A DNA stretch of 64,000 bases, from the NCBI GenBank assembly GCA_902782225.1, contig CACZMF010000005.1:245320-309319 (forward strand), given 5' to 3'. A program made the position numbers and the translations under genes. This DNA comes from an uncultured Bacteroidia bacterium (lineage in GTDB: Bacteria; Bacteroidota; Bacteroidia; Bacteroidales; UBA932). The notes under the pieces are model-generated. The model made no database searches, had not been told where the DNA came from, and saw only the letters and a list, made by a program, of their open reading frames with translations. Every line of letters begins with the position of its first letter. The first letter of the stretch is position 1. Positions 1 through 64,000 of the stretch are shown here, piece after piece.

Positions 1-1707
1 AGGGGTCTTTCCGGAAGGCACGGCATCACCGGAAATGAGACGGGCAAGCGCGGGGCCGCCCATCGTGCCGGGATGGAACGAATAGAGGAGGGCGTCGCAG
101 TTGGGAAGGTCCCTCTCGATTGTCAGGGGGCGCCCTGCCATCACCACGGCCACAACCCTCTTGCCGGAGGCCCTCAGAGCCTTCAGCAAAGCGCTCTGGG
201 AGCCGATGAGGTCGAGATTCGAAAGGCAGTGTGCCTCACCCGAAAGTATGGCCTCCTCGCCCACGAACGCGATCACCACGTCGGCACGGCGGGCTGCCGC
301 CACGACATCGTCGAAGCGTTCCCTTTCCTCCCTGCTGTAACGCAGTCCGGGCACATAGTCGACCTTGCCGGGGAAGCGCTCGCGAAGGGCTGCCAGCGGC
401 GTGACGGTGTGGTCTTTCTCACCGTCGAAGGACCAGGTCCCGAGCTGGTCGTGGGGGGCGTCGGCAAGCGGGCCGGTCACGAGGATACGGCGCACCTCTC
501 CGGAATCGAGCGGAAGCACGCCATTGTCGTTCTTGAGCAGCACGGCCGAAGCCTCTGCCGTCCTGCAGGCAGCCTCCAGGTGCGCGGGAGCGTACTGGAC
601 GGCTCGGGAAGCCTCCACATCCACGTAGGGATTTTCGAACAACCCGAGCAACAGCTTGACACGCAGGATATTGCGCACGGCGTTATCTATAGCCTTTTCG
701 CTCACGGCCCCGGAGCGCACCAGGTCTTCGAGGTGGGAAATGAAACCGAAGGTCATCATATCCATGTCCACACCCGCCGCCAAGGCCTTGGCCACCACGT
801 CCTTGCGGTCGGTGCCGAATCCGTGGGACACCATTTCGCCCATGGAATTCCAGTCGGTGACCACGAGTCCGTCGAAGCCCCATTCGTCGCGCAGCACATC
901 CCTGAGCACGAACGCGTTGCCAGTGGAGGGCACTCCGTCGTTGTCGTTGAACGAAGTCATAAGAGTCTGTGCCCCGGCCCGGACAGCCGCCTCGAAAGGA
1001 GGCAGGTAGATATTGCGCAACTGCCTTTCTGTCAGGAAGGTGCTGTTGTAGTCACGACCTCCTTCGGCAGCTCCGTAGCCCACGAAATGCTTGATGCAGG
1101 CAGCCACGGACGTGGAGTCGGGAGTCCTTCCCTGATAGCCGTGCACCATCGCCTCGGCCATCCTGGCGTCGAGATAGGTGTCTTCGCCGCTGCCCTCCGC
1201 AATACGCCCCCACCTGGGGTCTCGGGCAATGTCGAGCATAGGAGAAAAAGTCCAGCGCACACCCTGGGCGCTCGCCTCGACGGCCGCCACCCGGGCGCCC
1301 TGTTCGACGAGTGCCGGGTCGAAGGTGGCCGCCAGCCCGAGCGGTATGGGGAACACCGTATGGAAGCCATGGATCACGTCACGGGCCACCAGAAGAGGTA
1401 TTCCAAGGCGGGACTCCTCGACGCAGATACGCTGGAGTTCGTTGACCTTCTCCGGATCCACCTCGTTGAGCACGGAACCGATCTGGCCCTTGCGCAGGGC
1501 CTCCGCATAGGATGCCACGTCGCCTCCGGCCGAAACCTGGTTCATCTGGCCTATCTTCTCGGCAAGGGTCATGCGTGAAAGTATACTTTCGATGCGTTTT
1601 TCGGTTTCCTGGTCAGAGCCCACAGTGGACACCTGCCCGCCGCCGCACGACTGGAGCATCAGTGCGGACGCGAGGATGAGCAGTGTAGATTTTACAGTTA
1701 TTCTCAT
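1..1707 (-). CDS. Glycoside hydrolase family 3 beta-glucosidase (BglX-like), 3' end outside window
   Basis: Read by translating the minus strand from the ATG at 1707; the frame stays open to base 1, so the C-terminal part is missing. The N-terminus is a lipoprotein signal ending in LQSC. The GH3 N-terminal barrel follows, with RMTLAEKIGQM near residue 45 and the nucleophile-type motif VVTDW (Asp at about residue 285). The second domain is entered before the edge, ending in SGDAVPSGKTP, which is typical of BglX-like enzymes. The family removes glucose from the non-reducing end of beta-glucans and oligosaccharides. The start codon overlaps the GH16 stop by four bases (ATGA), so the two are probably translationally coupled. 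It is the last visible gene of PUL 1 and probably finishes the oligosaccharides released by GH16. Substrate linkage is inferred from context. Confidence 0.9.
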   Translation of the reverse strand, partial: MRITVKSTLLILASALMLQSCGGGQVSTVGSDQETEKRIESILSRMTLAEKIGQMNQVSAGGDVASYAEALRKGQIGSVLNEVDPEKVNELQRICVEESRLGIPLLVARDVIHGFHTVFPIPLGLAATFDPALVEQGARVAAVEASAQGVRWTFSPMLDIARDPRWGRIAEGSGEDTYLDARMAEAMVHGYQGRTPDSTSVAACIKHFVGYGAAEGGRDYNSTFLTERQLRNIYLPPFEAAVRAGAQTLMTSFNDNDGVPSTGNAFVLRDVLRDEWGFDGLVVTDWNSMGEMVSHGFGTDRKDVVAKALAAGVDMDMMTFGFISHLEDLVRSGAVSEKAIDNAVRNILRVKLLLGLFENPYVDVEASRAVQYAPAHLEAACRTAEASAVLLKNDNGVLPLDSGEVRRILVTGPLADAPHDQLGTWSFDGEKDHTVTPLAALRERFPGKVDYVPGLRYSREERERFDDVVAAARRADVVIAFVGEEAILSGEAHCLSNLDLIGSQSALLKALRASGKRVVAVVMAGRPLTIERDLPNCDALLYSFHPGTMGGPALARLISGDAVPSGKTP

Positions 1708-2840
1708 TTTTTCTTGAAAACTCTTACGTAATCAACCTGCATGGTGCACGGGAGGGCGTTTTCATCCACGCCCTGGCTGCCGCCCCAGTCACCGCCCCAG
1801 GCAAGGTTGAGAATGATATAGAAATTCTTGTCGAACGGCCAGGTGTCGTCGCTGCCCGTCTTGTCGTTGGCATAAGTGAAATGCATTTTGCCGTCCACAT
1901 AGAACATGAGGGCATCCGGAGTCCATTCCAGCGCGTACACGTGGAAATCGTCTTCCGCACCGGCAGTGTACTGCTCGTGAGTCTTCTGGGTCCCGATCGC
2001 GTGGTAGTATTTCTTGCAGTGGATGGACGACGATGTGTAGTTGGGATGGTATCCCACCTCTTCCATGATGTCAATTTCGCCGCACCCCGGCCAGCCGCGG
2101 CTGAAGTCGTCCGGCATCATCCAGAAGGCGGGCCAGGTGCCTTTTCCCTTCGGAAGCTTGATGGACGCCTCCATGTAGCCATAGGTCCACGATTTTTTGG
2201 AGTACATACGGGCGGAGATGACGTCCGAGCCATCCCTGACGGCACGGATATTCAGCGCCCCGCCTTCCACGAAAGCGGTTTTCACGCCGTTGCGGGCGCC
2301 GGGGACATAGGTCTGCCGTTCGTTGTTCACCCATCCTGCGGGCTTGCTCTCGAAACGCCAGTTCGCCATGTCGGGCATGCTGCCGTCGGGAAGGTCGAAC
2401 TCGTCGTTCCAGTCGAGATCATAACCCTCGGGCACGCGGATCGTGGGATCCACCGGGGGCTTGACGGCGGCGGGATTCAGGGCCTGTGTCACGCCCAGCT
2501 CCTTTGTGGCGCTGCCGTAACGGAAGGTCAGCACGGTGGTGCGGTCCTTGTCGCCGGGGTTTTCCTTTATGGTCAGCTTAAGCTTCGTGGTGCCCGAAAT
2601 GCCTCCCGAAGGGAACACGCTGCACCACTCCTTGTCCGCTACGATGACGCCCCAGTCGCAGTCGGCCGTGACGGCCACCTCGCCTTCCCACGCTTCGCAG
2701 GAGACGCTGACGGCGGCAGGGTCGAAGCTCAGCGATCCCGACGGCTTGTCGGGATTCACCGGCTTCCCGTTGCAAGCCGTTGTAAGAAGGGTTGCTGCTG
2801 CCAGGAGCAGCAACCCTTGTTTCAAAGACTTGACGGTCAT
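1704..2840 (-). CDS. BACON-GH16 endo-beta-glucanase lipoprotein (laminarinase-like)
   Basis: 378 residues. A lipoprotein signal (TLLTTAC, Cys 23) is followed by a BACON-type beta-sandwich at about 35-120, a linker, and a GH16 jelly roll from about 140 to the end. The catalytic motif GEIDIMEEVG is intact, with Glu255, Asp257 and Glu260 in the ExDxxE arrangement. GH16 enzymes cut beta-1,3 or mixed beta-1,3/1,4 glucans internally, and laminarinase-type is the best reading. Surface lipoprotein location is inferred from the signal. The gene starts directly after the stop of the glycan-binding lipoprotein and overlaps the GH3 start by four bases. Exact substrate (laminarin, curdlan, mixed-linkage glucan or even a galactan) cannot be fixed from sequence alone. 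Confidence 0.92.
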   Translation of the reverse strand: MTVKSLKQGLLLLAAATLLTTACNGKPVNPDKPSGSLSFDPAAVSVSCEAWEGEVAVTADCDWGVIVADKEWCSVFPSGGISGTTKLKLTIKENPGDKDRTTVLTFRYGSATKELGVTQALNPAAVKPPVDPTIRVPEGYDLDWNDEFDLPDGSMPDMANWRFESKPAGWVNNERQTYVPGARNGVKTAFVEGGALNIRAVRDGSDVISARMYSKKSWTYGYMEASIKLPKGKGTWPAFWMMPDDFSRGWPGCGEIDIMEEVGYHPNYTSSSIHCKKYYHAIGTQKTHEQYTAGAEDDFHVYALEWTPDALMFYVDGKMHFTYANDKTGSDDTWPFDKNFYIILNLAWGGDWGGSQGVDENALPCTMQVDYVRVFKKK

Positions 2841-5312
2841 TTACTTCACTCTCTTGAGGACAAACTGCCAGGCAATGCTTCCGCCGTTGTTGCCCGTGGC
2901 CGTGAAGCTCATGAGCACGAGCTTGTCGGCGGTGTATTCCTTGACGTAGAGATAAGGCTCATCCACGAAGGCGTTGTTGGGCACATAGGAGAAGATTGCT
3001 CCAGGAGCAAGCTTGATCACGTCGTAGTCGCCTATGGATGTCAGCTCGTAGTCGAAAGTGGCCTTGTCGGTCTTGATACGGAAGTCGTCGCCGTAGGGAG
3101 AATCGACCTTGCGGTCGTTGTAGGCGGTCACGTCCTTGTTGATGTATGTCATTCCGTCGGACGGGTCGATGGTGTACTTGCCGTCGGCCGTGAAAGTGAC
3201 CACATCGTCATACATGGAGGCGTTGTCCTTGCAGTGGGCTTCGCCGGACCACCATCCAAGAGGATTGGCGAGGGTCTCGCCGCAGCCGAAGTGGCCGTTC
3301 ACGTCGGGATCCCAGGTCCAGGAGCCGACAATCGCCTCGTCCACGCTGCCCGGATCGGCCGGAGCGTCGCCCTGGCCCTCCTTCGGACGGAGGATGATCT
3401 GCCATGAGATTCCCTCGTAGACGGCCACGAGAACCAGGCGCTCGCTTGTCATTTCCTTGATATGCAGGCGGTTGGGCTGATCGTCAATGACTCCCGCATT
3501 GGGGATGTAGCCGAAGAGCACGCCGGCGGGAAGCTCGATGTAGGGAGCGATGTCGTCTTCGTCAAGCACATAGGTGGCTTCCTGCCTTTCGGCGGGAGCG
3601 TCGTAGTCGTTGCCGTCGCCGGAATAGAGTTCGGCATGGTAGCCTGAATCCTTGTTGGCATAGACCACGCCGTCGGCACCCGGATCGAAGACATATCTGC
3701 CGTCGGCGAAGAAGGTGAGTTCATCATCCTTCACGCCCCAGGCGTCCTTGTCGTGAGGCACTGCGCTCCACCATTCGGTGGCGGCTGCGAAACTGCTGCC
3801 GCAGCCCATATAGCCCTGGGTCTCATTGTCGTAAACCCAAGTCTTGCTGGTCTGGCCGAAGAGAGGGTTGGATTCGTCAGCGCCTCCCTTGGGACGGAAG
3901 ATCAGCTGCCAGGCGATGCCGTCGAACTTGGCTGCGAGCACCATACGCTCGGCGGAGAGTTCCTTGATATACAGGTGGGTAGGCTCTTTGAGCACGGCGG
4001 AATGGGGCACGTAGCTGAAGAGTATGCCGGCAGGAAGTTCGATGTAGTCGCCGTCGGCGTCCGAGCCGAGGGTGTATGTGGAGGTCTGGGCCTCGGCGGG
4101 TGCGTCGTAGTCGTTGCCGTCGCCGGAGTAGAGTTCAGCGTGGTAGCCGGAATCCTTGTTGACATAGACCAGGCCGTCGGGACCGGGGTTGAAGGCGTAT
4201 TTGCCATCCTTGAAGAAGGTGATCTCGTCGTCGGTCACGCCCCAGGCGTCCTTGTCGTGGGGCACTGCGCTCCACCACTCGGTGGGATTGCCGACACCGG
4301 AGCCGCAGCCCATATAGCCCTGCACCTCGTTGTCGAGCACCCAGGTCTTGCTTTCCTTGCCGAACAGGGGGTCTTCCTTGCCGGCGACGGAGCCCTCGGG
4401 CACGAATTCATAATAGAAGGAAATGCCGTCGGCATTGGCGGGAGTCTTCGCCGTGGCCATGAGCTGAAGCTTCTTCTTCATGGCGCTGGTCTTGGTCTCA
4501 AGCACCTGATAGCGGGGGCTTTCGACGAGGGACTTGTGGACCACGTATGACAGGATGCTGCCCGGATCGAGCACGAGGAAGATCTCCTCGATTCCGGCAT
4601 CGTTCCAGCTGTTCTTGAAAGTGTAGCCGGTGGTCTTCTGTTCGGCGGGGAACAGGTAGTCGTCATCCAGCTGGGCGTGGCCTGCGGGATACTCGGCATC
4701 CTTCTTGGCGTATGCCTGGCCGTCACCGGGATTGTAGGTGTACTTGCCGTCATTGGTGAAGGTCATCACGTCGTCGTAGAGAAGGCCGTCCTTCCCGTTG
4801 GGGTCGCACTGCCACCATCCCTTGGGATCGCCCACGGGACCGCAGGCAATGTGGCCGTATTCAGCTGAATTCCATATCCAGTTCTGCGAGGAGCCGCCGG
4901 AGATGGCGCGCACGTAGGGAGATGCATCGAAGGGATCGTGGTAGGTGTTTTCAAACTTGAAAGTCTTGAGCACGGAGCTGGCGGACAGGCCGTTGGAGTT
5001 GTAGGCCTTGACTTCCACCTGATGCTCGCCGGCCTCGCGGAAACGCAGGGAGATGCCGTTTCCGGTGTATGCATAGACCTTGGAGGCCTTGCCGTCGATC
5101 AGTTCGGAACCGAAATTCCACACGGGCACCATACCCTTGTTCTTCAGGGTGAAAGTGGCCATGTTGCTCGCCTGGTCCACCTCGATGACCACGTCGAAAT
5201 CGGAAGCGGACGGCACGGCGGACGGCACGATCTCGGGATAGACCGGACGGCAGGCCGCGAGAGACAGGCCCAGGAGAGCGGCGGAGATGATATATTTCCA
5301 AATATTTTTCAT
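2841..5312 (-). CDS. Surface glycan-binding-type lipoprotein with PKD-like domain and four repeats
   Basis: 823 residues with lipoprotein signal (LSLAAC). Residues about 30-120 look like a PKD/Ig-type domain. Four copies of a ~165-residue module follow, starting near residues 145, 323, 490 and 668, each with a W-x-W/Y opening, a GCG...WW segment, a DD...FFxDGKY strand and an LFSYxP-type segment near the end. Repeats 2 and 3 are nearly identical over long stretches (for example WWSAVPHDKDAWGV), which implies recent duplication. Its place directly after SusD and before GH16 is that of surface glycan-binding proteins in Bacteroides beta-glucan PULs; the binding role is inferred. No catalytic motif was recognised. 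The stop codon abuts the GH16 start with no gap. Confidence 0.8.
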   Translation of the reverse strand: MKNIWKYIISAALLGLSLAACRPVYPEIVPSAVPSASDFDVVIEVDQASNMATFTLKNKGMVPVWNFGSELIDGKASKVYAYTGNGISLRFREAGEHQVEVKAYNSNGLSASSVLKTFKFENTYHDPFDASPYVRAISGGSSQNWIWNSAEYGHIACGPVGDPKGWWQCDPNGKDGLLYDDVMTFTNDGKYTYNPGDGQAYAKKDAEYPAGHAQLDDDYLFPAEQKTTGYTFKNSWNDAGIEEIFLVLDPGSILSYVVHKSLVESPRYQVLETKTSAMKKKLQLMATAKTPANADGISFYYEFVPEGSVAGKEDPLFGKESKTWVLDNEVQGYMGCGSGVGNPTEWWSAVPHDKDAWGVTDDEITFFKDGKYAFNPGPDGLVYVNKDSGYHAELYSGDGNDYDAPAEAQTSTYTLGSDADGDYIELPAGILFSYVPHSAVLKEPTHLYIKELSAERMVLAAKFDGIAWQLIFRPKGGADESNPLFGQTSKTWVYDNETQGYMGCGSSFAAATEWWSAVPHDKDAWGVKDDELTFFADGRYVFDPGADGVVYANKDSGYHAELYSGDGNDYDAPAERQEATYVLDEDDIAPYIELPAGVLFGYIPNAGVIDDQPNRLHIKEMTSERLVLVAVYEGISWQIILRPKEGQGDAPADPGSVDEAIVGSWTWDPDVNGHFGCGETLANPLGWWSGEAHCKDNASMYDDVVTFTADGKYTIDPSDGMTYINKDVTAYNDRKVDSPYGDDFRIKTDKATFDYELTSIGDYDVIKLAPGAIFSYVPNNAFVDEPYLYVKEYTADKLVLMSFTATGNNGGSIAWQFVLKRVK

Positions 5313-5323
5313 TGCCTTGATTA

Positions 5324-6820
5324 TTAATAGTTGTTCTGCACGAGCTTGTCATCCTTGTCCATTTCGCCCTGGGGGATAGGCCAGTACTTCTTGGATTCGG
5401 TCCAGTTGGAAGCGGCGGGGCGGAAAGGATGGTTGGAGGCTTTGAGCACGCTGGCGGCGAGTCCGGTGCGGACCAGGTCCCAGTAGCGTTTGCCCTCGCC
5501 CACGAACTCCTTGTGACGCTCTTCGATGATGTCGTCGAGGGAAGTGCCAGTGTCCTGGCTGTGGGCGCGGTCGCGCACCTGCTTCAGCCATGCGGAACCG
5601 TCCTGGCCGGTGCGGTTGGCGAGCTCTGCGGCATTGAGCAGGGTCTCGGCATAGCGGTAGACACGGTGGTTGTTGCCGTGGTTCATGTTGGGATCGCCCT
5701 TGTAGCCATGGTTGCCGCCGGTGCGGCCGATGTACTTGAGGAGGAAGTAACCGGTGTCCTCCCAGCGGGGTGTGTATTCCGAGCGCTTGTCGGACCAGTT
5801 GAGTATGCCTCCGTCCCTGCGGATATCGCTCTCGTCATACATCTTGTAGGCCGATTCGTTGACAGAGCCGAAGCCCCATCCGTCCACGAAACCGCTGGAA
5901 GAAGCGGCACCGGGGATGCCCATGAGCACTGCGGTGACCTGGCCTCCGGTCTGGATCGGATGGTCCCAGTCGCGGGTGGCGCCTTCGGAAATGAAGTTGA
6001 TTTCCCAGATGGACTCGGGTCCCCACTCGCCGGATTCAAGCCAAATGCCTGCATAATCGGGCACGAGGGAATACTGGTTGGAGGAGATGATTTCCTTCAT
6101 GTAGTCCAGGGCCTTGGAATAGCGGGAATTGTCGTTCTGGTACATGACCATCTCGGCATAGAGCATGTAGGCCATGGCCTTGGTCACGCGGCCTTCGTTT
6201 CCGACCGGGGCCTTCATGGGAAGGGCGTTCATCTTGAACACTTCCTCAAGGGTGGCGATGACGGCCGAATACACGTCGTCGTGGCCCTTCTGCTCGGTGT
6301 AGTACGGGGTCTTCAGATTGTCCTCGTAGTAGGGAATGTTCCCCCAGAATTTCCAGAGCTGGTTGTAGTAAAAACTGCGGAGCACAAGTGCCTCGGACAC
6401 CCACTGGTCGCGGGTGGCCTTGTCCAGGCCCTGAAGCTTGTCGACGTACTGGAGCACCGTGTTCGCACGGTTGATGCCGGAGTAGCTGATCGTCCAGATC
6501 TGGTTGGGCTGCTCGGTCGGGGTGAGGGTGTAGAAATGGGTCTTGACGAGCGGCGGCTGGTCACCTTCGTTGGAACCGCCGGCGTTGAGGTCGTCACCCA
6601 TGATGTCGCTCACGAGGTAGAGCGCGTTGTACTGATAGAAGTAGTCGTACCACTCGAGGGGGTCGTACGCAGCCACGAGGGATTCGAACATACGGTTTTC
6701 GGTGCTGAAATATTCATCCAGGGGCTCTGAAGAATTGTGGACCGGGGTCACGAAGTCGATAGAGCAGGATGTTGCGCAAAGGGCTGCAATCGCGATGATC
6801 GCTGTGTATATCTTTTTCAT
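5324..6820 (-). CDS. SusD/RagB family nutrient-binding outer-membrane lipoprotein
   Basis: 498 residues; MKKIYTAIIAIAALCATSC is a clear lipoprotein signal. The mature part shows SusD-family features: an early FESLVAAYDP helix, ALVLRSFYYNQLWKFWG (TPR-like region), and the C-terminal RHKEFVGEGKRYWDLVRTG and YWPIPQGEMD blocks. SusD proteins cap the SusC transporter and capture glycan at the cell surface. It lies 15 bp downstream of susC and 11 bp upstream of the binding-protein gene, so it is in the same transcript. Full family length, no lesions seen. Confidence 0.96.
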   Translation of the reverse strand: MKKIYTAIIAIAALCATSCSIDFVTPVHNSSEPLDEYFSTENRMFESLVAAYDPLEWYDYFYQYNALYLVSDIMGDDLNAGGSNEGDQPPLVKTHFYTLTPTEQPNQIWTISYSGINRANTVLQYVDKLQGLDKATRDQWVSEALVLRSFYYNQLWKFWGNIPYYEDNLKTPYYTEQKGHDDVYSAVIATLEEVFKMNALPMKAPVGNEGRVTKAMAYMLYAEMVMYQNDNSRYSKALDYMKEIISSNQYSLVPDYAGIWLESGEWGPESIWEINFISEGATRDWDHPIQTGGQVTAVLMGIPGAASSSGFVDGWGFGSVNESAYKMYDESDIRRDGGILNWSDKRSEYTPRWEDTGYFLLKYIGRTGGNHGYKGDPNMNHGNNHRVYRYAETLLNAAELANRTGQDGSAWLKQVRDRAHSQDTGTSLDDIIEERHKEFVGEGKRYWDLVRTGLAASVLKASNHPFRPAASNWTESKKYWPIPQGEMDKDDKLVQNNY

Positions 6821-6835
6821 ATCTGCATCCGATGT

Positions 6836-9800
6836 TTAGAAGTTGACATTGACGCCGAAGGTGAAAGTACGGGCCTGCGGATAGACGCCGCGGTCGATGC
6901 CGACTTCAGTGCCAAAGCCGTTGCCGCCGGTCACTTCAGGATCGCATCCGGTGTACTTGGTGAGAGTGAAGGCGTTCTCGGCCTGGACGAAGAGCCTCAG
7001 GCGGGAAATCGCAGCCACTTTGGTGATCTTCTGCGGGAGGGTGTAGCCCAGCTGTATGTTGCGGGCACGCAGGAATGAAGCATCCTCGACCCAGAGGTCT
7101 GACACGCGGTAGTTCTCGTTGGCGGAGTCGAACACGAAGCGGGGATACCTGTTGGTGCTGCCTTCGCCGGTCCAGCGGTTGAGGATGGACTTGGGAAGAT
7201 TGATGTAGTAGAGGTCGGTGCGGCGGGTCACATTGAATGCCTGGGCGCCGAGCTGTCCCTGGAGGAACATGTTGAAATCGAAGCCCTTGAATTCGAAGCC
7301 GATGTTGAGGCCGAAGGTCCAGTCGGGCATACCCTTGCCGATGTAGGTGCGGTCGGCGTCGTCGATCTTGCCGTCGGGGATGGGCCTGTGGTTCTCGTCG
7401 AATGCACCGGCGATATCCTTGAACTTCACGTCACCGGGCTGCGCCTTGGGCTGGAGGAGTGCCCCCTGGGCGTTGACATAGGAATTGACCTCTTCCATAT
7501 TCTGGAAAATGCCGGCGGTCTGGTAGCCGTAGAAGTAAGGGAAAGGAAGGCCCACGACACCACGTGTGAGCGTGCCGATCTTGTGGCTGGAGCCGTTCAG
7601 ATAGGGCTCCTCGCCGCTGGCGCTGCGTATGCCGAGGTCGGTCAGGCGGTTCTTGTTCCAGGTGGCGTTGGCATTCACGTGGTAGTTGAAGTCGCCCACG
7701 TGGTCGCGGTAGCTCAGGTCCAGTTCCACGCCTCCGTTGACCATGGAGCAGAGGTTTCCGACGGGAGCGGAGTCGCCCGCGTAGCCGGGAACCGGCATCT
7801 CATGGAGCATTCCGGAAGTGAGCTTGTTGTAGACGTCGACGGAGGCGGTGAGCCTGTTGCCCCACATGCCGTAGTCGAGGCCGAGGTCGGTCTGGATGGA
7901 CTGTTCCCACATGACTCCGGGATTGGAAAGGCCGGAAGGCTTGGTGCCCTGGTTGATGGACTCGGTGCCGTTGGCTCCGGATCCGAAGACGTAGTTGTTG
8001 CCGCCGTTGGCATAGACCGCGTAGCGGAAATCACCTATGCTGTCGGAACCGTTCACGCCCCAGGAGCCGCGTAGCTTGAGGGTGGAAATCTGGGAAACTC
8101 CCTTCATGAAGGGTTCGTTCTTGATGTTCCAGCCCAGGGAGAAGGACGGGAAGGTGCCCCATTTGTGGTCTGCGCCGAAGCGGCTCGATGCGTCACGGCG
8201 AACGGTGAACTCGGCCATATAGCGCTCGTCGTAGTTGTAGGACACACGGCCGAAGTAGGACAGGAGGCTGTAGGGAATGGAATTCCAGCGGCCCCAGCCG
8301 TTGCGGTCGCCGTCTTCGGTTTTGCCGTAGGTGTTGTCAACGGAAATCTTCCATTCGTCATAAGGGTACTGAAGGCCCTTGGAAGACGCTCCCAGATAAG
8401 AACTGGTGGAACGGTAGATGGTGTTGCCGAGCACTGCGTTGATGCCGTGCAGACCGAACTGCTTGTCGTAGGTGAGCAGATTCTCGACCTGCCAGGTGAG
8501 ATACTGGTTCATCGACTGGGAAGCGCTGGTGCCGTAGTTCGTCTTGCTGACGATAGACTCCTTGCCGGTCTTGTCGTAGACCGAAGACTCGGTCACGGTG
8601 TCGTAGCTGAAGCTCTTGGACGACAGGAAGTACTGGAGGCTGTAGCTGTGGCTGGTCACGTAGGTGAGATCGGCGCTTGCCGTGGAGCGGAACTTGAGGC
8701 CGTCCCAGAGATGCACGTCGAGAGCCAGGTTGGCGATCACCTTGTCGGTGCCGTTCTTGCCGCCGGGCTGGCTGAGCTGGGCCAGAGGGTTGGCCTGCTC
8801 GTTGTAGATCGCACCGTCGGCTATGGTGTAGGCGCGGCCGTTCTTGTCGCGGAGGATGTAGGGATAGCCGTCCTTATAGAGGGTCTTGTAGGATTCCTCC
8901 ATGGCTTCCGTGGCGAGGATGGGCTCGGTGGGAGCCATTCCGAGCGCGGAGCCAAGGGGTGATCCGAATTCGGAGTTGTTGCTTATTCCGGCATCGGAGA
9001 TGTGGGAATAGGACAGGTTGGTGCGGAGGTCCATCTTGTTGAACCAATTGCGGTCCTGGCTGCGGTCGAAAATGTTGAAGCCCACATTCTGATGGTAGGT
9101 GAAGCGGTCATAGTAGGAACGGTCGAAAGTGCCGCCTATGGTACCCTTGCGGGAAAGGTAGCCTGCAGAGATGCTGTAATCCACCTTGTCCGTGCCGCCC
9201 ATTATATTGAGATCGTGCTTCATCACGGGAGCGTTCTTGTCGAAAATCGCATCCACCCAGTCGGTGCCGGCACCGAAGGAATAGGGATCGTCGAAGGTGG
9301 GCACCTGGCCGGCATTGAGACGGCCTTCGTTCATGATGACAGCGTACTCGGTGGCGTTCAGGACGGCAGGCTTGCGCCAGGGGTTCTGGAGGCCATAGGA
9401 GAAATCATAGCTGACGGTGGGCTCGCCCTTCCTGCCTTTCTTGGTGGTGATGAGCACCACGCCGTTGGCTGCACGTGCCCCGTAGACTGCTCCGGAAGCG
9501 GCATCCTTGAGGACCTCGATACGTTCGATGTCGTTGGGATTGAGGTAGTCTATGCCGCCCGAAGGCATTCCGTCTATAATATAAAGGGGATCGGAACTGT
9601 TGATGGATCCGACGCCACGGATACGGACCTGTGAACCGGCATTGGGGGCGCCGGAGGTCTGGGTGACGACCACGCCGGAAGTCAGGCCCTGGAGGACGTT
9701 GTCCACGCGGGTCTGGGGAGTGGCCTTGAGGTCGTCTGAAGAAATGCTGGAGATAGCTGCCGTGACCACGGACTTTTTCTGGACGCCGTAGCCTATGACC

Positions 9801-10108
9801 ACGGTCTCTTCCAGCATTTCCGAATCGTCCTCAAGGACGACGTCGATTGTCTGGTCACCTGTGACTGTGATGGTGCGGGGCTCATATCCGATGCAGGACA
9901 CTTCCACGACGGCGCCGCTGGGGACGCTGATGGAGAATGCACCGTTCTCATCGGTCATCGTCCCGTTGGTGGTACCCTGCTGGACGACGAATGCACCCAC
10001 GACCGGCTGATTGGCTTTGTCGCGGATCACGCCGCTGAACTTTGCGTTCTGGGCGAAAACCGCAGCGCAGATCACCAATCCGAGAATCAGAGTTGCAATT
10101 TTTTTCAT
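6836..10108 (-). CDS. SusC/RagA family TonB-dependent transporter (PUL 1)
   Basis: 1,090 residues from the ATG at 10108. An upstream in-frame start at 10180 would put 24 extra residues before the signal peptide (MKKIATLILGLVICAAVFAQ) and was rejected. A carboxypeptidase-regulatory-like domain (FSGVIRDKANQPVVGAFV) is followed by the Ton-box/plug junction ETVVIGYGVQKKSVVTAAIS, plug motifs RIRGVGSINSSDPLYIIDG and GVVLITTKKG, and a long barrel ending in GVNVNF. It imports oligosaccharides across the outer membrane using TonB energy, paired with the downstream SusD. It is the first gene of the beta-glucan PUL. The 190-bp upstream region carries a TAATTTTG promoter element and an inverted repeat. 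Confidence 0.96.
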   Translation of the reverse strand: MKKIATLILGLVICAAVFAQNAKFSGVIRDKANQPVVGAFVVQQGTTNGTMTDENGAFSISVPSGAVVEVSCIGYEPRTITVTGDQTIDVVLEDDSEMLEETVVIGYGVQKKSVVTAAISSISSDDLKATPQTRVDNVLQGLTSGVVVTQTSGAPNAGSQVRIRGVGSINSSDPLYIIDGMPSGGIDYLNPNDIERIEVLKDAASGAVYGARAANGVVLITTKKGRKGEPTVSYDFSYGLQNPWRKPAVLNATEYAVIMNEGRLNAGQVPTFDDPYSFGAGTDWVDAIFDKNAPVMKHDLNIMGGTDKVDYSISAGYLSRKGTIGGTFDRSYYDRFTYHQNVGFNIFDRSQDRNWFNKMDLRTNLSYSHISDAGISNNSEFGSPLGSALGMAPTEPILATEAMEESYKTLYKDGYPYILRDKNGRAYTIADGAIYNEQANPLAQLSQPGGKNGTDKVIANLALDVHLWDGLKFRSTASADLTYVTSHSYSLQYFLSSKSFSYDTVTESSVYDKTGKESIVSKTNYGTSASQSMNQYLTWQVENLLTYDKQFGLHGINAVLGNTIYRSTSSYLGASSKGLQYPYDEWKISVDNTYGKTEDGDRNGWGRWNSIPYSLLSYFGRVSYNYDERYMAEFTVRRDASSRFGADHKWGTFPSFSLGWNIKNEPFMKGVSQISTLKLRGSWGVNGSDSIGDFRYAVYANGGNNYVFGSGANGTESINQGTKPSGLSNPGVMWEQSIQTDLGLDYGMWGNRLTASVDVYNKLTSGMLHEMPVPGYAGDSAPVGNLCSMVNGGVELDLSYRDHVGDFNYHVNANATWNKNRLTDLGIRSASGEEPYLNGSSHKIGTLTRGVVGLPFPYFYGYQTAGIFQNMEEVNSYVNAQGALLQPKAQPGDVKFKDIAGAFDENHRPIPDGKIDDADRTYIGKGMPDWTFGLNIGFEFKGFDFNMFLQGQLGAQAFNVTRRTDLYYINLPKSILNRWTGEGSTNRYPRFVFDSANENYRVSDLWVEDASFLRARNIQLGYTLPQKITKVAAISRLRLFVQAENAFTLTKYTGCDPEVTGGNGFGTEVGIDRGVYPQARTFTFGVNVNF

Positions 10109-10158
10109 ACGCTTTGTGTGCGATGTTTGGTTATTAAAAAAATGAAATGGTTTTGGCG

Positions 10159-10166
10159 CAAAATTA
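10159..10166 (-). promoter_or_regulatory. Putative -7 element for PUL 1 susC
   Basis: TAATTTTG on the minus strand fits the Bacteroidota -7 consensus TAnnTTTG. It lies about 50 nt before the susC ATG. No good TTTG -33 element sits at the usual 19-21 nt spacing, so the promoter may need an activator. Confidence 0.5.
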
Positions 10167-10261
10167 GATTGCATTTGCACACATCGCGCACAGTATAATG
10201 GAAATGTAGCGCATTAAAAAAGATAATACGCTAAAAATAAACACTTTAAGGATTTGCCATA

Positions 10262-10301
10262 TAGTGAAAATAGTAGTAACTAAAAAGTGCTATTTTCACT
10301 A
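10262..10301. promoter_or_regulatory. Perfect 12-bp inverted repeat over the regulator stop codon
   Basis: Arms TAGTGAAAATAG (10262-10273) and CTATTTTCACTA (10290-10301) are exact reverse complements separated by 16 nt. The right arm contains the TAG stop of the DUF6377-type regulator. There is no T-run after the stem on the minus strand, so an intrinsic terminator is unlikely. It lies about 95 bp upstream of the proposed susC -7 element and could be an operator for the neighbouring HTH regulator or an RNA hairpin separating regulator and PUL expression. Confidence 0.55.
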
Positions 10302-11921
10302 CTTTCCTATCTTTTTCACCCGGCTCTCAAATGTGTCGCGGTCTCCGATGCAGGAATTCTTGACGGAAACCTTGTAGTTGTAGATGGTGCTGAGAGAATA
10401 GTGCAGAATCTCCGCAATGTCTTTGGAATCATCCACGCCGAGCCGGATCAGGGCGAAAATCCTGAGCTCCGTGCAAAGCGTACCGTCCTTAGGGCTGAAC
10501 CTGGCGTCTTCCCGCAGCAGCGAGTTGAACTGATCCACGAAATCGGGATAAAGCCCGAGGAAAGTGGTGTCGAAGGTGCGGTAATACTCCTTCAGGCTCT
10601 TCTCGGAGCGGGTGGAGAGGTTCAGCTCGCGCAGCAGTTCGGCAGATTTACCCTGCTTGAGCAGATTGCGGAGGCGGTTGTCTTCCGCCCTCTGCCCCGC
10701 TATCTGTTCGGAGAATTTATGGAGGAAGCCCACGATGAACTCCTCCTTCACCCTGTCCGCCCTGGAAAGCTTGGCATTCAGGTCATTCAGGGCGGCATTG
10801 GCCATTGCAAGCTTGGTGTTGCTCTCCTCGAACATTGCCTGGGTGCGGGCCAGCTTGCGGGAACGGCGCACCAGGGAGATGGCGAGCAGGGAAAGGACAG
10901 CCGTCAGCACGGCCAGCAGTATGGAAGATGCCGCGGCTATCTTCCGGGCCCTGGACTGTCTCTCGGAATAGGAGTCCTCTATCCCCATGAAGAACTGGGA
11001 AATCTGCCAGGGGCGCAGCTTGGCGTTGTAGGCCAGCGCATCATCCTGAGCTATACGCAGATAGCGGAAAGACCGGTCCACATCGGCCTCGACGAGATGC
11101 TGCGACACCATGGTCAGCGAAGCGTAGTCCTTGACGGAGTTGATTATATCGCATTCGGCCGATTTGACGAGCCACTCTATCTGGTCTTCCACACTGCCCC
11201 TTTGTCCCGCGATCTCCGCCATTTCAAAGGCATAGATTGCGTAAGGATGGGTGTTGGGGTCGGTGCGGGCCACAAGTATGCGGCAGAGGCTGTCGGCCGA
11301 GGCGAGGCATCCGTCCTGCACCAGTTCATCCACCCGGATACGCATGCAGATGTCGGAATCGGCCGGCAACAGGGAGTAAAGTTCCTGCCTGTAGGTGTCC
11401 CTGTCCGGGATGGAGAGGCGGTCAGCCATGCCGGAATTTCCGGCAAGGTCACGGCTGAAATCATACAGGGCGAAAAGATAGTCCGCCTTCTGGCCTTCCG
11501 TGAGGGCGCCGGCGTCGATCTTCTCATACAGAAAATTGTACGCTTCCATGAAATGCCCCGACTTGGCATACAGGTGACCGAGGGCAATGGTTGCCGAGTT
11601 CCGCCTTTCCAAGTCGTCCATGCCGCGGGCGAGTTCGATGCACTGCTTCAGGTAGAACTGGCAGGAATCGAAACTGTAGGCAAAGTACTCGTTTGCCATG
11701 TCCCTGGAGATATCGTATCTCCGCACAGGATCGGAACTTGCCTGCAAAAGCTTTCGGAGAGCGTCCAGCTGGCCTTTCTTCCTTGTCTCATACACCGGAC
11801 GGGAAGCCACGTAGCCGTCCAGTTCCTCGAGATTGCTCCGGGTACGGTCCGACAGCTGCGGCCCGCCACAGGAAGAAAGCATGGCCAGCATGGCCAGGAA
11901 GACGAAGGGACGAAGTCTCAT
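10299..11921 (-). CDS. DUF6377-type membrane-bound transcriptional regulator of PUL 1
   Basis: 540 residues. The N-terminus is a lipoprotein-like signal (MLAMLSSCGG). A helical, TPR-like region spans about 25-320, a single strong membrane segment (SSILLAVLTAVLSLLAISLV) lies near 330-350, then a coiled-coil region, and a C-terminal HTH with LCTELRIFALIRLG and AEILHYSLSTIYNYK, resembling LuxR-type helices. This layout, sensor outside and HTH inside, is that of the SusR/DUF6377 class next to SusC genes. It probably controls the susC transcript 190 bp downstream. Its ATG overlaps the histidine-kinase stop by four bases. The ligand is unknown. Confidence 0.75.
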   Translation of the reverse strand: MRLRPFVFLAMLAMLSSCGGPQLSDRTRSNLEELDGYVASRPVYETRKKGQLDALRKLLQASSDPVRRYDISRDMANEYFAYSFDSCQFYLKQCIELARGMDDLERRNSATIALGHLYAKSGHFMEAYNFLYEKIDAGALTEGQKADYLFALYDFSRDLAGNSGMADRLSIPDRDTYRQELYSLLPADSDICMRIRVDELVQDGCLASADSLCRILVARTDPNTHPYAIYAFEMAEIAGQRGSVEDQIEWLVKSAECDIINSVKDYASLTMVSQHLVEADVDRSFRYLRIAQDDALAYNAKLRPWQISQFFMGIEDSYSERQSRARKIAAASSILLAVLTAVLSLLAISLVRRSRKLARTQAMFEESNTKLAMANAALNDLNAKLSRADRVKEEFIVGFLHKFSEQIAGQRAEDNRLRNLLKQGKSAELLRELNLSTRSEKSLKEYYRTFDTTFLGLYPDFVDQFNSLLREDARFSPKDGTLCTELRIFALIRLGVDDSKDIAEILHYSLSTIYNYKVSVKNSCIGDRDTFESRVKKIGK

Positions 11922-14900
11922 ATTGCCGGATAATGTATGGTGAAACAGGCGCCTCCGAGGGCGAAGGAGCGGGAATAGTCTATGGTGGCCCCGCAGTTGT
12001 CCAGCACGCTGCGGGAGATGGCGAGGCCGAGGCCCGAGCCGCCGCTCTTGGTGGTGAAGTTGGGGGTGAAGAGCTTGGGGATGTTTTCTTCCGACACGCC
12101 GGGGCCGTTGTCTTCCACCACTATGTCGTAGTAGCCGTCGCTCATCGATTTGCGCAAGGAGACGAGGATTTCCGCCCCCTCCCGGCCCTCCACGGCCTGC
12201 ACGGCGTTGCCGAGAAGGTTCACGAACACGCGCGACAGCTGGGGTTTGGGCCCCAGGACAGATGCCCCTTCCATGCCTATGTAGGTGAAGCGGACGTCGT
12301 CCCTGTTGTCGAACATCGATATCTCGTCCTTCAGCATGCTGTCGAGGTCCAGGCGGGTGTGGGGCTCGGTGTAGAGCCTGGCCAGGGTGGAGAATTCATT
12401 GGAAGTCTCGGTGAGCACGTCGATGTGGTCCAGAAGCACCTTGCTGGCTGCTTCGAACTTCTCCTCCCAGGAAGGGTCGCCCTTCTGCTTGAGACGTATC
12501 AGTCTCTGTATCTGGAGCTTCATGGGCGTCAGGGGGTTCTTTATCTCGTGGGCCACCTGGCGGGCCATGGAGTTCCACGCCTTGTCGCGCTCGGCCTGCG
12601 CCAGCTTGCGCGTGCTCTCGCCCAGCTCGTCCACCATGCGGTTGTAGGCATCCACAAGGGCGGAAATCTCATCCGTGCGTCCGTAACTGATATGCTCCAG
12701 GGCGCCCTGTCCGGCTCGGCTCATGGTGCGTCCCATCAGGCTCAGGGGGCGGAACACCCTGTCGAGCGCCGCCGACTCCATCAGGCGGGCCAGCAGGAAC
12801 AGCAGGATAAACACCGTGATGATGGTCATGGAATGGGTCACGGCATCGCGCTCGAAGTCGTAGCTTTCCTCCACGTACGGGGCGCTGAGTATGGCCACGA
12901 TACTGCCGTCCGGGCCTATCAGCGGCATGTACATGGTGTGGTAGTGGCGCCAGCCGAGGGTCTCCTTCCGTATGCAGTAGCGTTTGTTGAGGCGCATTAT
13001 CTGGTCCAGGGCCTCTTCGTCGATGCGGTAGCCGAGAAGCATGTAGTCGAGGGCTTCCGGATTGGTGCTCACTATGATACGGCCGTCGGTGGAATAGACG
13101 CTGATGTCGGAGCCGGTGTTGTCGGAGACGGACTGGATCAGGGCCACGAGCTCGGAGGAATGCTGCACGTCGCGTATATCCATGCCGCGCAGGCCGTTCT
13201 GGGCGAGCAGCTGCATGGCGTTGATGCGGTCCGACATGATGGCCACCTGGTTGGCTTCGTTGCGCCGGTACACGAAGAACACGCTCACGCTGGCCATCAC
13301 CACCATGGCCGTGATAAGCGACAGCATCAGCGTCCAGGACATCCAGGAGCGGAAGTAATTGCGCTCCATGGAGCTCGGCCCGCGCCTCTTCGGCTTCAGG
13401 CCCAGCAGCAGGAGATACATCACCAGGGCGGCGAACACGGCCGCCACCACGTAGCTGAAGAAGCCGATCTCGCGCCTGGAGATGATGACCGCCTCGTCGT
13501 CCGTGATCACGTTGACGAAATGCACGAAGCCGTCGCGCACGTAGTGGCACACGCGGTCCTTATAGACCGAATCGTACATCCAGTCGTCCATACGCGTGGA
13601 ATATGGATACTCGCCCTTGAACAGGCGCAGGTCCCTGCCCTGGTAGCGGGAGTAGGAGTAGGCCGACGGCACGTTGAGCCGGTTGGTCGAGACCTGGCTC
13701 AGCAGGCGCGAGTAGCCCTTGCCGTCCGGCAGGTTCTTCTGCTCCACGTCGAGCACGAGGTGCGCCACCATGCCCGAAGGATGGAAATAGGTGAATATGC
13801 CGTCGTAGCGGGCCGGGCCCTCCTGCGTGCCCGAGCAGAGGAAGAAAGAGCCGTCCGAAATCGGCACGCCTTCGGATGTCAGGTGCTCGAAGGCCGAGAT
13901 CGACTGCGGCGACGACACCCCGGGACGCACCATGTGCACGCTTATCGAGTAGTCCGCCGATTCTGCCAGCAGGTAGTGGTCGATGATGCGGTTGCGTATG
14001 ATGACCTCTGCCCCGTCGATGAAGGCGAGGGCGGACACCACGGCATCCTCGGCGATAGGGCGCTCCACCTTGAGCAGCTGCAGCTCGAGGGTGATGTCCC
14101 TGTCCACCGCAAGCTTTCCGGCCCACACCTCCACGCGCCCCTCTTCCTTCTGGAAGCCGAGCACCGCGAAAGCGACCACCAGGTAGATGCCGGTGACCAG
14201 CGAATACGCCACGCGCGCCGGACCGGAGAAGAAGTCGATGCGCCTGCCCAGCACGCGGGAGAAGGCCGGCTGGAGCATCTGCAGCATCATCGGCACCACG
14301 GCGAGCACCGAAAGGAACGAGGCATACACCACGAAGGAATACACCGACAGGCTGCCCAGCTTATAGAGCTCCAGCGAAATGTTCGAATTCGAAATGATGC
14401 TGCTGAGCGTCAGGTGCACGTAGGCAAGCAGCGTCAGCAGCAGTAGCACGTCCAGGGTCGACAGCAGCACGGCGGCCCTCTTCGTGGACACCGCCTGCCA
14501 CAGGCTGCGCCGCACAAGATAGACCACGGTCACGCACAGCAGCACCGCAAGGTTGAGCAGCAGCACCGCCCCAAGCGAGAACAGCAGCGAGCCGCCCGCA
14601 TAGACCATAGGTGAAAAGATGGCATACTCCGACTGCGCGCTGCGGCCCCAGAAATACATGGCCGCCGTGGCCAGAAGGATACCGGCCACGGAAAGAAGGG
14701 CCCTTCGCAGCGTGCGTCTCATGAACACGAAAGCCACCGCGGCGGCAAGGAAGAGCGCAAGGCTGATCCACAGCAGCACGGCATTCGCCACCACCACGCC
14801 GGTCAGCGAGTCATACAGCACCTTGAACACGGGCTTGCCGCCCAGGGACACGGGGCTGCCGCCGCTGAAGGTCAGCGGCCGCACGGAGAAACGGCGACCC

Positions 14901-15397
14901 AGGTGCAGCTGCGGATTCACGCCCCGGAACGAGGCGTTGTCCAGCGTGGAGCTGACCAGAAGGCCGGAAATCACCTTCCTTCCGTCCGTCTCCTGCATCT
15001 TCACGATATACCAGTTGGGCCCGATGTTCAGGAAGCCCGGTTCCTCGGTCACGTAGCTCAGGGGCGAACGCAGGTTCACCTTCGGATTGGCAATCCTCTG
15101 CACCACCACCCGCGAACTGATGTCGTCGTTGTAGAGGGGAAACTTGTTGCGCCACGACAGCAGGGAGTCTCCTTCATACACATATATGACCATGTCTTCC
15201 GGCAGCTTTTGCTGGGGATGCTGGACATACCAGTCCAGGCGGGCCATGCGGCGCGACAGGCGGCGCTCCACCTTGCGGGCGGCGGAATCGGTGTCGCCTA
15301 CCGCGCGGGGCGTGGCCACGGCGAACGCCATCAGCACGAGGCTGAGCACCGCCAGTGCCAGCCAGATATGGTCCCTTATGTTGCGCCGTCTATTCAT
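11918..15397 (-). CDS. Large multi-pass NtrY-like sensor histidine kinase
   Basis: 1,159 residues from the ATG at 15397; a TTG 54 nt upstream is in frame but would overlap rlmH far more. An N-terminal membrane anchor is followed by an extracytoplasmic segment, about six membrane helices, a second extracytoplasmic segment, two further helices, another sensor loop and a last helix. The cytoplasmic part has HAMP, a HisKA H-box QVAHEIKNPLTPMK, an N-box NLLGNAVQAVEG and G-boxes DNGPGVSEENIPKLF and SGGSGLGLAIS, all intact. The HEIKNPLTP form is typical of NtrY-type kinases. It overlaps rlmH by 8 bp and the DUF6377 regulator by 4 bp. Its response regulator is not adjacent; the one at 36.5-37.7 kb is a possible but unproven partner. 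Confidence 0.88.
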   Translation of the reverse strand: MNRRRNIRDHIWLALAVLSLVLMAFAVATPRAVGDTDSAARKVERRLSRRMARLDWYVQHPQQKLPEDMVIYVYEGDSLLSWRNKFPLYNDDISSRVVVQRIANPKVNLRSPLSYVTEEPGFLNIGPNWYIVKMQETDGRKVISGLLVSSTLDNASFRGVNPQLHLGRRFSVRPLTFSGGSPVSLGGKPVFKVLYDSLTGVVVANAVLLWISLALFLAAAVAFVFMRRTLRRALLSVAGILLATAAMYFWGRSAQSEYAIFSPMVYAGGSLLFSLGAVLLLNLAVLLCVTVVYLVRRSLWQAVSTKRAAVLLSTLDVLLLLTLLAYVHLTLSSIISNSNISLELYKLGSLSVYSFVVYASFLSVLAVVPMMLQMLQPAFSRVLGRRIDFFSGPARVAYSLVTGIYLVVAFAVLGFQKEEGRVEVWAGKLAVDRDITLELQLLKVERPIAEDAVVSALAFIDGAEVIIRNRIIDHYLLAESADYSISVHMVRPGVSSPQSISAFEHLTSEGVPISDGSFFLCSGTQEGPARYDGIFTYFHPSGMVAHLVLDVEQKNLPDGKGYSRLLSQVSTNRLNVPSAYSYSRYQGRDLRLFKGEYPYSTRMDDWMYDSVYKDRVCHYVRDGFVHFVNVITDDEAVIISRREIGFFSYVVAAVFAALVMYLLLLGLKPKRRGPSSMERNYFRSWMSWTLMLSLITAMVVMASVSVFFVYRRNEANQVAIMSDRINAMQLLAQNGLRGMDIRDVQHSSELVALIQSVSDNTGSDISVYSTDGRIIVSTNPEALDYMLLGYRIDEEALDQIMRLNKRYCIRKETLGWRHYHTMYMPLIGPDGSIVAILSAPYVEESYDFERDAVTHSMTIITVFILLFLLARLMESAALDRVFRPLSLMGRTMSRAGQGALEHISYGRTDEISALVDAYNRMVDELGESTRKLAQAERDKAWNSMARQVAHEIKNPLTPMKLQIQRLIRLKQKGDPSWEEKFEAASKVLLDHIDVLTETSNEFSTLARLYTEPHTRLDLDSMLKDEISMFDNRDDVRFTYIGMEGASVLGPKPQLSRVFVNLLGNAVQAVEGREGAEILVSLRKSMSDGYYDIVVEDNGPGVSEENIPKLFTPNFTTKSGGSGLGLAISRSVLDNCGATIDYSRSFALGGACFTIHYPAI

Positions 15398-15860
15398 TAT
15401 GGTACGGAGCCCCGCGCAAAATCGTGAATGCGCGATAAAGCTGCTCTGCAAAAACCGTTCTCACAAGCTGATGGGAGCAGGTCATCTTCGAGAGGGAGAG
15501 TTTCGAATCGGCCCTGGAGTACATCCCGGGGCTGAATCCGTATGCTCCGCCCACCACGAAGACAAGGTCGCGGCCCTGCTGCATCAGGCGGTCAAGGCTG
15601 CGGGCGAACTCCACGGAGGTGAATTCCCTGCCGTGCTCGTCGAGAAGCACCACATGGTCCGTGGGCCTGATCGCCTTGAGGAGGCACTCCCCTTCCCGCT
15701 GCTTTATCTGCTCCCTGTCCATGGCGCCGACTCCCTTCAGCTCAGGCAGTTCATGCACCGAGAAAGGCGCGTAGTGCACCAGCCTGGAGCGGTACATCTC
15801 CAGGCCGTCGGCCACCCAGCGGATGTCGGTCTTGCCCATAGTCAGCAACGTTATATGCAT
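15390..15860 (-). CDS. rlmH: 23S rRNA pseudouridine(1915)-N3-methyltransferase RlmH
   Basis: 156 residues from the ATG at 15860; a TTG nine bases upstream is possible but MHITLLTMGKT is the usual family start. SPOUT-class features are present: LLDEHGREFTSVEFA, FVVGGAYGFS (knot loop binding SAM) and the C-terminal LSLSKMTCSHQLVRTVFAEQLYRAF read as separate blocks ending in APYHN. RlmH methylates pseudouridine 1915 in helix 69 of 23S rRNA. It heads a probable transcript with the histidine kinase and regulator. A promoter with a perfect 20-nt spacer ends about 6 nt before the ATG. Confidence 0.96.
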   Translation of the reverse strand: MHITLLTMGKTDIRWVADGLEMYRSRLVHYAPFSVHELPELKGVGAMDREQIKQREGECLLKAIRPTDHVVLLDEHGREFTSVEFARSLDRLMQQGRDLVFVVGGAYGFSPGMYSRADSKLSLSKMTCSHQLVRTVFAEQLYRAFTILRGAPYHNE

Positions 15861-15866
15861 CGGATG

Positions 15867-15898
15867 CAAAAATAAGAAACTGGCTTAATATTTGCAAA
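15867..15898 (-). promoter_or_regulatory. rlmH promoter (TTTG-N20-TATTTTTG)
   Basis: On the minus strand TTTG (15898-15895) and TATTTTTG (15874-15867) are separated by exactly 20 nt, the Bacteroidota consensus. The -7 element ends six bases before the rlmH ATG, so the transcript should be nearly leaderless. Confidence 0.7.
15887..15894 (+). promoter_or_regulatory. Putative -7 element of the DUF4783 gene
   Basis: AATATTTG differs at one base from TAnnTTTG and lies 18 nt before the ATG at 15913. Its TTTG abuts the rlmH -33 box to make the palindrome TTTGCAAA, so the two divergent promoters overlap and probably compete. Confidence 0.45.
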
Positions 15899-15912
15899 GA
15901 AAAGCGGACGGT

Positions 15913-16344
15913 ATGAAGTATTTGCGTATTGCGATTCTCGCTTTGCTGCTGTCGGGGCAGATGGCCCTGGCTCAGAACATGTTGGTGCGAAAGACGTCCA
16001 CAGAGGTGCCGACTTCCGGCGACGACGTGTTCGTCCCGATCAGCAAATACATTGCTGCAGGCAATTCGGAAGCCCTTTCCGCGTGGTTTTCCGACAATCT
16101 GGAGATTGCGGTCCTCGCGCGCGAAAGCGACGCCAGCCGCGCCCAGGCCCGCCAGATCGTCAAGTCTTTCTTCGACACCTACACCCCCCGCAGTTTCGAC
16201 ATCACCCACACCGCAGGCCGAGCCAATATGAAATACGCCTTAGGCAACCTCAAGGCCGGCGGCGAAACATTCGTCGTCACGATCTTTATGTCCTGCAAGG
16301 ACAACACCTACAAAATCCAGCAACTGAAAATCGAACGCTTGTAG
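15913..16344 (+). CDS. DUF4783 family secreted protein
   Basis: 143 residues from the ATG at 15913, chosen because it begins the signal peptide MKYLRIAILALLLSGQMALAQ; the open frame extends 21 nt upstream without ATG. The mature domain matches the DUF4783 pattern (KYIAAGNSEALSAWFSDNLE, RAQARQIVKSFFDTYTP, YKIQQLKIER) with an NTF2-like feel. Function is unknown; the family is a small periplasmic protein of Bacteroidota. It is divergent from rlmH and followed at once by an intrinsic terminator overlapping its stop codon. Confidence 0.8.
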   Translation: MKYLRIAILALLLSGQMALAQNMLVRKTSTEVPTSGDDVFVPISKYIAAGNSEALSAWFSDNLEIAVLARESDASRAQARQIVKSFFDTYTPRSFDITHTAGRANMKYALGNLKAGGETFVVTIFMSCKDNTYKIQQLKIERL

Positions 16345-16359
16345 GCGTTCGATTTTTTT
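16329..16359 (+). terminator. Rho-independent terminator of the DUF4783 gene
   Basis: Arms AATCGAACGC (16329-16338) and GCGTTCGATT (16345-16354) flank a 6-nt loop and run into seven Ts. The TAG stop (16342-16344) lies in the loop. Confidence 0.85.
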
Positions 16360-16398
16360 AGCCGGAAGGCCAAGACGGTTGCAGGGGCGGTAAGGGGC

Positions 16399-16650
16399 GA
16401 TGCAGGTCCCAACCTACCCGGCTCAAGTCGCCATCCTTTTTGGCGCAGGCCCCCTTCCTTTTTGGCGCAGGTCCATTCTTGCTTGGCGCAGGTCCCCTTC
16501 CTTTTTGGCGCAGGTCCGAAAAAAGGTTGGGGACTTGCGCCACCAGAGGCCACAGAGGAAAGATTTGCGGCGCAGGTCCCCCACAAAAAAACGGACCTGC
16601 GCCAGGAAAGCCGGTGACCTGCTCCATAAATGCCCAGGACCTGCGCCAGG
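16399..16650. repeat. Intergenic array of GGCGCAGGTCC repeats in both orientations
   Basis: This fills the 400-bp gene-free stretch. Direct copies or variants of GGCGCAGGTCC occur at 16402, 16442, 16464, 16485, 16507 and 16569, often preceded by CTTTTT. Reverse copies (GGACCTGCGCC) occur at 16531 (degenerate), 16593 and 16637. The pair 16569-16579 / 16593-16603 can form an 11-bp perfect hairpin with a 13-nt A-rich loop. No credible gene was found here; the short frames across it only translate the repeat. A similar, more degenerate patch lies at 50.37-50.49 kb. Confidence 0.75.
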
Positions 16651-16690
16651 AAGCCGGAGGCGAAAAATGCAACAGATTGACTACGAGAAA

Positions 16691-16730
16691 AAACTGAATC
16701 TCCACAGAGTCACTATGGAGATTCAGTTTT
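16691..16730. terminator. Bidirectional terminator downstream of the BACON lipoprotein gene
   Basis: Arms CTGAATCTCCA (16694-16704) and TGGAGATTCAG (16716-16726) form an 11-bp perfect stem with A-runs on one side and T-runs on the other. Read on the minus strand it closes the long PUL 2 operon, ending about 20 bp after its last stop codon. Confidence 0.85.
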
Positions 16731-16748
16731 GGTAGATATTCAAAGAAT

Positions 16749-18284
16749 TTATTTTATGCTGATGCGGGGTCCCGGGAACTCGGCAATGTTGTCGATGTTG
16801 TAGAGCGGGATCATACGCACGGTGGAGCCCGATGAGGTGGCACCCTTGATGGTCTCGCCGTCGGCGGCGCACACGAATATCTGGATTGTGGCGCCGGCTG
16901 CATCCTCAGGGACGGTGTAGGTGGCGACAAACCTGGAGTGGGATGTGTAGTCCTTGGTCTTAGCCATCTGGAGATGGGCTGTGACGCCGCTTGTCGTCGT
17001 GTATGCGTTGGAGCATTCGCCCACGGTCCAGTCTGCGGATTCCGCCGTCCTGAACTTGGCCACCCAGTTCTTCGGGAGGGAGTTGGCGCCCGATGCGAGA
17101 CCGCAGTCGAGGATGATCACCTGGCCCTTCTTGAGGTTCTGGCCGGGGATGGAGAAGAGGAATCCGTCATCTGCAGCGGTGGACTTGACTGCATAATGGC
17201 CCTCGGCAGCGGTGATGAACACCAGGGGGAATTCGATTCCGCTGTTCCTGATCCAGGAGATCTGGGTGCCGGCGGGAGCGCCGTCTTCAGGCAGGGCGAT
17301 ACCCTTTCCGGTGCCCTTGCTGTAGTCGTTGGCGCCGGCAGTGGACCAGTCGGGGCTGTGGCTCTCCACATATTCAGCATCATCGCAGCGCCAGGCGGCA
17401 AGGAGGGTCTCGGTGGCCACATTTGCTGCCTGCACGATGCCGATGGTGCAGCTGGCGGAAGCGCCCGACAGGACGACGCCGCCGGTACGTTCCTCACTGA
17501 CGGAGTTGGGAGCCACGGTGACCTTGATCTCGGCGTTGCGGCCTCCTGCAGGGCTCACTGTGACCCAGTCGGGAGTCGACGAGACATTCCAGTCGGTGTT
17601 GGCGCTCACGGCAATGGTGAACTCGCCGCCCTCGGCAGCTGCGGAGATGGTGTCAGGATTTGCGGTGATGTATGCCGCAGGATTCTGAATCACTATCACA
17701 GACATTTCCGGGGCGTCGCCGCCAGCTAAAGTGACGGAGCCCTCGCGGATTGTGCTGCCCTTGTATTCAGCTACCGTGACGGTGAATTTTGACTGACCGG
17801 GTTGCACCGATCCAGGAGTCACGCTGATCCAGCTTTCGCTCGGGGTAGCAGTGACCTGCACGTTGGCGTCGATGGAGATATCCTGGCTTCCGCCGGCCGC
17901 CTCGAAGGTCATTTTGCCGGGAGACCCCATTATTCTATCGTTGTTGGGAGACGCCAGCTGGGTCACTGACACGACCTTGGAGAGCTTGTCGGACTTCACG
18001 GTCACGGAACCCATACGGTTCTGGTGGGTGGGATTGGCAGATGCGGTCACGCTGAAAGAGGAGGCAGATGTAGAAATCGTGAGCCATTCGGTGCCGCTGG
18101 TGAGCTCGGCCGTCCAGGAATTGTTGGCCTCAACGTTGATGGTCTGGAAGCCGCCAATAGCCTCGATCACGATGCTCTCCGGCTTCACGGAAAGGGTGGG
18201 ATCGGCAGGTTTCTCCGGCTCCTTGGGCTGGCAGGAAGCAAGGACTGCCAGCGCGCTGATGATGAACAATAATGACTTTTTCAT
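16749..18284 (-). CDS. Lipoprotein with three BACON domains and a C-terminal beta-sandwich
   Basis: 511 residues; lipoprotein signal ends in LAVLASC. Three BACON-type modules follow at about 30-110, 120-205 and 207-290, each with a W-(I/V/L)-(S/T) core such as ESWISVTPGS and TPDWVTVSPAGG. Residues from about 295 form a different beta-rich domain (LLAAWRCDDAEY, FRTAESADWTVGECSNAY) without recognised catalytic residues. BACON domains are found on Bacteroidota surface glycan proteins and are thought to bind carbohydrate or mucin, so a surface glycan-binding role in PUL 2 is inferred. It is the last gene of the operon, 7 bp after the propeller gene and before a strong terminator. Confidence 0.78.
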   Translation of the reverse strand: MKKSLLFIISALAVLASCQPKEPEKPADPTLSVKPESIVIEAIGGFQTINVEANNSWTAELTSGTEWLTISTSASSFSVTASANPTHQNRMGSVTVKSDKLSKVVSVTQLASPNNDRIMGSPGKMTFEAAGGSQDISIDANVQVTATPSESWISVTPGSVQPGQSKFTVTVAEYKGSTIREGSVTLAGGDAPEMSVIVIQNPAAYITANPDTISAAAEGGEFTIAVSANTDWNVSSTPDWVTVSPAGGRNAEIKVTVAPNSVSEERTGGVVLSGASASCTIGIVQAANVATETLLAAWRCDDAEYVESHSPDWSTAGANDYSKGTGKGIALPEDGAPAGTQISWIRNSGIEFPLVFITAAEGHYAVKSTAADDGFLFSIPGQNLKKGQVIILDCGLASGANSLPKNWVAKFRTAESADWTVGECSNAYTTTSGVTAHLQMAKTKDYTSHSRFVATYTVPEDAAGATIQIFVCAADGETIKGATSSGSTVRMIPLYNIDNIAEFPGPRISIK

Positions 18285-18291
18285 AAGGCTG

Positions 18292-19695
18292 TTATTTAGT
18301 TTTATATGATTCGGGGGTTTCCCATTCCTGCTTCATGTCATAGGGCAGTACCCATATGTTGCCGCGGGAATCGGCGAAGTAGATGCGGGAAGGGGTGATG
18401 CGGTCGGGATTGCCGTCGGCCCAGTAGCAGAAGAAGGGATCCGTGCCGCCGAAGGGACGGCGGACGTAGCCGTGGTTGTAGGGACTGTCCTTCGTGAGCA
18501 TGGCGGTTTTCTTCCATTTTTTGCCGGCGTTGGTGGTCTTCCAGACAGCGATCTCGCCGCCGGTGCCCCAGAGCTGCGGGCCCGGCTCGGAAGGCACAAT
18601 GACCGTCCAGTTCCTGCCATCCACCCAGATACTTCCGCTGTCGTAGTCGTGCCAGGTGGGGCATATATGATTGAAAATCCACTTCTTACCGTTCCAGTTG
18701 GCGGTCCAGAAATCCCTCGGGCCGTGGTCCGGGCCCGGCTGGTGGCCGTAGCTGGTGAGGTAGAGTATGACGGGATTGCCGTCCGCATCGAAATTGACAT
18801 CCTTGATATACACGTTCTGTCCCTTGCTCTGGGCATCCAGGATGCGGCAGGGGCTGTCCAGGTCGGTCACGGGCGTCGGGATGACCTGCCCGTCGGCGGT
18901 GGTCCAGGTCTTGCCGTAGTCCAGGGTCTGGAGGTAGTAGATGTTGGTGCGGGTGTCGCAGTCTCCGTTGAGGTGGCGGTTGAAAGTGGTCACGATCTTG
19001 CCGTGGGCACGGTCGTGGCCGGTGACCTGGTAGTGGCCGCTCTGCTTGTCGCCGGGACATTTGATGTCGGCAAGATGGTGGCCCTGGTCCCACTCCGAGC
19101 CGTCTGCTGAGGTCATCCAGTAAAGCTGACGCTTGCCGGTATACTTGGTGTAGCCCACCAGGAAGCCCTTCTGCGGGTCATACATAGGCTGGGGATAGGT
19201 CATCTCCAGCTTGAGCACCTGGGTGAAGGAATTGATGTCGTAGGGCTTGTCGCTGCGGTAGATGAAACCTGGGCGTTTCTTGGAGCGGCCGCTCACGAAC
19301 ACCCAGAGATAGCCGTCCTTGTCGATCTGCAGGGCCGGATTGTCGTGGGGGTCGTTGACCTTTTCCTTGTCGAACACGCACACGGGCATCTGCACCATGC
19401 CGGTCTTGTGGTCGAAGCAGCCTATCATGCAGAGCAAGTGCCGCTCCTTGGCTGCCGTGGTGCCGCCGTACACGAAGAAGGTCTTCTCCACCTCGGGGGC
19501 ATACACCGCCATGGGGTTGTGCTTCACGGTGTAGGTGCCAAGTCCTCCGGAATATTTGTAGCCGTAGGCCGATTCCTGGCCCAGGGTGAACCAAATTCCC
19601 TTGTAGCCCGGCTGTTTGCTGTTGTTCAGGGGCTGTGCTATGGCCTGGGCGCAAAGGAGCGCCAGGATCAGGATTGCAGGAAGTCGCTTAATCAT
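18292..19695 (-). CDS. BNR_4 family seven-bladed propeller, candidate polysaccharide lyase
   Basis: 467 residues from the ATG at 19695, which starts the signal peptide MIKRLPAILILALLCAQAIAQ; an ATG 18 nt upstream would overlap the previous gene further. The sequence follows the BNR_4 (PF15892) pattern: GYKGIWFTLGQ, YSGGLGTYTVKH, KTFFVYGGT, DPHDNPALQIDKDGYLWVFV, SGHYQ, FNRHLNGDCDTRTNIYYLQ, YDSGSIWVDG. This family includes the PL24/PL25 ulvan lyases, which cut next to uronic acid and leave a 4,5-unsaturated uronate. Conserved His, Tyr and Arg blocks are present, but catalytic identity is not proven. The GH88 at 34.5 kb would process such products. Confidence 0.75.
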   Translation of the reverse strand: MIKRLPAILILALLCAQAIAQPLNNSKQPGYKGIWFTLGQESAYGYKYSGGLGTYTVKHNPMAVYAPEVEKTFFVYGGTTAAKERHLLCMIGCFDHKTGMVQMPVCVFDKEKVNDPHDNPALQIDKDGYLWVFVSGRSKKRPGFIYRSDKPYDINSFTQVLKLEMTYPQPMYDPQKGFLVGYTKYTGKRQLYWMTSADGSEWDQGHHLADIKCPGDKQSGHYQVTGHDRAHGKIVTTFNRHLNGDCDTRTNIYYLQTLDYGKTWTTADGQVIPTPVTDLDSPCRILDAQSKGQNVYIKDVNFDADGNPVILYLTSYGHQPGPDHGPRDFWTANWNGKKWIFNHICPTWHDYDSGSIWVDGRNWTVIVPSEPGPQLWGTGGEIAVWKTTNAGKKWKKTAMLTKDSPYNHGYVRRPFGGTDPFFCYWADGNPDRITPSRIYFADSRGNIWVLPYDMKQEWETPESYKTK

Positions 19696-20716
19696 AATTC
19701 TCCGGGTTTTCATCCTGCCATTCGCTTATGCCGTCGCGTATGCGGTTGCGGAAGGTAAGGTAGTCGCTCACGACCGAAGTCGTGCCGTCGCCGTTGTCGT
19801 AGGAGTAGTTGAGGTAGATGACCCTGTCCTGGATCGCCTTGGCGTTGTTGGTGTGGCAGTAGCCCACGGAGACCTTGGGATCGGAGCAGGTGGCCGTGAC
19901 GTTCTCTCCGTCGAAAGTCAGTTCGAAGGAGCCGCTCCTCTGCCCTATCTTATTGGTCTTCACGCTGTTGGGACCGGTCGTGGTGAGGGTGTAAATCTTC
20001 GCGTCATCCTGGGGCACGGAGAAAGGATAGCTATCCGTCGACACTTCCTTGCCGGTGAGGTTGTCCACCACCTTGCGTTCGCCGCCGTAGTACCAGTAGC
20101 CGAAATACTTGCATTCGTACTTGACCGCGATGACCTCGAAACTCTTCTCCGGAGGAAGCTTGTCGGCGTCGGCCGAAGTGATGCGGAAGGCCAGGGCATA
20201 TTTCGGGACTATGGCGTCGGGATCGGCCAGGAAGACGTCGGTGGCGGTGATGGTCACGGCATCGGTATGTCTGCCGGCCTTGATGCACATGTCCCCGAGC
20301 CCCGACACGGTGAAGTGACTGGCAGGAAGCGGGACGAGCGCCTTCGCACCGGTGGCCTTGACTTCATTGGTCACATAGGACTGGCTGAGCTGGCCGAACT
20401 TGCCCTGCCCCAACATGCCCGCATAGGCGGTGAACGGGGAATAGTCGGTCAGTCCGAGGGCGGTGGGCAGGTCGGCGGTGACCAGGTCGGGAGCGAGTTC
20501 CACGCTCACCTTCCTGTCCCTGCCGTTCTGCATCACGCCGGCGAGCCCCACCGTGAAATCGAATTTCTGGCCCTCGCCCACCACGAAGGTGCGCAGGTCG
20601 TACTGGAACGCGCAGTAGATGGTCGAATAGTCGTAGTCCTTGACATAGTCCTCATAGCAGCCGGACAGGAGGCCGCAGGCTGCGAGGGCAAGTGTCATGC
20701 GTGTTAAAATCTTCAT
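19688..20716 (-). CDS. DUF1735/BT_3987-like surface lipoprotein
   Basis: 342 residues from the ATG at 20716 (a GTG six bases upstream is also in frame). Lipoprotein signal ends in LLSGC. The N-terminal half has the DUF1735 signature LRTFVVGEGQKFDFTVGLAG and VMQNGRDRKVSVEL; the C-terminal half (YFGYWYYGGERKVVD, IYTLTTTGPNSVKTN) fits the DUF4361/BT_3044-like domain. Such proteins follow SusD genes in many PULs and are regarded as accessory surface glycan-binding lipoproteins. It overlaps the next gene by 8 bp. Confidence 0.8.
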   Translation of the reverse strand: MKILTRMTLALAACGLLSGCYEDYVKDYDYSTIYCAFQYDLRTFVVGEGQKFDFTVGLAGVMQNGRDRKVSVELAPDLVTADLPTALGLTDYSPFTAYAGMLGQGKFGQLSQSYVTNEVKATGAKALVPLPASHFTVSGLGDMCIKAGRHTDAVTITATDVFLADPDAIVPKYALAFRITSADADKLPPEKSFEVIAVKYECKYFGYWYYGGERKVVDNLTGKEVSTDSYPFSVPQDDAKIYTLTTTGPNSVKTNKIGQRSGSFELTFDGENVTATCSDPKVSVGYCHTNNAKAIQDRVIYLNYSYDNGDGTTSVVSDYLTFRNRIRDGISEWQDENPENYD

Positions 20717-20728
20717 AATCACAGCATT

Positions 20729-22498
20729 TTATTTCCAATCTTCCCAGCCCTTGTTCTGGACCAGGCCGGGAGCGAGACGCATTTCCCTGTAGGGTATGGG
20801 CATCCAGAGGGACGGGAAGCTGCGCCTTTCGATTTCATTATAGGTATATTGTCCACCCTCGATGGACACGCCGCTGACCGGAACATTGATTTCCGACACG
20901 TCGGTGGCCCAGCGGCGCACGTTCTTGAAGCGCACGCCCTCGAAGCAGGTCTCGATCCTCCACTCGTTCTTGACCAGCTTGTCGAAAGCGGACCGGGAAG
21001 CCGCGCAGGCCTCGAGGTAGGGATCGCCGTCGGCGCCGACTCCGTTCTCATCCTGGGTGCCGGTGTTGACCTTGCGGCTGCGGATGTAGGCGAGGGCCTC
21101 CTTTGCGGTGAGTCCGTCGATGGGGGTGTTGGGGCCGGCCGCCTGGTTGGCCGCCTCGGCGAATGCGAGGCACATGTGGGTCCAGCGCAGGAAGAAGATG
21201 CTGTGCTGGGCGGTCTGGACGGAAACGTCGTTGGGGTTCCAGCCCAGGGAGACGTATTTCTTCACATAGTAGCCCGAAGGCGAAGTCCTGAGGCCGCCCG
21301 GAGCGTCCTTGCCGCCGTCGGCGATCTCGAATGTGTACATCAGCGTGTAGGGCGACTGGTTCCTTATGACGGTGCAGCCGTCATAGAAGATGGAGGCGTA
21401 GAAACGGGGGTCCCTGCCTTCGTAGGGCCTGGACTTGTTGTAGCCGGAAGCCGGATCCGTGATGGGATAGCCGTTGGCCATGGGGAAGGCGTCCACAAGC
21501 TCCTGGGAAGGCACTATGTTGGCACTGCCGCCGAAGCCCAGGGGATAGAAATTGGTCTCGTAGGTGGCGTTCTGTACGATGTTGCCGAGGAAAATGATTT
21601 CTGCGGCATTGGGGTTGGTCCACATGAAGCTGCCTCTCGGGTCAAGGCCGCCCGCTTCGCTCCTGAGCTTGAAATCGATGACTTCCTTGGCCGCGCGCGC
21701 CGCCTTCTCCCAGCGGGTCTTGTCGCCGGCGGGATTGAAAGCCGGGCTTGCCCAGGTCAGGAGCACCCTGGCCTTGAGGGCCTTTATCGACACGGCGTCG
21801 AGGGCGCGGTAGCGTATGGCGCCGGTCACATGGAACGCCTCACCCTGGAGGTACTGGTCGCGGTTTGCCGGGGGCAGGTACTTGAGGGCCGAATCGCAGT
21901 CGGCAAGTATCTGCTTCACGCTTTCGTCGTAGGACGGGCGCACCAGGGCCTTGTTGTCGAAATTCTCAGCGGCGACGGGCTCGGTGGGAATATAGACACC
22001 CAGCAGGGAGCCGTCGGTGCCCACACCGCCCCAGAACTCCAGCAGGTTGAAGCCGTACCATGCCCTGAGGCCGAAGGCGTCGCCCTGGAGGCACTTCTGG
22101 AGCACCTCGTTGGAACCGGGATCCACCAGATAGCGGGTCTTCCTGCCGATATCGTCCTTGAGGAAGAGATTCACGTAGTAGATGGCCTCGTAGTCTCTCG
22201 TCCACACGCCGGACAGCGGGTTGCTGGTCATCTGCGCGTTGCCGATAGCAAACTGGCGGTTGCCGGCAGCCTTGTCGCGGTAGAGCATGTCGTCCGTGCA
22301 GGAGTCCAGGCCTATGAATTCGGTGGTGTAGTATGAACTGGGCCTGAGATTGTAGGCCTTGTCGATGAAACCGCGGATAATGGTCGGGTATTCCGAGTAG
22401 TTGTCCTCGTTGTAGGAGCCGTCGGGGAACGGCTCGAGGAAACTGCAGCCGCAAACTGCGAAGAAGGCCGAAAGTGCGATTAAAATATTCCTTTTCAT
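20729..22498 (-). CDS. SusD/RagB family lipoprotein, second pair of PUL 2
   Basis: 589 residues from the ATG at 22498, which begins the lipoprotein signal MKRNILIALSAFFAVCGC; an ATG at 22510 is equally possible. SusD hallmarks: YPTIIRGFIDKAYNLRP, AFGLRAWYGFNLLEFWGG, LKARVLLTWASPAFNP, WRIETCFEGVRFKNVRRW and LWMPIPYREMRL near the C-terminus. It partners the SusC encoded just upstream in the same operon and would bind the target glycan at the cell surface. Confidence 0.95.
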   Translation of the reverse strand: MKRNILIALSAFFAVCGCSFLEPFPDGSYNEDNYSEYPTIIRGFIDKAYNLRPSSYYTTEFIGLDSCTDDMLYRDKAAGNRQFAIGNAQMTSNPLSGVWTRDYEAIYYVNLFLKDDIGRKTRYLVDPGSNEVLQKCLQGDAFGLRAWYGFNLLEFWGGVGTDGSLLGVYIPTEPVAAENFDNKALVRPSYDESVKQILADCDSALKYLPPANRDQYLQGEAFHVTGAIRYRALDAVSIKALKARVLLTWASPAFNPAGDKTRWEKAARAAKEVIDFKLRSEAGGLDPRGSFMWTNPNAAEIIFLGNIVQNATYETNFYPLGFGGSANIVPSQELVDAFPMANGYPITDPASGYNKSRPYEGRDPRFYASIFYDGCTVIRNQSPYTLMYTFEIADGGKDAPGGLRTSPSGYYVKKYVSLGWNPNDVSVQTAQHSIFFLRWTHMCLAFAEAANQAAGPNTPIDGLTAKEALAYIRSRKVNTGTQDENGVGADGDPYLEACAASRSAFDKLVKNEWRIETCFEGVRFKNVRRWATDVSEINVPVSGVSIEGGQYTYNEIERRSFPSLWMPIPYREMRLAPGLVQNKGWEDWK

Positions 22499-22511
22499 AA
22501 CTGCAGTCATT

Positions 22512-25319
22512 TTAGAATTCCATCTTCACGCCGGCCGCGACCGTCCTGTAGAGAGGATAGGTCGAGACTCCGGAATTGTGGTTTTCGGGATCGACGTACT
22601 TGATTCCGGTGAGAGTCAGCAGGTTGGCTCCGCGCAGCGAGAACTTGACCCGCTTCAGGGCCTTGGGATTCTTCGGCACCAGGGTGTAGGCCAGCTCGAC
22701 CGTCTGGATCTTGAAGTACGAGCCGTCCCTGAGCCAGAAGTCGGAAGCCACGAAGTTGTTGGAAGACTTGTCGTAGCCGAGCCGGGGATAATCCCCGCCG
22801 ATATTGTCGCGCACGAAAGCGGAGTAGTTGCCGTCGCCCCATCCGTTCCAGAAGAACTCGTTGGTCAGCGGCACATCGAAGCCGGCGGCTCCGGTGCCCA
22901 CCACGAAGAGGCTCCAGTTCTTGTAGCGCAGGTCGAAATTGACGCTGTAGCGGAACCGGGGAGACGTGTCGCCTACTATCTTCTTGTCGTTGTCGTCTAT
23001 CTTCCCGTCATCGTTGAGGTCTTTGTACTTGAGGTCGCCCACGCGGGTGTCGGGATTGTAGAGGGGGCTGGAGGCTATTTCCTCCTCGCTTTGGAACTTG
23101 CCTATGCACTCGAAGCCTCGGTAGGAGCCCGAACGGGTGCCGGTAATGCGCTGCCAGTCATAGACATAGAAGTCGTTGGCATACTTGGCGTAGTAGTTGG
23201 ACCACGACATCAGGTCGGCCATGGCGCTGAAGTACCAGTCCCCTGCCGTCCTGCTGTACCTTGCCATGAAGTCGAAGCCCATGGAAAGGTTCTCGTTGTA
23301 GTTGCTGTAGACGGCGATGTTGCTAAGGCCGGTCATGCCGGCGAACTCGGCGGAGGTGTCGGTGACCAGGCCCTTGTGGCGGAGCCGGTAGAGGTTGACT
23401 CCGAGGTCGAGGCAGCCGAAGAGCCTGGCATCCACCTTCAGGTCGGCCTGGAAGATGGTCGGCCAGGTCAGGGAATGGTTGGCAAGGCGGCTGATCGTGG
23501 TGGTCTGCGAAGTCCTCTTGTCGGATCCGAACCACTGGTATGCGGTGGCGGGACCGAAAAGATTGCCCGAATCGCTGACGTATGCGGCCCGGTAGAGATA
23601 CTTGGAGCCGTAGACATCGTAGTCTGCGATATTACCCACATCCACGCTGACTTTCAGCTTGTCGAGCCATGAAGCTCCCTTCAGGAACTCCTCCTCGCTC
23701 GCCAGCCAGCCTATGGCCGCCGAGGGGAAGAATGCGTACCTGTTGGCGGTCACGAACCTGCCGGAGCCAGCGTACTGTCCCACTATCTCGGCGAAGTAAC
23801 GGCCCTTGTAGGAGTAGTTCGCATTCGCCACGGCGTAGGCCTGGCGCTCGTAGTAGGTGTTGTTGGAGTGGCTGCAGTCGGTCAGGTAGAACAGCGCGCC
23901 GGTGGAGAGCTTGTGGCCGCCGGAAGCCCAGTCCCAGCTCAGACGCTCGTAGAAATTCAGGTTGTTGAAGGTGAAGGTGGCCTGCGAGCTCTTGCTGGCC
24001 TGCTTGGTGCCCACGTGGGAGGATATTTCAGCAATATCGGTCTCACGGCTCCAGTAGTAGGCGATGTAGTCGTTGCTCTTGCCCACCCTCTGGTAGTATT
24101 CGTTGTCGAAGTCCAGCACCGTGCGGCTCTTCAGGCCTTTGAGCAGCCAGCCCATATCGAAATCAATGGCCGCGGTGAACATGCCTCCGCGGAAGCGTAT
24201 GGTGTTGAATCCGCCGTCCACAAGCTGGGCGTAGGGGTTGCCGGTGTAGGCGCGGGACACGGCGTAGATGGTGTTGCCGGCCGAGACGCCCTCCAGTTCG
24301 GAGTCGTTGGTGGAAATGCCCACGGCGATGGGGAAAGCGTTGGCGGGTATGGAACGGAAGCCCGCGATGGCTCCGGTATTGCCCCGGCGGAACGCCGTCA
24401 TGCCGTTGAAGGTCACCGTGCCGGTGATCCACTGGCCTATCCTGGCCGTGATTGCGGAGGACACGCTGAGCTTGTTGTAGTCGTTGACCGGACCCGCGTT
24501 GAAGATGTCGTCGCTGCGGTAGCCGTTGACGGACACATTATATTTGATGATGTTGGAACCGCCGGACACGTCGAAGAGGAAGTTCTGGTTGGTCTTCATC
24601 TTCCGGAGCATGAAGCTGCGGTAGTCCACGGCCGGGTACTTGCGGCTGAACGGGTCGCCTTTGGCGTAGCCGGCAAGCGCCTCGTTGTCGTAGAGCACGG
24701 GGTAGCCGTCAGCGGCGCGCGCCTCGTTGTTGAGCACGGCGTATTCGTAGGCGTCCACCCATTCGGGCTGGCGGTCCACGAAATCGAAGCCGGCACGCAC
24801 GTCGGCGTGGATGCTGAGCGGCTTGTTCCAGGAGCCCTTCTTCGTGGTCACATAGACGGCGCCTATGCTCGCACGCGGGCCGTAGAGGGCCTTTGCGGTG
24901 GCGCCGGAAAGTATAGTCACCGATTCGAACTGGTTGTAGTCGAACTGGTACTGGTTGAAGGGCACCATGATATCATCCACGATGAGCACCAGGCCGCTGT
25001 AGCCATGGGACTGCAGCTGCACCGTGTTGGCGTTGATGTTGGGACTGCTCATGTTGCTGCCCGGCATGATTTCGCCGCAGTCCTCCCGGACCTCGACGCC
25101 GGGGATAAGGCCGGTGAGCTTGTTCCTGAGGTCGTAGACGGGGGACTTCTCCGCATTCTGCAGGGACACCGGAATCACGTGGGATGCGGTGTTCCAGCGG
25201 GACGCCGAGGTGTTCCACGGCAGGTAGACCACGCTGTCGGCGGGCTCCTGCGTCTGGGCTCGGAGGATACCGGACGCCAACAGGGCGAGAGGCAGTAAAA
25301 TATATCTTGACTTGTTCAT
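22512..25319 (-). CDS. SusC-like TonB-dependent transporter lacking the usual N-terminal domain
   Basis: 935 residues from the ATG at 25319, which starts the signal peptide MNKSRYILLPLALLASGILRAQ; an ATG at 25331 would overlap the preceding SusD gene. Unlike the other two SusC proteins here it has no carboxypeptidase-regulatory-like domain and no VVIGYG-type Ton-box region: after about 35 residues it goes to a plug (YDLRNKLTGLIPGVEVRED, VLIVDDIMVP, GAVYVTTKKGSWN). The barrel is complete and ends in VAAGVKMEF. It probably imports products of the same uronate-rich glycan as the first pair. Confidence 0.92.
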   Translation of the reverse strand: MNKSRYILLPLALLASGILRAQTQEPADSVVYLPWNTSASRWNTASHVIPVSLQNAEKSPVYDLRNKLTGLIPGVEVREDCGEIMPGSNMSSPNINANTVQLQSHGYSGLVLIVDDIMVPFNQYQFDYNQFESVTILSGATAKALYGPRASIGAVYVTTKKGSWNKPLSIHADVRAGFDFVDRQPEWVDAYEYAVLNNEARAADGYPVLYDNEALAGYAKGDPFSRKYPAVDYRSFMLRKMKTNQNFLFDVSGGSNIIKYNVSVNGYRSDDIFNAGPVNDYNKLSVSSAITARIGQWITGTVTFNGMTAFRRGNTGAIAGFRSIPANAFPIAVGISTNDSELEGVSAGNTIYAVSRAYTGNPYAQLVDGGFNTIRFRGGMFTAAIDFDMGWLLKGLKSRTVLDFDNEYYQRVGKSNDYIAYYWSRETDIAEISSHVGTKQASKSSQATFTFNNLNFYERLSWDWASGGHKLSTGALFYLTDCSHSNNTYYERQAYAVANANYSYKGRYFAEIVGQYAGSGRFVTANRYAFFPSAAIGWLASEEEFLKGASWLDKLKVSVDVGNIADYDVYGSKYLYRAAYVSDSGNLFGPATAYQWFGSDKRTSQTTTISRLANHSLTWPTIFQADLKVDARLFGCLDLGVNLYRLRHKGLVTDTSAEFAGMTGLSNIAVYSNYNENLSMGFDFMARYSRTAGDWYFSAMADLMSWSNYYAKYANDFYVYDWQRITGTRSGSYRGFECIGKFQSEEEIASSPLYNPDTRVGDLKYKDLNDDGKIDDNDKKIVGDTSPRFRYSVNFDLRYKNWSLFVVGTGAAGFDVPLTNEFFWNGWGDGNYSAFVRDNIGGDYPRLGYDKSSNNFVASDFWLRDGSYFKIQTVELAYTLVPKNPKALKRVKFSLRGANLLTLTGIKYVDPENHNSGVSTYPLYRTVAAGVKMEF

Positions 25320-25321
25320 AT

Positions 25322-27247
25322 CTATTGCCATTTTTGCCAGTTGACGAAATTTCTCATCGTATTGGCCTGGGCGTCGGGGAATGCGAGATAGTACATGCAG
25401 TCCTTCCAGGTCTTGAGGTTGCGGTTGGCGGGGAGGGGCCTGCGCTCATAGACCCTGCCGACCGGATGCGCGGCATCCACGGGGCAGGACTCGACCCACA
25501 TGCCGTAGAGCGTCTGCGTCATGGTCTGGGGTGCGGTCTTCCAGCGGCGGATGTCGAAATAGTAGTGGTTGCCTTCGTAGGCGAGCTCCACGTTGCGCTC
25601 GTTGCGCACGCGCTCCCGGAAGGCTTCCTTGTCGGAGGTGAACTCGCTCCGGACGCCTGGCATGGCGGCCCTGGAGCGGACCACGTTCACGGCTTCGACG
25701 GCAGTCATGGGATAACCGCCTGCGGTGCCCCCGGGACCGGCATATTCATTGACGGCCTCGGCATAGTCCAGGTAGAGCTCGGCCATGCGGAAGAGAGGAT
25801 CCAGGTGGTAGTGGCTGGCATCCTTGTCGCCGCGGGCCCCGCGCCAGAACTTGTTGCAGTAGTAGCCCGTGTTGGTGTAGGCCTTGGTGGCGGAATCGTC
25901 GCCGCCCCAGCCCTTGGTCTGGGAGAACTGCTGGCTGACGCCGGATATCTGCGTGGTGGGGAACGACTTGGTGGCGGGGTCGTAGTATATGTTGATGACC
26001 CCGGTCACGTAGGGAGTGGTGGAGCCGTCCCTGACTATGCAGATGTCGAGCCTGGGATCGCGGTTGGCATACATGTTCTGCTCCTTGTAGCTGCCGGCGG
26101 CAGTGGCCCTTGCCCTGTCTTCCTCGGTGTTGAGAGGATAGCCGTCGCGGGTCTCGAACTTGTCCACGAAGTTCTGGGTGGGGCAGGTGCCCGATGCGGT
26201 GGAGGAATAGCACTGGGGGTAGCTCAGGTAGGCCGACCAGTTGCTGATGTTGATCTTGGACTTGTGGTAGTAGCCGAAGAGGGTCTCGTTCGTGGACATC
26301 TGGCCGTAGAAATTGTCGCTGTAGTTGGACAGCGGAAGCAGCTCGTACTGCCATTCCTCAGCGGCCTTCAAGGCGTCAGCGCAGGCCTCGGCGGCGGCAC
26401 GCCAGGCTTCGGGATCGCCGGTCTCGTTGGCCAGGGGGCTAGCCGCATAGAGCAGGGCGCGGGCCCTGAACGCCAGGCAGCAGCAGCCGCTCGGGAGGTT
26501 GAGCTCGGAGCTCGTGAGGTGGCCGCTCTGGCCCGGAAGCGCGTCGCGGCGCATCTTGCCGGCCTTCTTCAGGTATTCATAAGCGGTGTAGAGGTCGGCC
26601 GCCGCCTTTTCGTAGGTGGTCCTGGCGCTCTCGCGGGGCAGGTCCCACTGATCCTCGCCGGTGAGGGCGTGGTCGAGGTAGGGCATGCCTCCGAACCAGT
26701 TGCAGAGCACGAAATGGGCGTAGCCGCGCACGAAGTAGGCCTGGCCCGTGAGGTCGAGCTTCTCCCCTTCCGTGGCGTTGGTCAGCTTGTCCATGTTCTC
26801 CAGCGAACGGTTGGCTATGCGTATGATGTTGAACATCGCATAGGCGATGGGCTTGTCGGCGCCTGTCTTCAGGTCCACGTCGCCGTCAGAAAGGCTCTTC
26901 AGCGGGCAGAAGGAGAAGCTCTCCAGCACGCCGTCGGTCATGTTGCAGGCCTTGAGTTCATACTGGCTGCGGATATAGCGTCCGGCGTCGGCTGCGTCGG
27001 TCACGCAGGCCCAGGTGAAACGGTAGCGGTTCCAGTCGATGAATATAGGGTAGCCGCAGTGGATGTTGCGGAAGGTGTAACTGGCTCCGTCAGAGAAGAT
27101 TGTATTGAAATATGCCTTGAAATTCTTGGTGGTGTTGAACACGTCCTCTTCGGTCAGGCCCAGTTCGGAATCGACGTCGAGGTAGTGGCAGCCGGAAAGG
27201 CTTGCGGCCATCGCCAGGGCAAGGAAGAATCTTGATATCTTTTTCAT
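25322..27247 (-). CDS. SusD/RagB family lipoprotein, first pair of PUL 2
   Basis: 641 residues; lipoprotein signal ends in AASLSGC. Family blocks include LTEEDVFNTTKNFKAYFNTI, QAYFVRGYAHFVLCNWFGGMPY, ARALLYAASPLAN, RNERNVELAYEGNHYYFDIRRW and YYLAFPDAQANTM. It lies 12 bp after its SusC gene and 2 bp before the second SusC, so the two transporter pairs are co-transcribed. Role: surface capture of the glycan or long oligosaccharides. Confidence 0.95.
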   Translation of the reverse strand: MKKISRFFLALAMAASLSGCHYLDVDSELGLTEEDVFNTTKNFKAYFNTIFSDGASYTFRNIHCGYPIFIDWNRYRFTWACVTDAADAGRYIRSQYELKACNMTDGVLESFSFCPLKSLSDGDVDLKTGADKPIAYAMFNIIRIANRSLENMDKLTNATEGEKLDLTGQAYFVRGYAHFVLCNWFGGMPYLDHALTGEDQWDLPRESARTTYEKAAADLYTAYEYLKKAGKMRRDALPGQSGHLTSSELNLPSGCCCLAFRARALLYAASPLANETGDPEAWRAAAEACADALKAAEEWQYELLPLSNYSDNFYGQMSTNETLFGYYHKSKINISNWSAYLSYPQCYSSTASGTCPTQNFVDKFETRDGYPLNTEEDRARATAAGSYKEQNMYANRDPRLDICIVRDGSTTPYVTGVINIYYDPATKSFPTTQISGVSQQFSQTKGWGGDDSATKAYTNTGYYCNKFWRGARGDKDASHYHLDPLFRMAELYLDYAEAVNEYAGPGGTAGGYPMTAVEAVNVVRSRAAMPGVRSEFTSDKEAFRERVRNERNVELAYEGNHYYFDIRRWKTAPQTMTQTLYGMWVESCPVDAAHPVGRVYERRPLPANRNLKTWKDCMYYLAFPDAQANTMRNFVNWQKWQ

Positions 27248-27259
27248 AACGCTTTCCTT

Positions 27260-30200
27260 TTAGAAATCCAGTTTGACACCAAGTTTGAAGGTCCTCATCA
27301 GGGGGTAGTAACTGGCAGCGAGCGAGGTGCGCTGCGGGTCGCCCTCCACGAGGTCGGTGAAAGTGAACAAGTTGTTGGCCGTGGCGGTGACCGAGAGGCC
27401 GCGCAGTCCGAGAATCTTGTTGATGGTCGGGCCGTCGAACTTGTAGGAGAGGTAGAGTTCCTTGAGGGTCAGGTAGTCGGAGCGCCTCCAGGTGTGGTCC
27501 AGGAGGGCCATGTTGAAGCCGTTGGTGCCCGTGCCTCCGAAACTGGAATAATAGGCGTCGTTGAAGGCGAGGTTGCTGTGGGATGCGTTCCTGCGGGTCG
27601 GGGTCCAGTAGTCGAGCTGGGCCTTGTGGACCGTCAGGTCGGCCTTGATGAATTCCTTCTCGTAGCCTCGGTTGAAGTCGATGTACTTGCCGGCGTTGCC
27701 ATACCACAGCATGTTGAAGCTCAGGCCCTTGTAGCCCAGGCCGAGATTGAACGAATAAGTCACGGGGGCGTAGGCGCTGCCCAGGATGGCGTGGAGGTCG
27801 GTGGAGGTAATCAATCCGTCTCCGGTGAAATCCAGCAGCTTGTAGGTGCCCGTGTACATGTTGGTCCAGTTGGTCAGGGTCGAAGGGTAGCCGTGGATTT
27901 CATCGACGGTGTTGTAGTAGCCGCTGTCGATGGAGGTCATGCCGTTGGCCTGGGACTGGTAGGCCTTGCCAGCAACCTTCTGGTAGTCAGGGGTATAGGG
28001 CGGATCGTCGTAGTCCAGGATACGGTTCTCGTTGATGCCGAGCATAGCTCCTATCTCGTAGTAGAACTTCCGGGCGGTGGTCTTGCGCCACTTCAGTTCG
28101 AAGTCGATGCCGTGCTTCTTCAGCTTGCCGGTGTTGACGTCCTTGTAGGCGATGCCCACGAATGGAGTGACGTCCTGCGGAGTCACGAGCATGTCGTAGC
28201 GGTACTCATCGTAGAAGTCGATGTTGAAGGTGAGGGCGTCCTTGAGCCATCCCATCTCCACGCCGAGGTCGCGCTTGTGGGCGGTCTCCCAGCGGGCGCT
28301 GACGTTGGCGGACTTCATCTCGATGATGTTGCCGCTGCTCTTGATGTAGCTGGAGTAGTAGAGCCAGTTGTCGGAGGCCTTGTCGCTGCCCACGTAACCG
28401 TCGGAATAGCGCAGCTTCATCGTGCTCCACCAGGGCATCGCCTTCTTCCAGAACTTCTCCTTCGAGACGAAGTAACCCACGGCCAGCGAAGGGAACACGC
28501 CGTAGCGGTAGGAAGGGGCGAACTGCTCCGAGCCCGTCACGCCTATGTTGCCTTCGAACAGGTATTTACCTTTATAATCATAGGTCACGCGGCCCACCAC
28601 GCCCTGTCCCCTGTGGGGGAAACTGGCGCCGGAGTTGGACTCCCGCTGGTTGAAGAGGGCCATGGCCGTGACATTGTGGGCTTTCTTGAACTTGCGTGCG
28701 TAGTTGAGGGACGCTTCCCAGTAGAACACCATGGAAGTGCTCCTCGCTGCGCCGCTGTGGCTGATGGTGATGGGCGGCTCCACATACACGTAGCTGGAGG
28801 CCTGGGAAGACACCCAGGGATTCGCCCCGATCTCATAGGCGTCCCAATCGATGCGGTAGGTCGGATAGGACTGGTTGCCCTGCTGGGAATACTTCGAATA
28901 AGAAGTGGTCAGCGACACCATCGCCCTGGCGGACAGGCCCTTGGTGATGAAATCAAGGTCCTGCTTGAGGATCACGTCGGTGTTGAGTTTGGAGGTCGTG
29001 GTCTGCACGAAGTCGCCGGAAGCGAGGGTGGTGTAGGGATTCGAGGTGTAGGCGCCGTTGTTGTCGGACAGGCGCGAGCCCCTGGCTTCCGGATAGTCAA
29101 GGTCGGGTATGCGCTCCAGGGCTGATTCCGGGAAATACGCAGGGAACATCATCGGCGACGCGTTGTACATCTGCGTGAAGAGGCCCGCTACGGATGCGTT
29201 GTTCGGATTCTGCACCACGCCGGTGTTGCCGCCGAACTTCACGCTCAGCAGGGTCGTGGGGGTGAACTGGAAATCCAGGTTGGAGCGGAAGTTCACCCTG
29301 TTGTAGTTGAAGGTGGTGCCGCTCCAGTTGTTGACCTGCTTGACGATGGAACCTTCATGGGTGTAGCCCACGGACACGAAATACTTCACCTTGTCGCTGC
29401 CGCCGCTGATATTGAAATTCGCGTTCATATCCTGCCCGAAATTATTGAGCAGGTCGCGGAACCAGTCGTTGGACGGATAGCGCAGCGGGTCGGTGCCGTT
29501 GCGCCAGGCATTGATCTGCGCATCCGAGAACAATGCGCTGAACGACTGCTCGTTGCGGCGGGCCACGTTGGCCATCTCGGCTATAGTGCCGGCATCGATG
29601 AAGGCCGGAAGCTTCTCCGGATTGGACACGCCGTAATCGACGCTGAGCTTCATCTTTGGCGCGCCCTTGACGCCGGTCTTCGTGGTCACGAGGATCACGC
29701 CGTTGGCGCCCTTGGCACCGAAGACCGCCGTAGCCGAAGCGTCCTTCAGGACCGAGATGGAGTGGACTTCGTTGGGATCGAGTTCGGAGAACGAACGCTC
29801 GATGCCGTCCACCATCACCAGAGGCCCCGATCCGTTCCAGCTGCTCAGGCCGCGGATGAAGATGGTGGCGTCGTTGTTGCCCGGCTGGCCGCTGCTCTGG
29901 TAGGTCATGACGCCAGCCAGCTTGCCCGCGATGGCGTTGGTGATGTTGGTGGTGCCGGAATTCACGAGGGCTTCGCTGGTGACCTGGGAAATGGAGCCCA
30001 CGACGCTTTCCTTTTTCTGCACGCCGTAGCCCACGGCTATGACCTCGTCCAGCATCACGGCGTCCTCTTCCAGGACGACATACCAGTCGCCGGCCTGGCG
30101 GAAGGTCTTTTCGGCAGGCTTGTAGCCAAGGCACGACACCTGGAGGGTCTGGCCCGGGGCTATGCTGATGACGAAGCTTCCGTCCTGGCCCGTGACCTGC

Positions 30201-30367
30201 CCGCCCAGGGCAGGCTGCCCTTTCACCATGACCGTCGCTCCCACCACCGGGCCGGCATCATCCACCACGGTGCCGGACACCGTGATGCGCCCTGTCTGGG
30301 CGAAGCCGGCCCAGGCGGCTGAAACGACCGCCATGGCTGCCAGTAATAGTTTGAACAGTAATTTCAT
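27260..30367 (-). CDS. SusC/RagA family TonB-dependent transporter, first pair of PUL 2
   Basis: 1,035 residues. Signal peptide MKLLFKLLLAAMAVVSAAWA, carboxypeptidase-regulatory-like domain (VSGTVVDDAGPVVGATVMVK), Ton-box/plug junction DEVIAVGYGVQKKESVVGSI, plug motifs FIRGLSSWNGSGPLVMVDG and GVILVTTKTG, and a full barrel ending in FKLGVKLDF. It imports oligosaccharides across the outer membrane. It follows the metallophosphoesterase gene by 9 bp and precedes its SusD by 12 bp. Confidence 0.96.
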   Translation of the reverse strand: MKLLFKLLLAAMAVVSAAWAGFAQTGRITVSGTVVDDAGPVVGATVMVKGQPALGGQVTGQDGSFVISIAPGQTLQVSCLGYKPAEKTFRQAGDWYVVLEEDAVMLDEVIAVGYGVQKKESVVGSISQVTSEALVNSGTTNITNAIAGKLAGVMTYQSSGQPGNNDATIFIRGLSSWNGSGPLVMVDGIERSFSELDPNEVHSISVLKDASATAVFGAKGANGVILVTTKTGVKGAPKMKLSVDYGVSNPEKLPAFIDAGTIAEMANVARRNEQSFSALFSDAQINAWRNGTDPLRYPSNDWFRDLLNNFGQDMNANFNISGGSDKVKYFVSVGYTHEGSIVKQVNNWSGTTFNYNRVNFRSNLDFQFTPTTLLSVKFGGNTGVVQNPNNASVAGLFTQMYNASPMMFPAYFPESALERIPDLDYPEARGSRLSDNNGAYTSNPYTTLASGDFVQTTTSKLNTDVILKQDLDFITKGLSARAMVSLTTSYSKYSQQGNQSYPTYRIDWDAYEIGANPWVSSQASSYVYVEPPITISHSGAARSTSMVFYWEASLNYARKFKKAHNVTAMALFNQRESNSGASFPHRGQGVVGRVTYDYKGKYLFEGNIGVTGSEQFAPSYRYGVFPSLAVGYFVSKEKFWKKAMPWWSTMKLRYSDGYVGSDKASDNWLYYSSYIKSSGNIIEMKSANVSARWETAHKRDLGVEMGWLKDALTFNIDFYDEYRYDMLVTPQDVTPFVGIAYKDVNTGKLKKHGIDFELKWRKTTARKFYYEIGAMLGINENRILDYDDPPYTPDYQKVAGKAYQSQANGMTSIDSGYYNTVDEIHGYPSTLTNWTNMYTGTYKLLDFTGDGLITSTDLHAILGSAYAPVTYSFNLGLGYKGLSFNMLWYGNAGKYIDFNRGYEKEFIKADLTVHKAQLDYWTPTRRNASHSNLAFNDAYYSSFGGTGTNGFNMALLDHTWRRSDYLTLKELYLSYKFDGPTINKILGLRGLSVTATANNLFTFTDLVEGDPQRTSLAASYYPLMRTFKLGVKLDF

Positions 30368-30376
30368 ATAAGGTTA

Positions 30377-31903
30377 TTAATTATCATAATCCGGAATATC
30401 CTGGGTTGTGGTGAATGTACCGCCGGAGAAGGTGGCGCCGAACTCGTCGGTGACCTCCACGCTGATGTCTGATTTGGGATCCTTCACCTTGAAATACAGC
30501 ATGTGGTGGTTCTTGCCCACGTCGGAATCGACTTTGTGGTAGTTGTACATGAACAGCTTGGCCCAGACGTCGAAGGAATATGAAGGGACGGGGTTGGAAG
30601 AGGTCACGGCTCCGTTTTCCTTCAGCACCACCTTCCATCCGGGCTTGTAGTTGAACACGTTGACGGCGATATAGTCGCCTCCGAAATACGGGAAGGCGAA
30701 TATGTTGCCGTTGGCGGAAGTGAAGGACGGGAAATCGGTGGTGCGGAACAGGCGCATCTGGAAGGGCTCCTCGTACTGTATGCTCTTGTAGACCTCGCGC
30801 TTTACCGAGGTCCCGTCGTATTCATAGACTTTATAGCCCCTCTGGCAGCCGTCGGAGAGGATGAGGCCTTTCCAGGGCGCGCCGGTGGATCCTGCGGCGG
30901 TGATCGTGATCTTCTTCCCGCCCACGGTCTTGTCGTAGGTGTTTTCGACCTTGTGGGTGTGGCCGCAGATCACGAGGGCGGAGGCGTATTGCGAGATGAG
31001 ATTCAGTATCTCACTGTCCGTCAGAGGGATATGCACGGAGAGCAGGATGCTCTTGCTCTTGGGCACGAAGCTCAGGTCCTTCTTCAGCCACTCCAGCTGC
31101 CAGGCCTCGTAGCCCTGGACATAGTCGCTGCTGGCCTTTGCCCCGTGGAGCACGTTGTCGAAGATGACGATATGCACGTCGCCGCGGTTGAAGGAGAAAT
31201 TCGACGGGCCGAAAACGGCTTCGTACTTCTTCCTGGACGCGGCATCGTTGTCCGTGGGAAACTCGTGGTCGTGGTTGCCTATGGTCGCGAACACGGGCAT
31301 CGACATATCCCCGTAGGTGCCGGCGATGTCGGGGAAGAACTCCCAGGCGTCGCCCACGTTGTCGCCGAGGGTGATGCCGTAGGTGGGTATCTTTTCGGCG
31401 TTGACCACGTACTGCCTTATGTCATTGACCGCGGTCTGGCGGTAGCGCGCCACCTGCGAGGCGTTGTGGACCTGCGGGTCGCCGAGCGCAAGGATGCGGA
31501 AACGCTTTTCAGGCTGCTGGCGGCGCAGGGTGAAATTATATTCTTTCGTCAGGGAGCTCAGGCGCTTGTAGTGGTTGTCCGGGAGCTTGTAGGTGCCGCC
31601 GGTGCTCACGACCGCCTCCGGAGGGAGGGAACACTGGACGAACGAGGCATAGCGGTACTTCTCGAAACGGTAGAAGCCCTCGGCGTCGGTCTCGGTGAAG
31701 TTGTAGCCGTCGGTCATCACCACGCCCGGGTAGGGCTGGCCGTTCTCGTCCAGCACCTTTCCGTAGACAGTAAGGTTCGTCAGGTTCTCGGGAAGCTGAT
31801 CCCCACCGTCGTCGGGCTTGGGTATTACGTTGCCCCCGCCCTCGGGCTTGCAGGAAAACATCATCACGGCCGCGGCCGCAAAAATAAACAGACGTCTCAT
31901 CAT
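30377..31903 (-). CDS. Calcineurin-like metallophosphoesterase lipoprotein with Metallophos_N and C-terminal domains
   Basis: 508 residues; signal with lipobox VMMFSC. A carboxypeptidase-regulatory-like N-terminal domain (LTVYGKVLDENGQPYPGVVM) precedes a metallophosphoesterase core with all metal motifs: GDPQVH, GDNVGD, GNHDHE, HIPL and GHTH. A C-terminal beta domain completes the three-part Bacteroidota architecture (Metallophos_N, Metallophos, MetallophosC). The reaction is probably hydrolysis of a phosphoester or phosphodiester outside the cytoplasm; the substrate is unknown. Position inside the PUL, overlapping the propeller gene upstream by 4 bp, suggests it acts on a phosphate-bearing substituent, but that is inference. 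Confidence 0.88.
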   Translation of the reverse strand: MMRRLFIFAAAAVMMFSCKPEGGGNVIPKPDDGGDQLPENLTNLTVYGKVLDENGQPYPGVVMTDGYNFTETDAEGFYRFEKYRYASFVQCSLPPEAVVSTGGTYKLPDNHYKRLSSLTKEYNFTLRRQQPEKRFRILALGDPQVHNASQVARYRQTAVNDIRQYVVNAEKIPTYGITLGDNVGDAWEFFPDIAGTYGDMSMPVFATIGNHDHEFPTDNDAASRKKYEAVFGPSNFSFNRGDVHIVIFDNVLHGAKASSDYVQGYEAWQLEWLKKDLSFVPKSKSILLSVHIPLTDSEILNLISQYASALVICGHTHKVENTYDKTVGGKKITITAAGSTGAPWKGLILSDGCQRGYKVYEYDGTSVKREVYKSIQYEEPFQMRLFRTTDFPSFTSANGNIFAFPYFGGDYIAVNVFNYKPGWKVVLKENGAVTSSNPVPSYSFDVWAKLFMYNYHKVDSDVGKNHHMLYFKVKDPKSDISVEVTDEFGATFSGGTFTTTQDIPDYDN

Positions 31904-33894
31904 AATCTTTCAGGTTTGGCCCATTCGGAATCCATATCGTAAGGCATACGGTACACCGTGCCGTCCTTGGTGCAGAAATACAGGTATGAACGGCTGATCT
32001 TGTCGGGATTGCCGTCCGCCCAGAAGCAGTAGAATCCGTCGTGGGCGTGCCAGGGACGGCGCATGTAGGTCTGGTTGTTGGTGCTTCCGGAGGTGAGTTC
32101 AGCCTCCTTGATCCAGCTGCGGCCCTGGTCGGAGCTTCTCCAGCGCACCACTTCGCCGCCTGCGCCCCAGTACTGCGGGCCGGGGTTGGTCGGCGCGATG
32201 ACCACCCAGTCGCCGCCCTCCACCCAGAGGCTGCCGGAATCGTAGCAGTGCGTGGATGTGGTGATGGTGCTCTCGTCCCAGGTGCTGCCGGTCCAGTGGA
32301 TGACGTGCCAGAGGCGGGTGCCGCCTTCCGGGCCGGTGGTGTGGTTGCGGCTTGTCACATAGAGGATTATGGGATTGCCGGCAGCATCGAAATTGAGGTC
32401 CTTTATGTAGCAGTTGTGGGTCTCTTCGGTGCTCTGGTAGTCGCGCACGAGGCAGTTGGAATATCGGTCCGTCACGGGCACCTTCACGGGTGCGCCGTCC
32501 GCCGTGGTCCAGCTCTGCCCCCAGTCGGTGGACTGGAGGTAGTAGATGTTGGTGCGGGTGTCCACGTTGCCGTTGATGTGGCGGTTGAAGGCAGTGCAGA
32601 GCTTCGTGCCGCAGATATTGCTTATCTGGTAGTGGCCGGAGTTTTTCTCGCTACCCTCCTTGATGCTCGCAAGCTGCTTGTAGTCAGTCCAGTCCACGCC
32701 GTCGGGACTGGTGCGCCAGAAGAGCTGGCGGGTGCCGTCGTAGCGGGTGTAGAAGAGGAAGAAGCCCTTGTCGGGGTGGTACATCACCTGCGGGTAGGCC
32801 ATTATGTCTTCGTTGATGTACTCAAAAGAAGTAATGTCGTAGGGCAGGCGGCTGCGGTAGCGGACCCCGTTGCGCTTGTTGGAGCGGCCGGCCACGAACA
32901 CCCAGATGAAGCCGTCCCGGTCGATCTGGATGGTCGGGTCGTCGTGGGGGTCGGACACGCCCAGGACGCCCTTGTCCATGACGATTCTCGGCTTCTGGAG
33001 CATGCCGGTGGCGTGGTCGTAACAACCCACCATGCAGAGAAGGTATTTCTGGTTGTCGGCCGGAGTGCCGCCGAACACGAAGAAGGTCTTGTCCGCGACG
33101 GGCGAATAAATGGCCATCGGGATGTGCTTCATGGTGTAGGTGCCCAGGCCGCCGGAGTACTTGGAGCCGTAGGAGGATGCCTGGCCGAGGTCGAACCAGA
33201 TGCCGCGGTAGCCGGGCACGGTCTCGTTGAGCGGCAGGTCCACCCCGGCAGAGCCGGGCTCAATTTCGAACGCCGGCCCGTAGAAGAGGTCTTCCATGGA
33301 GGGCTCGGGCTTGAAGACGGGCCGGACCGAAATCGCGGAGCCGACGTCGGCAAGACTCACGGAGCCCGCCTTTTCACGGCCCACAAGCAGCGACTTGCGC
33401 CCGCCGCTGACGGAAGTGTACTCAATCTGGTAGCCGAAGTAGCTGTAGTGGTTCAACTCCTTCAGGCAGAGCACCGCACGCGCCCCGCTGAAGATGTGCG
33501 ACAGCTCCCCTCCCCCGGGAAGGCCGGATTCGTAGCGGGAGCCATAGACGGTGATGGGCAGCCTCCCCATGTCCACGGTCGAGCCGTCGCCGCACAGCCC
33601 GAAGAGCGGGCAGTCGTAGGACCTTTCTTCCAGATTGTCAAGCTCATATTCTCCCTGGCCGCCGCCTGCCGGAATGGCCACGGCGCCCCGTGCGGGATCG
33701 AGGGTCAGCGCAAGGGAGGTGATTTCCGCCGGAAGTCCTTCCCAGCGCACCACTGCGCGTTCCCTGCCGCCCGCGGCGCTCACGATGGCACGGCTCATGT
33801 CCGGCCCTTCGCTGCCGGAAGGCTCCGAAAGCACATTCTCCCCGCCGCAGGAAACGGTGAGGAGACAGAGGAGCAAGCCGGGCCAGAAACGCAT
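31900..33894 (-). CDS. DUF4998-BNR_4 propeller lipoprotein, candidate polysaccharide lyase
   Basis: 664 residues. N-terminal signal MRFWPGLLLCLLTVSCGG. Residues about 30-215 resemble DUF4998 (IVSAAGGRERAVVRWEG, ITVYGSRYES). From about 225 the BNR_4 propeller begins: GYRGIWFDLGQASSYG, YSGGLGTYTMKH, KTFFVFGGT, DPHDDPTIQIDRDGFIWVFV, SGHYQ, FNRHINGNVDTRTNIYYLQ, YDSGSLWVEG. The propeller parallels the one at 18.3-19.7 kb block for block. As with that protein, PL24/PL25-type lyase activity is a family-based inference. It probably sits on the cell surface and makes the first cuts, leaving the shorter paralog to act on products. Confidence 0.75.
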   Translation of the reverse strand: MRFWPGLLLCLLTVSCGGENVLSEPSGSEGPDMSRAIVSAAGGRERAVVRWEGLPAEITSLALTLDPARGAVAIPAGGGQGEYELDNLEERSYDCPLFGLCGDGSTVDMGRLPITVYGSRYESGLPGGGELSHIFSGARAVLCLKELNHYSYFGYQIEYTSVSGGRKSLLVGREKAGSVSLADVGSAISVRPVFKPEPSMEDLFYGPAFEIEPGSAGVDLPLNETVPGYRGIWFDLGQASSYGSKYSGGLGTYTMKHIPMAIYSPVADKTFFVFGGTPADNQKYLLCMVGCYDHATGMLQKPRIVMDKGVLGVSDPHDDPTIQIDRDGFIWVFVAGRSNKRNGVRYRSRLPYDITSFEYINEDIMAYPQVMYHPDKGFFLFYTRYDGTRQLFWRTSPDGVDWTDYKQLASIKEGSEKNSGHYQISNICGTKLCTAFNRHINGNVDTRTNIYYLQSTDWGQSWTTADGAPVKVPVTDRYSNCLVRDYQSTEETHNCYIKDLNFDAAGNPIILYVTSRNHTTGPEGGTRLWHVIHWTGSTWDESTITTSTHCYDSGSLWVEGGDWVVIAPTNPGPQYWGAGGEVVRWRSSDQGRSWIKEAELTSGSTNNQTYMRRPWHAHDGFYCFWADGNPDKISRSYLYFCTKDGTVYRMPYDMDSEWAKPERL

Positions 33895-33897
33895 AAT

Positions 33898-34350
33898 CTA
33901 TTCTACCAGGCCTTTTCCGGGGATTACTGCCACCGGCTTGCCGTCAGCGCCGTTGAGATATGCCCACTCGGACCTGGAAGGCCCGGGATACACCGCCGCA
34001 ACCCTGATGAAATAGGACTGGCCGGAAGTGAGCCCGGTGATCATGATCGCATCGTTGGGGCTGGAGCTCACCGGGAGTTCCCGGGTGATCAGGGTGCCGC
34101 CGTCGCCGCTGAAGAAGAATTCGTCCGTGGCCACGTCGATGTGGAACTCCACGGCGCCGTTTTCCAGGGCCGTGGTCGCATCCCAATACACGGCAAGCAC
34201 CGTGGCCGAAGAATTCGGGGCGTCGTAGGTGACTTCTTCGGGAGCCGAAAGATTGGCCGTGCGCGCAAGCAGAAGGTCCCGGACAGGATCCGCACTGCTG
34301 CAGGACGCTGCAAGCAGAAGGGCGGCGAGCATGTATGTAAAATGCTTCAT
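33898..34350 (-). CDS. Small fibronectin-III-like lipoprotein, first gene of the PUL 2 operon
   Basis: 150 residues; lipoprotein signal ends in LLLAASC. The rest is one beta-sandwich with Fn3-like features (VLAVYWDATTALENGAVEFHI, IMITGLTSGQSYFIRVAAVYPG). No catalytic residues recognised. It is 3 bp upstream of the DUF4998-propeller gene and may be a binding or scaffold partner of it. A -7 element lies 39 nt before the ATG, so it appears to lead the operon that ends at the terminator near 16.7 kb. Confidence 0.7.
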   Translation of the reverse strand: MKHFTYMLAALLLAASCSSADPVRDLLLARTANLSAPEEVTYDAPNSSATVLAVYWDATTALENGAVEFHIDVATDEFFFSGDGGTLITRELPVSSSPNDAIMITGLTSGQSYFIRVAAVYPGPSRSEWAYLNGADGKPVAVIPGKGLVE

Positions 34351-34389
34351 AATTACTGAATTAGCGCTGTCATTATTACCTTTGTTTTA

Positions 34390-34397
34390 CAAATATA
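34390..34397 (-). promoter_or_regulatory. -7 element of the PUL 2 operon
   Basis: TATATTTG on the minus strand, a full match to TAnnTTTG, 39 nt before the ATG at 34350. The nearest upstream TTTG is 24 nt away, longer than usual. Confidence 0.6.
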
Positions 34398-34430
34398 GAC
34401 AAAATAATCGAGTGACGTGAACAAATTTGC

Positions 34431-34438
34431 TATATTTG
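34431..34438 (+). promoter_or_regulatory. -7 element of the GH88-DUF4861 operon
   Basis: TATATTTG, 17 nt before the GH88 ATG at 34456. It is divergent from the PUL 2 operon promoter with only 33 bp between the two boxes, so both are probably controlled together. Confidence 0.6.
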
Positions 34439-34455
34439 CGAAAAAGAACGACCCG

Positions 34456-35673
34456 ATGAAAACATTCCTGCTTGCCGCCCTTCTTCTTGCGGCCTCTTCC
34501 TGCCCATCCCCCGAGCCTATGTCCAAGCTCACGGAACGCGTATTTGCCCGTGCCGAGGCCCAGTTCACGGCCCTCGACGCCCGCCTTCCGGAGAACAAGA
34601 TGCCCGTGACCTTCGAGAACGGCGAGATCAAGGACGGAAAGCTGAACGGATGGACAAGCGGCTTCTTCCCCGGCAGCCTCTGGCTTGTCTATGAATACTC
34701 CGGGGACGCGAAGTTCCTCAAGATGGCCGAAAGGCAGACCGAAAAGCTGGACAGCATCGTGTCTATGTACACCCACCACGACATCGGCTTCCAGGTGAAC
34801 TGCAGCTTCGGCAACGGCTACCGCCTCACCGGCAGGCCCGAGTATCTCGAGGTGGTGCGCGCCGCGGCGGCCAAATTCAGCACACGCTTCAACCCGGTGG
34901 TGGGCTGCACCCGCAGCTGGGACCCGGGCAAGCGCTGGGACTACCCCGTCATCATCGACAACATGATGAACCTGGAGCTGCTGATGGCGGCTTCCCGCCT
35001 GACCGGCGACGAGAGCTACTCCAGCATAGCGAAGACCCACGCCAACACCACGATGAAGAACCACTTCCGCGAGGACTTCAGCACCTGGCACGTGGTGGCC
35101 TACGACGAGGCGACCGGCGCCGTGCTGAAAAAGCAGACCTCGCAGGGCTTCTGCGACGATTCCGCATGGTCCCGCGGGCAGGCCTGGGGCCTCTACGGCT
35201 ACACGATGATGTACCGCGAATCGGGCGATTCCACATATCTGAAGCAGGCCCGGGGCATAGCGTCGTTCATCATTCCGCTGCTCCCCGAAGACGGCGTCCC
35301 GGAATGGGACTTCAACGCTCCCGGCACCGCCCATCCCTTCGGAATGGACGCCAAAGGCGCCCCGAGCCCTAAAAAATTCAAGTGGAAGGAGGGCGACCCG
35401 GTGCTGAGGGATTCCTCGGCCGGCGCCATCATCGCTTCCGCCCTCATCGAGCTCAGCACCTACGGCGATCCGGACGGCCTCTACCTCAAGACGGCCGAGA
35501 AGATACTCCGCACCCTCGCTTCCCCCGAATACCTTGCGGAAGAGGGAGAGAACGGCGACTTCCTGCTAAAGCACGGAGTCACGAACCTCCACGCCTGGTC
35601 CGGAGTGGACATTCCCCTGACCTACGGCGACTACTACTTCCTCGAGGCCCTCATAAGATACAAGAATTTATGA
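34456..35673 (+). CDS. Unsaturated glucuronyl hydrolase, glycoside hydrolase family 88
   Basis: 405 residues from the ATG at 34456; this gives the lipoprotein-type signal MKTFLLAALLLAASSC, whereas the open frame starts 39 nt earlier. The alpha/alpha barrel carries the two key family acids: Asp109 in YTHHDIGFQ and Asp168 in IIDNMMNLELL, plus DDSAWSRGQAWGLYGY and RDSSAGAIIASAL. GH88 enzymes hydrate the 4,5-double bond of unsaturated uronates left by polysaccharide lyases and so release the terminal sugar. It fits the two lyase-like propellers encoded divergently. The stop overlaps the DUF4861 start (ATGA). Confidence 0.94.
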   Translation: MKTFLLAALLLAASSCPSPEPMSKLTERVFARAEAQFTALDARLPENKMPVTFENGEIKDGKLNGWTSGFFPGSLWLVYEYSGDAKFLKMAERQTEKLDSIVSMYTHHDIGFQVNCSFGNGYRLTGRPEYLEVVRAAAAKFSTRFNPVVGCTRSWDPGKRWDYPVIIDNMMNLELLMAASRLTGDESYSSIAKTHANTTMKNHFREDFSTWHVVAYDEATGAVLKKQTSQGFCDDSAWSRGQAWGLYGYTMMYRESGDSTYLKQARGIASFIIPLLPEDGVPEWDFNAPGTAHPFGMDAKGAPSPKKFKWKEGDPVLRDSSAGAIIASALIELSTYGDPDGLYLKTAEKILRTLASPEYLAEEGENGDFLLKHGVTNLHAWSGVDIPLTYGDYYFLEALIRYKNL

Positions 35674-36548
35674 AAATCAGCAGCTTAGCGCGCGCTTTGG
35701 CCGCCGTCCTGCTTCTTGCTTCCGCTTCATGCGGGACGCCCCGGCAGGCCCGCGTCCTGGCCCGCTACGTGCCCGAGCGCTCCGACGATTTCGTGTTCGA
35801 AAACGAGCTTGTGGCCGGCCGCATCTACGGCAAGGCCCTGGAGGGCAACCCCACCTCCCCCGGCATTGACGTCTGGGTGAAACTGCCCGGAAAACTCGTT
35901 GCAAACGAGTGGTATGGGAAGGTGGTCGCCGGCGAGAGGGGCTACTACCACCGCGACCACGGCGGCAAGGACTGCTACCAGGTCGGGGTGAGCCTTGGCG
36001 GCGGCGCGTCCGCCCCCCTCATCGGAGACCGGCTCTGCTACCCCGCCACCAACTACCGGAGCTATGAAGTGCTTCAGAGCACGCCTCGCAAGGCCGTTTT
36101 CGTGCTGCACTACCCTGCCTGGGAAGCGGACGGAATCACCGTTTCCCTTGACAAGAAGATCACCGTCACGCCGGGCACCTATTTCCTTAAGTGTGAGGAT
36201 ACTTACGTCTTCTCCGGGGCGCCGGGCGACACCCTTCAGATCGCCGCCGGCGCGTTCCGGCATCCCAAGAAGGAGACTGTGGAAGAGGAGTTGCTGGATT
36301 GCCCCGGCAGGTATGCCCTGTGGGAAAAGGCCTCCGACACCCACGCCGAGCCCGAAGAGGGCAGGATAGGCATCGCTGTGGTCATGCCCGGCGCCGATGA
36401 CGTGCGGCTCAGCCGCAAGGGCACCCACGGCCTCTGCGTGAAAACTGTCAAATCCGGAGAAACCCTGACCTACTGGTTCGGCAGCTGCTGGAGCAAGGGC
36501 GACATCAATACCCCGGAAGCCTGGTTCGACCTCGTCAGGGCCCGGTAG
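35670..36548 (+). CDS. DUF4861 family lipoprotein
   Basis: 292 residues from the ATG at 35670, which overlaps the GH88 stop by four bases; the frame is open further upstream inside GH88 but the signal peptide (lipobox LLASASC) begins here. Family pattern: RYVPERSDDFVFENELVAG, GIDVWVKLPGKLVANEWY, GYYHRDHGGKDCYQVG, YWFGSCWSKGDI. DUF4861 proteins occur with GH88/GH105 and lyase genes and probably act on uronate-containing oligosaccharides, but the reaction is not known to me. It is convergent with the next gene with no spacer. Confidence 0.8.
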   Translation: MKISSLARALAAVLLLASASCGTPRQARVLARYVPERSDDFVFENELVAGRIYGKALEGNPTSPGIDVWVKLPGKLVANEWYGKVVAGERGYYHRDHGGKDCYQVGVSLGGGASAPLIGDRLCYPATNYRSYEVLQSTPRKAVFVLHYPAWEADGITVSLDKKITVTPGTYFLKCEDTYVFSGAPGDTLQIAAGAFRHPKKETVEEELLDCPGRYALWEKASDTHAEPEEGRIGIAVVMPGADDVRLSRKGTHGLCVKTVKSGETLTYWFGSCWSKGDINTPEAWFDLVRAR

Positions 36549-37700
36549 CTACAAGACGTAATCCCTTACATTGGCGGCGGTTATGGTGCTGTCGCCAAGG
36601 ATAAGCAGGCGCTCCACCACGTTGCGAAGCTCCCTGATGTTGCCTTTCCAGCTTCGCTCCTGCAGGAGCTTGACAGCCTCGTCGGAGAAGGTCTTGCGGG
36701 GCATCGCGGTCTCGGTGCAGATGCGGTCCACGAAGTAATCGACCAGCAGGGGGATGTCGCTCTTCCTTTCGTCCAGGCTGGGCACCTTGATGACTATCAC
36801 GCTGATACGGTGGTAGAGGTCTTCCCGGAAGTTGCCCTTTTCGATCTCGGCGCGGAGATCTTTGTTGGTCGCCGCGATGACGCGCACGTCAACCTTTATG
36901 TCGGTGTCGCTGCCCACGCGGGAGAGCTTGTTTTCCTGCAGCACGCGGAGCACCTTGGCCTGCGCCGCCAGCGACATGTCGCCGATTTCGTCGAGGAAGA
37001 GGGTGCCGCCGTCGGCCTGCTCGAACTTGCCCTTGTGCTGCTTGATGGCAGAGGTGAACGAGCCTTTTTCGTGACCGAACAGCTCGCTCTCGATCAGTTC
37101 GGAAGGGATGGCCGCGCAGTTCACTTCGATATAGGGCTGGGAGGCGCGGTCGCTGAGCTCATGCAGGCTCCTTGCCACCAGCTCCTTGCCGGAGCCGTTG
37201 CCTCCGGTGATCAGCACCCTGGCGGGCGTGGGGGCCACTTTTTCGATGATCTCGCGTATGTGCCCGATGGCCGGGGACTCGCCCACCATACGTTCGCCGC
37301 CGTAGACCTTCTTCTTCAACATGCGGGTCTGGGTGACGAGTTTCGATTTGTCGGTGGCGTTCTTGACGGTGATCAGTATGCGGTTGAGGTCCAGCGGCTT
37401 CTGGATGAAGTCGAAAGCGCCTTTCTTGATGCACTCCACGGCGGTGTCGATGTCGCCGTGGCCGGATATCATCACGACGGCGGCCTCACTGCCTTCTTCC
37501 GTCAGTTTGTCCAGCACCTCCATGCCGTCCATTCCGGGCATCTTGATGTCGCAGAATATGACGTCGTAGTGGGTCTTTGCGGCCATCGCAAGGCCGTCGG
37601 AGCCGTTTTCGGCGGTTTCAACAATGTAGCCTTCGTCGGAGAGTATCTCCTTCATCGAGTTGCGGATCGACCGCTCATCGTCAATAATAAGAATCTTCAT
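36549..37700 (-). CDS. Response regulator with sigma-54-type AAA+ domain, lacking GAFTGA and HTH
   Basis: 383 residues from the ATG at 37700; the longer open frame upstream runs through cmk and is not credible. REC domain at 1-120 (ILIIDDERS, phospho-Asp in [23 protein letters not shown]). AAA+ core at about 140-380: Walker A GGNGSGKE, Walker [12 protein letters not shown], arginine region [25 protein letters not shown]. The sigma-54 contact motif GAFTGA is replaced by GSFTSA and the protein ends right after the AAA+ lid, with no Fis-type HTH. It should bind ATP and be phosphorylated, but classical sigma-54 activation and DNA binding are doubtful. Divergent from cmk by 39 bp. Confidence 0.88.
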
Positions 37701-37704
37701 ACCA

Positions 37705-37732
37705 CAAATATCGGTATTTTTTTCTACATTTG
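37705..37732. promoter_or_regulatory. Divergent near-leaderless promoters of the response regulator and cmk
   Basis: Only 39 bp separate the two ATGs. On the plus strand TACATTTG (37725-37732) ends seven bases before the cmk ATG. On the minus strand GATATTTG (37712-37705, one mismatch to TAnnTTTG) ends four bases before the regulator ATG. Transcription would start at or next to both start codons. Confidence 0.5.
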
Positions 37733-37739
37733 TGCTGAT

Positions 37740-38423
37740 ATGATTATTCCTGACATTATTATTGCCATAGACGGTTATTCTTCCACCGGCAAAAGTACGC
37801 TGGCAAAGAAAATCGCAGCCAGATTCGGATTCCTGTACCTCGATTCCGGCGCCCTCTACCGGGGCGTGACCCTGTTCGCCCAGGAGGAGTCGCTCATCAA
37901 CCGCGTCCACGTCGTGAGTCCCGCCCTGAAGGAGGCCCTGCAGGGGCTCGACCTGCATTTCGGGGCCGACGGACGGCTCTGCATGGGGCCCCGCTGCATC
38001 GAGCAGCAGATACGCTCTATGGAGGTGAGCGGCCAGGTGAGCCCTATTGCCGCCGTGCCCTACGTGCGCGAGTGGGTGGACGAAAAGCTCCACGAATTCG
38101 GCCGCAAGGGCCGCATCGTCATGGACGGCCGCGACATCGGCACCGCCGTATTCCCGGACGCCCAGCTTAAAATATTCATGACTGCAAGCGAGGAAGTGCG
38201 CGCCAGGAGGCGCTACGACGAGCTGGTGGCCAAGGGCGAAAGCCCGCTTCTGGAGGAAGTGGTCAAGAACCTGCGCGAGCGCGACTACATCGACTCCCAC
38301 CGCGAGACCGCGCCCCTGCGCCGGGCCGAAGACGCCTTCGAGCTGGACAATTCCGACATGAGTTTCGAAGAGGAGCTCGCATGGGTGCAGGGCCTCATCC
38401 AGGGCAAGTTCGGCATCCTATGA
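37740..38423 (+). CDS. cmk: Cytidylate kinase
   Basis: 227 residues from the ATG at 37740. P-loop IAIDGYSSTGKSTLAKKIA, YLDSGALYRG, the CMP-binding region DGRDIGTAVFPDAQLKIFM, the LID-type segment SEEVRARRRYDEL and the C-terminal LDNSDMSFEEELAWV all match bacterial Cmk. It phosphorylates CMP and dCMP. The frame is open far upstream but that part is antisense to the response regulator. Its stop overlaps the ispH start by four bases (ATGA). Confidence 0.97.
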   Translation: MIIPDIIIAIDGYSSTGKSTLAKKIAARFGFLYLDSGALYRGVTLFAQEESLINRVHVVSPALKEALQGLDLHFGADGRLCMGPRCIEQQIRSMEVSGQVSPIAAVPYVREWVDEKLHEFGRKGRIVMDGRDIGTAVFPDAQLKIFMTASEEVRARRRYDELVAKGESPLLEEVVKNLRERDYIDSHRETAPLRRAEDAFELDNSDMSFEEELAWVQGLIQGKFGIL

Positions 38424-39289
38424 TACGCGTCGAGACGGACGCCCACTCCGGATTCTGCGGCGGGGTCATCCGCGCCATTTCGACCGCCGAGAAGTTCCTC
38501 TCGGAGGGCGGCGGCAGGCTCTGGTCGCTGGGCGCCATAGTCCACAACGAAGCGGAGCTCTCCCGCCTCTCCGGCGAAGGACTCGGGATGGTGGAGCACG
38601 ACGGGCTGGAGGCCCTCAACGAAGGCGACACAGTCCTGATCCGTGCCCACGGCGAGCCTCCCACGACTTATAAGACGCTTGCCGACAATGGCTTGCGCGT
38701 AATCGACTGCACCTGCCCCGTGGTGCTGAAACTTCAGGCGCGGATACGCGAGGCATCGCTCCGTGCGCAGGTGCTCATCTTCGGGAAAGTGGGGCACCCG
38801 GAAGTGCTCGGGCTGGTCGGCCAGACCGGCGGCAAGGCACTTGTGGTGGAGGGCCCGGAGCAGATGGCGGCGCTTGTATCCGGCGGCCGCATCGACACTT
38901 CGGCCCCGGTGGAACTGTTCTCCCAGACCACGATGAGCCCGGAAGCTTATGCCGAACTGGAAGCAAGGCTCCGGAGCCTTATGTCAGGCCCGGTCACCGT
39001 CCACAACAGCATCTGCGCCCAGGTAGCGTCGCGTCACAGGGAGCTTGCCTCCTTTGCCGCAAGCCACGACGTAATCATCTTTGTATCAGGAAGTTCCAGC
39101 TCCAACGGCAAGGTCCTTTACCAGTGGTGCAAGGCCGTCAATCCACGCAGCTACCATATCGGCGCCCCCGAGGAACTGCGGCCGGAATGGTTCGAGGGAG
39201 CCGGGAGCGCCGGCGTCTGCGGCGCCACCTCCACTCCCCGCTGGCTCCTGGAGAAGGTCGCCGCCGCCATTCCGGGAACGTCTTCATAA
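38420..39289 (+). CDS. ispH: 4-hydroxy-3-methylbut-2-enyl diphosphate reductase IspH
   Basis: 289 residues from the ATG at 38420. The three iron-sulfur cysteines are present: Cys13 in GFCGGV, Cys99 in DCTCPVV, and the Cys of HNSICAQVASRHRE. Active-site blocks RAHGEPP, GKVGHPEVLG, SGSSSSNG and GATSTPRWLLE are intact. IspH makes IPP and DMAPP in the last step of the MEP isoprenoid pathway. It is coupled to cmk by a 4-bp overlap. Confidence 0.97.
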   Translation: MIRVETDAHSGFCGGVIRAISTAEKFLSEGGGRLWSLGAIVHNEAELSRLSGEGLGMVEHDGLEALNEGDTVLIRAHGEPPTTYKTLADNGLRVIDCTCPVVLKLQARIREASLRAQVLIFGKVGHPEVLGLVGQTGGKALVVEGPEQMAALVSGGRIDTSAPVELFSQTTMSPEAYAELEARLRSLMSGPVTVHNSICAQVASRHRELASFAASHDVIIFVSGSSSSNGKVLYQWCKAVNPRSYHIGAPEELRPEWFEGAGSAGVCGATSTPRWLLEKVAAAIPGTSS

Positions 39290-39321
39290 TTTGCAAGAAA
39301 TGCAGCAAATTGTTATATTTG
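39290..39321 (+). promoter_or_regulatory. efp promoter (TTTG-N20-TATATTTG)
   Basis: TTTG at 39290-39293 overlaps the last base of the ispH stop region, and TATATTTG lies at 39314-39321 with a 20-nt spacer, a full match to the Bacteroidota consensus. The efp ATG is 33 nt downstream. Confidence 0.75.
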
Positions 39322-39354
39322 CGAATTGTAGAAACATTATAACACATTATCAAT

Positions 39355-39918
39355 ATGGCAACAACAGCAGATTTTAAAAACGGTCTTTATCTGAAATTCA
39401 ACGACAAACCCTGTATGATCGTGTGGTTCCAGCACGTCAAGCCCGGCAAAGGCCCCGCTTTCGTGAAGACCAAACTCCGCAACCTGGAGAACGGACGAAT
39501 CCTCGAAAACACTTTCACCGCAGGTGCAAAGATCGAAACCATCGAAGTGGAGCGCCGTCCCTACCAGTTCCTCTATGCCGAGGAAGACGGATTCAACTTC
39601 ATGCACGAAGAGACCTATGAGCAGATCCTTCTCCCGAAAGACGTCGTCGAGAACGCCGACCTCATGAAGGAAGGACAGCACGTGGAAATGATGTTCGTAG
39701 TCGGCGAGGAGAAGTGCCTCACCTGCGAACTCCCCACCTACGTGACCCTCGAAGTCACCTACAGCGAGCCCGCAGTGAAGGGCAACACCGCATCCTCCTC
39801 CGCCCTCAAGGAAGTCACCCTCGAGACCGGAGCCAAGATCATGGTTCCCCTCTTCATCGAGACCGGCGAGAAGATCACCGTCAACACCACGGACCGCAGC
39901 TACGGCCAGAGAGTGTAA
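39355..39918 (+). CDS. efp: Translation elongation factor P
   Basis: 187 residues, normal EF-P length with three beta-barrel domains. The ribosome-reaching loop reads KPGKGPAF with Lys32 at the tip; the C-terminal signature GAKIMVPLFIETGEKITVNT is present. EF-P rescues ribosomes stalled at proline runs. It has its own consensus promoter and may lead the plus-strand operon that continues to about 49.2 kb. Confidence 0.98.
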   Translation: MATTADFKNGLYLKFNDKPCMIVWFQHVKPGKGPAFVKTKLRNLENGRILENTFTAGAKIETIEVERRPYQFLYAEEDGFNFMHEETYEQILLPKDVVENADLMKEGQHVEMMFVVGEEKCLTCELPTYVTLEVTYSEPAVKGNTASSSALKEVTLETGAKIMVPLFIETGEKITVNTTDRSYGQRV

Positions 39919-39937
39919 ACCTGTTATCTAAACTGAT

Positions 39938-40735
39938 ATGAAGAAATTCTTCTCCGTTATCCTGGTGCTCGGCCTCTGCGCAGCTGCTTCGGCCCAGGAC
40001 GTCAAGCTCTCCGACAAGGAGCTCTACAACGCCATCTGGGCGATGGGACAGATGTTCCCCGACGGATTCACCCTCGACCTCACCACCATGAGGCAGCCCC
40101 AGAAGGGCCTTATGGTGTCCTATGCCGCCACCCAGAACAGCTTCGACAAGAAAAGCATCCCCGGAGTGGTCAAGCACGCCCGCGCCCACAACAATCTCGT
40201 GGGCGGATGGCGCGATCCCGAGACTGGCAAATACTACTTCGACAGCACCCGCTGCTTCCCCGAAGACAGCCTTGCAGCCGCCCTCGCCTTCGCCCGTGAA
40301 AACGGCCAGCACACCGTCTATGACGCAGGCAAGCAGATAAACGTCAAGTCCAACTACGAGCAGAAGGAATGCCGCATCATCTTCGACTGCGACATGGGCT
40401 CCAGCACCGACGACCTCTTCGCCCTGATGATGCTCTACCGCTACATGGACATGAAGCGCTGCAAACTTCTACGGCTATCCGCAGATTCCCGTGGGTCTGG
40501 AGCGCCGCGGCATCAAGGACCCCAAGGTGTTCATCCCCTACCACAACGTGGCCTACGCCCGCGACGAGGATGCACAGCTCCTTTTCAAGCAGACCTACAA
40601 GGCTCCCGGAGAGTATCCCGAGGCCTACAAGCTCTACCGCAAGATTCTCGCCGAGCAGCCCGACGGCAGCGTGACCATCGCCTCCGTGGGCTTCGTGACC
40701 TCCCTTGCCCACCTCCTGCAGTCCGTGCCGGATGA
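39938..40735 (+). pseudogene. Nucleoside hydrolase-like gene, N-terminal part (frameshifted)
   Basis: Signal peptide MKKFFSVILVLGLCAAASAQ, a ~125-residue N-terminal domain (LYNAIWAMGQMFPDGFTLDL, GVVKHARAHNNLVGGW), then the start of the hydrolase with DCDMGSSTDDLFALMMLY, equivalent to the DxDxGxDD metal site. After KRCKLL (about 40470) the frame changes: the continuing translation is unrelated and the true continuation (NFYGYPQIPVGLERRG) is in the next frame. Homologous proteins have a stretch between these blocks that is absent here, so a deletion of roughly 60-100 bp, not a multiple of three, is the likely cause. A sequencing or assembly error is possible. The frame runs on to 40735 by chance. 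Confidence 0.75.
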
Positions 40736-41237
40736 GCTTTCCCCGCTCAACGGCGTGGAGCTCGTGCGTAAGAAGGTCAAGAACATCTACCTGATGGGCG
40801 GCGTGTTCGGAGAAGCGGTCGAGCCCGACTACAACTTCACCCAGGCCATCGATTTCTCGCTCAAGTTCTTCGAACTCTGGCCGAAGGAACTGGACATGAT
40901 CTTCTCCCCCGGCGAAGTGGGCGACCCGCTCCGCTACCCCGACGACCAGGTCATTTCCGATATCTGGTGGACCGAATGCCACCCCATCAAGTGGGTCTAT
41001 GAATATCTGCAGTGCGACACCGGCCAGAAGATGTGGGATCCCCTCGCAGTCATCAACGCCGTGGAAGGTGACGACATCTACACCCTGTCCGAGCGCGGAT
41101 GGGTGGAGCTCACCCCCAGGGGCGAGACCATCTTCACCCCCGACCCCAAGGGCAACTGCCGCTACCAGCTCCCCGGCGACGAGGTCTGGTGCGACACCGT
41201 ACTGAAGTATATACGCTTAATGGCTATTCAGCACTAA
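40464..41237 (+). pseudogene. Nucleoside hydrolase-like gene, C-terminal part
   Basis: The second frame carries the rest of the inosine/uridine-type hydrolase: NFYGYPQIPVGLERRGIKD, SVTIASVGFVTSLAHLL, NIYLMGGVF, a region replacing the usual FNxxxDPEAA block (YNFTQAIDFSLKFF), and MWDPLAVINAVEG with the late conserved Asp. A start codon is available only at 40491 (GTG-type), which would yield a 248-residue product without the metal-binding N-terminus, unlikely to be active. Two bases separate it from the next gene. Confidence 0.75.
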
Positions 41238-41238
41238 T

Positions 41239-42156
41239 ATGGTGAATATCAAAATGTTTATGCTTGCTGCCGGACTTTGTCTGGCAGCAACGCTTTCCGC
41301 CCAGAACAAGGGCTTTGTGTCCGTACCCCTCTCCACCGACACTTTCTCCAACCGGCACATCACCCGCTTCGAGAAAGCCAACTATCAGGGAATGGACTGC
41401 TACAAGAATTTCGTCGTCAGCCTCCAGCACACCGGCATCGCCACCGTGTGGAAATACGACGGCAAGGACGCCCTGGAGAAACTGGGCGGCTTCAAGCTCG
41501 CAACCCACGACGACGTGAACCACTCCAACGTGTGCTCCTTCGGCGTGGAAAAGTTCGACAAGGCCGACCCTATGCCCGTCATCTATGTGAGCCAGTGCCA
41601 CAAGAAGCCCTACAAAGGGCGCAAGGACGTGCTCTTCGTGGAAAGGGTGAATCCTGATTTCCAGGGTTCTTCGCTGGTGCAGACCATCCATTTCGAGGAT
41701 GTGGACGCACTGTTCGGCTACGCCCTCCAGTGGGTCGTGGACAGGAAGAACAAATGCCTCTACGGCTTCGGCAACACCACCTTCGACAAGGACGTCGAGA
41801 ACAACAGGCACCGCATCATCAAGTTCCGCCTGCCCAAGATTTCCGAAGGCGACGTGGTGTTCACCAAAGACGACGTCATCGAGACCTACTGCGTCGAGGA
41901 CTACGGCCTGAGGTACGCCACCATAGGCCAGGGACTCTGCGTTTCCAAGGGCCGCCTGATGATGCCCACAGGCCTCGGCACCCCCGAATACCCCAGCTAC
42001 CTTTTTGTCTGGGACCTGGGGAAGCGCCGCCCCGTGGAGGTGCTGGACATGAGCCTCGGCACCACCGGCGAACTTGAAGACCTCGCCGAATACAAATGCG
42101 GCCGCTTCCTGGTCCAGGGCCAGGACGGTCTATTCGAAATGCGTTACCGTAAATAA
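41239..42156 (+). CDS. Secreted protein of unknown function, propeller-like
   Basis: 305 residues with signal peptide ending LAATLSAQ; an ATG at 41254 (MFMLAAGLC) could also start it. The mature part alternates short strands (GFVSVPLSTDTFSNRHITRF, GIATVWKYDG, PVIYVSQCHKK, RHRIIKFRLP, PSYLFVWDLGKR) in a way that suggests a beta-propeller. I do not recognise a family with confidence. It follows the hydrolase remnant by 1 bp and precedes the synthetase gene by 1 bp, so it is part of the same transcript. Confidence 0.7.
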   Translation: MVNIKMFMLAAGLCLAATLSAQNKGFVSVPLSTDTFSNRHITRFEKANYQGMDCYKNFVVSLQHTGIATVWKYDGKDALEKLGGFKLATHDDVNHSNVCSFGVEKFDKADPMPVIYVSQCHKKPYKGRKDVLFVERVNPDFQGSSLVQTIHFEDVDALFGYALQWVVDRKNKCLYGFGNTTFDKDVENNRHRIIKFRLPKISEGDVVFTKDDVIETYCVEDYGLRYATIGQGLCVSKGRLMMPTGLGTPEYPSYLFVWDLGKRRPVEVLDMSLGTTGELEDLAEYKCGRFLVQGQDGLFEMRYRK

Positions 42157-42157
42157 A

Positions 42158-43204
42158 ATGGACCTCCACTGCGAAGCCATACTGGACGAGTACAGGGAAA
42201 ACCTGCCCCGCTTCCTTGAGGTCAAGGAAGAGATTCTCTCCAGCCTTAAATCCACCTTCGACGAGGCCGGCCTCCTCCTTGCCGGCCTCGAATCGAGGGT
42301 CAAGACCGAGTCGTCGCTGGCCGGCAAACTCGAGCTCAAAGGCCAGAAATACAAGACCCTCGCCGACATCACCGACATCATAGGCCTGCGCATCATCACC
42401 TTCTACATCGACGACGTGGACAAGGTGGCCTCCGCCGTAGAGAGACTCTTCACCGTGGACTGGGAGAACAGCGTGGACAAGCGAAAAGTCCACGAAATCG
42501 ACAGTTTCGGCTACCTCTCCCTCCACTATATCTGCTCGCGCCCGGATTTCCCCTACCGCTTCGAGATCCAGATGCGCACCGTCCTGCAGCACGCCTGGGC
42601 CAATATGAACCACGACACCGGCTACAAGAGCGGCGTGGAGGTGCCGAAGAGGTACCTGCGCAATCTCAGCCGCCTTGCCGGCATGCTGGAACTGGTGGAC
42701 GAGCAGTTCAGCCTGATCCGCAGCGAACTCACGGACTACCGCCGCAAGGTGCAGGCCCTCGTGGCCTCCGGCAACCTCGATGAAGTGCCCCTGGACGGCG
42801 ACACCTTCCGCAGTTTCCTGGGCCTGCATCCCTTCAACCAGCTCAACCGCAGGATAGCCTCCGTCAACCAGGCCGAGATCCAGGACGTCCCCCTGATGAA
42901 CTTCATGCCGGTGTTCAAGGCAATGGGCTGCAATACCCTCGGCGACATCACCAGAATCATCAAGGAATATTCCGAAGGCGCCTACCAGATTGCCTGCTAC
43001 CAGATTGGCCTGACCGACCTCGACATCATCTCTTCATCCATAGGTCCGCAGAACCTCTGCATCGCCTTCATCCTGAAGCGCGGCGGCGGCAGGGCCGGCA
43101 TCAAACTGATGTTCGACGCCCTCAACGGCCCTTCGGAGAGCAACGAATCCATAGCCGCCTTCCTGGTGGAGCAGGCGCAGGATCTACCTTTTATGAATCA
43201 ATAA
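42158..43204 (+). CDS. RelA/SpoT-domain (p)ppGpp synthetase-like protein
   Basis: 348 residues from the ATG at 42158, directly after the previous stop; the open frame upstream overlaps that gene. The synthetase domain lies at about 50-170 with KYKTLADITDIIGLRIITFY, DSFGYLSLHYICS and FEIQMRTVLQHAWANMNHDT, the standard RelA_SpoT blocks. There is no HD, TGS or ACT domain, so it is a small-alarmone-synthetase-type protein with a C-terminal extension of ~160 residues. It probably transfers pyrophosphate from ATP to GDP/GTP. The HD hydrolase is encoded 3 bp downstream, which gives a split synthesis/hydrolysis pair. Confidence 0.88.
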   Translation: MDLHCEAILDEYRENLPRFLEVKEEILSSLKSTFDEAGLLLAGLESRVKTESSLAGKLELKGQKYKTLADITDIIGLRIITFYIDDVDKVASAVERLFTVDWENSVDKRKVHEIDSFGYLSLHYICSRPDFPYRFEIQMRTVLQHAWANMNHDTGYKSGVEVPKRYLRNLSRLAGMLELVDEQFSLIRSELTDYRRKVQALVASGNLDEVPLDGDTFRSFLGLHPFNQLNRRIASVNQAEIQDVPLMNFMPVFKAMGCNTLGDITRIIKEYSEGAYQIACYQIGLTDLDIISSSIGPQNLCIAFILKRGGGRAGIKLMFDALNGPSESNESIAAFLVEQAQDLPFMNQ

Positions 43205-43207
43205 CTT

Positions 43208-43786
43208 ATGGCAAACAACCCCCTCGACACCTCCCTTCTTGACCGGGCCATCGTGTTTGCGGTCAAAGCCCACGCCGGCACCGAGAGGCGCGGCAAAGGC
43301 TTTCCCTATATAGTCCATCCCATGGAGGCGATGGAAATCGTGTCCACAATGACCGCCGACCAGGAGCTGCTGGCCGCGGCCGCACTCCACGACGTGGTCG
43401 AAGACACCCCCTGCACGGAAGAGGACATACGTGCCGAATTCGGCGACAGGATCGCATCCCTGGTGGCCGCCGAAAGCGACACCTTCGAGGAGGGCGTCAG
43501 CGAGGAGGACAGCTGGCACAGCCGCAAGCGCGCCGCCATCGAAAGGCTCGCCAGGGCCCCGCACGACGCCAAGATCGTGGCCCTCGGAGACAAGCTTTCC
43601 AACATGAGGGCCATAGCAAGGGACTATGCCCTGCAAGGCGACGGGCTCTGGAAGATATTCCACGCCAAGGACCCCAAAGACCACGAGTGGCACTACAGAG
43701 GCCTGGCGGACTCCCTCCGCGAACTGGAGGACACATTTGCATTCCGCGAATTCGAGCGGCTCATCAATCAGGTATTCAGTAAATAG
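43208..43786 (+). CDS. HD-domain small alarmone hydrolase-like protein
   Basis: 192 residues. SpoT-type HD motifs: FPYIVHPMEAMEIV (His37), ALHDVVEDT (His61-Asp62, Glu65-Asp66), and AKIVALGDKLSNMRAI. Length and single-domain layout match Mesh1-like hydrolases that remove the 3'-pyrophosphate of (p)ppGpp using manganese. It lies 3 bp after the synthetase gene and 1 bp before the APH-like kinase gene, so levels of enzyme and counter-enzyme are probably fixed together. Confidence 0.88.
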   Translation: MANNPLDTSLLDRAIVFAVKAHAGTERRGKGFPYIVHPMEAMEIVSTMTADQELLAAAALHDVVEDTPCTEEDIRAEFGDRIASLVAAESDTFEEGVSEEDSWHSRKRAAIERLARAPHDAKIVALGDKLSNMRAIARDYALQGDGLWKIFHAKDPKDHEWHYRGLADSLRELEDTFAFREFERLINQVFSK

Positions 43787-43787
43787 C

Positions 43788-44618
43788 ATGAAAGCAATCC
43801 CCATCAACATGGACGATTACGTCCTCTCCGGCGGAGGAGCCAACGGAGAAAGCTACGACCATCGCGACGACCCTTCCGTGATGCTCAAACTCTACTTCCC
43901 CGGCAAGATACAGCAGCCGCTCGACGAAATGCTGCTCGCCCGGAAGGTCTATGACCTCGGCATCCCCACCCCGGAGCCGGGCGAATACGTGGTCACTCCG
44001 GACGGCCGCTACGGCATACGCTTCCACCGCATCCTGGGGAAAAAGTCCTACGCGCGCGCAGTTGCGGACAACCCCGAAAAAATCCAGCAGTATGCCGAAG
44101 AATTCGCCCGGTGCTGCACCGAGCTGCACCGTATCCACGTGGATACCAATGAATTCGAAAACGTCAAGGAACGCTACTACCGCCTGCTGGAAGAGAATCC
44201 CTTCTTCACCCCCGTGCAGAAAGACAGGATAGGCCGTTTCATCGCCGACGCCCCCGACACCGACACCGCCATCCACGGCGACCTGCAGTTCGGCAACGTG
44301 ATATTCGTCGGTGACCAGCGCTACTTCATCGACCTGGGCGACTTCTGCTACGGCTACAAGCTCTTCGACACCGGAATGGTCTATCTGTGCTGCTGCCTGA
44401 GCAAGGAAGAATTCATCCAGGAAGCATTCCACATGCCCAAGCCCACCGCCATCAAGTTCTGGCAGTGCTTTGCCCACGCCTACTTCGGAGCCGACCGGAC
44501 CATCCGCGACATCGAAGAAGAAATCCGTCCCTATGCCGGGCTCAAGACCCTTATCGTGGAGCGCGACACCAAATGCCCTATGCCCGAGTTGCGGGAGGGC
44601 CTGAGTTCACTGTTATGA
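43788..44618 (+). CDS. Aminoglycoside-phosphotransferase-fold kinase (TIGR02172-like)
   Basis: 276 residues from the ATG at 43788. Kinase-like motifs: nucleotide-loop region SGGGANGESYDH, catalytic IHGDLQFGNVIF (HxDxxxxN) and metal motif YFIDLGDFCYG. The TIGR02172 type, first described as a Fibrobacter paralog family, fits best. The substrate is unknown: it could be a small molecule or a protein. It sits between the alarmone pair and the PP2C/STAS pair, which makes a signalling role more likely than antibiotic resistance. Its stop overlaps the next start (ATGA). Confidence 0.82.
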   Translation: MKAIPINMDDYVLSGGGANGESYDHRDDPSVMLKLYFPGKIQQPLDEMLLARKVYDLGIPTPEPGEYVVTPDGRYGIRFHRILGKKSYARAVADNPEKIQQYAEEFARCCTELHRIHVDTNEFENVKERYYRLLEENPFFTPVQKDRIGRFIADAPDTDTAIHGDLQFGNVIFVGDQRYFIDLGDFCYGYKLFDTGMVYLCCCLSKEEFIQEAFHMPKPTAIKFWQCFAHAYFGADRTIRDIEEEIRPYAGLKTLIVERDTKCPMPELREGLSSLL

Positions 44619-46810
44619 AAATGAAAGAAGCACTTGGAAATTCCTCCATAAGGGATTTCGCCAGGGGCGGCCTGATGCTTATCCTCATCGCCGCGCTGAC
44701 TCTGGAAGCGACCTCCATCATTCAGTTCTACTTCTCCCAGAAAGGAATCAAGGAGGAAGCCAGGCTGAGGGCTGAGAGCGAGATGGAAGCCACCCAGCTG
44801 AAGATACTGGACGTCGTGGACCAGGCCGAAGCGGCGGTCCGCAACAGCATATGGATTGCCCAGTGGTGCCTGGATTTCCCGGACAGCCTTCCTTCCGTAA
44901 CGCGGCGCATCGTCACCGATAATCCGGTGGTCGCCGGCTCCACCGTGGCCATGGTACCGGGCTACAGCAAGCGTCGCCCTCTGTTCTCCCCCTACTGCCA
45001 CAAAGTCCCGGGAATAGACACACTGTGCTTCAAATCGCTTGCGACCCCCGAGTACGACTACCCTTCCCAGAGCTGGTTCACCGAGCCCCTGCGCCTTGGA
45101 AAAGGCTACTGGTCAGAGCCTTACGTCGATGAAGGCGGCGGCGAAATGCTGATGACCACCTATTCGGTGCCCATCTTCGACCGCAAGGGACAGGCGGCGG
45201 CTGTGCTGACCGCAGACATCTCGCTCGACTGGCTGACGGAACTCGTGGGAGGCATAGAAGTGTATCCCAACGCCTTCAACCTGGTGATCAGCCGTGAAGG
45301 CCAGCTGATGGTCTGCCCGGCCGAGAGCCTCGTGATGCAGCGCACGTTTATGGAAATGGCAGCAAAGGCCGAAGACACAACCACCATAAACAAGCTGGGA
45401 CGCTCGATGATGAGCGGACGCTCCGGCCAGATAGAATTCAAGCAGAAGGGTAAGAGATACCACGCCTTCTTCGCCCCCGTGGAACGCACGGGCTGGTCCA
45501 TTTCCATTTTCATCCCCGATTCCGAGATCTACGGCAGCATCAGGCGTATAGGCGCCTTCGTCAAGCTGCTCCAGATACTTGGCATCGTGATGCTCATCCT
45601 GATTCTCCGCGCAGTCGCCAAGAACCAGATGAAATACAAGGAGATAGCCGACAAGAAAGAGAGGATAGAGAATGAGCTCCAGATCGCCCGCGGCATTCAG
45701 ATGTCCATGATTCCCAAGACTTTCCCTCCTTTCCCGGAAAGGCACGACCTGGATATATGCGGCATTATCGTACCAGCGAAGGAGGTCGGCGGCGACCTCT
45801 ACGACCTGTTCATCCGTGACGAAAAACTGTTCTTCTGCATAGGCGACGTCTCCGGCAAGGGCGTGCCGGCAGCCCTCGTGATGGCTGTGACCAGGAGCAT
45901 ATTCCGCAACATAGCAGCCCACGAAGACAGGCCCGAGCGCATAGTTTCCGACATGAACGAATCGCTCTCCGACATGAACGAGAGCAACATGTTCGTGACC
46001 TTCTTCTGCGGCGTGCTCGACCTGACCGACGGCCACCTCCGCTACTGCAACGCAGGCCACAACGCCCCGCTCATCCTGACCACCGACAAGCGCTCCCTGC
46101 CTATCTTCTCAAACCTTCCGCTCGGCATCATATCCGATATGGAATTCAAGGGACAGGAGCGCTATCTCTGCTACGACGACGCCCTCTTCCTCTACACGGA
46201 CGGCGTGACCGAAGCGGAGAACTCAGCGCACGAGCAGTTCGGCGAGCAGCGCCTGTCCGACGTGCTCTCGAGCCGGAGGAGCTCCATCGAGCACCTCAAG
46301 GCAATGGAAGAGGCCGTGGCGGCCTTCGTCGGAGACGCCGAACCGAGCGACGACATCACCATGCTGTCCATCCACTACCTCAACGACAAGGTCCCCGAGG
46401 GCCTGGAGCGCCATCTGACCCTCCACAACGACATCCAGCAGATCCCCCGCCTCTCCGCCTTCATAGACAGCATCGCCGAAAAGGCCGGGCTCGACAGTTC
46501 GCTCAGCATGAGCCTCAACCTGGCCATGGAGGAGGCCGTCACCAACGTTATGCTCTACGCCTACCCGAAAGGCACCGAAGGGGACATAGACGTGGAAGCC
46601 TATATCAGCCCGGATATGCTGGAATTCACCATTTCGGACAGTGGTATGGAATTTGATCCTACCGCAGCGCCCGAGGCAGACACCAGCCTTGGAGTGGAAG
46701 ACCGCAAGATAGGCGGGCTCGGCATCCACCTGGTGCGAAAGATTATGGATTCCGTCACCTACAACCGCGAAAACGGAAAGAACCATCTGTCAATGACCAA
46801 GAAAATATAA
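44615..46810 (+). CDS. Membrane sensor-PP2C (SpoIIE/RsbU) phosphatase fused to an RsbW-like HATPase
   Basis: 731 residues from the ATG at 44615. TM helix near 17-40, Cache-like extracytoplasmic sensor to about 300 (SQSWFTEPLRLGKGYWSEPY, TTYSVPIFDRKGQAAAVLTAD), second TM at about 315-335, a short coiled coil, then PP2C at about 355-585 with metal acids in EVGGDLYD (Asp394), IGDVSGKG (Asp411) and PSDDITML. The C-terminal ~140 residues are a GHKL ATPase of the anti-sigma-factor kinase type (NLAMEEAVTNVMLYAYP, ISDSG, GGLGIHLVRKIMD). Phosphatase and kinase for a STAS protein in one chain is a compact partner-switch; the STAS gene follows 11 bp later. Confidence 0.9.
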   Translation: MKMKEALGNSSIRDFARGGLMLILIAALTLEATSIIQFYFSQKGIKEEARLRAESEMEATQLKILDVVDQAEAAVRNSIWIAQWCLDFPDSLPSVTRRIVTDNPVVAGSTVAMVPGYSKRRPLFSPYCHKVPGIDTLCFKSLATPEYDYPSQSWFTEPLRLGKGYWSEPYVDEGGGEMLMTTYSVPIFDRKGQAAAVLTADISLDWLTELVGGIEVYPNAFNLVISREGQLMVCPAESLVMQRTFMEMAAKAEDTTTINKLGRSMMSGRSGQIEFKQKGKRYHAFFAPVERTGWSISIFIPDSEIYGSIRRIGAFVKLLQILGIVMLILILRAVAKNQMKYKEIADKKERIENELQIARGIQMSMIPKTFPPFPERHDLDICGIIVPAKEVGGDLYDLFIRDEKLFFCIGDVSGKGVPAALVMAVTRSIFRNIAAHEDRPERIVSDMNESLSDMNESNMFVTFFCGVLDLTDGHLRYCNAGHNAPLILTTDKRSLPIFSNLPLGIISDMEFKGQERYLCYDDALFLYTDGVTEAENSAHEQFGEQRLSDVLSSRRSSIEHLKAMEEAVAAFVGDAEPSDDITMLSIHYLNDKVPEGLERHLTLHNDIQQIPRLSAFIDSIAEKAGLDSSLSMSLNLAMEEAVTNVMLYAYPKGTEGDIDVEAYISPDMLEFTISDSGMEFDPTAAPEADTSLGVEDRKIGGLGIHLVRKIMDSVTYNRENGKNHLSMTKKI

Positions 46811-46821
46811 GAAGCAAGAAA

Positions 46822-47124
46822 ATGGAAGTTAAAATCAACAAACAAGACTCAAACATCATCGTGGAATTCATCGGACGGCTCGACACCCCGGCTTCCGTAG
46901 AGGCCTCCCAGGCCATCGAACCCGTGCTTGCAGACGCAGGAAAGACCATCATCCTCGAGTGCAAGGAGCTCAGCTACATATCCAGTTCCGGCCTTCGTAT
47001 TTTCCTCACGATACGCAAGGCGGCAGCAGCGAAAGGCGGCAAGGTCATCGTGCGCAACATCACCGACGACATCCGGCACGTCTTCATGATGACCGGCTTC
47101 CTGAATCTCTTCGAGATCCAGTAG
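46822..47124 (+). CDS. STAS-domain anti-sigma factor antagonist
   Basis: 100 residues, a single STAS domain. The phosphorylation loop LSYISSSGLRIFL carries the serine cluster typical of SpoIIAA/RsbV proteins. It should be phosphorylated by the HATPase and dephosphorylated by the PP2C domain of the preceding protein. No sigma factor or separate anti-sigma gene is nearby, so the downstream target is unknown. Confidence 0.93.
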   Translation: MEVKINKQDSNIIVEFIGRLDTPASVEASQAIEPVLADAGKTIILECKELSYISSSGLRIFLTIRKAAAAKGGKVIVRNITDDIRHVFMMTGFLNLFEIQ

Positions 47125-47131
47125 CAGGCAT

Positions 47132-49222
<2,091 letters not shown>

Positions 49223-49240
49223 GTCCACGCGCAAACCGAA

Positions 49241-50275
49241 TTAATCCGTGGAAAGATTCTTCCTGCCTGGATAGAGGTACAGAGTTTGTTCCACCCTTCC
49301 GTCCGACAGTCGCACCCAGGTGCGGAAGCCAGGGTCTCCTGCCGTGAATTCAAACACACGCGCTCCGTTTGGTTTGAGGTCGTTATATACTGTGCTGCAT
49401 CCGCTGAAACGTCCATAGATGAAGTAGAACCCCTGCCACAACAGCACGAAATCGTTGTTGTGGTCGTGGCCGGCCACCATTGCCTGCACGTCCCCCATCT
49501 CCCTCATTGCAGTGTATTCGCCGGAGTTGAAATCCGGCACGGCCGGCTCTTCTCCCAGGTTGCCGACCATAAACCGCGCCTTTTTGCCGGAATCGTACAG
49601 CGCCTGGCTATACTCCGGCACGGGAATGTGCTGAAAGACAATCGCGGGCACAGGCTTGCCTCCGTTCTGTTCCGCCAGAGCCCGGCTAGCCTTCCTGTAC
49701 CATTCAACCTGGTCGTAGTGGACATACCCCCAGCTCTTGATACCGGCGAGATAGTCACGGTTGCCGCTGTCTATCAGATAGAACACTCGTTCTACACCGG
49801 CAGGGCCCGACAGTGTGAGGATATCATTGGAGCAGCCGCTGATGCCCAGGTCGTCGGGAGTGTTGACGTTGCCGGGTATGCTATGGATCAGAGAGAAGAT
49901 TTCCGTCCTGGAGAGGTCGAAATCGCTGTCGTGGTTGCCAAGGGCCACGGCAAATGGGATTTTGCGATCCACGAGAGGCTGCAGCAGCTCCTTGGCTGAC
50001 TGGCCGGCGGGGGCCCCGAATACTATGTCTCCGGTGTGTATCACGAAGTCGGGCTTCTCCTCATCCAGCATCCGGATGACGTTGGCCAGGGCCCGCTCGG
50101 AACGGGAGTCTCCGGAAACGTAGTGAGTATCCGTAAGTTGCAGGATCTTGAACTTGCCGTCCGGCCTGTACCGCAGTTCGCAGGCCACACGGACTTCCTG
50201 CCCGGAAGCAGGGATACCGATTCCAAGTGAAAACACGGCCAGAAAGAGGGCTGGAATTAATATTCTACCTTTCAT
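49241..50275 (-). CDS. Secreted calcineurin-like metallophosphoesterase
   Basis: 344 residues from the ATG at 50275; a GTG 15 nt upstream is also in frame. Signal peptide MKGRILIPALFLAVFSLG, then metal motifs LTDTH, HTGDIVFG, LGNHDSDFD, FQHIPVPEY and AGHDHNND. It resembles Bacteroidota phosphohydrolases related to purple acid phosphatases; substrate unknown. Convergent with the peptidase gene across 18 bp. Confidence 0.88.
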   Translation of the reverse strand: MKGRILIPALFLAVFSLGIGIPASGQEVRVACELRYRPDGKFKILQLTDTHYVSGDSRSERALANVIRMLDEEKPDFVIHTGDIVFGAPAGQSAKELLQPLVDRKIPFAVALGNHDSDFDLSRTEIFSLIHSIPGNVNTPDDLGISGCSNDILTLSGPAGVERVFYLIDSGNRDYLAGIKSWGYVHYDQVEWYRKASRALAEQNGGKPVPAIVFQHIPVPEYSQALYDSGKKARFMVGNLGEEPAVPDFNSGEYTAMREMGDVQAMVAGHDHNNDFVLLWQGFYFIYGRFSGCSTVYNDLKPNGARVFEFTAGDPGFRTWVRLSDGRVEQTLYLYPGRKNLSTD

Positions 50276-50298
50276 CTTTATATAGTTCACTATGAATA

Positions 50299-50306
50299 CA
50301 AATATA
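50299..50306 (-). promoter_or_regulatory. -7 element of the phosphoesterase gene
   Basis: TATATTTG on the minus strand, 23 nt before the ATG at 50275. Confidence 0.55.
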
Positions 50307-50365
50307 GCAAATAATCGTGTTATCAGCTCATCTTTATGTCATTTGAGATAATCCGGAGGGGCACT

Positions 50366-50490
50366 CTTGCAGGTCTGCTTTTCAGTGGTAGGACCTGGCA
50401 CGTTTTGTGGCCTTTTCGTAGCAGGTCCCGAGGCCGGATGGCAGACCTGACACGGGGCGGGCTGGCGGATAAGATAAACGCAGGCACCTT
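50366..50490. repeat. Second patch of GCAGGTCC-type intergenic repeats (degenerate)
   Basis: Direct variants GCAGGTC occur near 50370 and 50421 and a GCAGGCACC variant near 50480; reverse variants GGACCTGGCA and CAGACCTG occur near 50391 and 50442. The motifs recall the array at 16.4-16.65 kb but are more diverged. The patch sits between the divergent phosphoesterase and fimbrillin-type genes. No coding potential recognised. Confidence 0.5.
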
Positions 50491-50527
50491 CTTCCACACC
50501 GACTGGCACTAATTGCAGTTTTTTTCA

Positions 50528-50535
50528 TATATTTG
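50528..50535 (+). promoter_or_regulatory. -7 element of the fimbrillin-TIM-barrel gene
   Basis: TATATTTG ends 17 nt before the ATG at 50553; no clear -33 TTTG at standard spacing. Confidence 0.55.
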
Positions 50536-50552
50536 CGATTGCCCGTAAATAT

Positions 50553-52685
50553 ATGAATATGACCACACGTTTCCACTTTTTCGCCATAGCGATTGCGGCG
50601 CTGGCAGGCTGCACCGCCATAGAGGGGCCGGCAGTCGCGCCTGATGCCGACGGAGCCGAAGGGGCCTCCGGGGCTGCCACGGAGCTGGTCTTCACGGCCA
50701 CTCGTGAAGCCGTCGCGCCCGACACCAAGACCGTGAAGCTCGACAACGGCGCCGTCTGGTGGAACCCGGCCGAGGAAGTGAGCGTGTTCTACGGCAGCGG
50801 CACAGGCGGAGGCGGTAAGTTCATATCGAAAAACGATATAATCGCCGAGACAACATCTTTCACCGGCTCCATCCAGATGACCGGCACGGGCAAGAGCTAC
50901 TGGGCCGTCTACCCTTATTCATCGGCCAACGAATGCGACGGCTCGGGCGTGACCCTGGTCGTGCCCGCCGTGCAGACCGGATCGGAAGGCAATTTCTCCG
51001 ACAACGCCTTCCCTGCCATCGCCACTGCAAAGAGTCTCAAACTGCCCTTCTGGAACGTGTGCGGAGGAGTGAAGTTCTTCGTGACCAGAAGCGACGTCAA
51101 GTCCTTCACCATCAAGGGGAACGGCGGAGAGGCCCTGGCCGGCAAGGTGCGGGTCAAGTTCGGCGAATCCGGCCGGCCGCAGATCGAAGAAGTGCTCGAT
51201 GCCAGGACGGAAGTCGTGCTGCGGGCCCCCGACGGCGGCACGTTCGAGCCGGGCGCCTACTACTACGCCTCACTGCTTCCCGGCGCTCTTGAAAGCGGCA
51301 TAACCGTCACACTGAAGACAGCCACGCAGCAGGGCGTCGTGGTCAGCAGCAACCCCCAGACCGTCAGGCGAAGCACATTCGGCACCCTGAAGAACATCAA
51401 CTCCCGGGTCTCTTCCTGGGAGGCCCGCGAGCCGGATCCCGATGAATTCTTCCAGGGGATAGTTATCAACGAAGTGGCCGCACACGCTGAGTCCAGCGGC
51501 TTCGACAGCTGGGTGGAAATAGTCAACACTACGGACAGGCAGATTGCCCTGGGCGGCCTGTCGCTCTTCCTCTCCGGCCAGAAGATCGCCGACCTTTCCG
51601 GCAACCTCGCCGCCGGAGCCCGCAAAGTCCTGTCCACCGCCGACGGCAGCCTCTCCACTGCCTTCGCATCCAACTCCACGTTCACGCTGGTGCTCGGCCA
51701 GGAAGCGACAAATCCCACCGACTCCTACGTCCACGGCAGCGGCACCCCGTCCCTTGGCATGTTCGCCAGCTACCAGAGGATCCCGGACGGCACCGGAGAA
51801 TGGAAACGTCTCACCTATTCGAGCCCCGGCAGCGAAAATGAGATCTTCGACATTTCGAAGACCAGGCACACGGCAGTGTGGGCATGGGGCTCGCACCTGA
51901 GCAGCCTGGTGGCCAGCAACGGCGCCAAGATGCGCGAGCTCAAGGACAAGGGCTACGACCACATCCTGATGAATTTCTCCGGCTTCTCGACCAGCAGCTA
52001 CCGCCAGAACGCAATCAAATTCATGAAGCTGGCCGGCGAGCTTGGAATCACCGTCCACGTCTGGATCCAGTGCTTCTACGACGGCGGCTGGATCAGCCCC
52101 ATCGACGACACCAACAAGTGCTTCAAGGAGGAGGTCTACGCGAGCATACGCAACAACGCACGCGCCTACCTTGAGGACTGGGGCGTCAAGGGCGTCCACC
52201 TCGACTACATCCGTTTCGCCGGCACCGCATCCAAGCACAACTGGACCTCGGAAGTGAATTCAGTCAACGCCGTGAACCGCTGCTGCCGCGAGATACGCGA
52301 GGTCTGCGACAGTTTCGACGAAGGCATCGTCACCTCCGCCGCGCTCATGCCGGAGCCGGGCAGCGAGTCCTCATATGGCCAGAATCCCGCCCAGATGAGC
52401 CAGTACATCGACATCCTGATGCCGATGATCTACCGCTACGGCTCCTACAACTTCAGCGACGCCACCTTCAAGAGCCGCTCCAACTACTACGCCGACCAGG
52501 CCGCCACCCACGGAGGCATGTCCTGGTCCGGCATCCAGACCTACGACGCACAAGAGAAGGGCCTCAGTGCTGAAGCCCTTCGCAGTGATATCGATCTTAT
52601 TGCCGGGACCCGTGCCTCTGGAATCGTCCTCTTCCGCTACCAGCTTGGCACCTTCCCTTCGATCACGGATCTCTGGACGCAGTAG
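50553..52685 (+). CDS. Lipoprotein with fimbrillin-like, lamin-tail and TIM-barrel (GHL10-like) domains
   Basis: 710 residues (an ATG two codons later is also possible); lipobox ALAGC. Residues about 40-295 resemble fimbrillin-type folds of Bacteroidales (KTVKLDNGAVWWNPAEEVSVFY, YWAVYPYSS, GAYYYASLLPG). Residues about 300-425 look like a lamin-tail domain (GIVINEVAAHAE, SWVEIVNTTDRQIALGGLSL). From about 430 a TIM-barrel of the putative glycoside hydrolase GHL10/DUF4015 kind follows (AGELGITVHVWIQCFYDGG, GVKGVHLDYIRFAG, ILMPMIYRYGSY). Asp in HLDYIRF is the expected active-site acid. Surface glycosidase attached through an adhesin-type module is the best reading; substrate unknown. Confidence 0.72.
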   Translation: MNMTTRFHFFAIAIAALAGCTAIEGPAVAPDADGAEGASGAATELVFTATREAVAPDTKTVKLDNGAVWWNPAEEVSVFYGSGTGGGGKFISKNDIIAETTSFTGSIQMTGTGKSYWAVYPYSSANECDGSGVTLVVPAVQTGSEGNFSDNAFPAIATAKSLKLPFWNVCGGVKFFVTRSDVKSFTIKGNGGEALAGKVRVKFGESGRPQIEEVLDARTEVVLRAPDGGTFEPGAYYYASLLPGALESGITVTLKTATQQGVVVSSNPQTVRRSTFGTLKNINSRVSSWEAREPDPDEFFQGIVINEVAAHAESSGFDSWVEIVNTTDRQIALGGLSLFLSGQKIADLSGNLAAGARKVLSTADGSLSTAFASNSTFTLVLGQEATNPTDSYVHGSGTPSLGMFASYQRIPDGTGEWKRLTYSSPGSENEIFDISKTRHTAVWAWGSHLSSLVASNGAKMRELKDKGYDHILMNFSGFSTSSYRQNAIKFMKLAGELGITVHVWIQCFYDGGWISPIDDTNKCFKEEVYASIRNNARAYLEDWGVKGVHLDYIRFAGTASKHNWTSEVNSVNAVNRCCREIREVCDSFDEGIVTSAALMPEPGSESSYGQNPAQMSQYIDILMPMIYRYGSYNFSDATFKSRSNYYADQAATHGGMSWSGIQTYDAQEKGLSAEALRSDIDLIAGTRASGIVLFRYQLGTFPSITDLWTQ

Positions 52686-52713
52686 GAAGTCCTACCAGTT
52701 ATCAATGAGCGCC

Positions 52714-53100
52714 TTAGCGCCTCTTGTAGTGGAACCTGTACTCCTTCACGAGGAGACCGAATCCGCTCTGGTTCAGCACCATTTCGTTGCGGGTGAGGGA
52801 TTCCACCTCGAAATAGGCGTTGCCTTCGAAGAAGATCACCTTGTCCTTGACGGCGAACTTGCCGTGCTTCGAGATCTTGTCGCTCTCGTAGAAGGAGATG
52901 GTGTTTTCTTCGATCACCAGATAATCGAGCGACTTGCAGGGGGTGCTGGTCACGGTCCCGTCCGTGGCCACGACGTCCGTGGAGATGAGGTCCCAGGTGC
53001 CTATGAAATTGCGTGCGGTGGGGTTTTCGATCTTGCTGTTGCAGCTGCTCAGGCCAAGGGCCAGGACCACTGCCGAGAGAATAATAATGATTCTTTTCAT
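52714..53100 (-). CDS. Small lipocalin-like lipoprotein
   Basis: 128 residues from the ATG at 53100, chosen because MKRIIIILSAVVLALGLSSC is a complete lipoprotein signal. The mature domain opens with FIGTWDLIST and shows eight or so short strands (YLVIEENTISFYE, KFAVKDKVIFFEG, LTRNEMVLNQSG, KEYRFHYKRR), the pattern of lipocalin-like domains of Bacteroidota. Function unknown. It is convergent with the TIM-barrel gene and divergent from the IS insertion point. Confidence 0.72.
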   Translation of the reverse strand: MKRIIIILSAVVLALGLSSCNSKIENPTARNFIGTWDLISTDVVATDGTVTSTPCKSLDYLVIEENTISFYESDKISKHGKFAVKDKVIFFEGNAYFEVESLTRNEMVLNQSGFGLLVKEYRFHYKRR

Positions 53101-53121
53101 ATCAATAAAAGTATTACTACG

Positions 53122-53129
53122 CAAATATA
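53122..53129 (-). promoter_or_regulatory. -7 element of the lipocalin-like gene
   Basis: TATATTTG on the minus strand, 21 nt before the ATG at 53100. Confidence 0.55.
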
Positions 53130-53155
53130 CGGATTCTTGGCGATATTTTCTTATT

Positions 53156-53164
53156 TTTGTGGAT
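53156..53164. repeat. Left copy of 9-bp target-site duplication
   Basis: TTTGTGGAT, immediately outside the left terminal repeat of the IS element; identical to the copy at 54586-54594. Confidence 0.85.
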
Positions 53165-54585
53165 TACTAGTGATGCGTTAATTTAACGCGTTGTTCATAT
53201 AACTTATTAATATTTAATATTTTACTAACGTTTTGGCTTGTTCACGATTTGAATCGCTTTCCGATGCGATAAATCGATTCGACGTCGTTGCAAGTCCTTA
53301 ACTACAAATTATTTAAAGAGCTCTTTGACATTTTACGATTTGAAGTGAGCGTTTGGCTAAATTTGTGGCTGCTAAAAGCCGCAGATTATGAACAAAGGCA
53401 AATATGTCTTCTCCCAAGTGATGACATACTTCCCCAGGTGGGTCTTCGAAGCTGCCGTTGAAAAGTACAACGGGGACTTCCACGCAAAGAACCTCACCAG
53501 CTACAGTCACTGTCTTCATCTTATGTTTGGCCAGCTGGCCGGATGCAAGTCTCTGAAAGACATTACGTTAGTTCTAAGGTCAATCAAGAAGGCTGCCTAT
53601 CACCTTGGTATCCCAACGGTTGTTGACCCTTCGTCCTTATCCAAGGCAAACGAGGTCAGGGACTATCGGATCTTCGAGGAACTTGGTATGTGGCTCATCT
53701 GTAAAGTCCGTCCGATGTACGCGAAGGAAAACATTCCCGACGTGTATCTGCCTGGCTGGGAGATCTTCGCGATTGACTCCACGACCATCCCTTGCAGTAT
53801 CAAACTGGCTGAATGGGCTCTTGGCAAGTACTCGAAAGGCGGCGTTAAGATGCACACAGTCTTGGACTTACGAGGAAGCATACCGGATACCATCTATGTC
53901 ACGGATAGCAGGTATCACGACAGCAATTTCCTGGATGTGTATGAGCCGTACAAATGGGCCATTTACACGATGGACAAAGCATATGTGGACTTCGAAGCTC
54001 TCTATCGGATGCATGTTAACCAAACCTACTTCGTTACAAGGGCAAAGAATACGATGAAGTACGAGGTGGTTGACACCAACTACAACATCAATGACCTTGT
54101 AGGTATCGTTGGAGACCGAACCGTTCACCTTGCCGGCTATGTCAGCGAGAAGAAGTATCCGGAAGACCTGCGTCTAATTGAGTTCTATGATGCTGAGAAA
54201 GAAGAAGTTATTACCTTCCTGACCAACAACTTTGAACTCGGACCGCTTGTCATCGCCAACATCTACCGCAACCGGTGGCAGATAGAGACGTTCTTCAAAT
54301 GGATCAAGGGAAACCTGACCATCAAAGCCCTCTGGGGCTACTCCGAGAACGCTGTCAAGGTCCATCTTTGGGTCGCAATCAGTTCCTATCTGCTACTAGC
54401 CTGGGTGAAAGCCGCGCTCAAAAGTCCGCTGACCATCACCGAAGTCTCGAAGGTGGTAGGAGCATCGCTCCTTACCAAGACCGACCTATGCGAACTGCTG
54501 GATGTTCCAGCCCCACTCACTCAAAACCAAAATGTCAATGAACTTGAATTAAACTTTTAAACCAAAATTTATCGCATCAGTAGTA
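53165..54585 (+). mobile_element. Complete IS4-family insertion sequence, 1,421 bp
   Basis: Terminal inverted repeats TACTAGTGATGCG...  (left, from 53165) and TACTACTGATGCG... (right, reverse strand from 54585) match at about 17 of 20 positions and are flanked by a perfect 9-bp duplication TTTGTGGAT. The left end also has a palindrome GCGTTAATTTAACGC (53175-53189), a subterminal copy of GATGCGATAAA (53263-53273) that repeats the right-end sequence, and the palindrome AAAGAGCTCTTT (53315-53326). One transposase gene fills the rest. Lower GC than its neighbours supports acquisition. The intact ends and duplication suggest a recent insertion. Confidence 0.92.
53388..54560 (+). CDS. IS4-family DDE transposase with N-terminal DUF4372 domain
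   Basis: 390 residues. N-terminal DUF4372 region (YVFSQVMTYFPRWVFEAAVE, LHLMFGQLAGCKSLKDI). Catalytic Asp residues in EIFAIDSTTIPCS and IYTMDKAYVDF, and Glu in the Y-2-R-3-E-6-K signature YRNRWQIETFFKWIKGN. All three acids are present, so the enzyme looks active. A TAAATTTG box at 53358-53365 ends 22 nt before the ATG and may be its -7 element. The frame is complete within the terminal repeats. Confidence 0.96.
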   Translation: MNKGKYVFSQVMTYFPRWVFEAAVEKYNGDFHAKNLTSYSHCLHLMFGQLAGCKSLKDITLVLRSIKKAAYHLGIPTVVDPSSLSKANEVRDYRIFEELGMWLICKVRPMYAKENIPDVYLPGWEIFAIDSTTIPCSIKLAEWALGKYSKGGVKMHTVLDLRGSIPDTIYVTDSRYHDSNFLDVYEPYKWAIYTMDKAYVDFEALYRMHVNQTYFVTRAKNTMKYEVVDTNYNINDLVGIVGDRTVHLAGYVSEKKYPEDLRLIEFYDAEKEEVITFLTNNFELGPLVIANIYRNRWQIETFFKWIKGNLTIKALWGYSENAVKVHLWVAISSYLLLAWVKAALKSPLTITEVSKVVGASLLTKTDLCELLDVPAPLTQNQNVNELELNF

Positions 54586-54594
54586 TTTGTGGAT
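54581..54594 (+). promoter_or_regulatory. IS-end/target hybrid promoter and right copy of the 9-bp duplication
   Basis: The second TTTGTGGAT copy is at 54586-54594. Before insertion the neighbour read TATTTTTG (now 53152-53159), a full -7 consensus, about 21 nt before the downstream lipoprotein gene. After insertion the IS end supplies TAGTA, giving TAGTATTTG, one base longer than TAnnTTTG, at the same distance. The downstream gene has therefore kept a weaker or altered -7 element. Confidence 0.55.
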
Positions 54595-54610
54595 ATCCAA
54601 CTATGAAGAT

Positions 54611-57600
54611 ATGAAAGCAAAGTCCTTTGTGGCCCGGATTCTCCTGGCCCTTGCAATCGCGGCGGCAGCGGCTGCCTGCGTCAAGTTCGACGACAGCGGG
54701 ATCCAGAGCGAACTGTCCGACATCAAGAGCCGCCTCTCCGCCCTGGAGCAGAAGGCCAACACCGACATCGCAGGTCTGTGGGAGATTGTGAATGCCCTGA
54801 AAAACAGCATCACGATCAGCTCTATAGGTGAGACCGACGATGCCTGGATCATAATATTCAACAACGGCAAGACCGCCACGCTCAGCAAGGGCGGCGCAGG
54901 CAGCACCCCCGTGGTGGGCGTCAGGCAGGACACCGACGGCATCTACTACTGGACCCTCCACGGCCAGTGGATGCTCGACTCCGGCGGCAAGAAACTCCCC
55001 GTCTCCGGCACCCCGGGCCAGTCGCCCCAGCTCAAGATCGAGGGCGGCGACTGGTACGTCTCCACCGACGGCGGCAAGACCTGGACAAAGCTCGGCAAGG
55101 CCACCGGCGAAGACGGCGACGCCTTCTTCAAGGACGTCACCTGGGACGACGACTACGTCTACCTGACCCTCAGCAACGGCACAAAAATCAAGCTCCTCCG
55201 CGGGGCCGGACTCGTGGCATCGATAGCCGCCATCCCCGACTATAGCGACGGCTCAGTCAAAGCCGGCACCGGCCTCTTCACGATACGCTTCAAGGTGGAG
55301 CCCGAAAGCGCGGCCAAAGACCTTCTGCACCTCGATGCCAAGTGCTTCAAACTGAGCGCCGCATACACCCAGACCAAGGCCGCCGAAGGCGAGCTCATCA
55401 CCCTCCCCGTCCACAAGCGCGACGTAGAAGACGGCATCCTCACCATCACCACCACCGGCGAGGATCTGGCCCCCGAGTTCACGAGTAACAAGATGGGCGT
55501 GAGCGCCGCCCTATTCATCAGCGACGGGGCCTCGCTCGCCGTGAGCAGCGGCTACTTCCCCCTGTATCCGAAGAACGAATACAACGGCCACGGCTACGTG
55601 GACCTGGGCCTTGACTCCGGCACCAAGTTCGCCGACACCAACCTCGGTGCCGGGAATCCCTGGGAGCCGGGCAACTACTACGCCTGGGGCGAGCTCAAGC
55701 CGAAAGACACTTACGACTGGAGCACATACCAATGGTGCGACGGCACGGAGGATAACATAACCAAATACAACAAGACAGACGGCCTCAAGTCTTTCGCGGA
55801 CGACGCCTACAACGACGATGTGGTCCGCCAGGAGTGGGGCGGCGAGTGGCGCACCCCCACAGACGAAGACTGGAGGGAACTGATGGACGCAAGCAAATTC
55901 AAATGGACCTGGACCATCAATAGCGGAACTTACGGCTATGAAGTCACGAGCAAGATGCCCGGCCACGAAGGCAAGTCCATCTTCCTCCCCATCACCGGTT
56001 TCCGGGACGGCATCCAACAGTCCGGCAAAACTGTGGGGCGCTACTGGTCTTCATCCCTGAGTTCCAAGGATCACAGACAAGCCGCCAACTTCTACACGTC
56101 TTCGACCATCTACGGCGTCGGATCCGAAGAGCGCCACTTAGGCATGGCCATACGCCCGGTCATCGGTAAATATGAGGCAAAGAGCATCAAAGGCGTGAGC
56201 ATCGTTCCCGGTTCCCTGACGCTTACGGTTGGAATGTCAAGGCACCTTAACGTACGTCTTGAGCCGGATAATGCCGACAATCCCAAGGTAACCTGGTCTT
56301 CCGGCAACTCCGGCGTGGCTACGGTCGCCAAAGACGGCACCGTGACCGCAGTCTCCGTGGGCACCACGACCGTGACGGTCAAGACCGTCGACGGCGGCTT
56401 CACCGCCACCTGCGCGGTGACCGTGATCAGCCCCTCCGACGTCCCCGCCCCCGTCGGCGCCATTTCGCCCGAGGACTACGGCGACTACTTCGCCTGGGGC
56501 GAGACGGAGCCGAAGAAGGAATATAGTTTGCTGAACTATAAGTTTAAGTTGGGTACGGATTATAACTGTCTATTCTCGAAGTACGTAACCAATTCCAGTT
56601 ACGGAACGGTCGATAACAAGACCGTGCTCGACCCCGAGGACGACGCAGCTCACGTGAATTGGGGCGGTAGTTGGCGAATGCCGACGGATGAAGAGTGTGA
56701 TGAGCTAATAAACAACTGCACTTGGACATGGACAACCGAAAATGGAGTGAAGGGAGGTAAGTTAACGGGGCCCAACGGGAAGAGTATCTTCCTTCCCGCC
56801 GCAGGCTACCGCTACGATGCGGACCTTGTCCGTGCGGGGTCCGACGGCTACTACTGGTCTTCGTCCCTCGATACGGTCGACCCGGCCAGCGCGTGGTTCG
56901 TCTACTTCTATTCCGGCAATGTCTTCAGGCGCAGCTACTACCGCTGGTACGGGCTATCGGTCCGTCCAGTCTACGGCGAGTTTATCCCCGTTAAGTCAAT
57001 TTCCCTGGACAAGACTTCACTGGAGCTGAACGCCGGAGATAAGCAGCAGTTGACTGCCACGGTCAGCCCTTCCAACGCCACTGCAAAGGATGTCGAATGG
57101 GAATCCAGCGATGAATCCATCGCCAAGGTAGATGGGGATGGCTTTGTCACCGCCGTTGCTCCCGGCACGGCCACCATCACGGCCTACGGCTCCAGCGGCG
57201 TGAGCGCAAACTGCACGGTCACCGTGAAGGAGGGCGTGCAGGCCGTCGACCTCGGCCTGCCGTCCGGCCTCAAGTGGGCCTCCTGCAACGTCGGAGCCAC
57301 CAGGCCCGAAGAATTCGGCGACTACTTCGCCTGGGGCGAGACGGAGCCGTACTACCAGGACGGCTATGCCTATAGCGCAAGCGCCCTCTGGAAGCCGGGC
57401 AAGGAATACGGTTACTACTGGATGAGCTACCGCTGGTGCTACGGAGGCTACGATTCCCTCAACAAATACAACGACAGCTATTCGTCCGGCACCACAGTCG
57501 ACGGCCTCACCACCCTCACCGACGACGACGACCCCGCACGCGCGGTGATGGGAGACGGCTGGCGCACGCCCACGCGCGCCGACTGGGAAGAGCTTCTGAA

Positions 57601-57898
57601 CCCAAGCAAGTGCATCTGGACTTGCACGGCGATAAAAGGCGTCCCGGGATACACGGTCACCAGCTACACCACCGGCAACTACATTTTCCTCCCCGCCGCC
57701 GGCTTTAGAGATGAAGAAAAAATCAGCAATCCCGCAGACGACGGCACCATCGGTTATTACTGGTCCTCGACCCGGTCTGCTGACCCGTGGCAGGCGTGTT
57801 CGCTCTTCTTCGTGGACGAAAAAGACGGCGGAGGCATTTTCCTTCGCGATAACGACCGTTGCAAGGGATATTCAGTCCGCCCGGTCTACGGCAAGTAG
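54611..57898 (+). CDS. DUF4988/FISUMP/Big2 surface lipoprotein, paralog 1
   Basis: 1,095 residues from the ATG at 54611; a TTG start 24 nt upstream would spoil the lipoprotein signal (IAAAAAAC). Residues 25-90 match DUF4988, the N-terminal domain of some PL29-type lyases (QSELSDIKSRLSALE, GLWEIVNALKNSI). A beta-rich region leads to three FISUMP domains (Fibrobacter major paralogous, C-type-lectin-like fold) near 325-520, 620-795 and 880-1095, with WGGEWRTPT, WGGSWRMPT and MGDGWRTPT as markers, and Big2 Ig-like domains between them. No lyase domain is present. A binding or adhesion role on the cell surface is inferred. A three-codon upstream frame (54603-54614) ends in an ATGA overlap with its start. 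Confidence 0.82.
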   Translation: MKAKSFVARILLALAIAAAAAACVKFDDSGIQSELSDIKSRLSALEQKANTDIAGLWEIVNALKNSITISSIGETDDAWIIIFNNGKTATLSKGGAGSTPVVGVRQDTDGIYYWTLHGQWMLDSGGKKLPVSGTPGQSPQLKIEGGDWYVSTDGGKTWTKLGKATGEDGDAFFKDVTWDDDYVYLTLSNGTKIKLLRGAGLVASIAAIPDYSDGSVKAGTGLFTIRFKVEPESAAKDLLHLDAKCFKLSAAYTQTKAAEGELITLPVHKRDVEDGILTITTTGEDLAPEFTSNKMGVSAALFISDGASLAVSSGYFPLYPKNEYNGHGYVDLGLDSGTKFADTNLGAGNPWEPGNYYAWGELKPKDTYDWSTYQWCDGTEDNITKYNKTDGLKSFADDAYNDDVVRQEWGGEWRTPTDEDWRELMDASKFKWTWTINSGTYGYEVTSKMPGHEGKSIFLPITGFRDGIQQSGKTVGRYWSSSLSSKDHRQAANFYTSSTIYGVGSEERHLGMAIRPVIGKYEAKSIKGVSIVPGSLTLTVGMSRHLNVRLEPDNADNPKVTWSSGNSGVATVAKDGTVTAVSVGTTTVTVKTVDGGFTATCAVTVISPSDVPAPVGAISPEDYGDYFAWGETEPKKEYSLLNYKFKLGTDYNCLFSKYVTNSSYGTVDNKTVLDPEDDAAHVNWGGSWRMPTDEECDELINNCTWTWTTENGVKGGKLTGPNGKSIFLPAAGYRYDADLVRAGSDGYYWSSSLDTVDPASAWFVYFYSGNVFRRSYYRWYGLSVRPVYGEFIPVKSISLDKTSLELNAGDKQQLTATVSPSNATAKDVEWESSDESIAKVDGDGFVTAVAPGTATITAYGSSGVSANCTVTVKEGVQAVDLGLPSGLKWASCNVGATRPEEFGDYFAWGETEPYYQDGYAYSASALWKPGKEYGYYWMSYRWCYGGYDSLNKYNDSYSSGTTVDGLTTLTDDDDPARAVMGDGWRTPTRADWEELLNPSKCIWTCTAIKGVPGYTVTSYTTGNYIFLPAAGFRDEEKISNPADDGTIGYYWSSTRSADPWQACSLFFVDEKDGGGIFLRDNDRCKGYSVRPVYGK
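56870..56956 (+). other. Hypervariable window in FISUMP domain 2 of paralog 1
   Basis: 29 codons compared with 60120-60206 without gaps: 16 codons differ in sense, and of 26 base differences 11 are in codon position 1, 11 in position 2 and 4 in position 3. Flanks on both sides are nearly identical and differ mainly silently. Confidence 0.7.
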
Positions 57899-57930
57899 CA
57901 ATTGAGAATAATAATGAAAGCACAAACGAT

Positions 57931-59802
57931 ATGAAAGCCAAATCCATTATTGCCCGGATTCTCCTGGCCCTGGCGGTCACCGTGGCAGCAGCCGCGGCCT
58001 GCATGAAGTTCGACGACAGCGAGATCCAGAGCGAACTCTCCGGCATCAAGAGCCGCCTCTCCGCCCTGGAAGAGAAGGTCAACACCAACATCGCCGGCCT
58101 TTGGGAAATCGTGAACGCCCAGAAGAACGGCATCCAGATCACTTCCGTCTCCGAGACCGACGACACCTGGATTATATCATTCAGCAACGGCAAGACGGCC
58201 ACAGTCAGCAAGGGCAAGAGCCCCGTGATAGGGGTGGCACGCCATCAGGGCGTCTATTATTGGACACTGGACGACGAGTGGCTGCTCGACGCCTCAGGCA
58301 ACATGCTCCCCGTCTCCGGCGCCCCCGGCACGACGCCGCAGCTCAAGATCGACGGCGGTTACTGGTACGTCTCCACCGACGAAGGCAAGACCTGGACAAA
58401 GCTCGGCAAAGCCACCGGCGAGGACGGCGACTCCTTCTTCAAGGACATCACCTGGGACGATGACTATGTCTACCTCACCCTCCAGAACGGCACCAAGTTC
58501 GAGCTCCGCAGGGGCGATGGCCTCGTGGCCTCGATAGCGGCAATCCCCGACTACAGCGACGGCGCCGTGAAGGCCGGCACCGGCCTCTTCACCATCCGCT
58601 TCAAGGTGGAGCCCGGAAGCGCCGCCGAGGGTCTTCTTTACCTCGACAACAAGTGCTTCAAGCTGAGCGCGGCATACACCCTCACTAAAGCCGCAGCGGG
58701 AGACCTCGCCACCCTCCCCATCTACGAGATGGAGGCGAATGACGGCATCCTGACCATCCTCACCGACGGCGAGAGCCTGGCGAAGGAGTTCGCAAGCAAG
58801 AAACTCGGCGTCAGCGCCGCCCTATTTATCAGCGACGGGGCCTCCCTCGCCGTGAACTCCGGCTACTTCCCGCTGTACCCCAAGAACGAATACAACGGCC
58901 ACGGCTACGTGGACCTGGGCCTTGATTCCGGCAACAAGTTCGCCGATACCAACCTCGGGGCCGAAAACCCCTGGGAACCGGGCAACTACTACGCCTGGGG
59001 CGAGCTGGAGCCCAAGAAAGACTACAGCTGGGCAACGTACAAATGGTGCGACGGCACGGAGGATCACATGACCAAATACAATGATACCGACGGCCTCAAG
59101 TCTTTTGCCGACGACAACTACAAAGACGACGTCGCCCGTCAGGAATGGGGCGGGGAGTGGCACACTCCCACGGAAAAAGACTGGTGGGAGCTCTTGGACG
59201 AAAGCAAATTCAAATGGACCTGGACATATAAGGAAGGGAGCTACGGCTATGAGGTCACAAGCAAGAAATCAGGCTACGAAGGTGCATCCATTTTCCTTCC
59301 TGCAGCCGGGTATATGGATGGAAAGTGGCAGGTGGGTAATGATGCAGGGTATTACTGGATTTCTGAATTGTCATTAAAAAAGGAAAAAGCGTTGATTATG
59401 ATGGCGTCAAGTGATGAGGCTATAGCAGGTTATTGGGTTGCTTCTCGCAGTTATGGGATGTCCATCCGCCCTGTCCTCGGCAAATACGTGCCCAAGAGCG
59501 TCAAAGGCGTGAGCCTCGACCGCGGGGCCCTCACGATGGTCGTAGGCAGCACAAGGCAGCTTAGCGCCACGGTCGAACCTGCCGACATCAAGAATCCCAA
59601 ACTGAGATGGACTTCCTCCGACCAGGGCGTTGCCACAGTTGCCAAGGACGGCACCGTGACCGCGGTTTCCGTGGGCACCACGACCGTGACGGTCAAGACC
59701 GTCGACGGCGGCTTCACCGCCACCTGCGCGGTGACCGTGATCAGCCCCTCCGACGTCCCCGCCCCCCGAAGTCCAATTATGCGGTTACAACGTACAAGTT
59801 GA
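57931..59802 (+). pseudogene. DUF4988/FISUMP/Big2 surface lipoprotein, paralog 2, 5' part (frameshifted)
   Basis: 623 residues from the ATG at 57931; lipoprotein signal ends in VAAAAAC. Same order as paralog 1: DUF4988 (QSELSGIKSRLSALEEKV), beta-rich region, FISUMP domain 1 near 325-515 (WGGEWHTPTEKDWWELL), Big2 to about 610. After ISPSDVPAP the frame is lost and ends 11 residues later. Compared with paralog 1, 58 bp are missing at 59767, which gives a -1 shift; the lost part encodes the GDYFAWGE opening of the next FISUMP domain. A six-codon upstream frame (57914-57934) overlaps the ATG through ATGA. A stable truncated lipoprotein with one FISUMP domain is still possible. Confidence 0.8.
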
Positions 59803-61967
59803 GTAATGGAACTTGGAATACACTAACTAAATACAACTTCAATTCCAGTTACGGAACGGTGGACAACAAGATCGTTCTCGACCCTGAGGATGACGCGGCC
59901 CACGTGAATTGGGGCGGAAGTTGGAGGATGCCGACGTTGGAAGAGTGTGATGAATTAATATACAAATGTACCTGGACCTGGACAACCCAGAACGGAGTAA
60001 ACGGAAGACTCGTCACGGGCCCCAACGGCAAGTCCATCTTCCTTCCCGCCGCAGGCTACCGCTACGACGTGGACCTTGCCCGTGCGGGGTCCGACGGCTA
60101 CTACTGGTCCTCGTCCCTCAATACGGACTACCCGAACTTCGCGTACTTCGTCGACTTCTCTTCCGGTTATGTCGGCAGGGGCTACCTCACCCGCTACTAC
60201 GGGCGGTCGGTCCGTCCCGTCTACGGCGAGTTTATCCCCGTTAAGTCAATTTCCCTGGACAAGACTTCATTGGAGCTGAACGCCGGAGACAAGCAACAGT
60301 TGACGGCCACGGTCAGCCCCTCCAACGCCACTGCCAAAGATATACACTGGGCTTCCAGCGATGAATCCATCGCCAAGGTAGATCAGGACGGCCTTGTCAC
60401 CGCCGTAGCCCCCGGTACGGCCACCATCACGGCCTACGGGTCCAGCGGAGTGAGTGCAAGCTGCGAGGTAACGGTTACGCCAAAGGCCGTTAATCCCGAG
60501 TACGTTGACCTCGGCCTCAGTGTCAAGTGGGCCACCTTCAACGTTGGCGCCACCAAGCCGGAAGAGTCCGGCGACTTCTTCGCCTGGGGCGAGACAGAGA
60601 CGAAGGGTGTGTACAATTGGAGTACTTATAAGTTCTGGGTAGGTGGCGACCCGGACTCGGTAGGCGATGTAACATTGAACAAGTACGTTACATCACCTAA
60701 TGCTAAATTATCTATTTACTGGGGTGGGGCCGGTTCATGGGACAACAAGACAGTACTTGACCTTGAGGACGATGCAGCACATGTGAAGTGGGGGGATAGT
60801 TGGCGAATGCCGACAAAAGCAGAGTGGACAGAATTAAATGAAAAATGCACATGGATCAGGACAAGACAAAATGGCGTCACCGGAGCCCTTTTCACCGGCC
60901 CCAATGGCAACAGTATTTTCCTTCCCTTAACAGGCAGCTGGCGCGGCGCTGACCATGAATTTGCAGCAATTACTGGTCATTACTGGACTTCATCCCTCAA
61001 TGAGCACACCAGAGCGTATAATGGCTATATAGGTTTTGATTATAATTCTGTTGTAACCGATAGTCACTCTAGCCGCAGCTTAGGATACGTCGTTCGCCCT
61101 GTTTATGGCGAATTCATCCCCGTGTCATCAATTTCTTTGGATAAAAAGACACTGGAGTTGACTGTTGATGATACGTACCAGCTGACGGCAACAGTCAGCC
61201 CGTCGAATGCTACGGCAAAGAATGTCAGCTGGGTATCCGATCGCTTAGATGTTGCCCTCCCCAATTATCAAGGCATTATCACCGCCAGGAACCCAGGCAC
61301 CGCCACCATCATAGCCTATGCCTCCAACGGCGAGAGCACAAGCTGCGTGGTCACCGTGAAAGAAAAGGAGGGCCCGAAGGCGGTGGATCTCGGTCTGCCA
61401 TCCGGCCTCAAGTGGGCTTCCTGCAATGTGGGCGCTACAAAGCCAGAGCAATTCGGAGACTACTTCTCATGGGGAGAGACGGAGACCAAGAACGAATACA
61501 CATGGTCCACCTACAAGTGGGGGAACGGCGACTGGGACGCTGATGAACATCTGTCCAAGTATAATACCGACCCCTCTTGCGGGAACGTTGACGGAAATAC
61601 CATGCTGCTGCCTGAGGATGACGTTGCCCAGGACAAATGGAAAGGCGGCTGGCGCATGCCCACGGACGCAGAATGGACGGAACTGAGGGACTACTGCACC
61701 TGGACATGGACAGTCAGTTATGAAGGAACCGGCGTGGCCGGATATATCGTGGAAGGAACCAAGAACAGCTCCATCTTCCTTCCCGCCACCGGTCACATGG
61801 AAGATGAGTTCGTCCTCGATCCCGGTGTCAACTGCGGCTACTGGTCGTCGAACATCGATCCGGATAATCCAGCTTACGCGTGGTTCGTTTATTTCGAAGA
61901 AGGCGGAGTCTACAGGACGATCGGCCCTCGCAAATACGGCTATTCCGTCCGCCCGGTCTCAGAGTAA
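59769..61967 (+). pseudogene. DUF4988/FISUMP/Big2 lipoprotein paralog 2, 3' part
   Basis: The continuing frame encodes about 732 residues with no start of its own near the break. It carries the rest of FISUMP domain 2 (WGGSWRMPTLEECDELI), Big2, FISUMP 3 (VDLGLSVKWATFNVGATKPE, WGDSWRMPTKAEWTEL), Big2, and FISUMP 4 (VDLGLPSGLKWASCNVG, WKGGWRMPTDAEWTEL) ending in YGYSVRPVSE. One extra C in the C6 tract at 59762-59767 would restore a ~1,345-residue protein. Stretches at about 60600-60870 and 60950-61080 are visibly more AT-rich than the rest, suggesting replacement by foreign cassettes. Confidence 0.8.
60120..60206 (+). other. Hypervariable window in FISUMP domain 2 of paralog 2
   Basis: Counterpart of 56870-56956, equal length, with substitutions concentrated in first and second codon positions; framework residues P, A, F-V, F, G, V, R, R, YG and SVRP are kept. 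Confidence 0.7.
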
Positions 61968-62023
61968 CCCCAGGTTGCTCTGAGGCCCCGCCGGGCCGGG
62001 TGCAACAGACCGCCGTTTTATAT

Positions 62024-62059
62024 AAAAAGGCTCCGGGCAGAATGCCGCGGAGCCTTTTT
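62024..62059 (+). terminator. Rho-independent terminator after the FISUMP lipoprotein genes
   Basis: AAAAAGGCTCCG (62024-62035) pairs with CGGAGCCTTTTT (62048-62059) around a 12-nt loop that can itself pair (GGC/GCC). It lies 57 bp after the last stop codon. Confidence 0.88.
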
Positions 62060-62158
62060 GTAGCGGGGGTGGGGCACCTGCTACAAATACGAAATAACGG
62101 ACAGCGATATCAGAAAAGATGATTTACTAAAAATAAATGAGAAATTAAATCGAAATAG

Positions 62159-62188
62159 TTGCATAGTTAAAAAGTTTAGTTATATTTG
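62159..62188 (+). promoter_or_regulatory. Promoter of the blaI-like operon
   Basis: TTG at 62159-62161 and TATATTTG at 62181-62188 are 19 nt apart. The ATG follows 19 nt later. Autorepression by the BlaI-like protein is expected from the family, but no standard TACAnnTGTA operator was found. Confidence 0.6.
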
Positions 62189-62207
62189 CAGAAAAGTAAC
62201 TGCGCCT

Positions 62208-62573
62208 ATGAAACGCCTAACCAAAAAAGAAGAGATTATCATGAACCACTTCTGGGAGAAGGGGCCGCTGTTTGTGAGGGAGTTACGGGAGTTGTATCCG
62301 GAGCCCCGGCCGCATTTCTCCACCCTGAGCACCCAGGTGCGGACGCTTCAGGAAGAAGGCTTCATCGACCATAAGTCTTATGGTCCAACCTACCAGTACT
62401 TCGCCAAGGTAACGAAAGAGGAGTACAAGCAGCGGTCGCTCATCGGCCTCATCGACAAGTATTTCGACAATTCCTACCTGAGTGCCGTATCAGCCCTGGT
62501 GAAGGAGGAGAAGATCTCAATCGAAGAGCTGAAGGAACTCATCGATCTGGTTGAAAAAGGTGAACAGAAATGA
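62208..62573 (+). CDS. BlaI/MecI/CopY family transcriptional repressor
   Basis: 121 residues. Winged-helix region: LTKKEEIIMNHFWEKGPLFVREL in two halves, HFSTLSTQVRTLQEEGFIDH (recognition helix and wing), then a C-terminal dimerisation helix pair (SLIGLIDKYFDNSYLSAVSALV). The family represses its own operon and is inactivated by cleavage after the BlaR1-type sensor peptidase is triggered. Its stop overlaps the start of the M56 peptidase gene by four bases. Confidence 0.95.
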   Translation: MKRLTKKEEIIMNHFWEKGPLFVRELRELYPEPRPHFSTLSTQVRTLQEEGFIDHKSYGPTYQYFAKVTKEEYKQRSLIGLIDKYFDNSYLSAVSALVKEEKISIEELKELIDLVEKGEQK

Positions 62574-64000
62574 TGGAATTCCTCATATATGATGCTAAGG
62601 TAGCGCTTGCGCTTCTGGTGTTCTACCTGTTCTATCGTTTCCTTTTGAAAAAGGAGACGTTCCACCGGCTCAACCGGGCAGTGCTGGTAGGAACGGCTGT
62701 GCTCTCGTTTCTGCTGCCGCTGTGCATCATTACCATCCATAAGCCGATGGAGATGGCAGCGCCCCTCGTGACGGAACCCGCCATGGTCGCCGAACTGCCG
62801 GAACAGGAACTGGCCCCGCTGGTTCAGGTCTCCGAGCCCTGGTGGCACGTTGCGCTTACCATCCTGTTCTGGGCAGGAGTGGCTTTCGTCCTCGGCCGGG
62901 TGCTCATCTCCATCCTGTCCATCCTCCGCATCATCCGTCAGGGCGAACCGGTCCGAAAAGAAGACGGCTGCCGGATTCTCGTCACCGAGCGGGACATCGA
63001 CCCGTTCAGCTGGATGAAATCTATCGTCCTGTCCCGGAAAGACTGGGAGATCCCGCACGAATCCATCCTTGCCCACGAAAAGGCGCACATCGCTTATGGG
63101 CACTCCATCGAAATACTCCTGGTCGATGTCCTCTCGGCCCTCCAATGGTTCAATCCCGCCATCTGGATGCTCCGCGCGGACCTCAAGGAACTCCACGAGT
63201 ACGAGGCCGACGACGCCGTGCTCCGTGCCGGCGCAAACCTCCGGGAATACCAATATCTGCTCATAAGAAAAGCTGTCAGCAAGAGCGGCTACTCAGTTGC
63301 TAACAGCTTTAATCACAGTATCCTTAAAAATCGTATTACTATGATGTCAAAATCCAGATCCCCTCTCGCGAGAGGGCTGCGGGCGCTCTGGCTGCTCCCG
63401 CTCGTCTGCCTGGCCATCGGCCTGCAGGCAAGGACTGTCTATGTCCCCGTGGACAAAGATAGTGAAAAAAACGTTTCCGATGAAAAGCCCCAGGGCTATC
63501 TTTCCGAAATAGTGGTCATCGGCTATGGCGGCCCGGAGGCCCCCCGGCACCACAAATCGCTGGAGAAAGATCCTCTGCCGTCCATCAAGAATCCGGACAT
63601 GGACACGGAGGCGGTTTGCCGGGAGGTTTTCAGCCGGTGGCTGAACACCCGCCTCGTCTATCCGGACGAGGCCAAGACCGATGACGGTACGGTCCTGGCG
63701 AAGTTCACGGTCGGAACCGACGGAAAAGTCAAAGACATTACCATTCTTTGGAGCGTTTCCGAACAGCTGGACGGAATCGTCGCCCAGCAGATCGCGAAGT
63801 CTCCCGAATGGACACCGGCCATGAAAGACGGGAAACCCGTCGAAATGTCATTCATCCAGCCCGTCGTTTTCATGGTTCGGACGTCATCGAAAACCCCTTC
63901 TCCCGTAGTCCTGAACATCCGGAAGGATGGAACGATCGAAAGCGGAGGCAAGGTTTATACCTTGTCACAGCTGAAAGACATCATTCCGCCCCATGCTGCA
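62570..64000 (+). CDS. BlaR1-type M56 sensor peptidase with TonB-like C-terminal domain, 3' end outside window
   Basis: 477 residues visible from the ATG at 62570, open to the window end; a second ATG follows at once. Several N-terminal membrane helices (VALALLVFYLFYRFLL, LTILFWAGVAFVLGRVL), then the M56 domain with zinc motif in ESILAHEKAHIAYGH (HExxH) and ELHEYEADDAVL. A further membrane helix (LRALWLLPLVCLAIGL) is followed by an outside segment containing EIVVIGYGG, which looks like a SusC Ton-box/plug start, and a TonB-C-like domain (YPDEAKTDDGTVLAKFTV, DGKVKDITIL, WTPAMKDGKPV). Bacteroidota M56 proteins often carry such extensions. It probably senses an envelope signal and relieves BlaI-like repression. 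Confidence 0.92.
   Translation, partial: MMEFLIYDAKVALALLVFYLFYRFLLKKETFHRLNRAVLVGTAVLSFLLPLCIITIHKPMEMAAPLVTEPAMVAELPEQELAPLVQVSEPWWHVALTILFWAGVAFVLGRVLISILSILRIIRQGEPVRKEDGCRILVTERDIDPFSWMKSIVLSRKDWEIPHESILAHEKAHIAYGHSIEILLVDVLSALQWFNPAIWMLRADLKELHEYEADDAVLRAGANLREYQYLLIRKAVSKSGYSVANSFNHSILKNRITMMSKSRSPLARGLRALWLLPLVCLAIGLQARTVYVPVDKDSEKNVSDEKPQGYLSEIVVIGYGGPEAPRHHKSLEKDPLPSIKNPDMDTEAVCREVFSRWLNTRLVYPDEAKTDDGTVLAKFTVGTDGKVKDITILWSVSEQLDGIVAQQIAKSPEWTPAMKDGKPVEMSFIQPVVFMVRTSSKTPSPVVLNIRKDGTIESGGKVYTLSQLKDIIPPHAA

Follow-up and report, generated by a model that had tools for sequence, protein, structure and literature searches.

Probable orphan repeats of a diversity-generating retroelement in two tandem genes for predicted lipoproteins of an uncultured Bacteroidales bacterium

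Introduction

Two tandem genes for predicted lipoproteins of an uncultured Bacteroidales bacterium each contain a short coding segment in which amino acid changes between the copies are far denser than in the surrounding sequence. Which process wrote this variation, and is it still at work in a genome in which no enzyme of the expected kind was found? An earlier note on this DNA had read the pair of segments as products of a diversity-generating retroelement (DGR). In the mechanism considered here, a template RNA rich in AAC and AAT codons would be copied by an error-prone reverse transcriptase (RT) that misreads template adenines, and the cDNA would replace the end of an Lcl_C/FISUMP (C-type-lectin-like) putative binding domain on a predicted surface lipoprotein.

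The Lcl_C family (PF07603) is presumably the former DUF1566 under a new name. DUF1566 was reported to have C-lectin folds and to occur in DGR target genes more often than any other Pfam domain (PMC6642488), and the domains described here resemble these targets in that they score as Lcl_C. Bacteroides DGRs act on tip pilins, according to a passage in a further source (PMC12632263, citing Macadangdang et al.). These are likewise surface proteins of Bacteroidales, whereas the genes studied here have the order DUF4988-Big_2-FISUMP and matched no pilin family in Pfam. A literature search returned no paper naming both “diversity-generating retroelement” and “FISUMP.”

The locus and its domains

The analyzed stretch of 64,000 nt (64 kb; the window) lies on contig C5 of a draft genome of 2.58 Mb in 34 contigs that is 92% complete. 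Genes 1 and 2 form a tandem pair of paralogs with a layout of tandem modules (Table 1). The frame of gene 1 is open already from a TTG at 54587, its predicted lipoprotein signal carries a lipobox-like AAAAC motif (by reading), and its domains are matched by the Pfam models DUF4988 (1.2e-27), Big_2 (1.2e-32), Lcl_C (1.2e-14), and Fib_succ_major (1.1e-8). The variable repeat of copy 1 is situated in the middle one of the three Lcl_C/FISUMP domains. Gene 2 is interrupted by a frame break near a run of C residues at about 59762-59767, for which decay, phase variation and an assembly error are candidate explanations. The first piece is open already from a TTG at 57859, and its FISUMP-like domain was spotted by eye without a Pfam match. 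The open reading frame (ORF) of the second piece consists, up to about 59766, of Big_2 DNA read in another frame; relative to gene 1, the second FISUMP domain lacks its start (59762-59800 region), and the variable segment of copy 2 follows downstream of the break in another frame.

Table 1. Positions of the two lipoprotein genes and their variable repeats in the window
Feature	Positions	Strand	Description	Basis
Gene 1	54611..57898	+	Predicted lipoprotein: DUF4988, two Big_2, three Lcl_C/FISUMP stretches	ORF and Pfam
Variable repeat 1, full length	56789..56971	+	Limits approximate	Codon-by-codon comparison with the G199 and goat MAG templates
3' part of repeat 1	56870..56956	+	Segment of the earlier note	
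Gene 2, first piece	57931..59802	+	Paralogous lipoprotein: DUF4988 and Big_2, one FISUMP-like domain	Pfam for DUF4988 and Big_2
Gene 2, second piece	59607..61967	+	Three Lcl_C stretches and two Big_2	ORF and Pfam
Variable repeat 2, full length	60039..60221	+	Limits approximate	Comparison with templates
3' part of repeat 2	60120..60206	+	Paralog-2 segment of the earlier note	

A DDE transposase gene (DDE_Tnp_1, DUF4372) occupies positions 53388-54560 and ends about 50 bases upstream of the gene 1 ATG; an insertion element may therefore sit in the promoter region of gene 1. On the other side of the pair, positions 62208-63999 code for a Penicillinase-repressor-type regulator (Penicillinase_R) followed by a membrane peptidase/TonB-like gene, the latter assigned by eye.

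Pfam places both variable segments inside Lcl_C/FISUMP domains, as the earlier note had proposed. The Lcl_C model matches 30 of 31 members, and in member 1 the match reaches the end of the repeat. A predicted structure model of the domain has a pLDDT of 85.6; Foldseek returned no PDB match at E 0.001 or better, and thus no C-type lectin, and a sequence search of the PDB found no relative of the domain. A C-type-lectin-like fold is suggested by the family models. By analogy with its domain family, the protein may bind variable ligands at the cell surface.

Comparison of the two copies

A recount of the two 3' parts reproduced the figures of the earlier note: a gapless alignment over 29 codons with 26 differences (11, 11, and 4 at codon positions 1, 2, and 3), 16 amino acid changes and an unchanged third base in 13 of the 16 codons concerned. 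The flanks had been described as differing by only a few, mostly silent changes. They are indeed less changed per codon and mostly silently so, but the differences are not few, amounting to 42 in the 93 codons of the upstream flank (56591-56869; 9, 6, and 27 by position; 11 amino acids) and to 34 in the 92 codons of the downstream flank (7, 6, and 21; 9 amino acids). The ratio of transitions to transversions is 8:18 in the segment vs. 20:22 and 15:19 in the upstream and downstream flanks, respectively. Among fourfold degenerate codons of this genome, a final C or T was found in 17/20 vs. 149/243 (P 0.051), a weak test because non-DGR-like domains are mixed in.

The first FISUMP-like domain pair has also diverged between genes 1 and 2 at the same end (about 56020-56160 vs. 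59340-59470); judged by eye, the changes in length and AT content there look like segment replacement and not like the work of a DGR.

Prediction of the template and cassettes in relatives

A first survey of 151 genomes of the genus, this one included, used a 441-nt query with the best four candidates per genome scored, and identified a related stretch in at least 52 of them. Third bases were analyzed column by column in 26 equal-length segments of 39 amino acids out of 42 distinct ones. Variable columns mostly hold a column-specific third base, T at three of them and C at most others, and differ at the first two bases; in some, it is mainly the second base that changes (GNC or TNC). Fourfold codons ended in C or T in 93/107 cases at the 16 variable columns vs. 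1046/1693 upstream. From these third bases, a template was predicted with AAT or AAC assigned to each column and written down before the search, and its 126-nt version served as the query against 400 genus genomes. The best two candidates per genome were scored, so that matches may be missed, and retrieval by similarity to the query favors segments of like framework.

The best match among the 400 genomes was G199:C4:6902-7027, with the translation GNYWSSSLNTDNPNNAYNVNFNSSEVNRNNNNRNNGQSVRPV. It contains 15 AAC/AAT codons, and its open frame runs on into an RT with the motifs IGNLTSQ and YVDD, which we take to mark it as DGR-type. A repeat on another contig of the same genome differs from this template on adenines at 20 of 22 mismatches over 177 nt, or 21 of 28 over 186 nt. 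Similar cassettes exist in two further genus genomes (G280, G084) and in MAGs from horse feces (Horse_feces30) and goat rumen (RGIG3478); the goat and horse templates were found by a protein search with the domain of the variable segment, independently of the predicted template. All five cassettes share with the present repeats an Lcl_C/FISUMP-type framework from F(L/F)PAAG to SVR(P/A)V, and they combine it with an AAC/AAT-rich template whose mismatches lie on, or nearly only on, adenines. They possess an RT and a template and, in all but G199, a nearby repeat, whereas in the present genome only repeats were found.

Template/repeat pairs were present in 19 of the 26 sets that were analyzed and in 13 of 20 retrieved loci, some of them with other frameworks. 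In a named collection, 79 related loci belong to Bacteroidales or Bacteroidia MAGs, many of them from rumen, hindgut or feces by title. In the DGR on G280:C2, a gene between repeat and template (L128:1961-2692) gives a weak match to MutS domain I (E 0.004, below the cut-off) and perhaps encodes an accessory protein. Related DGR-type RTs with 35-44% identity also occur at 12 loci on IMG/VR viral contigs (L242-L252); N-rich, template-like stretches of other lectin-like frameworks are present at nine of the 12, and no link to the G199-type template was seen at these loci.

Variation on template adenines

The DGR reading predicts that differences fall on template adenines, and with templates taken from other genomes the variation is indeed concentrated there. 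Over 126 nt, the two copies differ at 28 sites, of which 22 lie on the 39 adenines of the G199 template. Restricted to codon positions 1 and 2, 21 of 22 differences fall on G199 adenines (P 6.6e-9), compared with 20 of 22 for the goat template (P 9e-8) and 19 of 22 for the horse template (P 3e-6). Agreement is favored for the G199 template, which had been chosen as the closest match to a prediction made from these segments among others. Because the sequences are related, the P values are too small and are taken as effect sizes. All comparisons of variation are from copy to copy and from species to species. The six differences off G199 adenines comprise three silent ones, two at TGG/TAC codons and one at a position where the horse template reads AAT.

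Three codon pairs with a changed third base had been held against a simple DGR origin. The CTA/CGG pair fits a CAA codon in the G199 and goat templates, and for the TGG/TAC pair at 56894 there are two fitting template alleles (G199 has TAC, goat TGG); the third base of the TGG/TAC pair at 56945 stays unexplained. When copy 1 was compared with six hand-picked relatives and differences at positions 1 and 2 were counted on goat-template adenines, the proportions were 30/31 (G145), 30/31 (G061), 32/34 (G316), 25/27 (G014), and 33/35 (RUG392); G011 was the least clean with 32/41.

Evidence also comes from the third codon base. From 39 segments in all, 36 lie in genomes without a DGR RT match; six of these with less than 70% identity at non-adenine template sites were dropped, including two other domains of the present genome, and 30 segments from 24 genomes remained. 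At template adenines, these segments differ pairwise by a mean of 0.61 (position 1) and 0.52 (position 2), vs. 0.12 and 0.08 at other bases. Third bases T and C occur in a ratio of 53:3 at template-AAT columns vs. 19:361 at template-AAC columns. A second set, obtained by protein search in another collection (66 of 134 segments used, two of them the templates L184 and L195), gave T:C ratios of 87:35 for AAT and 94:706 for AAC, with one AAT column, column 8, mixed (30 T, 30 C). As a final C and a final T encode the same amino acid in these codons, selection at the protein level cannot hold the third base. Chance and plain positive selection were rejected on this memory of the third base, which follows the template column by column, unless the pattern is a product of the way in which the segments were retrieved.

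Anatomy of the full repeats

The hypervariable stretch marked in the earlier note is real but too short, as the templates extend both repeats to the limits given in Table 1. In the 3' part, repeat 1 is changed from the template at 24/39 adenine sites and 14/87 others (P 6.5e-7), and repeat 2 at 22/39 and 11/87 (P 1.1e-6). The 5' part is already written in both copies, with N codons of the template replaced by Y, Y, V/A, R, and D. Compared with each other, the copies differ in the 5' part at one of 13 adenine sites and at two other sites, vs. 22 of 39 adenine sites in the 3' part (P 0.003). At non-adenine sites of the 3' part they differ in 6/87 cases vs. 71/459 in the flanks (P 0.04), and this lower divergence weakly suggests writing after the duplication.

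From the near-identical 5' part, both copies appear to share one older written state, the 3' part having been rewritten separately later. Copying that begins at the 3' end, with upstream joining at variable points, would produce this arrangement. A shared 5' part next to separate 3' parts fits copying from the 3' end with joining upstream at homology, and an exchange of the 3' segment between repeats would also fit. In one published study, 3' integration of cDNA occurs at a mapped boundary, 5' integration needs homology between template and variable repeat (TR/VR), and cryptic 5' sites are used in a truncated repeat (PMC3240598). Downstream of the present repeats only weak hairpins are predicted, and they differ between the two copies.

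Search for a DGR in this genome

As the earlier note had stated, no RT or template gave a match inside the 64-kb stretch. Neither the DGR RT nor the template repeat that its reading implied was found in the rest of the 92%-complete draft: the DGR RT query had no match at E 1e-10, and DNA queries of 751, 441, and 126 nt recovered no template. Apart from the two paralogs, the 751-nt (25/25 candidates scored) and 126-nt (8/8) queries retrieved just weaker or incomplete matches. Among accessory genes (Avd or others), PF05635 has no match in this genome either, a weak test because the model misses many, matching only 6 of 151 genus genomes; nor was the accessory-like protein of the G280 DGR matched, again a weak test without a positive control.

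The sole RVT_1 match in the genome is a UG26-type RT about 79 kb before the 64-kb stretch (G000:C5:165485-166108; L001, L098; PADLOC RT_UG26, 507 bits). This enzyme of the DRT class resembles the sought writer in being a bacterial RT on the same contig and differs in having no template/repeat pair around it; on family assignment and the lack of such a pair within the surrounding 14 kb, it was rejected as the writer. Upstream of it lies a 188-aa gene with a weak PADLOC match to RTasCOG2852 (21 bits), and the two genes are a candidate antiphage system.

Orphan repeats across the genus

The predicted template matches at least 72 of the 400 genus genomes, 16 with and 56 without a DGR RT match. Of the 30 matching genomes with a completeness of 90% or more and a contamination of 5% or less, 23 lack an RT match. 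RT matches were found in 39 of the 400 genomes, in 16/72 of those that match the template vs. 23/328 of the others (P 3e-4; best two candidates per genome scored). This enrichment is no evidence for an association of repeats with RTs because in 12 of the 16 genomes (G019, G048, G051, G065, G084, G143, G150, G199, G280, G288, G327, and G345) a match lies no more than about 200 bases from the RT and is probably the template. Matches away from an RT exist in at least 5 of 39 RT genomes (G105, G199, G241, G270, and G371) vs. at least 56 of 361 genomes without RT (hand count); among these five, a template fits its distant repeat in G199 only.

Where a stop codon is present in the locus, 46 of 63 related segments end at most 15 residues from it, and 17 are more than 60 residues away, as in gene 1. 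Of the present repeats, one sits inside a multidomain gene and the other follows a frame break, in which they are unlike the cassettes of the relatives.

Discussion

The adenine pattern and the third-base memory make it very probable that the two segments are variable repeats written by a DGR. Ordinary diversifying selection on a putative ligand-binding end, acting by point mutation without a DGR, would explain why changes at positions 1 and 2 prevail, as they dominate any set of amino acid-changing substitutions, and the same end has diverged in the neighboring domain pair too, judged by eye with shifts in length and composition of a kind not made by a DGR. We nevertheless consider it extremely improbable, given that a silent C/T third base follows the template column by column and that nearly all changes at positions 1 and 2 hit adenines of another species' template. 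Ready-made variation might instead have been imported from other FISUMP paralogs through segmental gene conversion or an exchange of modules: the paralogs stand in tandem modules, homologous recombination could spread written repeats, and a shared 5' with a different 3' part could arise in this way too. As the source of the variation such exchange is most unlikely, since it moves variation and does not create an adenine pattern, and searches of the genome yielded no further donor that matched; it may, however, act in addition to a DGR.

If the repeats were written by a DGR, they now appear to be orphans, which either became frozen when the element was lost or are served by a DGR missing from the assembly. 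We give an even chance to the former, in which the DGR is lost and the repeats are passed on and reshuffled like any other sequence. Neither an RT match nor a template was found, copy 2 lies behind a frame break, and 56 of 72 matching genus genomes lack an RT match. However, a failure to find these parts in a draft assembly counts for little, and the slightly lower divergence at non-adenine sites than in the flanks suggests writing after the duplication. It is a real possibility, if one that we hold with some reserve, that the writing DGR is present in the living organism and was missed through binning loss or on a mobile element, the repeats being active targets. The genome is only 92% complete, some relatives' DGR contigs are short (4.2 kb in G280, 7.8 kb in G199) while others are long (577 kb in G013), the G199 template is fitted by a repeat on another contig, and about one in ten genus genomes has a DGR RT match. 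The assembly of 34 contigs is good, though, a frame break ahead of copy 2 is unexpected in a gene in use, and 23 of the 30 high-quality matching genomes are equally without an RT match.

Repeats without a neighboring enzyme have been described. Parts of one report cover partial DGRs of Nanoarchaeota, consisting of target gene, repeat and cis elements, which show adenine-directed variation without an RT gene and were read as fossils or remote targets (PMC4372165); their genome holds other DGRs, whereas none was found here. Remote DGR targets also appear in an excerpt on Thiohalocapsa (PMC10907252). The kind is thus already known; as far as the literature was searched, the additions are new members, a repeat that lies internally in gene 1, and a count of the genus's orphan repeats.

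Orphan repeats alone suffice to recognize a DGR footprint and to predict its template. Searches anchored on the RT would miss such repeats, as the 56 matching genus genomes without a detectable DGR enzyme illustrate. We tentatively propose, as a possibility somewhat short of likely, that DGR-written binding sites far outnumber DGRs in the genus: the retroelements may be gained and lost, or pass through on mobile elements, and the written repertoires would stay, duplicated with their genes and inherited frozen without the machine. It thereby becomes testable, in gut and rumen Bacteroidales, whether DGR-made diversity outlasts its element or has mobile DGRs as its source.
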